20,421 bases of DNA from a virus: positions 1 to 20,421 of IMG/VR virus record IMGVR_UViG_3300042924_002327; one strand, written 5' to 3'. Made by a program: the position numbers and the translations under genes. Positions 1-20,421 of the stretch are shown in pieces (within the stretch, counting starts at the first letter, position 1; the number at the start of each line of letters is the position of its first letter). The notes under the pieces are model-generated. The model ran no database searches, was not told the origin of the DNA, and worked only from the letters and a program-made list of their open reading frames with translations.

Positions 1-210
1 CTTGTAGTAGTCATTTAGATCACGATCGTTATAAAGACTAACTGGATAACTACTAGCTGTTTTATAGCTCATGCCTTTCCAGTAGTCCATAGGCTCAAGT
101 ACAATATAATCGAGTCGATCATTCCTAGTGTAAATCTTTACTACTTTTTTAGGAACCTTAGCACGTTTAGGTAGTAGAACGTCTCCAACTTTTAACTCTA
201 ATAGCTTCAT
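1..210 (-). CDS. Hypothetical small phage protein, truncated by window edge
   Basis: An open frame starts with ATG at 210 (minus strand) and runs 70 codons to the window edge without a stop, so the C-terminus is missing. It begins MKLLELKVGDVLLP and has a basic stretch (KRAKVPKKVVK) followed by a polar, Tyr- and Asp-rich part. A GGAG SD motif lies about 8 nt upstream of the ATG, which supports this start. It is the last gene seen in the leftward operon, 3 bp after the 59-aa gene. The opening 'L.VGD.LLP' resembles small beta-barrel phage proteins in a general way only. I do not recognise a family and infer no function. Confidence 0.7.
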   Translation of the reverse strand, partial: MKLLELKVGDVLLPKRAKVPKKVVKIYTRNDRLDYIVLEPMDYWKGMSYKTASSYPVSLYNDRDLNDYYK

Positions 211-213
211 AAT

Positions 214-393
214 TTACTCCACAAGAGTGTTAACTGCTTCTTTACCAAGTACGATAAAGAAGGGGTTTTTACTAGGCGTAGGAGCTTCTGAGTAGTCTAG
301 AAACTCCTGGTGATCCCAGTCATCTTCATTCCAAGCTTTATGCTCCTTGATTAGGTTAAATTCTGCTTTATTCATAGAACGTGTGCTCGCCAT
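214..393 (-). CDS. Hypothetical small acidic protein (59 aa)
   Basis: The frame is open back to 477, but the upstream part lies inside the hydrolase gene. The best start is the ATG at 393 (MASTRSMNKAEF), because AAGGA lies 9 nt upstream. An ATG at 375 is possible but has a poorer SD. The product is polar and acidic in the middle (HKAWNEDDWDHQEFLDYSE), with no membrane segment or cysteine motif. It overlaps the 3' end of the hydrolase gene by 26 nt, which suggests coupled translation. I do not recognise the family. Confidence 0.65.
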   Translation of the reverse strand: MASTRSMNKAEFNLIKEHKAWNEDDWDHQEFLDYSEAPTPSKNPFFIVLGKEAVNTLVE

Positions 394-724
394 AGCGACC
401 GATCCTTTTTCTGGTTTTGAAGAAGCCTTTACGAGGCCCACTGTGAAAAAACAAAGCCTTTGTACCGGGTAACTCAACGTAGTTCCAGTACACTTCTCCT
501 GCCATAGTAATCGAGTCTAAGAAGACATCTTCAGTGATAGGTAAGTCTTTGTTAGACCAAGAGAATTGTTTAGGTTGATAAACTACCTCGCAAATAGTTG
601 CTGGGAAGTCTTCGTGGTTGACTCTGTTCATAATTACTTCAGCTACAAGTAGTTGAGCTTCAATAGTTTCTGAACGAGCTTCGTGGTAGAGAGCTAGGGC
701 TAAGCATAAAATACTTTCTAGCAT
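368..724 (-). CDS. SleB/CwlJ-type cell-wall hydrolase (probable endolysin)
   Basis: This 118-aa protein matches the Hydrolase_2 (SleB/CwlJ) family, which cleaves peptidoglycan as a lytic transglycosylase-type enzyme. Family hallmarks are visible: 'ALYHEARSE' near residues 11-19 with the presumed catalytic Glu15, 'VAEVIMNRV' at 27-35, the 'QFSWSN' core at 53-58, and 'LFFHSG' at 91-96. It is about the size of the bare catalytic domain. It has no wall-binding domain and no convincing signal peptide, although the first 13 residues are hydrophobic. The SD (AAAGGAGG) before ATG 724 is very strong. It sits among small leftward genes. The likely role is host-wall degradation at lysis, with any holin partner unproven. 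A second possibility is a local wall-remodelling enzyme. Confidence 0.88.
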   Translation of the reverse strand: MLESILCLALALYHEARSETIEAQLLVAEVIMNRVNHEDFPATICEVVYQPKQFSWSNKDLPITEDVFLDSITMAGEVYWNYVELPGTKALFFHSGPRKGFFKTRKRIGRYGEHTFYE

Positions 725-738
725 ACTACCTCCTTTTG

Positions 739-945
739 TTAGAAGGGAATCAGTAGAGACTCCACATACTCCATGTGATTTTGACTCATTTCAACTAAGT
801 CTTCATCAGTTAACTCCTTCCAAGTTAAGTTATCGAGAGAGCGTTCGATGTGTTTCCAGTCTCTACATCGATAGTACCAAACTGTTCCGTCAAACTCTGT
901 ATAGAAGTCTAACGGGTGATAAGTGCAGTCTTCACACATAGTCAA
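739..945 (-). CDS. Hypothetical protein with N-terminal CxxC (66-68 aa)
   Basis: The frame can start at TTG 945, which has AGGAG at an ideal 6-nt spacing, or at ATG 939, which has the same SD 12 nt away. Both keep the short overlap with the deaminase gene stop at 932. The protein has Cys-x-x-Cys at its N-terminus and one later Cys (YRCRDW), and a C-terminal half rich in Asp and Glu. The cysteines could bind a metal, but there is no complete zinc-finger pattern. Family not recognised. Confidence 0.65.
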   Translation of the reverse strand: MTMCEDCTYHPLDFYTEFDGTVWYYRCRDWKHIERSLDNLTWKELTDEDLVEMSQNHMEYVESLLIPF

Positions 946-1348
946 TAGCTACTCCTGCTTCACGAAGCAAGTTACGAGCTTCTAAGAAGTTACCATACCA
1001 AGAGCTTTCCTTTTCAATTTCAGGAACCACAACTCTCTTAATTCCTCTCTGTATTGCTAAACCTGCACAAGTGCAACACAAGAAGCTAGTACAGTACAAA
1101 GTAGCTCCGTAGCAGTCACTAGAACGCAAAAGAGCATGAGACTCTGCATGTATTACGATTAGGTTCTTATACTCTCTGTTTGCCCAACGTTCATCGGTGT
1201 TAGCGATACCTCTGGGAAACTGATTAAACCCTCTAGTGAGAACTCTACCGTTTCTTTCAACTACACAACCTACTTTCTTGTTAGGGTCTAGTGACCAAGA
1301 AGCCTGTTCTTTTGCCAGGCCAAAGTAGAACCGATCTTCATCATTCAT
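932..1348 (-). CDS. dCMP/cytidine deaminase-like zinc enzyme
   Basis: This 138-aa protein carries the zinc-dependent deaminase signature: H67-A68-E69 ('IHAESHALL'), where His binds zinc and Glu moves the proton, and C91-x-x-C94 ('FLCCTCAGLAIQRG') for the other two zinc ligands. The usual Pro before the first Cys is Leu here. The N-terminal 'SLDPNKKVGCVV' and 'TRGFNQFPRG' segments match the dCMP deaminase fold. The expected reaction is dCMP to dUMP, feeding dTMP synthesis for phage DNA replication. ComEB-type dCMP deaminases are somewhat longer, so substrate is inferred. The ATG overlaps the stop of the 58-aa gene (ATGA). A second deaminase lies at 3295-3675. Confidence 0.85.
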   Translation of the reverse strand: MNDEDRFYFGLAKEQASWSLDPNKKVGCVVERNGRVLTRGFNQFPRGIANTDERWANREYKNLIVIHAESHALLRSSDCYGATLYCTSFLCCTCAGLAIQRGIKRVVVPEIEKESSWYGNFLEARNLLREAGVAIDYV

Positions 1349-1521
1349 TCTAGTTCCTCTGTACAGTCACAGTCATAAACATACTCAGACCAGATAGAGT
1401 CATAGCCGATGTCCATCTTAGCTTTCCATTCTCCTAGTGAAGTAGGATCAAGTAGAACAGCTAATCCAAACATAAACAAAATAGCTTTGTAGACTTGGTT
1501 GATATACTCATTCAGTCTCAT
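1345..1521 (-). CDS. Small protein with one hydrophobic segment (58 aa)
   Basis: Starts with ATG at 1521, overlapping the stop of the Lar-like gene (ATGA), and ends in a TGA that overlaps the ATG of the deaminase gene (ATGA). This perfect double coupling is the main evidence that the frame is real. The N-terminus is MRLNEYINQVYK, followed by a short hydrophobic run (AILFMFGLAVLL, about residues 12-23). A polar tail follows, with Trp, Tyr and Asp, and a CDC motif close to the end. It could be a small membrane-anchored peptide, but the hydrophobic part is short for a full membrane span. Family not recognised. Confidence 0.7.
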   Translation of the reverse strand: MRLNEYINQVYKAILFMFGLAVLLDPTSLGEWKAKMDIGYDSIWSEYVYDCDCTEELE

Positions 1522-1937
1522 TTGGTTTCTCCTAGTTCGGCCAGCGTGTCATTCAGCATCTTGCTAAGTGGGTCCGATGGGTGTGCAACTTTATCGAACA
1601 TGTCTCGACAAAGCGTTAGAAGCTCCACCGCCTTATTCAGTTTGTCCACGGCAGACACCCACTCTTCTTCGAAAAATTCACGCTCGGCGGTCAGGGCTTC
1701 GATGCTGGTATCAGGGGTGCGTGTGTTCCATGAAGCGATAGCTTCGTCTTTTGTTTTCTCCCACACATGGGGCTCCACACGACACTGAGAATTTGAACAT
1801 CCAACTTCCCACGCTGTAGAGTGGCCGTAGTCTTCAAAGGAGAAGGGTTCTCCACCACAGAACGGGCAGGGCTTTAGATCGTCACTCATCTCGGCCTCTA
1901 AGATTTTTGCAAATTCGATGAGTTCTTCGTCAGTCAT
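1518..1937 (-). CDS. Lar-like zinc-ribbon protein (restriction-alleviation family)
   Basis: The N-terminal part fits the Lar family (Lar_restr_allev): 'LKPCPFCGGEP' with Cys24 and Cys27, then Cys47 and Cys52 ('GCSNSQCRV'), and the closing 'EAIASWNTRT'. This pattern makes a zinc ribbon. Lar of the Rac prophage lowers restriction by EcoKI; most phage homologues are untested. Residues about 80-125 look like a helical or coiled-coil tail (LTAEREFFEEEWVSAVDKLN). I start at ATG 1937 because GGGGGAG lies 9 nt upstream and it overlaps the previous stop as ATGA; the longer frame from 1961 lacks an SD. Base use is GC-richer than the neighbours, suggesting recent transfer. Confidence 0.85.
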   Translation of the reverse strand: MTDEELIEFAKILEAEMSDDLKPCPFCGGEPFSFEDYGHSTAWEVGCSNSQCRVEPHVWEKTKDEAIASWNTRTPDTSIEALTAEREFFEEEWVSAVDKLNKAVELLTLCRDMFDKVAHPSDPLSKMLNDTLAELGETK

Positions 1938-2104
1938 TTCACGCAACTCCCCCAAATCCATTGCTTATCGGCGGCGATACACTGCTCGTAGCGGATTTGG
2001 CTTTTATCCATGTTGTACATCATGAGCTGCCCAAGCCCAAAAAGCAGAAATACGACAGCCGCAATTCCTGCGAATGGGACGATGTTATACCTAGAGTCTC
2101 TCAT
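1934..2104 (-). CDS. Small single-span membrane protein (56 aa)
   Basis: ATG 2104 has an excellent SD (AAGGAG, 6 nt away), so I prefer it over the longer frame to 2125. The protein starts MRDSRYN and then has one strong membrane segment (IVPFAGIAAVVFLLFGLGQLMM, about residues 8-29). A short polar tail with two Cys follows (QCIAADKQWIWGSCVK). The topology is probably N-in with a small periplasmic tail, where the two Cys could form a disulfide. It overlaps its neighbours by ATGA on both sides. It belongs to the same GC-richer cassette as the Lar-like gene. Function unknown. Confidence 0.72.
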   Translation of the reverse strand: MRDSRYNIVPFAGIAAVVFLLFGLGQLMMYNMDKSQIRYEQCIAADKQWIWGSCVK

Positions 2105-2166
2105 TTTGTTCTCCTTGCAGGGCAATCTCTGCCTTGGTTGCAGTTATTGTTACAGGGTGGACACAT
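2101..2166 (-). CDS. Tiny Cys-rich peptide (21 aa)
   Basis: A 21-codon frame starts at ATG 2166 with a strong SD (AAGGAG, 6 nt away). Its TGA overlaps the ATG of the 56-aa membrane gene (ATGA). The peptide begins MCPPCNNNCNQGRDCP and ends in a basic tail (ARRTK). It has four Cys, as CxxC and CxxxxxC. The 'CNQGR.C' core reminds me of tiny Cys-rich peptides annotated in other phages and plasmids, though that is from memory and untested. It could bind zinc. It may also serve as a leader that loads ribosomes for the next gene. Confidence 0.6.
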   Translation of the reverse strand: MCPPCNNNCNQGRDCPARRTK

Positions 2167-2186
2167 AGTTTTCTCCTTAGTTTGTT

Positions 2187-2326
2187 GAACTCTCACCTCT
2201 TAGCGATAAAGAAGAATGAGAGTTCTTTGGGGGTGTCAGTAGGCTTAGTTAGAAGATTCTAACATAATCCTCTTCTGTCTGTGTTAAACAGGGGGAGGGG
2301 GGTTGTAGTAGGATAGTTAGAAGATT
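2187..2326 (-). promoter_or_regulatory. Control region between two leftward operons, with inverted repeats and possible extended -10
   Basis: This 140-bp gap lies between the stop of the 80-aa gene and the tiny Cys-rich gene. It contains a 9-bp inverted repeat (GAACTCTCA 2187-2195 with TGAGAGTTC 2217-2225). A near-perfect palindrome GTTAGAAGATTCTAAC lies at 2248-2263. A 13-bp direct repeat TAGTTAGAAGATT is at 2246-2258 and 2314-2326, and a G-tract (GGGGGAGGGGGG) at 2291-2302. On the minus strand TGTTAGAAT (2264-2256) looks like an extended -10, and it sits inside the palindrome, which could therefore be an operator. The promoter assignment is inference; no good -35 is present at normal spacing. 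Confidence 0.4.
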
Positions 2327-2567
2327 AAGATAAACTATACTCTTCTTCTTTCTTAGCTTTATACTCACTTAGAATATGATAAGCCTTTAGTTCTGTTTCT
2401 ACTACACAGTATTCTAGTTGATACTCTCTAGTAGACATACTTGAAAGGTCTTCTAGTACTCCTTCCCAGTAGCCTTGTTCTTTACCAAAGCCAAAGAAAG
2501 GTCGTCCTAGACTAATCCATACTTGAGGAACATAGCCTTTTGATACTTTTACTACTCTGGTTTTCAT
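2325..2567 (-). CDS. Hypothetical protein (80 aa)
   Basis: I start at ATG 2567 because it overlaps the upstream stop as ATGA and has AAGGA about 8 nt before it. The frame is open back to 2609, but that part duplicates the 3' end of the upstream gene. The N-terminus is basic (MKTRVVKVSKGYVPQVW), then 'LGRPFFGFGKEQGYWEGV', and the tail is helical and charged (KAKKEEEYSLS). No known domain is recognised. It is the last gene of its operon before the control region at 2187-2326. Confidence 0.7.
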   Translation of the reverse strand: MKTRVVKVSKGYVPQVWISLGRPFFGFGKEQGYWEGVLEDLSSMSTREYQLEYCVVETELKAYHILSEYKAKKEEEYSLS

Positions 2568-2755
2568 TGTTGCATCCTTTTGTTGTAGTCTACATAGTCT
2601 TCTAACCAACGATAATTTTTAGTAAAGACTTGTCCAGTAGCTTGACTACGTACTTCTACTCCTCCTCGTCCTTTAAATCTAAGTACTACAGCAGGAAAAC
2701 CTGTATCAAGGTTAACTACTAGTTGACCATGACGAAATGGACCTTTTCTCTTCAT
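2564..2755 (-). CDS. Hypothetical small basic protein (63 aa)
   Basis: ATG 2755 follows a good SD (GGAGG, 7 nt away) and overlaps the previous stop as ATGA. The product is basic (MKRKGPFRHGQLVV ... FKGRGGVEVRSQATG) and predicted beta-rich, with 'GQLVVNLDTGFPAVVLRF' resembling small SH3-like barrel proteins. That resemblance is a guess from strand pattern. It is coupled at both ends to its neighbours. Function unknown. Confidence 0.7.
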   Translation of the reverse strand: MKRKGPFRHGQLVVNLDTGFPAVVLRFKGRGGVEVRSQATGQVFTKNYRWLEDYVDYNKRMQQ

Positions 2756-3006
2756 ACTAGTGCCTCCAGACGGTTATAAACAGGCATAGGTACATCTTGT
2801 TGTACTTTACGCTCCCAGCGGTCTTTTGCTAGACTACGCACATTGTCTCCTACCTCGTAGTCGTAGACATAGTCGTTGTCAAACCAGGTTACCTTTACTT
2901 TATCTACAGTAATACGAGCCCACTTGTTACGAGTCTTATGCTTGTACCAACCTTGATCACAGTAGAAATGACGGTTGTTACGGTTTGTTACAACAATATC
3001 GCTCAT
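2752..3006 (-). CDS. Hypothetical protein (84 aa)
   Basis: Starts at ATG 3006 with SD AAGGA; overlaps the previous stop and the next start as ATGA at both ends. The protein is rich in aromatic and charged residues (HFYCDQGWYKHKTRNKW, VTWFDNDYVYDYEVGD). It has one Cys and no membrane segment. The family is not recognised; base and codon use match the other left-arm genes. Confidence 0.7.
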   Translation of the reverse strand: MSDIVVTNRNNRHFYCDQGWYKHKTRNKWARITVDKVKVTWFDNDYVYDYEVGDNVRSLAKDRWERKVQQDVPMPVYNRLEALV

Positions 3007-3305
3007 AGACCTAGTTCCTTCTTTAGTTTTTCATATTGGTTAAGTTTGTAATTTAACTGACTCTGCTCCGCTTTCTTCTTGCGTAGAGCACACTCTTCTG
3101 CTGTTTCCAGTCGATAAAAGACCCAGTTATGATTACAAGCTCTTTCATCATAAGGGTCGTCAAAGTCTAAACTATAGTAAACACCATCACAACCTTCAGT
3201 CTTCTTTGCTTCTACGTCGATACGAGAACAGTAGAGACTTAACTCACTAGCTGACATAGACTCAGGAGTAAAGCTTACTCGTTTAAGTTCGATTTTACTC
3301 GACAT
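3003..3305 (-). CDS. Hypothetical protein with charged helical tail (100 aa)
   Basis: The frame is open to 3356, but ATG 3305 (MSSKIELKRVSF) is preferred because AGGA lies 8 nt upstream and it gives only an 11-nt overlap with the second deaminase gene. The middle contains 'GVYYSLDFDDPYDERACNHNW'-type acidic and aromatic sequence. The last third is a likely amphipathic helix (RKKKAEQSQLNYKLNQYEKL), perhaps a short coiled coil. No catalytic motif is visible. Function unknown. Confidence 0.7.
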   Translation of the reverse strand: MSSKIELKRVSFTPESMSASELSLYCSRIDVEAKKTEGCDGVYYSLDFDDPYDERACNHNWVFYRLETAEECALRKKKAEQSQLNYKLNQYEKLKKELGL

Positions 3306-3675
3306 TCCATCCATCCTTTGTTGTGTAGTAAACAGTAGGTATAAAAAAGGCTTCAATCGCCTTCTGACAACCTACACAGGGTTTAGAGTTACTCAACGAA
3401 CCATCCTTACAAACTCTTGCTACGTACAGTGTAGAGTGCTTTAAAACAGTTGTACCATAGCGACGTATAGCACGAGTTATACAGTCGATTTCAGCATGCA
3501 ACTCTACTGCTTCAGGATGCTTACAATACCGTTTCATCATTGGATGAGTTTTGTATTGGTTAACTCCTGTTGCTAACAATCGGCCTTTATAGTACAACGC
3601 AGCTGCATGCTTCGATCGATAGACAGGTGGTGTTGCTATTGCTAGCGCTACAGTCTTTATTTTTTCTTTTCCCAC
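3295..3675 (-). CDS. Second CMP/dCMP-type zinc deaminase
   Basis: This 126-aa protein has the full deaminase signature: H60-A61-E62 ('ELHAEIDCITRAIRR') and P99-C100-x-x-C103 ('SKPCVGCQKAI'). The N-terminal strand pattern ('SKHAAALYYKGRLLATGVNQY') is typical of the fold. It is not a simple copy of the deaminase at 932-1348, as the sequences differ outside the motifs. It keeps the canonical Pro before the first Cys, which the other lacks. The start is a GTG at 3675 with AGG about 7 nt upstream; it overlaps the upstream gene by 19 nt. Possible substrates are free dCMP or cytidine, or a nucleic-acid base; which one cannot be told. Confidence 0.82.
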   Translation of the reverse strand: MGKEKIKTVALAIATPPVYRSKHAAALYYKGRLLATGVNQYKTHPMMKRYCKHPEAVELHAEIDCITRAIRRYGTTVLKHSTLYVARVCKDGSLSNSKPCVGCQKAIEAFFIPTVYYTTKDGWNVE

Positions 3676-3965
3676 AATCGACCTGCTTCAAAAGCTTCTT
3701 TAAAGGTTTGACGAACACTATAGTCTTGTTCTGCAGGTTGTCCCTGCCACTCGTCAAAGGCTTTCTCCCAGTCTGCTTTACAGTTACGTAGTTTCATATT
3801 CGGACCAGAATAGTAGTCTCCGTCTTCCTTTTTAGTGAAAGACCAGATGACTCCATTCCACCATTCTACTATAACACGGTTGTTAGACGCTGTACCAATT
3901 AGCGTTACACGAGTGTCATTAATACTATCTCCAAAAGCTTCTAGTGGTTTTTTCAAGTCGATCAT
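3657..3965 (-). CDS. Hypothetical protein, tandem paralogue of the next gene (102 aa)
   Basis: The protein aligns along its length with the 97-aa product of 3962-4255. Shared features are an N-terminal 'KPLEAFGD' (versus 'RPIELVTD'), 'NNRVIVEWW' (versus 'GRQAIVESS'), 'LRNCKADWEKAFDEW' (versus 'IRNVKEPWEVAFDRY') and a C-terminal 'FKEAFEAGRLWEKKK' (versus 'FRKGYEAGAKK'). The start ATG 3965 overlaps the upstream stop (ATGA). The fold looks mostly beta with a C-terminal helix. Small phage proteins with a 'P+ELV..G....R.+V' opening are common; none that I know has a proven role. Confidence 0.75.
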   Translation of the reverse strand: MIDLKKPLEAFGDSINDTRVTLIGTASNNRVIVEWWNGVIWSFTKKEDGDYYSGPNMKLRNCKADWEKAFDEWQGQPAEQDYSVRQTFKEAFEAGRLWEKKK

Positions 3966-4255
3966 TTCTTAGCTCCTGCTTCATAGCCTTTTCTAAAGAT
4001 AGTCTCTTCTGTGTAGTCAAAGTTAGGAGCTTTATTCAGGTAGTATCGGTCAAAAGCTACTTCCCAAGGCTCTTTGACGTTGCGAATACAACCTACTCCG
4101 TTGATATGCCCTGTTGTTGCATCTGCACGATAGATAAGACTAGCAAAAGAGGATTCTACAATTGCTTGTCTACCATTAAGACTCCAACCTACAAAGTGCA
4201 GTTTTACAGAGGGGTCGGTGACTAGCTCAATAGGACGGTGCCAGTTAATCGGCAT
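3962..4255 (-). CDS. Hypothetical protein, tandem paralogue of the previous gene (97 aa)
   Basis: Starts at ATG 4255 with a good SD (AAGGA). It shares with 3657-3965 the N-terminal beta pattern, the 'RN.K..WE.AFD' core at about residues 58-72 and the '..F+..+EAG' C-terminus. The match is at protein level only, so the duplication is old. Both genes stay in one coupled unit (ATGA), consistent with an in-place tandem duplication. Function unknown; possibly two subunits of one heteromer or diverging host-takeover factors. Confidence 0.75.
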   Translation of the reverse strand: MPINWHRPIELVTDPSVKLHFVGWSLNGRQAIVESSFASLIYRADATTGHINGVGCIRNVKEPWEVAFDRYYLNKAPNFDYTEETIFRKGYEAGAKK

Positions 4256-4469
4256 AGTAAGTTCCTTCTGGTAAGCCGAGAGCTGTTAGAGCTTCTCGAA
4301 GCTGTTGGTTTGACATTTCTACTACTTCATATCGTTCATACTCTTCATTCCATTGTCGTACAAAGACACCGTCTTCATCGAGAATCCACTCGATGTCTTC
4401 TAGCTGACCTTCATCGTCTAGGACAGTTACTACAGAGGCTTTGAATACGTGTTCTACTGTAAAGGTCAT
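4245..4469 (-). CDS. Hypothetical acidic protein (74 aa)
   Basis: ATG 4469 overlaps the stop of the 45-aa gene as ATGA, and the end overlaps the next gene by 11 nt. The protein is very acidic (LDDEGQLEDIEWILDEDGVF, WNEEYERYEVVE) and ends in an amphipathic stretch (SNQQLREALTALGLPEGTYY). Small acidic phage proteins sometimes mimic DNA, but nothing specific shows that here. Family not recognised. Confidence 0.7.
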   Translation of the reverse strand: MTFTVEHVFKASVVTVLDDEGQLEDIEWILDEDGVFVRQWNEEYERYEVVEMSNQQLREALTALGLPEGTYYAD

Positions 4470-4603
4470 TTACGTACCGTTCCATACCAGTATAGACCTT
4501 CTTTATATACTAAGCCTACTGTTGACCAGCCTAGAGACTGTAGTCGAGCTAACTCTGCGAGTAACTTAGACTCAGAGAAAGCTCGTAGTGTTTGTTGGAT
4601 CAT
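4466..4603 (-). CDS. Hypothetical short protein (45 aa)
   Basis: A 45-codon frame starts at ATG 4603 with GAGG about 5 nt upstream and ends in a TGA overlapping the next ATG (ATGA). The N-terminal half is an amphipathic helix (MIQQTLRAFSESKLLAELAR). It is followed by 'LGWSTVGLVYKEGLYWYGTV', which resembles the short 'GW...G.....G.YWQ.M' proteins seen in many phages and bacteria. That likeness is suggestive only. It is the first gene after the terminator at 4626-4665. Confidence 0.68.
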   Translation of the reverse strand: MIQQTLRAFSESKLLAELARLQSLGWSTVGLVYKEGLYWYGTVRK

Positions 4604-4625
4604 TTTGACCTCAGTTAGCCATGAT

Positions 4626-4665
4626 AAAAAAAGTTAAGTGTAGTAGAAGCCCCCCGAAGGGGGCT
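4626..4665 (-). terminator. Rho-independent-like terminator with possible promoter just after it
   Basis: On the minus strand the hairpin is AGCCCCC / GGGGGCT (4648-4654 with 4659-4665), a 7-bp GC-rich stem with a 4-nt loop. The stop codon of the 61-aa gene overlaps it. The T-run comes late, at 4632-4626, about 15 nt after the stem, so this is not a perfect intrinsic terminator. Just past it TATCAT (4626-4621, minus) could be a -10 for the next operon; no good -35 is seen. Confidence 0.6.
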
Positions 4666-4849
4666 AATACGCCAAGCAGCAGCCTACTACTATACTACCC
4701 CCTAGCGCAATTAAAAAACCAGAGGGTAGTAAAAATAAGAAGAATAGGAAACCACCTATGATACCATTAGTAGTTCCTAACTTAAGACCTACTCTTCCGT
4801 GAATGATTACCCAGAAGATACTGAACAGCAGGATAGAGCTTGCTAACAT
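4664..4849 (-). CDS. Very hydrophobic membrane protein (61 aa)
   Basis: From ATG 4849 the product is almost entirely hydrophobic: MLASSILLFSIFWVII (span 1), then 'HGRVGLKLGTTNG', then one long or two short spans (IIGGFLFFLFLLPSGFLIAL, GGSIVVGCCLAY). The SD is weak (GGA 10 nt away). The frame is open five codons further, to a TTG at 4864 without any SD. It overlaps the 50-aa gene by 68 nt in another frame, which is unusual, and a frame change joining the two is possible. Size and hydrophobicity fit a holin-like protein, but this is not proof. The gene ends in the terminator hairpin. Confidence 0.55.
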   Translation of the reverse strand: MLASSILLFSIFWVIIHGRVGLKLGTTNGIIGGFLFFLFLLPSGFLIALGGSIVVGCCLAY

Positions 4850-4934
4850 TTTTCTTGTATCCAAAGAAGAGAAATTGAAGAGTCAGCCTAGTTCCTAACC
4901 ATGAAGTTAGAATAACTAGAAAAGCTTCTGTCAT
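4782..4934 (-). CDS. Small membrane-associated protein (50 aa)
   Basis: ATG 4934 has one of the strongest SD sites in the window (AGGAGG, 4 nt away) and overlaps the stop of the 28-aa gene as ATGA. The N-terminal half is hydrophobic (MTEAFLVILTSWLGTRLTLQ, then FLFFGY). The C-terminal half is basic and polar and ends in HSRKSRS. The last 68 nt are shared with the 61-aa gene in another frame. Either both genes are real and overlap, or this frame is a truncated form of a longer 4-span protein. Function unknown. Confidence 0.6.
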   Translation of the reverse strand: MTEAFLVILTSWLGTRLTLQFLFFGYKKNVSKLYPAVQYLLGNHSRKSRS

Positions 4935-5017
4935 CTTTCCTCCTCTTCTTTATACATTAGATACAAAATAAAAGCAGAAGCCGCAAGCATAAACAAGATT
5001 TCAAGTGCGGTAAGCAT
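4931..5017 (-). CDS. Tiny single-span membrane peptide (28 aa)
   Basis: ATG 5017 follows directly on the stop of the 20-aa gene (TAA ATG) with AGGAG 9 nt upstream. It ends in a TGA overlapping the next ATG (ATGA). The peptide is one membrane helix (about residues 4-22, including LFMLAASAFILYLMY) followed by a charged end (KEEEER), so the tail is probably cytoplasmic. Such peptides can act as small holins, antiholins or regulators of a membrane enzyme. There is nothing here to choose among them. Confidence 0.58.
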   Translation of the reverse strand: MLTALEILFMLAASAFILYLMYKEEEER

Positions 5018-5080
5018 TTAGTTTTTCTCCTGTAAAGGCAAGAAACACCCGATTAAGAAAATAGTAAAAAGTACTAGCAT
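5018..5080 (-). CDS. Tiny hydrophobic peptide with lipobox-like LIGC (20 aa)
   Basis: The frame starts at ATG 5080 with a strong SD (AAGGAG, about 8 nt away) placed right after the stop of the 88-aa gene. The peptide is MLVLFTIFLIGCFLPLQEKN. Residues 9-12 (LIGC) match a lipobox, but there is no basic N-terminus and the mature part would be only 9 residues. A plain membrane peptide is as likely. It lies directly after a protein with an i-spanin-like layout, so an unusually small o-spanin was considered; the length argues against it. Confidence 0.5.
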   Translation of the reverse strand: MLVLFTIFLIGCFLPLQEKN

Positions 5081-5091
5081 AGTTTTTCTCC

Positions 5092-5358
5092 TTACACAAG
5101 GGTTGGGGCAGTGAAGCCTGGATAGTAAACAGCAACTCGTTTAGCTGCTTTCTTCAGCAACTCATTTACCGAAGCTACTTCTTGAACACTCATTGTAGGC
5201 CTTTCATCGTAGTAACGAAGTACCTCATAAAAGTAATCAAGTTGGTATTTTTTAACTTCTTCACGAAGTTTGTTAAACTTGTAAACTCGTTCATACCATT
5301 CATGAGCAGCTACTACGATACCGATTACAACAAGAGTTACAAAGGTTGCAGTCCACAT
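5092..5358 (-). CDS. N-terminally anchored membrane protein (88 aa)
   Basis: ATG 5358 has a strong SD (AAAAGGAG). Residues 3-18 (TATFVTLVVIGIVVAA) form a membrane anchor. The rest is soluble and helical, with charged stretches (NKLREEVKKYQLDYF and NELLKKAAKRVAVYY). The layout of one N-terminal span plus a coiled helix is that of an inner-membrane spanin, but it also fits many unrelated phage membrane proteins. Upstream lies structured element copy A, whose last hairpin ends 24 nt before this start. It heads the chain of tiny membrane genes (5080 to 4664). Confidence 0.72.
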   Translation of the reverse strand: MWTATFVTLVVIGIVVAAHEWYERVYKFNKLREEVKKYQLDYFYEVLRYYDERPTMSVQEVASVNELLKKAAKRVAVYYPGFTAPTLV

Positions 5359-5382
5359 TTCAATCTCCTTTTAAGGGTTAAG

Positions 5383-5499
5383 TAAGCAGTTTCTCACTTG
5401 CTTAGGTGATGTCGTGGTTATACTCAATAGCTCCTTATCCACACTATTGAGAACTCCGCATGCTCCCGGAGTAACGAGCTAGCCTCTGTAGTTGCTAGC
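5383..5499 (-). ncRNA. Structured element, copy A (5' leader RNA or origin-like element)
   Basis: Read on the minus strand it has four stems. P1 is GCTAGC 5499-5494 with GCTAGC 5483-5478. P2 is ACTCCG 5472-5467 with CGGAGT 5458-5453. P3 is CTCAATAG 5451-5444 with CTATTGAG 5430-5423. P4 is TAAGC/GCTTA plus AGT/ACT with one bulged A, 5404-5383. A possible pseudoknot joins GTGG in the P3 loop (5442-5439) to CCAC (5417-5414). The P3 loop holds TGTGGATAA, the complement of a DnaA box (plus strand 5435-5443). Copy D at 6685-6802 has the same layout with altered but still paired stems. P4 ends 24 nt before the ATG of the 88-aa gene. No known RNA class is recognised. Confidence 0.65.
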
Positions 5500-5533
5500 G
5501 AACGCAGTTTCATTTGTTTTGTGGTATATTTAT

Positions 5534-5551
5534 ACACCCCCACTAGGGTGT
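5534..5551 (-). terminator. Hairpin after the 73-aa gene; possible -10 overlapping it
   Basis: ACACCC / GGGTGT (5551-5546 with 5539-5534 on the minus strand) forms a 6-bp stem with a 6-nt loop, 4 nt after the stop codon of the 73-aa gene. There is no T-run, only an A/T-rich tail (ATAAATATACC). On the minus strand TATAAA (5534-5529) could be a -10 element for a transcript that starts just upstream of element copy A. Both calls are tentative. Confidence 0.35.
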
Positions 5552-5555
5552 TTCC

Positions 5556-5777
5556 TTAATAAGAACGTCTACCTGAAAAAGGCTTTAAACCAGCTGCTAC
5601 ATCATATAGCATCTGGTAAGCTACGTCAGTTGACGCGTAGTAGCACTCAGGCCAGCAAAAGCCAGCCTGAATTTTTCTGTTACAGACAAACTGTCCAAAC
5701 CTTAGAGTTGACCGAAGACTTGAATCGCTAGACCAAGTGTTCCAGAGCGTTCTAAGCTCTTCAGTTGTGAGTTCCAT
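5556..5777 (-). CDS. Hypothetical protein (73 aa)
   Basis: ATG 5777 has an SD (GGGAG, 10 nt away). The sequence looks like a folded protein: 'LRTLWNTWSSD', 'LRFGQFVCNRK', 'GFCWPECYYASTDVAYQML'. It has three Cys and several Trp and Tyr. It overlaps the 74-aa gene by 76 nt in another frame, much more than the 4-nt overlaps usual here. The end is followed by a hairpin (5534-5551). Family not recognised. Confidence 0.65.
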   Translation of the reverse strand: MELTTEELRTLWNTWSSDSSLRSTLRFGQFVCNRKIQAGFCWPECYYASTDVAYQMLYDVAAGLKPFSGRRSY

Positions 5778-5926
5778 TTCTTTTTGACTCCCTTTATTCT
5801 AAACACAATAACAAGATCAGCTTCTCTCAGCCGATGCTTCCAACCGTGTTCAGTTACAAGTAGCTCATAGGTGACCCAAGAAACTTCAAGAAGTTTACCT
5901 GAGTCCAGTTGTGCGTAGTATCTCAT
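5702..5926 (-). CDS. Hypothetical protein (74 aa)
   Basis: ATG 5926 lies 2 nt after the stop of the 56-aa gene with only a weak GAG as SD, so translation is probably coupled. The first 50 residues (MRYYAQLDSGKLLEVSW ... LREADLVIVFRIKGVKKKW) look like a compact beta-rich protein. The last 25 residues overlap the start of the 73-aa gene in another frame. The C-terminus may have been extended by loss of an earlier stop. Function unknown. Confidence 0.6.
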   Translation of the reverse strand: MRYYAQLDSGKLLEVSWVTYELLVTEHGWKHRLREADLVIVFRIKGVKKKWNSQLKSLERSGTLGLAIQVFGQL

Positions 5927-5928
5927 TC

Positions 5929-6099
5929 TTAGCTCAACAATTTTATGGGCTCAGGAGTATAATCTTTTTCAATAGCAGCAACACAAAGACGACCGTAGTT
6001 GCTTAACTCTTCTTTTGAAAGAGTTTTGAGTTCATCGTGTCGAACTACTTTACCCGTGCTAGCGTGAACGACTTTAGCTTCAGAGTTGATCGCGAACAT
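5929..6099 (-). CDS. Hypothetical small protein (56 aa)
   Basis: The frame runs back to 6162, but the real start is most likely ATG 6099 (MFAINSEAKVVHASTGK), which has a strong SD (CAGGAG). The upstream 21 codons coincide with the conserved hairpin at 6126-6148, which is probably leader. The protein contains 'STGKVVRHDELKTLSKEEL', then 'YGRLCVAAIEKDYTPEPIKL'. It is small, soluble, and with no known motif. Confidence 0.7.
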   Translation of the reverse strand: MFAINSEAKVVHASTGKVVRHDELKTLSKEELSNYGRLCVAAIEKDYTPEPIKLLS

Positions 6100-6125
6100 T
6101 TTGTTCTCCTGTGAGGGGTTGATGT

Positions 6126-6148
6126 TGAGCAGTTTAAAGACTTGCTTA
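6126..6148 (-). promoter_or_regulatory. Conserved leader hairpin, copy B (P4 only)
   Basis: On the minus strand CCTAAGCAAG ... AACTGCTCA repeats the last hairpin of elements A and D, here with one A-C mismatch in the stem and a 6-nt loop. It lies in the 59-nt gap after the stop at 6159 and ends 26 nt before ATG 6099. The shared AACCC follows it. P1-P3 are absent. It may be an RNA processing or stability signal for the next gene. Confidence 0.55.
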
Positions 6149-6158
6149 GGTCTTAGCC

Positions 6159-6413
6159 TCAAGAAATACGGTTTAGCTCTTCTTCAGCCAACCATAGCTC
6201 TTCTCTTGCACTTTGAACGGCTTCTTGCAAAGCATCGTCTTCAGGGGCAGATTCGAGTGTGTCTTCACTAAGAAAATAAGCAGCTTGCTCGGCGAGCAGC
6301 AACTTTGTCTTAGCATGAGCAACACTCTCTTCGTACCATTTCTTTTCAAAGTATCCGCAAGCTTGATTAAGCTCGGCATCTACGGAAAAGAGGTTACGAA
6401 TGAACTTCAGCAT
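6159..6413 (-). CDS. Hypothetical acidic helical protein (84 aa)
   Basis: ATG 6413 has a strong SD (AGGAGG). The N-terminus is amphipathic (MLKFIRNLFSVDAELNQ). The rest is rich in Ala, Glu, Leu and Lys and predicted almost fully helical (SVAHAKTKLLLAEQAAYFL, LQEAVQSAREELWLAEEEL), so a coiled coil is likely. No membrane segment or catalytic motif is seen. Leader hairpin C lies 25 nt upstream. Function unknown. Confidence 0.75.
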   Translation of the reverse strand: MLKFIRNLFSVDAELNQACGYFEKKWYEESVAHAKTKLLLAEQAAYFLSEDTLESAPEDDALQEAVQSAREELWLAEEELNRIS

Positions 6414-6438
6414 GGGGTCCTCCTGATTGCTGAGTGGG

Positions 6439-6460
6439 TGAGCAGTTAGTCGCTTGCTCA
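6439..6460 (-). promoter_or_regulatory. Conserved leader hairpin, copy C (P4 only)
   Basis: On the minus strand CCTGAGCAAG ... AACTGCTCA forms the same bulged hairpin as A and D. A stem pair is changed from A-T to G-C (TGAGC/GCTCA instead of TAAGC/GCTTA), a compensatory change that supports pairing. It lies in the 57-nt gap between the stop at 6471 and ATG 6413, ending 25 nt before that start. P1-P3 are absent. Confidence 0.6.
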
Positions 6461-6470
6461 GGCCAAGACG

Positions 6471-6659
6471 TTAAAGCGTCATTACGAGGTGATATACTGC
6501 AGCACCATCGAGGGTTGCTGTCACATCTTCATGCAGCTGAAGAGCTTCTTTCAAAGCTTCTTCTTTGTTAGCCGACATGAAGTAGTCACTCGTCATAAAA
6601 CCGTTTTCACCATCGTCGGTAGTGAAAGCCAGTTTGACTAGGTACGGCATCGCTCTCAT
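6471..6659 (-). CDS. Hypothetical small protein (62 aa), first gene of left arm
   Basis: ATG 6659 has a strong SD (AAGGAGG). The protein (MRAMPYLVKLAFTTDDGENGF ... NKEEALKEALQLHEDV ... AAVYHLVMTL) looks like a small alpha/beta domain of the kind common in phage early regions. It is the first leftward gene, preceded by structured element copy D and the divergent promoter region, so it is probably among the first transcribed. Family not recognised. Confidence 0.73.
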   Translation of the reverse strand: MRAMPYLVKLAFTTDDGENGFMTSDYFMSANKEEALKEALQLHEDVTATLDGAAVYHLVMTL

Positions 6660-6684
6660 TAGAGCCTCCTTGGTTCAGGGTTGA

Positions 6685-6802
6685 TAAGCAGTTTCTCACT
6701 TGCTTAGGTGATGTCGTGGCTATATCCTACAGTTCCTTATCCACACTGTAGAAACCCGTCCTGCTCCTCGGGTAAGCGAGCCAGCCCCTAGAAAGCTCTG
6801 GC
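6685..6802 (-). ncRNA. Structured element, copy D (5' leader RNA or origin-like element)
   Basis: Same layout as copy A. P1 is GCCAG 6802-6798 with CTGGC 6784-6780. P2 is ACCCG 6773-6769 with CGGGT 6758-6754. P3 is CTACAGT 6751-6745 with ACTGTAG 6733-6727. P4 (6706-6685) is identical to that of A. The possible pseudoknot GTGG (6744-6741) with CCAC (6719-6716) is kept. A 35-bp block (6685-6719) is identical to 5383-5417. Stem sequences in P1, P2 and P3 differ from A on both sides so that pairing is preserved. The plus strand holds TTATCCACA (6737-6745), a perfect DnaA box. The element is followed after 25 nt by ATG 6659. No known RNA class is recognised. Confidence 0.68.
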
Positions 6803-6898
6803 ATGGATTCTCATTAGACTTGATTTAGTCTTTTGATTATTCATCATTATAGATACGTACTTTTCCTCACTTTTTAAACACAATTTTTAGGAATACAA
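6803..6898. promoter_or_regulatory. Divergent AT-rich promoter region between left and right arms
   Basis: This stretch separates the two transcription directions and is strongly A/T-rich. On the minus strand TCTAAT (6818-6813) is a fair -10 placed just before element D. On the plus strand TATAGA (6848-6853) is a weak -10 for phoH. No convincing -35 is seen for either. A small inverted repeat, AGACT 6816-6820 with AGTCT 6827-6831, lies in it. Next to a DnaA box, such an AT-rich tract could also be a DNA unwinding site. Confidence 0.4.
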
Positions 6899-7597
6899 AT
6901 GACCAAAACAAGAACTCGTGTCCGTTCGAATCAAGCTCGTCCCTTAGTAGATAAGGCAGTTCACATTCAACCTAAAACTCAGACTCAAGATCGATTGTTA
7001 AGAGCAGTAGAGAGCAGTCAGTTAGTTGTTACTATAGGACCTGCTGGTGTCGGTAAGACTTACTGTGCAGTAAATGCAGCTGTAAACTTACTTGTACAAG
7101 GACGTGTAAAGAAACTTGTTTTAGTTCGTGCTAATATTCCTACAGGAAAAACCCTTGGTTCTTTTCCCGGAGACATTTATGATAAGCTTGGGCCTTGGTT
7201 GGCTCCAATGACTAGTGAGATTAAGAAAAGACTTGGTGCTAATGACTACGACGCTAAACGTCACTCAGGACAGATTGAGTTTCATCCTCTAGAAACTATT
7301 CGTGGTGCTAGTTTCGAAGATACAATTATTCTTGTTGATGAGTCTCAGAATTTAACTTATGAAGAAGTGAAAGCAATTACTACACGTATCGGTGAAGGCT
7401 CTAAGATGATTCTCATGGGTGATCCGATGCAGCGTGATACACGTGACTCAGGACTTGTGGAATTTAAGAAGATTATTAATAAATATAATTTAGAAGTACC
7501 TGTGATTGAGTTCACAGTTGAAGATATTGTTCGTTCAGATCTTGTTGCGTCTCTTGTAAAAGCTTATCTTTTTCATGAAAAACACACAACTCTCTGA
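6899..7597 (+). CDS. phoH: PhoH-family P-loop ATPase
   Basis: This 232-aa protein is a phage-type PhoH ATPase. Walker A is GPAGVGKT (47-54), Walker B is IILVDE (143-148) followed by SQN, and 'MGDPMQRD' (173-180) is the family's third conserved motif. It lacks the RNA-binding and PIN domains of longer bacterial relatives, as is usual in phages. PhoH proteins belong to the superfamily-1 helicase-like ATPases; bacterial PhoH is induced by phosphate starvation, but the phage role is not settled and may concern RNA. An SD-like TAGGA lies 6 nt before the ATG. It is the first rightward gene, just upstream of virion genes. Confidence 0.92.
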   Translation: MTKTRTRVRSNQARPLVDKAVHIQPKTQTQDRLLRAVESSQLVVTIGPAGVGKTYCAVNAAVNLLVQGRVKKLVLVRANIPTGKTLGSFPGDIYDKLGPWLAPMTSEIKKRLGANDYDAKRHSGQIEFHPLETIRGASFEDTIILVDESQNLTYEEVKAITTRIGEGSKMILMGDPMQRDTRDSGLVEFKKIINKYNLEVPVIEFTVEDIVRSDLVASLVKAYLFHEKHTTL

Positions 7598-7671
7598 CCT
7601 TTTGAAAAATAAGCAAAAAAATTAAACAACTTATTTCAACATGAAATGACAAAAATAAAGGACAACAAACT

Positions 7672-7980
7672 ATGGCTAGAAATCAAGAAGCAGTACAAGT
7701 GCCAGTTGGCGTGTGGACTGAACTAACAGGTGGCGATGCTACTAAAATTACTTGGCAAATTGTAACTAATGAAGAGAAACTAAATGGTGTATTTCTTCGC
7801 GTAACTTCAAATACAGTAGCCCCTACTGAACAGTATGGTTTGCACTTTAGTACTTGGGATGATCCAGAAATTAATCGCACTGTTACTGATTACCAAGCAG
7901 GGTTTTCAGGTGCTAAGCGTGTTTGGGCAAAAGCTATCAAAGAAGCTGTAGTAGTACTAGTATCAGACGATTCTGTATAA
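7672..7980 (+). CDS. Hypothetical beta-rich protein, possible virion component (102 aa)
   Basis: ATG 7672 has AAAGGA 9 nt upstream. The sequence is mostly short beta strands (VPVGVWTELTGGDATKITW, GVFLRVTSNTVAP, RVWAKAIKEAVVVLVSDD), like small head-decoration or fibre-associated domains. There are no Cys, no membrane segment and no enzyme motif. It lies 10 bp before the portal gene and probably shares its transcript. Its role as a virion protein is inferred from position and strand pattern. Confidence 0.7.
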   Translation: MARNQEAVQVPVGVWTELTGGDATKITWQIVTNEEKLNGVFLRVTSNTVAPTEQYGLHFSTWDDPEINRTVTDYQAGFSGAKRVWAKAIKEAVVVLVSDDSV

Positions 7981-7990
7981 GGAATAACAA

Positions 7991-9556
7991 ATGACTCAAA
8001 TACCTACCCTTACTTCCAAGACTAGTGTTGGTACTCCAACATACGAATACGAATCAATGGTACGTATTTGGAAGAGATGCCGTGCTATCCTCAATGGAGA
8101 ATTATATGCTAAAGAACACGATCGCTATCTTGATGCTGTTAATTATACCAACATTCTTGTGCCATTCAGTCCCCGTATGTCAGCGGAGCAATATCGGTGG
8201 TATGTTGCAGAGGCCGAACTACCTGGACTAACCTCTCAGTATGCTAAGATTCTTACTGGTGGTCTGCTAAGAAAGAATCCCGAGATTACTTTCCCTGAGT
8301 CTGTTCCTGAAGAGGCTATGTCTTGGATTCGTAATCGTTTCACTGAAGACGGTCGTCCACTTATCGCTTTCCTTGACGCAGCTATTTGGGAAGAGCTTTC
8401 TACTTCTCGTGGTTGGGTCTCAGTAGATTTTCCGGTAGTACCTAGCTACACAGAGTTAGACCCTGAACAAAAACAAATGATTGCGCCTTATCCTGTTCTT
8501 TGGAGAGCTGAGGATGTTATTAACTGGCAGACAGGTATCGATCGTACTACAGGTCGTCCAACTCTTACTCGAGTTGTTTTCCGTTACATTGGTAGAACCT
8601 ACAAAGACTCAGAGTGGCATCCTAACCTTGATATCGTTGCAGTAGATCATTATCTTGACGAAGCAGGCATCTACAGAGTACAATACTATAAAAAAGAAGG
8701 TGAAGCTACAGTAGATTTAATCAACGGTGATCTAAAGATGACTCAGCTTTTTGGTACTGAGCTCTTTTCAAATGACCACTGGATTGCAAACGGTGAACCT
8801 ATCACTCCACTTATGGGTGGCGAGCCTATGACGCAGCTTCCTATCTTCCCTCTTAATGGTGAAGTAACACTCGAAGCTCCTATGCTAACTCCTCTTATTG
8901 ACAAAGAGATTGCTCTCTACAATAAGGTATCTCGTCGTAACCACTTAATGTATGGTGCTAGTACCTTTACTCCTGTAGTTTTCTCAGACATGAGTACTGA
9001 AGACTTCCAACAAGTAGTCAATGCTGGTCTTGGATCTTGGATTAAACTAGGTTCAGGCGACAAGATTGATGCTTTCCGTACTCCAACAGACGCTTTAGCA
9101 GACATGGATCGTGCTATTGAAGGCGCTATCACAGAGATGGCTCGTATGGGTGTTCGTATTCTTGCACCTGAAGGTGATCAGTCAGGTGTTGCTCTAGAAA
9201 TCCGTAACTCAAGCCTTACAGCACAACTCGGTCTACTTAACAACAAACTTTCGGCTACAATGGGAGAAGTTCTTAAGCTAATGCTCAAGTGGCGTTACGG
9301 TAAGGATCTAGACGTAGAAGAACTAAAATTCAAGCTATCAGCTGACTTTAACCCTACACCACTAGGCTCAGAGTGGGCTCGTTTAGCCACAGAGTGGTAC
9401 CAGAACCGCTTGATTCCTCGTTCTGTATGGCTTGGTGTAGCTAAACAACACGATATCATCCCGGCTGACTATGATGATGCTATGGGAATAGAAGAGATTG
9501 GTCAAGACCCATTGATTCAAGACAACTCTAATATGGAAATTGAGGAAGCTGTATAA
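7991..9556 (+). CDS. DUF4055-type portal-like protein
   Basis: The 521-aa product matches the DUF4055 family, generally treated as phage portal proteins. These sit as a ring at one capsid vertex and form the DNA channel and head-tail joint. Typical parts are the N-terminal 'YEYESMVRIWKRCRAILNG', 'YLDAVNYTNILVPFSPRMS', 'GLLRKNPEITFPE', and the later segment 'ALYNKVSRRNHLMYGAS' and 'GVALEIRNSSLTAQLG'. Length fits the family. SD AAGGA is at good spacing, and the TAA overlaps the next ATG (TAATG). No terminase or capsid gene is next to it within this window. Confidence 0.85.
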   Translation: MTQIPTLTSKTSVGTPTYEYESMVRIWKRCRAILNGELYAKEHDRYLDAVNYTNILVPFSPRMSAEQYRWYVAEAELPGLTSQYAKILTGGLLRKNPEITFPESVPEEAMSWIRNRFTEDGRPLIAFLDAAIWEELSTSRGWVSVDFPVVPSYTELDPEQKQMIAPYPVLWRAEDVINWQTGIDRTTGRPTLTRVVFRYIGRTYKDSEWHPNLDIVAVDHYLDEAGIYRVQYYKKEGEATVDLINGDLKMTQLFGTELFSNDHWIANGEPITPLMGGEPMTQLPIFPLNGEVTLEAPMLTPLIDKEIALYNKVSRRNHLMYGASTFTPVVFSDMSTEDFQQVVNAGLGSWIKLGSGDKIDAFRTPTDALADMDRAIEGAITEMARMGVRILAPEGDQSGVALEIRNSSLTAQLGLLNNKLSATMGEVLKLMLKWRYGKDLDVEELKFKLSADFNPTPLGSEWARLATEWYQNRLIPRSVWLGVAKQHDIIPADYDDAMGIEEIGQDPLIQDNSNMEIEEAV

Positions 9557-9750
9557 TGTTTTTAGCAGTAATTTTAGTTTGTGTTACAGCAGAAGCACAA
9601 TCTTGTCAGTTATATTACAATACAGAAGAAATATTTGTTACGGAAACAGAGTGTAAACAAGATCTAGAAAGAACTATTGAGTTAAATTCAACTCAGCCTT
9701 ATTACAGTATTAATACTACTTGTCTACCTCTTCCTGGTGAATCAGCATAA
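9556..9750 (+). CDS. Small secreted Cys-containing protein (64 aa)
   Basis: The ATG overlaps the portal stop (TAATG), and the end overlaps the next ATG in the same way. The N-terminus (MFLAVILVCVTAEAQSC) looks like a short signal peptide with a possible cut after AEA. The mature part has Cys17, Cys33 and Cys56, 'TECKQDLERTIEL' and 'YYSINTTCLPLP'. Export and a disulfide are likely if the signal works. Its place directly after the portal gene is odd for a secreted protein. Family not recognised; many phages have short exported proteins of this form. Confidence 0.65.
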   Translation: MFLAVILVCVTAEAQSCQLYYNTEEIFVTETECKQDLERTIELNSTQPYYSINTTCLPLPGESA

Positions 9751-9896
9751 TGCCTCTCAAAAAAGGTTACTCACAAAAGACAGTTTCTTCTAATATTCGT
9801 AAGGAAAAGAAGTCTGGTCGATCACAAAAACAAGCTGTAGCTATCGCATTGTCGGTAGCTGCAGAAGTTAAAAAGAAAAGAAAATCTAAAAAATAA
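9750..9896 (+). CDS. Small very basic protein (48 aa)
   Basis: Starts at ATG 9750, overlapping the previous stop by one base (TAATG), and ends at TAA 9896. The sequence begins MPLKKGYSQKTVSSNIRKEK, continues 'SGRSQKQAVAIALSVAAEV' and ends in a Lys-rich tail. Short proteins of the form 'PLKKG.S..T...NI......G+...QAVAIAL..A' are widespread next to phage portal and head genes. Function is not known; the charge suggests nucleic-acid binding. It is strongly supported by the pattern and the coupling. Confidence 0.75.
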   Translation: MPLKKGYSQKTVSSNIRKEKKSGRSQKQAVAIALSVAAEVKKKRKSKK

Positions 9897-9897
9897 C

Positions 9898-9953
9898 TCT
9901 CCTCAATGAAGGATTCAAACAACACAACCCAGCTGAGGCTCGGTTAGAGGAGA
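9898..9953 (+). repeat. Inverted repeat that could hide the SD of the next gene
   Basis: TCTCCTC at 9898-9904 is fully complementary to GAGGAGA at 9947-9953, with 42 nt between. The right arm is the SD of the gene at 9963. If the two pair in the mRNA, ribosome access would be reduced. The loop is long and the stem is short, so the effect may be weak. Confidence 0.35.
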
Positions 9954-9962
9954 CACACACAC

Positions 9963-10400
9963 ATGGCACGCAGTAGAATTACTTCTGCTTCCCAAGATCT
10001 TATCTCTGATAATGGAGCAGTCTTAGCAAGTATTGTTGATGGTGAACAAATTCAGTTAGATGTAACGTTAAATTGGGTAACTAACCTTAGTGGTTATCAG
10101 TTAAAAGTTACTGTAATTGAAGCTCTAAATACTGGTGACGGTAAAATACCTACTGCTGTACAGCCTAGTGGTGTTATTACTCAACTACCTATTTTAGACG
10201 CCACTATAACCGACAATACTTTTAAGATTGTTTTCCCAGAGAATTTAATTGCTACTTGGACTACACAACCTTCTCCAGATAAACCTGTTTATGGGTATAT
10301 TGAGTTAGAAGTTAAGGATACAGGAACAGGAAACCTTCAACAGATTTGGAAACCTCTTAGAGGACTAGTAGAAGTCTTGTACTCTCCAACGGAGTTCTAA
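9963..10400 (+). CDS. Beta-rich structural protein, probable tail/fibre-associated (145 aa)
   Basis: The ATG follows GAGGAG. The protein is a likely beta sandwich: 'QIQLDVTLNWVTNLSGYQLKVTVIEA', with the later 'YGYIELEVKDTG' and 'GLVEVLYSPTEF', resembling immunoglobulin-like N-terminal domains of phage baseplate or fibre proteins. It begins the run of fibre genes, 1 bp before the next gene. The structural role is inferred from fold pattern and position. Confidence 0.7.
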   Translation: MARSRITSASQDLISDNGAVLASIVDGEQIQLDVTLNWVTNLSGYQLKVTVIEALNTGDGKIPTAVQPSGVITQLPILDATITDNTFKIVFPENLIATWTTQPSPDKPVYGYIELEVKDTGTGNLQQIWKPLRGLVEVLYSPTEF

Positions 10401-10401
10401 G

Positions 10402-10884
10402 ATGACATACAAATTAAGTACTAAAGGTAACAAACTAGAGATTAGTTTAAATAAAAGCGAGTTCGTTACAGAAGTTGACAAGCTAGAGTATGCTGTCTCA
10501 CTTGCTAGAACAGGTGGACAAGGCTCAAAAGGAGACTCTATTACTAATGCTTACATCAATGAAGATGAAGACTTAATTGTAGAAATTACAACTTCTGCAG
10601 GAACTATAACTACACTTAACGCAGGTAACTTATTAGAAAACTTTCAATTAAGTGACTTAATCGATGTAGTTATTACTAATCTTACAAACAACGACTATCT
10701 AGCTTATGATGCTACTACCCAAACTTATAAGAATTACCAATTAACTACTACTAGAATGACTGATGTTGATAATACTAATCGACAAAATGGAGCATTACTG
10801 GTTTTTAACGGTATCACTAATAAGTATGTAGCTACAAATCAGCTAAATAATCCTGACACGCTAATTATTGGAGGAACCTTCTAA
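10402..10884 (+). CDS. Tail-fibre-like protein with short collagen-like motif (160 aa)
   Basis: Contains 'TGGQGSKGDS', a brief Gly-x-x run followed by 'ITNAYINEDEDLIVEITTS', a pairing often seen in phage fibre proteins. The C-terminal part has repeats of 'NDYLAYDATTQTYKNY' and 'GALLVFNGITNKYVATNQL', a motif of fibre shafts ('D.L.Y....KW.N'). GGAG lies inside the end of the previous gene. TAATG overlap with the next gene suggests coupled synthesis of fibre parts. Confidence 0.72.
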   Translation: MTYKLSTKGNKLEISLNKSEFVTEVDKLEYAVSLARTGGQGSKGDSITNAYINEDEDLIVEITTSAGTITTLNAGNLLENFQLSDLIDVVITNLTNNDYLAYDATTQTYKNYQLTTTRMTDVDNTNRQNGALLVFNGITNKYVATNQLNNPDTLIIGGTF

Positions 10885-12521
10885 TGGCGACTAAAATTAT
10901 TCTTAAAAAATCTAACACAGCAGGTGCAATACCTTTAACAACTGATCTAGAAATTGGTGAAGTAGCACTTAACCTTGCTGATCGTAAGCTTTATACTAAA
11001 AACAATTCTAACGCTGTAGTCCCAATTGGCTCTGCCTTTGTAAATGCTACAGCTCCTAGCGCACCTGCAGAAGGTGATCTTTGGTATGACTCAGATAACG
11101 ATCTTTTAAAATCTTATAATGGTACTGCTTGGTCAGCTGCTGGATATACTACACTAACTGCTTTGGCAGACGTTACCATTACTTCTGTAGCTACTGGTGA
11201 AGTTCTAAAGTATGACGGAACTTCTTCTAAGTGGATCAATAATACTCTTGCAGAAGCTGGTATTAGTGCCGTTGGACATACACATGTTTCAACTGACATT
11301 ACAGATTTTGCTGAAGCAGTACAAGATATTATTGGTGTAGACGTTATTGCTGGTACAGGTATTTCAGTAGCATATAACGACACTACTGGTAAAACTACTG
11401 TCACTAACTCTTCTATTTATACTCATCCAACACAAACAGCTATTGCCGTAGACGCTACTAACAATGGTACTAATGTTATTGACAGCGTTACAGTTAATAC
11501 GCTAGGGCATGTTACTGCTGTAACAACTCGTGATCTTTCTGCTGCTACAACTTCTGCAGCTGGGGTAATGAGTGCAGCTGATAAAACAAAACTAGATGGT
11601 ATTGCTACAGGTGCAGAAGTAAATCAAAATGCTTTTAGCTCTGTAATTGTTGCTGGTCAAACTACAGTAGAAGCAGATGCAAAGACTGACGCTTTAACTT
11701 TAGCAGCAGGTACTGGTATTTCTATTGCAACCAACGCTACTACAGATACTATTACTATTACTAACACAGCTCCTAACCAGACAGTTTCAATTGCTTCTGG
11801 TAGTGGTATTACCGTTTCAGGTACTTATCCTAGCTTTACTGTAGATCATACAGATACCTCTTCACAAGCTTCTGTAGATAACTCTGGTGCAACTGTAATC
11901 CAAGATGTCACTTTAGATAGCTTTGGTCATATTACAGGTTTAGCTTCTGTAGCTATTACTCCTGCTCTCATTGGTGCAGCTACCTCTGCTCACAACCATA
12001 CTCTAGACTCTCTTTCTAACGTTACTATTACCAGTAATGCTAACGGTGAAATTCTACGTTGGAATGGTACTGCTTGGGTTAACAACACTCTTGCAGAAGC
12101 TGGCATTCTAACTGCTGAAGCAGATACCCTTGCTACCGTAACTGGTCGTGGTGCAACTACTGCAACTGCAGTTACACTAACTAATGCTACAGCTTCTACA
12201 GGTACTACTTCAGGTGCACTAATTGTAACTGGTGGTGTAGGTGTTGGTGGAAACCTTAACGTTGGTGGCAATACTATTATTACAGGTAACCTAACCGTTA
12301 ACGGTACTACTACTACTGTAAACTCTAACACTGTTAACATTGGCGACAATATTATCATTCTAAATGCTGATGAAACAGGTGCTGCTAGCCAAAATGCTGG
12401 TTTTGAAGTAGAGCGTGGTACTGATACTAACGTACAGTTTATCTGGAATGAAGCTAATGATGCTTGGGATATGGGCGATTGGCCATTACAAAACGTTAAA
12501 CTAGACGGCGGTTCTTACTAA
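10884..12521 (+). CDS. Tail fibre protein 1 (545 aa)
   Basis: The N-terminal 50 residues (MATKIILKKSNTAGAIPLTT, LEIGEVALNLADRKLYTKN) are the attachment-type domain seen in many fibres and in the Mtd N-terminus. The shaft is low-complexity Thr/Ala/Val with 'TSAAGVMSAADKTKLDGIAT' near residue 224. The C-terminal block 'GNLTVNGTTTTVNSNTVNIG' and 'NAGFEVERGTD' is a widely shared fibre end piece. It has no S74 domain. The N-terminus is paralogous to that of fibre 2, so both probably attach to similar sites. Virion surface, host recognition. Confidence 0.85.
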   Translation: MATKIILKKSNTAGAIPLTTDLEIGEVALNLADRKLYTKNNSNAVVPIGSAFVNATAPSAPAEGDLWYDSDNDLLKSYNGTAWSAAGYTTLTALADVTITSVATGEVLKYDGTSSKWINNTLAEAGISAVGHTHVSTDITDFAEAVQDIIGVDVIAGTGISVAYNDTTGKTTVTNSSIYTHPTQTAIAVDATNNGTNVIDSVTVNTLGHVTAVTTRDLSAATTSAAGVMSAADKTKLDGIATGAEVNQNAFSSVIVAGQTTVEADAKTDALTLAAGTGISIATNATTDTITITNTAPNQTVSIASGSGITVSGTYPSFTVDHTDTSSQASVDNSGATVIQDVTLDSFGHITGLASVAITPALIGAATSAHNHTLDSLSNVTITSNANGEILRWNGTAWVNNTLAEAGILTAEADTLATVTGRGATTATAVTLTNATASTGTTSGALIVTGGVGVGGNLNVGGNTIITGNLTVNGTTTTVNSNTVNIGDNIIILNADETGAASQNAGFEVERGTDTNVQFIWNEANDAWDMGDWPLQNVKLDGGSY

Positions 12522-12543
12522 TTGACAGAAAGGTGTCATCTAT

Positions 12544-15500
12544 ATGGCTACTAAAATTATTCACAAAAAGTCTAGTGTTACTGAGAAAGTTCCACTAACT
12601 ACAGACTTAGAAGTCGGCGAGCTTGCTATCAACCTTGCCGATAAAAAACTCTTTACAAAAGATACTGGTAACAGTATTATTTCTTTAGGTAATACAGAAG
12701 AACAAAAACTACCTATTAAGGCAGACGTAGCTTTAGCTAAAGGAGATTTTTTGTATGCTACTGGAACAGTAGGAGCTTCTGGTAAAATTACAGTTAACAA
12801 GTTTATTGCTAACAATACTATTGAAGAACTTTATACTGTTGGTGTAGCAGAAAAAGATTTTGCTGTTGGAGATACTGGTTTTGCTGTTAGTTTTGGTGAA
12901 ATCAAAAATATTAACACTACTGGCAGTACAGTAAGTGAAACTTGGATAGATGGGACAATTCTTTATAGCTCAGCTACTACCTCAGGTAAGCTAACAAATG
13001 TAAAACCTACTGCACCTAACCAAAGTATTTCTGTTGCGATAGTTGTTCGTGCTCATGCTACGACAGGTATACTATTTGTACGGCCTATTGCTGGTTTTCA
13101 CTTAGATGAGCTTCATGATGTTTCTTCCATTACTCCTACTAATGGTCAACCTTTAACTTGGAATTCTACTACTTCTGTATGGAATCCAAGTAGCACTATT
13201 ACAGCGTCTACTACAGGCTCCGCTGCAACCCTTACTACTCCTCGTACTATTGCTATCAGTGGTGATGTAACAGGTACAGCTACTAGCTTTGATGGTAGTG
13301 CTAACATTTCAATTTCTTCAGCTATTACTGCTGGGGCTATTGTAAACGCAGACATTAATGCTAGTGCGGCTATTGCTGACACTAAGCTAGCTACTATTTC
13401 AACTGCTGGTAAAGTTTCTAACTCAGCTACAACTGCAACAAACGCAAACACAGCTAGTGCTATTGTTGCTCGTGATGCTTCTGGTAACTTTTCAGCTGGA
13501 ACAGTTACAGCAGCGTTAAGTGGTAATGCTACTACTGCTACTACTTGGCAAACAGCTAGAAACCTTACTGTAGGTAACACAGCTAAGTCAGTTAATGGCT
13601 CTGTTAACGTAGCTTGGAGCTTAACCGAAATTGGTGCAGAAGCAGAACAAACTTCTGGTGTTCCAAGAGCTAACTTAGGTACTCCTACAGTTCGGGAAGC
13701 TGCTCTGTTCGATGCACAGTTTACAAATAAAACCGATAGATTTAACATTGCTAATATTTGGGTAGAAACTTCTACAGACAATGTGACTTGGACGGATACT
13801 GCTGCAAGTGATGTAAACAAACGTAGGTTAGTTGGCGGGGATGTTAGTTTATCAGGTATTGTTATTCCTTATAACACACCTTACTTCCGTATTAGATTTC
13901 GTGCTACTAGTTATGTTTATCTCAATTCTTTTTATTCATACTTTTCAGGAGGAGGTCACAGTACTTCTGTACAAGTATTTAAAAAACATGATAGTGGTGC
14001 TTGGACTCAACATACTAGCTCTACAGCTCAAGTGGCTGGTCAACCTGGTCATATTTATTTACCGTTTAGTACTATTCCTTTTCATCCAACAGGTACACTC
14101 GGAACTCATTTTCATGAAGTTTATGTGTTATTTACACCAACTTGGAATGGAAGTTTTCCTAGTAATAACATCGCTATATACAACAATCAATGGTGGGGTG
14201 GTTATCCTACAGGAAGAAGAAACGTATACTCTACAGACGAATTTGGTAATGTAGACTTCCCAGCAGCTATCGGAGCAGCAAATGGTACAGCAGCAGAACC
14301 AGCCTATGACTTTACTTCGGATACTAACACTGGAATGTATCTTGCTAGTGCAGATACTCTTGGTTTTGCTACAAACGGTACTGCAGCTGCCCAATTTACT
14401 TCCGCAGGTAACCTTCGTCTATTCAATACTGCAGGCACCTTCTACTCAGAGTTTTCTAATCAACCTACTGCAAACAGAACTATCACAATTCCAGATGGAA
14501 ACGTGACTTTAACTGCTGGAACAATGGCAACAACTACTGATGTAGCTGCTAAAGTTTCTTCAGTAACAGGTACTGCTCCTATTGTTAGTTCAGGAGGCAT
14601 AACTCCTGCTATTTCTATTAGTGCCGCTACAACTTCTGCGGCAGGTTCTATGAGTGCAGCTGATAAAACAAAGCTAGATGGTATTGCAGCAGGTGCTCAA
14701 GTTAACGTAGCAACTAATATCTCTCAAGGAACAAGAACAACTACTACTGTCCCTATTACCTCAAGTACAGGAACAGGAGCTACACTTGATATTGCTACAA
14801 CTAGCTTAGCCGGAGTTATGTCTTCAGCAGATAAAACAAAGCTAGACGGTATTGCAGCTAATGCTAATAACTACGTACTTCCTTTTGCTTCTACAACTGT
14901 TACTGGTGGTGGAAGGGTATTCAGTGATACTGTGCAATCAGTTGCAGCTAATGCCGTTTCTTCTACAGCTTCTCGTACTTATGGTACTCAACCTAATGCA
15001 GCTGCTCAACTTGTAGTTAACGTTCCTTGGACTGATACTGTTTATACACTTCCAGCTGCAACTTCAACTGCACTAGGTGGTGTAGAGTTGTTTAGTGACA
15101 CAGTTCAAACTACAGCTGCTAACGCTGTAACTACAACTGCTAGCAGAACCTATGGCATTCAAGTTAACGCTGCAGGTCAAGCTGTAGTTAACGTACCTTG
15201 GACAGATGCTAACTGGTATCCTACAGCTTATAGCTGGACAGATGGAACTACAGCAGGGCCTACAGGCTCACTAACTGGTGCAGGTATGACTGCTGTTAGC
15301 TTTGGAGCTATCCCTAGTGCTTCAGACACAGCTTCAGGTATCGTAACTACAGGTACTCAAACTTTTGCTGGTGCGAAAACTTTTACTACAGTTACAGCTA
15401 CAGACTTTAACACTACTTCAGATGTTAGCCTAAAAGAAAACATTGAGGCTATTACTAGCCCATTAGCAATTGTAACCCGACTAAGAGGTGTTTCTTTTAA

Positions 15501-15690
15501 CTGGAAAGAAGATAATCGTGCAGCTATTGGCTTGATTGCTCAAGAAGTAGAAAAGGTTTTACCAGAAGTAGTCACTGAAAGAGAAAACGGTACTAAAGCA
15601 GTAGCTTATGCTAACCTTGTTGCTGTGCTAATTGAAGCAGTAAAAGAACTAAAAGAAGAAATCGAACTATTAAAGGCTAAAGCCGAGTAA
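12544..15690 (+). CDS. Tail fibre protein 2 with C-terminal S74 intramolecular chaperone (1048 aa)
   Basis: Order of parts: an N-terminal domain paralogous to fibre 1 (1-50); a Thr/Ala-rich shaft; an aromatic-rich insert at about 375-575 ('YNTPYFRIRFRATSYVYLNS', 'HPTGTLGTHFHEVY', 'NNQWWGGYPTGRRN'), a likely receptor-binding module; two 'DKTKLDGIA' linkers; a tandem pair of about 50 residues ('FSDTVQ..AANAV..TASRTYG'); and a C-terminal Peptidase_S74 domain. In S74 the expected Ser-x4-Lys dyad is S959 and K964 ('TSDVSLKENI'). The chaperone helps trimer folding, then cuts itself off just before the Ser. A C-terminal coiled coil follows (LIEAVKELKEEIELLKAK). Confidence 0.9.
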   Translation: MATKIIHKKSSVTEKVPLTTDLEVGELAINLADKKLFTKDTGNSIISLGNTEEQKLPIKADVALAKGDFLYATGTVGASGKITVNKFIANNTIEELYTVGVAEKDFAVGDTGFAVSFGEIKNINTTGSTVSETWIDGTILYSSATTSGKLTNVKPTAPNQSISVAIVVRAHATTGILFVRPIAGFHLDELHDVSSITPTNGQPLTWNSTTSVWNPSSTITASTTGSAATLTTPRTIAISGDVTGTATSFDGSANISISSAITAGAIVNADINASAAIADTKLATISTAGKVSNSATTATNANTASAIVARDASGNFSAGTVTAALSGNATTATTWQTARNLTVGNTAKSVNGSVNVAWSLTEIGAEAEQTSGVPRANLGTPTVREAALFDAQFTNKTDRFNIANIWVETSTDNVTWTDTAASDVNKRRLVGGDVSLSGIVIPYNTPYFRIRFRATSYVYLNSFYSYFSGGGHSTSVQVFKKHDSGAWTQHTSSTAQVAGQPGHIYLPFSTIPFHPTGTLGTHFHEVYVLFTPTWNGSFPSNNIAIYNNQWWGGYPTGRRNVYSTDEFGNVDFPAAIGAANGTAAEPAYDFTSDTNTGMYLASADTLGFATNGTAAAQFTSAGNLRLFNTAGTFYSEFSNQPTANRTITIPDGNVTLTAGTMATTTDVAAKVSSVTGTAPIVSSGGITPAISISAATTSAAGSMSAADKTKLDGIAAGAQVNVATNISQGTRTTTTVPITSSTGTGATLDIATTSLAGVMSSADKTKLDGIAANANNYVLPFASTTVTGGGRVFSDTVQSVAANAVSSTASRTYGTQPNAAAQLVVNVPWTDTVYTLPAATSTALGGVELFSDTVQTTAANAVTTTASRTYGIQVNAAGQAVVNVPWTDANWYPTAYSWTDGTTAGPTGSLTGAGMTAVSFGAIPSASDTASGIVTTGTQTFAGAKTFTTVTATDFNTTSDVSLKENIEAITSPLAIVTRLRGVSFNWKEDNRAAIGLIAQEVEKVLPEVVTERENGTKAVAYANLVAVLIEAVKELKEEIELLKAKAE

Positions 15691-15711
15691 CTCTAGAAAG
15701 GAGATATGAAG

Positions 15712-16362
15712 ATGGCAATTCAAGTTGGAGGTACTACTGTAATCGGAAACAGTCGTAGCCTCGAAAATATCGCATCAGTAGATTCTGCTACTACTACAGT
15801 TCTAACTACTGCTATGACAGGTAAGCAGACTGCTGATGCTACACTAACAGCACTTGCAGGTTTAGACACTACAGCAGGTTTAGTTGCACAAACAGGAACA
15901 GATACCTTTACTAAGCGTACACTTGCTGCAGGTACAGGAGTTACTGTTACAAATGGCAATGGATCAGCAGGAAATCCCACTGTATCTTTAGGTGTAACTA
16001 CCCTTGGCGTTTCTGAAGCTAGTAAAGCAGTTACTGCTGCGGCTGATGGAACCGTAACCTTTTCAAGTGCTATTAAAGAAACCGTATTTACTCTTGCAGG
16101 TACAGCTCTAGATCCTAATAATGGAACTATCCAACTTATAACTCTTACTGCTAGTCGCACACTGACTGACTCTATTCTTGCAGGTGAAAGTATGACAGTA
16201 ATGATTGACGATGGTACTAACTTTACAATAACTTGGCCTACTATGACATGGGTTAACAACGGTAGAGTTGCGCCTACTCTCGCAACCACTGGCTATACTG
16301 TAGTAGCACTCTGGAAAGTTAGTACAACACTTTATGGTGCATTAGTAGGGAATGGTACATAA
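15712..16362 (+). CDS. Tail-fibre-like protein (216 aa)
   Basis: I start at ATG 15712 ([20 protein letters not shown]), 8 nt after AAGGAG; the ATG at 15706 is too close to the SD. The N-terminus is a short fibre motif seen in phage and prophage fibres. The middle has '[15 protein letters not shown]', typical of shaft segments. The C-terminal part ('[20 protein letters not shown]', '[15 protein letters not shown]') is a beta domain common at fibre tips. The stop overlaps the next ATG (TAATG). Confidence 0.78.
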
Positions 16363-17312
16363 TGTTTACAACTAAACATTTACTAGGTGCAGATACTGGG
16401 GGTAGCAAAAACAGAGGTATCTTTGGTGGTGGTGCTATTAACTCTTCAAGCACTTACTACAACACCATGGATTATATCACTATTTCTACTCTAGGTAACG
16501 CTGTTGATTTTGGTGATTTAACTTCGGCTAGATATGGAACTGCTGCAACTTCTAGTGGCTCAAGGGGAGTCTTTGGCGGTGGTCAAACCAATGCTTCTAG
16601 TAGATCTAACGTAATAGAATACATTACGATTGTAACTACAGGAAACTCTATTGACTTTGGAGACTTGACTGTTTCTAGAGCTGGTCTCGGGGCAACCTCT
16701 GATGGCTCAAGGGGTGTTTTTGGTGGAGGTTTTACCTCAAATAGCAGTAACGTAATAGACTACATTACGATTGCAACTACAGGTAATGCTACTGACCTGG
16801 GAGACTTAACGGTTGCTAGACATGACATTACTGCCACATCAAATGGGTCTAGAGGTGTCTTTGGTGGTGGACAAGAAGGTTTCTTCGCGACGGGCCGAAC
16901 AAACACAATAGACTATAAAACTATTGCTACAACAGGTAACGCTACTGACTTTGGAGACTTGACTCTTAATCTATCACAACTCGCGGCCACATCAAATGGG
17001 CCTAGAGGTGTTTTTGGTGGTGGAAACAACATTTCCAACTCTGCTGTAAACACAATAGCCTACATTACGATTGCAACTGCAGGTAACGCTATTGATTTTG
17101 GAGACTTGACTCAAAGAAGAAACTTTGTGGCTGCAACTTCTAATGGCTCAAGGGGAGTCTTTGGAGGTGGGTATCAACCTGATGTGGTTGAAGCAGTGGT
17201 TAATGCTATTGACTATATCACAATTTCCACTACAGGTAACGCTACTGACTTTGGGGACTTAACGGTTGCTAGACAGGCTCTTGCCGCTCTTTCAGGTTTT
17301 ACGGGTGCTTAA
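16362..17312 (+). CDS. Six-repeat kelch-like fibre or tip protein (316 aa)
   Basis: After a 17-residue leader the protein is six repeats of about 48-54 residues. Each begins 'RGVFGGG', continues with 'N.IDYITI.TTGNA.DFGDL' and ends in 'ATSNGS' before the next. The Gly-rich start and strand pattern match kelch-like repeats, so a six-bladed beta-propeller is likely. Such proteins occur near phage fibre genes and probably bind a host surface sugar or protein. The region between 'GGG' and 'N.IDY' is the most variable and may form the binding face. TAATG coupling to the gene before it and a direct TAA-ATG junction after it place it in the fibre operon. Confidence 0.8.
   Translation: MFTTKHLLGADTGGSKNRGIFGGGAINSSSTYYNTMDYITISTLGNAVDFGDLTSARYGTAATSSGSRGVFGGGQTNASSRSNVIEYITIVTTGNSIDFGDLTVSRAGLGATSDGSRGVFGGGFTSNSSNVIDYITIATTGNATDLGDLTVARHDITATSNGSRGVFGGGQEGFFATGRTNTIDYKTIATTGNATDFGDLTLNLSQLAATSNGPRGVFGGGNNISNSAVNTIAYITIATAGNAIDFGDLTQRRNFVAATSNGSRGVFGGGYQPDVVEAVVNAIDYITISTTGNATDFGDLTVARQALAALSGFTGA
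16413..17300 (+). repeat. Six tandem coding repeats (about 145-160 bp each)
   Basis: DNA repeats underlying the kelch-like protein. Conserved pieces include GGTGTTTTTGGTGG-like starts, 'ACTACAGGTAACGCTACTGAC' style middles and 'TCAAATGGG' or 'GATGGCTCAAGG' ends. They are close enough at DNA level that recombination between units could change repeat number. Confidence 0.75.
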
Positions 17313-18125
17313 ATGAGTAATATTGTAACTAAAACAGTAACTCTTCCTGCTACTACTTCGGTAAATGCTGCAGTGCTAGCAAAAGTCTCAGAACGTATGC
17401 CAGAACTTGTAGAAAAAACTAAAGCTTTTGATAGAAGTAATAGTCAGTCTACTCTTCAAATGATGACGCTTACCATGATGAATGGTCAGTCGCCTATGAG
17501 AATGTTAAGACAAATTTTAGCAGAAGTAGAAAAACGAAAAATGGCTTTAGCAGAAGCTCAGTTAAGTCATGCTAAACTTGTAACCGAAATTGAAGAACTT
17601 TCCAGTAAACCCTACAGCTTAGTAAATGAGGCTGAGCTGAGACTCAAAAATATCAGTCTAGACTTGCTAGAAAATAAAGTAAACGGTGCTTTCAAAGATA
17701 TCGCTTCTTTAGCAGACGCTTACGATGCAATCAAAACTAAGAATAATATTTTAGATTGGGATGAATCTACTTTTGAAGCTGAAGAAAAACAACATCATGT
17801 ACGTAGAGGCTTTGAGTTACTGTACCATAATCTAGTAGAATGTTCTAGAGCTAAAGAAGCAACTATTGAATACTTACAACAGTATGGTGTTCATGTTCAA
17901 ATTGCTTTAGCAGAAGTTTCAGGTTATATTAATTACACTAATGAGCGTATCAAAAATCAAGAAATTTTTTCTAGTGCAGATTTAGAAGAATTCTTAGATG
18001 CAATGGCTGCAAAGTATTCCTCTTTTGCTGATGAAATCTCTGAAAGAATCTTTGGTAAAGTTGAAATGACTAACAAAGAGTATATGATGCTCACTTCTGA
18101 TAAAAATCAAGATAAGGAAGATTAA
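17313..18125 (+). CDS. Hypothetical helical protein (270 aa)
   Basis: The ATG follows the previous TAA with no gap and no good SD, so translation is likely coupled. After an extended N-terminus (NIVTKTVTLPATTSVNAAVL) the protein is mostly helical, with coiled-coil stretches near residues 70-95 (QILAEVEKRKMALAEAQLSH) and 110-140. The end is acidic. There is no enzyme motif. It could be a chaperone, scaffold or fibre-assembly factor, but this rests on position only. Confidence 0.7.
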   Translation: MSNIVTKTVTLPATTSVNAAVLAKVSERMPELVEKTKAFDRSNSQSTLQMMTLTMMNGQSPMRMLRQILAEVEKRKMALAEAQLSHAKLVTEIEELSSKPYSLVNEAELRLKNISLDLLENKVNGAFKDIASLADAYDAIKTKNNILDWDESTFEAEEKQHHVRRGFELLYHNLVECSRAKEATIEYLQQYGVHVQIALAEVSGYINYTNERIKNQEIFSSADLEEFLDAMAAKYSSFADEISERIFGKVEMTNKEYMMLTSDKNQDKED

Positions 18126-18128
18126 TCT

Positions 18129-18557
18129 ATGAGTTATGTTAAAGTAGAAAATGGAGAAGTGGTATCATACCCTTACTCTTTATACCAGCTAAAACAAGAC
18201 AACCCTAACACCTCTTTTCCAGAATCAATTAGTAGTAGTATCCTACTAGAGTATGGTGTACTTGAAGTCGTTCACTTACCACAACCCGGTTATGACTATC
18301 TTACTGAAAAACTAACTGAAGAAACTGAAGTTACCCTAGTAAATGGGTCATGGTGCGTTGGTTGGTCTGTGGTAGCTCTAACTAAAGAAGAAAAAGTAGA
18401 GCTAAAGATTAATCAAGAGAATCAACGTAGTATTGCCTATGCTACTGAAGCTGATCCTTTGTTTTTTCAATGGCAGGCAGAAGAAGCTACAAAAGAAGAA
18501 TGGCTAGCAAAACGTCAAGAAATTCGTGATCGCTATCCTTATCCTGAAGAAATTTAA
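18129..18557 (+). CDS. Possible tail-fibre assembly or structural accessory protein (142 aa)
   Basis: SD AAGGAAG precedes ATG 18129. The N-terminal half 'SYPYSLYQLKQDNPNTSFPE' and 'YGVLEVVHLPQP' is a motif found in many small phage proteins next to fibre genes. The C-terminal half 'AYATEADPLFFQWQAEEATK' and 'EWLAKRQEIRDRYPYPE' is also a shared module. Role in fibre assembly is inferred from these neighbours. No membrane or secretion signal is seen. Confidence 0.75.
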   Translation: MSYVKVENGEVVSYPYSLYQLKQDNPNTSFPESISSSILLEYGVLEVVHLPQPGYDYLTEKLTEETEVTLVNGSWCVGWSVVALTKEEKVELKINQENQRSIAYATEADPLFFQWQAEEATKEEWLAKRQEIRDRYPYPEEI

Positions 18558-18569
18558 TAGGAGAACTCA

Positions 18570-20421
18570 ATGAGTCTAACCCAAGACCTATTCGACAGGC
18601 AGATTGAGCACATGCTCACTATGCGTCGTTATCAAGAAGCGGCTAACCTTCTCATCGACAGAGCTTCAACTCGTCATCGTGGGCTACTGAAAAAAATCTT
18701 AGGAAAAGACTTAAAAGATCGTTTATCCCTAGAGCGTGAGGTAACTCGACATGTTCAAGAACTTTATGCTCTAGGCTCTAACTCTGTTTCTGATTTAATC
18801 GGAGCAGAATTGGACTTTCAAACAAACAATCTAAGACGTTCTGTTGGAGACTTTTACAGTGTCCAATCAGTTAACCGTGGACAGCTGTCTAGAGATATTA
18901 TTAGCCAGCCTTTAAAGCTTTTTAACGAAACTAAGAATCACCCTACTCTTGCTAAGAGCTTTGAGAACATTGGTGGCTCTGAGTTGACAAGAATTAACTT
19001 GACTATTCGTAAAGGCATTGCTTCAGGTGAAGTAGAAGAAGATATCGTAAAGAAGGTACTTCAAACTACTAAATTGACAGATAACCAAGCTAAAACACTA
19101 GTCACTACCCACATGACTCAAGCTGACAACATTGTTAAACAAAAAGTATTTGAGGCTAACAAAGAAGTTTATTCTGGTTATGTCTTTACAGCTATTCTTG
19201 ACTCACGTACTAGTGAGATTTGTTCTCGCTATGATAACTTATTCCAAAGTAATGACAACTTGAAAGTGCGTCCTCCGCTACACTGGCGTTGTCGTTCTGT
19301 TTTAGTTCCTGTGTTAAAAGGTAAAAAAGAAATACTTGCTAGCACTTCTGATCGAGTAAACAAAACTGCTTTAGCTGCAGTTGCTGATAACAAGCTTACA
19401 GGAGCATTACCTCTAAAAGAAACCTTTGCTGATTGGTTGTTACGTCAACCTATGGCTACAAAGCTAGATAAACTAGGTTCTGAAGAGAAAGTAGCTTTAT
19501 TTGAAAATGGTGCTTTATCTCTAACTGATTTCTTTAGTAACTTAGGTTCTCCGCTTGATATTAGCGCAGTTAGACTAAAAGATAACTTACTAACTTTATT
19601 TGGCCCAATTACAATGAAAGGGAAAGACCCGCAAGCTGCCTTCGTAGATGTTGCTCGCCCTTTCCAGTTAGTACGTTCTAAGCAAGCACAAAAAGATCTT
19701 GCAGACTTAATCGTAGCAGATTCTACAAATAGCAATTCTTCAATCAGCTTAACTGACTATCGAGGTACTTCACTTGCTGGTAAGCGTGGTGTAAGAACCG
19801 CTTCTAACAATGAATTTGATCCTCGTAATAACACCTTCGACCCCTTTACAGGTGAGAGCCGTTCTACTCTTTACTATGATCCAGATTTTACTTTGTTGAG
19901 AGAACGTGTAGACTACATGAAAGAGTCTAAGCTACTTGATCGTAATCAAAAGCAATTTATTGAAGACTTTACAAACTCTCTTGAAGATCGAGTATCAGTA
20001 AATCAACAAACAGTAGTAGTTGAAAATCTGCGTGTGTTATTTGAACGTTACCAAAAGAATCCAGTTCCTTGGGAAAACTTTGTTGCTACTCTACGTTCAG
20101 AAATGAACTTCTCAACTGTTAACGTTTCAAGACTACTAGATCGTCGCTCACGAGCACGTTCAGAGTTGTTTCTTGGCTTTAAGGGTGATCCTAACGAACC
20201 TGCTGTTATGATTCAAGGCCAGACTATTCCTATTTCTAAGCTACACGCAGAGAAACTAGAATACGAACGCTATGTGCAAGACTGGGCTTCAACAGAGGGC
20301 ATCAAACTAGCTCGCTCAGTTTACTACAAAGGTAAAGCTCCTTGGACTTCTTATTTCTTTGGTCCTAATCAAAAACCAGAGGGATTGTATGAAACTCTGA
20401 AAGATAGCTTTATTAAACGAT
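18570..20421 (+). CDS. MuF-like head morphogenesis protein, truncated by window edge
   Basis: The frame opens at ATG 18570 (SD AGGAGA) and stays open for 617 codons to the edge of the window. Residues about 204-248 carry the MuF C-terminal motif: 'VFTAILDSRTSEICSRYDN' with Cys218, then 'PPLHWRCRSVLVPV' with His238 and Cys241. Upstream (about 1-200) is the helical MuF N-terminus. MuF proteins are minor head components that interact with the portal. More than 370 residues follow the motif, unlike short MuF proteins. They include 'DPRNNTFDPFTGESRSTLYY' and a Trp- and Tyr-rich end. The extension is not recognised; it may be an internal virion protein or a second effector-like domain. Confidence 0.82.
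   Translation, partial: MSLTQDLFDRQIEHMLTMRRYQEAANLLIDRASTRHRGLLKKILGKDLKDRLSLEREVTRHVQELYALGSNSVSDLIGAELDFQTNNLRRSVGDFYSVQSVNRGQLSRDIISQPLKLFNETKNHPTLAKSFENIGGSELTRINLTIRKGIASGEVEEDIVKKVLQTTKLTDNQAKTLVTTHMTQADNIVKQKVFEANKEVYSGYVFTAILDSRTSEICSRYDNLFQSNDNLKVRPPLHWRCRSVLVPVLKGKKEILASTSDRVNKTALAAVADNKLTGALPLKETFADWLLRQPMATKLDKLGSEEKVALFENGALSLTDFFSNLGSPLDISAVRLKDNLLTLFGPITMKGKDPQAAFVDVARPFQLVRSKQAQKDLADLIVADSTNSNSSISLTDYRGTSLAGKRGVRTASNNEFDPRNNTFDPFTGESRSTLYYDPDFTLLRERVDYMKESKLLDRNQKQFIEDFTNSLEDRVSVNQQTVVVENLRVLFERYQKNPVPWENFVATLRSEMNFSTVNVSRLLDRRSRARSELFLGFKGDPNEPAVMIQGQTIPISKLHAEKLEYERYVQDWASTEGIKLARSVYYKGKAPWTSYFFGPNQKPEGLYETLKDSFIKR

Follow-up and report, generated by a model that had tools for sequence, protein, structure and literature searches.

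Results

Two copies of a structured element lie in a leftward block of small genes

The window, by which we mean the whole stretch of DNA analysed, is a virus record of 20,421 bases whose portal protein is nearest to those of roseophages DSS3_VP1 and DSS3_PM1 (44% identity). Small genes in its left part run leftward, away from a divergent PhoH gene (Table 1). The first-pass annotation had placed two minus-strand elements of ~117 nt in this block, and both were found at those positions. They share a direct repeat of 68 nt with 88% identity (5383-5450 and 6685-6752) that includes the perfect 35-nt block described earlier (5383-5417, identical to 6685-6719). Each full copy stops 15-25 nt short of the Shine-Dalgarno sequence of a minus-strand ORF, also as described. 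Elsewhere, at 16449-17275, the window carries a 316-aa ORF with 5-6 imperfect tandem repeats of ~147 nt each (GVFGGG-type protein repeats).

Table 1. Coordinates of the elements, pseudoknots and neighbouring genes in the window
Feature	Position	Strand	Details
PhoH-like ATPase gene	6899..7597	+	divergent from the leftward block
Possible -10 box	6846..6851	-	TATAAT; putative leftward promoter upstream of element A, predicted from sequence; conserved in relatives
Element A, full	6685..6802	-	P1 6802-6798/6784-6780; P2 6773-6769/6758-6754; P3 6751-6745/6733-6727; PK3 6744-6741/6719-6716; then PK4
PK4 of A	6685..6711	-	S1 6711-6708/6699-6696 (UCAC/GUGA); L1 C; S2 6706-6701/6690-6685 (UAAGCA/UGCUUA); L3 GAAAC
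62-aa ORF	6471..6659	-	downstream of element A; without family match
Stand-alone pseudoknot	6439..6469	-	starts 1-2 nt past the stop codon of the 62-aa ORF; S1 weak variant GUC/GAC; S2 UGAGCA 6460-6455/UGCUCA 6444-6439
84-aa ORF	6159..6413	-	flanked by both stand-alone pseudoknots
Stand-alone pseudoknot	6126..6154	-	4 nt past the stop codon of the 84-aa ORF; S1 AAGAC 6154-6150/GUCUU 6141-6137; S2 UAAGCA 6148-6143/UGCUCA 6131-6126, 5/6 pairs (6/6 in relative L003)
56-aa ORF	5929..6099	-	downstream of the second stand-alone pseudoknot
Element B, full	5383..5499	-	P1 5499-5494/5483-5478; P2 5472-5467/5458-5453; P3 5451-5444/5430-5423; PK3 5442-5439/5417-5414; then PK4
PK4 of B	5383..5409	-	S1 5409-5406/5397-5394; S2 5404-5399/5388-5383
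88-aa ORF	5092..5358	-	downstream of element B; without confident family

Three stems, P1, P2 and P3, pair along their whole length in each copy, and both sides of every stem change between the copies, as had been proposed. The further homologues with compensatory changes on which that proposal hung do exist, since the relatives L003/L008 and L009/L010/L014 contribute two extra compensated versions. Across the copies and relatives, P1 occurs as GCCAG/CTGGC, GCTAGC/GCTAGC and GTTGGC/GCCAAC; P2 as ACCCG/CGGGT, ACTCCG/CGGAGT and AACTCCG/CGGAGTT; and P3 as CTACAGT/ACTGTAG, TCTACAG/CTGTAGA, CTCAATAG/CTATTGAG and TTCATAG/CTATGAA. The GTGG/CCAC pseudoknot (PK3), previously suggested as possible, is present in both copies and all of these relatives. 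This covariation supports the view that selection acts on the RNA structure. Folding energies of the single copies gave no structure signal (z = -0.88 and +0.49); the evidence for the fold of the window element is covariation. Short leader peptides across P1-P3 exist in A and B; on inspection their frames differ between the copies, and coding by them was rejected.

The fourth stem of the first-pass annotation, TAAGCA/TGCTTA, does pair, but it is not a plain hairpin. It contains one half of a UCAC/GUGA helix whose other half lies outside, and the fourth stem is therefore a second pseudoknot (PK4). Its motif AGCAAG-N5/6-AACTGCT recurs alone at the two stand-alone positions in Table 1, each ahead of another window gene. 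The genes between knots vary among relatives of the window, resembling shuffled cassettes. One of these relatives, L009, also carries a pseudoknot variant without AAAC, GACCUGAGCAGGUC-RUUAAAAG-GCUCA, after other small genes (2100-2124 and 2520-2544, minus strand).

Covariation establishes an H-type pseudoknot of ~28 nt

The module reads S1, C, UGAGCA, N, S1', nn, AAAC, UGCUCA. Its halves come in the order S1, S2, S1', S2', so that it forms an H-type pseudoknot and not a hairpin. In window-type copies, S1 pairs UCAC with GUGA, AAGAC with GUCUU or GACC with GGUC, and S2 pairs UAAGCA or UGAGCA with a downstream UGCUUA or UGCUCA. Overall, S1 has 3-6 bp of variable sequence with a C-G closing pair, the loop C is 1 nt, and S2 has 6 bp, usually UGAGCA/UGCUCA. 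The 1-nt junction is rarely or never G, and the short third loop ends in AAAC.

A scan with CCTRAGCAAG-N7-AACTGCT found at least 80 loci, and a perfect S1, which is absent from the pattern, was seen in about one third of the matches listed. The main scan used CTGAGCA-N4..16-AAACTGCTCA, for which the reversed control gave 31 matches in the whole collection; the figures that follow are among the matches listed. With any gap, 83 of 86 distinct matches pair over 3 bp or more in S1, where ~13 are expected after shuffling, and the junction is almost always exactly one nucleotide. At the main spacing (gap-7), where no condition was placed on S1, all 77 distinct matches have three Watson-Crick S1 pairs, and all four pair types occur at pair 3. 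Shuffling (2000 rounds) gave a mean of 10 and a maximum of 21 such matches, and sliding S1 by 1-2 nt gave 0. S2 also covaries at position 2, where a scan had left it free (A with T in 6/8, G with C in 22/22), and further compensated versions include TGAGTA/TACTCA, TGGACA/TGTCCA, TAGACA/TGTCTA, TGAACA/TGTTCA and GCAGCA/TGCTGC. Thus, the module has two interleaved helices, each with compensatory changes, which defines an H-type pseudoknot. The loop consensus is partly imposed, because the scans demanded set letters (CTGAGCA/AAACTGCTCA and variants); when the third loop was left free, AAAC was still dominant. A site in L115 that fits a loose pattern was rejected as a GC-rich chance match.

The module is widespread in phages and provisionally new

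Across many bacterial phyla, tailed phages carry the module, as does some other mobile DNA; the carriers include phages of Actinobacteria, Firmicutes, Proteobacteria, Cyanobacteria and Bacteroidales. Among isolates with the module are Roseobacter SIO1, Lentibacter ICBM1-3, Celeribacter P12053L, Mycobacterium Labelle, Nostoc NMeng1, Lacticaseibacillus P7.1, phiAQ113, Lactobacillus phig1e, phiEF-1.1 and the crAss-like cr7_1. It is found on a few plasmids and is rare in chromosomes: 13 of 350 Lactobacillaceae and 4 of 292 members of the Nostoc phylum had it in a chromosome survey (reversed-pattern control, 0), and 17 variants of the motif had no match in E. coli genomes. At L297:212-236, an apparent CRISPR spacer with the pseudoknot sequence lies beside a repeat-like CCCTTTCAGGGATTGAAAC. 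That this spacer-like sequence contains the knot suggests that some hosts sample phages at the knot site.

In line with the earlier statement that the element belongs to no known class, a search of Rfam 15 at the gathering threshold gave no match for the window, the element region or the pseudoknots at ~50 other loci, and the element region gave only unrelated chance scores up to E 5. Rfam matches near pseudoknots are neighbouring RNAs and not the knot. DUF2800 RNA (RF02960), hammerhead (RF00008) and pistol (RF02679) lie directly 3' of the knot or on the same contigs in some genomes, but they are separate families and none matched the pseudoknot itself. In the part of the literature covered, no description of the pseudoknot was found. 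We therefore regard it, provisionally, as new to Rfam and the literature. The module has apparently been overlooked because standard RNA models cannot represent so short a pseudoknot.

The pseudoknot often follows stop codons of unrelated genes

We examined placement among the matches listed, with genes called by simple ORF rules outside annotated isolates. Only 9 of 333 matches fall inside an ORF of at least 150 aa; the module is generally intergenic and on the coding strand. Relative to both neighbouring genes it lies on the same strand in 202 cases and on the opposite strand in 9, against a baseline of 885:185. In 173 of 327 matches its 5' end is at most 20 nt past the stop codon of an ORF with 60 codons or more, when ~29 would be expected for random intergenic points. 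Spacing from stop to knot is typically 4-12 nt with a mode of 5-6 nt, and annotated isolates concur. About half of the instances are without an adjoining stop codon.

Within the window, the description of a leader ending before a Shine-Dalgarno sequence holds, but across phages the module follows the upstream stop far more than the downstream start. It is thus unlikely that the module is a 5' leader element that protects or regulates the downstream gene, whether as an RNase J/E stabiliser, a translational operator or a riboswitch. Elements A and B do sit directly ahead of Shine-Dalgarno sequences, 30 divergent cases have a co-directional gene downstream only, starts are in slight excess 15-40 nt downstream, and in Lactobacillus phages the knot precedes scaffold or capsid genes. 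However, the next start lies at widely varying distances (median ~97 nt), 26 cases are convergent, and the 204 upstream proteins fall into 119 clusters that reveal no common ligand-related gene. Since the upstream genes are unrelated, we also rejected a shared ligand or operator gene. The riboswitch role offered by the first-pass annotation is likewise a poor fit for a module that occurs beside over 100 unrelated protein clusters as well as tRNAs. Convergent and divergent settings are about equally frequent, so that the module may have a 5' or leader role in some settings.

Two further conserved features adjoin the knot. In diverse bacteria, the stop codon of a tiny conserved ORF (~20 codons, for example MKRFMIPRTAHCDEGCRILS, with an HCxxGC motif) overlaps or abuts the pseudoknot, and a terminator-like hairpin comes next in several cases (L245, L246, L250, L252, L268, L272, L276, L289, L295, L302, L304 and L309 carry the ORF). 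It is possibly a new small-peptide gene family. In the Lactobacillus phages L456, L458, L459 and L461, a second conserved hairpin separates the pseudoknot from the scaffold gene or from other structural genes downstream.

RNA 3' ends may form just past the knot, and plain hairpins can replace it

A tRNA gene starts 4-14 nt past the knot in 16 cases. Hammerheads abut it in L241 (twice), L121 and L274, and from hammerhead anatomy on inspection, cleavage would fall 5 and 5 (L241), 12 (L121) and 7 (L274) nt past the knot. One L241 hammerhead scored above the Rfam threshold; the second L241 copy and those of L121 and L274 were identified by their core, the latter two having no Rfam gathering match. 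In two further contigs (L266:2824-2981 and L303:1691-1849), DUF2800 RNA begins immediately 3' of the pseudoknot, which suggests that both are parts of one unit. For most copies, those of the window included, no site of RNA cutting or termination can be recognised directly after the knot.

A U-tract lies at most 14 nt past the knot in 45 of 321 matches, compared with 12 and 10 in control windows (~fourfold), and C-type relatives of the window element have a run of 12-13 T ~8 nt past it. These tracts would suit a transcription element, either a terminator made of pseudoknot plus U-tract or an antiterminator acting on RNA polymerase. The majority of knots have no U-tract, however, and many lie 4-14 nt ahead of tRNA genes or just ahead of a gene, so we judge such a role quite unlikely.

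At the junction between DUF932 and tRNA-Asp genes, about a dozen phages, including L164 and L194, carry the pseudoknot. The DUF932 proteins of L171 and L200 share 74-75% identity with those of the knot carriers L164 and L194, but in these two phages a GGGGCCCC-tetraloop-GGGGCCCC hairpin replaces the knot in the same spacer. The same exchange is seen within L274, which has four hammerhead-like ribozymes (3961, 4346, 5746 and 6543): the pseudoknot stands ahead of one and plain hairpins ahead of the other three. Hammerheads in L096 and L038 also have a plain hairpin in front, and no upstream motif was found for those of PaP3 and Bcep176. These swaps indicate that a generic stable hairpin can apparently serve the same purpose, and they favour a function as a barrier or in protection rather than the sensing of a ligand or the binding of one specific protein.

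The swaps also bear on two other readings. The knot could bind a specific factor, either a phage or host RNA-binding protein or, as a decoy, a partner of the type III antitoxin pseudoknots that it would mimic. Conservation is strong in the loops and junction while S1 is free, and some phages have multiple copies. Yet the knot is usually single and not arrayed in repeats, its spread over five groups of phages would require a universal partner, and plain hairpins can substitute; we regard this reading as improbable. A new small self-cleaving ribozyme is very improbable. The loop nucleotides are strict, and hammerheads adjoin the knot and pistol ribozymes occur in the same phages, but the knot stands in tandem with hammerheads and not in their place, its ~10 bp leave little room for an active site, its sequence contains no known ribozyme core, and a plain hairpin can replace it. 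Finally, a signal for stop-codon readthrough or frameshifting, which the 5-6 nt spacing past the stop resembles, is largely refuted and scarcely credible, since no long open frame runs on through the knot (medians of 8, 7 and 5 codons in the three frames) and tRNAs, ribozymes and terminators come next.

Other RNAs were seen in the same collection. Pistol ribozymes lie at L057:6623-6692 and L036:5118-5186, in a gene-poor region of contigs with 3-4 pseudoknots each, and L057 encodes a T7-like RNA polymerase. The phage contig L155 has a permuted tmRNA-like match (11778-12019), and L195 a weaker tmRNA match (11486-11558).

Discussion

We consider it somewhat probable that the pseudoknot is a compact mechanical barrier at the 3' ends of phage mRNAs, acting against 3'-to-5' exonucleases; its placement and the hairpin swaps lend indirect support to such resistance. 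A 3' end would arise close past the knot through RNase P, ribozyme self-cleavage or termination of transcription. From its position 4-12 nt past the stop codon, the knot would then keep 3'-to-5' exonucleases out of the coding region. Given what is generally known of ribosome footprints, a terminating ribosome would fit into a spacing of 5-6 nt with the knot still folded. In the window, if transcription runs leftward as predicted, the stand-alone knots would close the messages of the 62-aa and 84-aa genes. Among the three roles offered by the first-pass annotation (antiterminator, riboswitch and RNase-resistant element), the last appears to fit best. A wider version, which we put forward tentatively and as falling just short of probable, is that one conserved pseudoknot serves as a common 3'-end shield of phage mRNA across many phyla. 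It would be a prokaryotic counterpart of xrRNA working from the 3' side, exposed by RNase P, self-cleaving ribozymes or terminators.

In the full copies A and B, the knot ends longer, putative structured leaders (P1-P3 and PK3) and may fix the 3' end of a short structured leader RNA or shield it. Element A has a likely promoter before it and no co-directional gene upstream, and would be a genuine leader; it may form the tail of such an RNA or act on the gene downstream. The strict C, the AAAC and the preferred S2 exceed the needs of a generic roadblock, and could point to a specific partner.

Several known systems resemble the proposed barrier in part. REP elements and terminator stems, the hairpins that stabilise bacterial mRNA at its 3' end, likewise place a stable intergenic structure past a stop codon, and a plain hairpin replaces the knot at the same site; however, REP is a host repeat, whereas here a conserved pseudoknot whose loop nucleotides are fixed recurs in phages of many phyla. 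T4-type phages have promoter-early stem-loop cassettes, with stem-loops at gene junctions and shuffling of small-gene cassettes. Such shuffling is also seen in the window relatives, but the T4-type cassettes have plain stem-loops, belong to one phage group and show no conserved pseudoknot. The xrRNAs of flaviviruses and plant viruses and the coremin motif are compact folds that halt a processive exonuclease and shield the RNA behind them; viral xrRNAs stop the eukaryotic 5'-3' enzyme Xrn1 (PMC10520033). In contrast, the block proposed for the phage knot would come from the 3' side, in DNA phages. Coremin consists of a GUC..GAC hairpin with a YGAD-type loop, a spacer of 8-10 nt and a second hairpin (PMC10520033); our motif, a pseudoknot with UGAGCA/UGCUCA, does not have this form, and coremin xrRNA was rejected. 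The gene 32 mRNA of T4 and T2 contains an H-type pseudoknot with coaxial stems, a gene-specific autoregulatory leader site (PMC3014915). It is also an H-type fold in phage mRNA, but not a recurring module after unrelated genes.

Few cis-acting RNA structures in phages would be as widely shared as this pseudoknot, and direct tests are possible in the culturable phages Mycobacterium Labelle, Lacticaseibacillus P7.1 and Roseobacter SIO1. If it blocks exonucleases, it would explain how chosen gene segments stay stable within long processed phage transcripts and would give a reason for the hammerheads and tRNAs right behind phage genes. It would also provide a stabilising tag of 28 nt.
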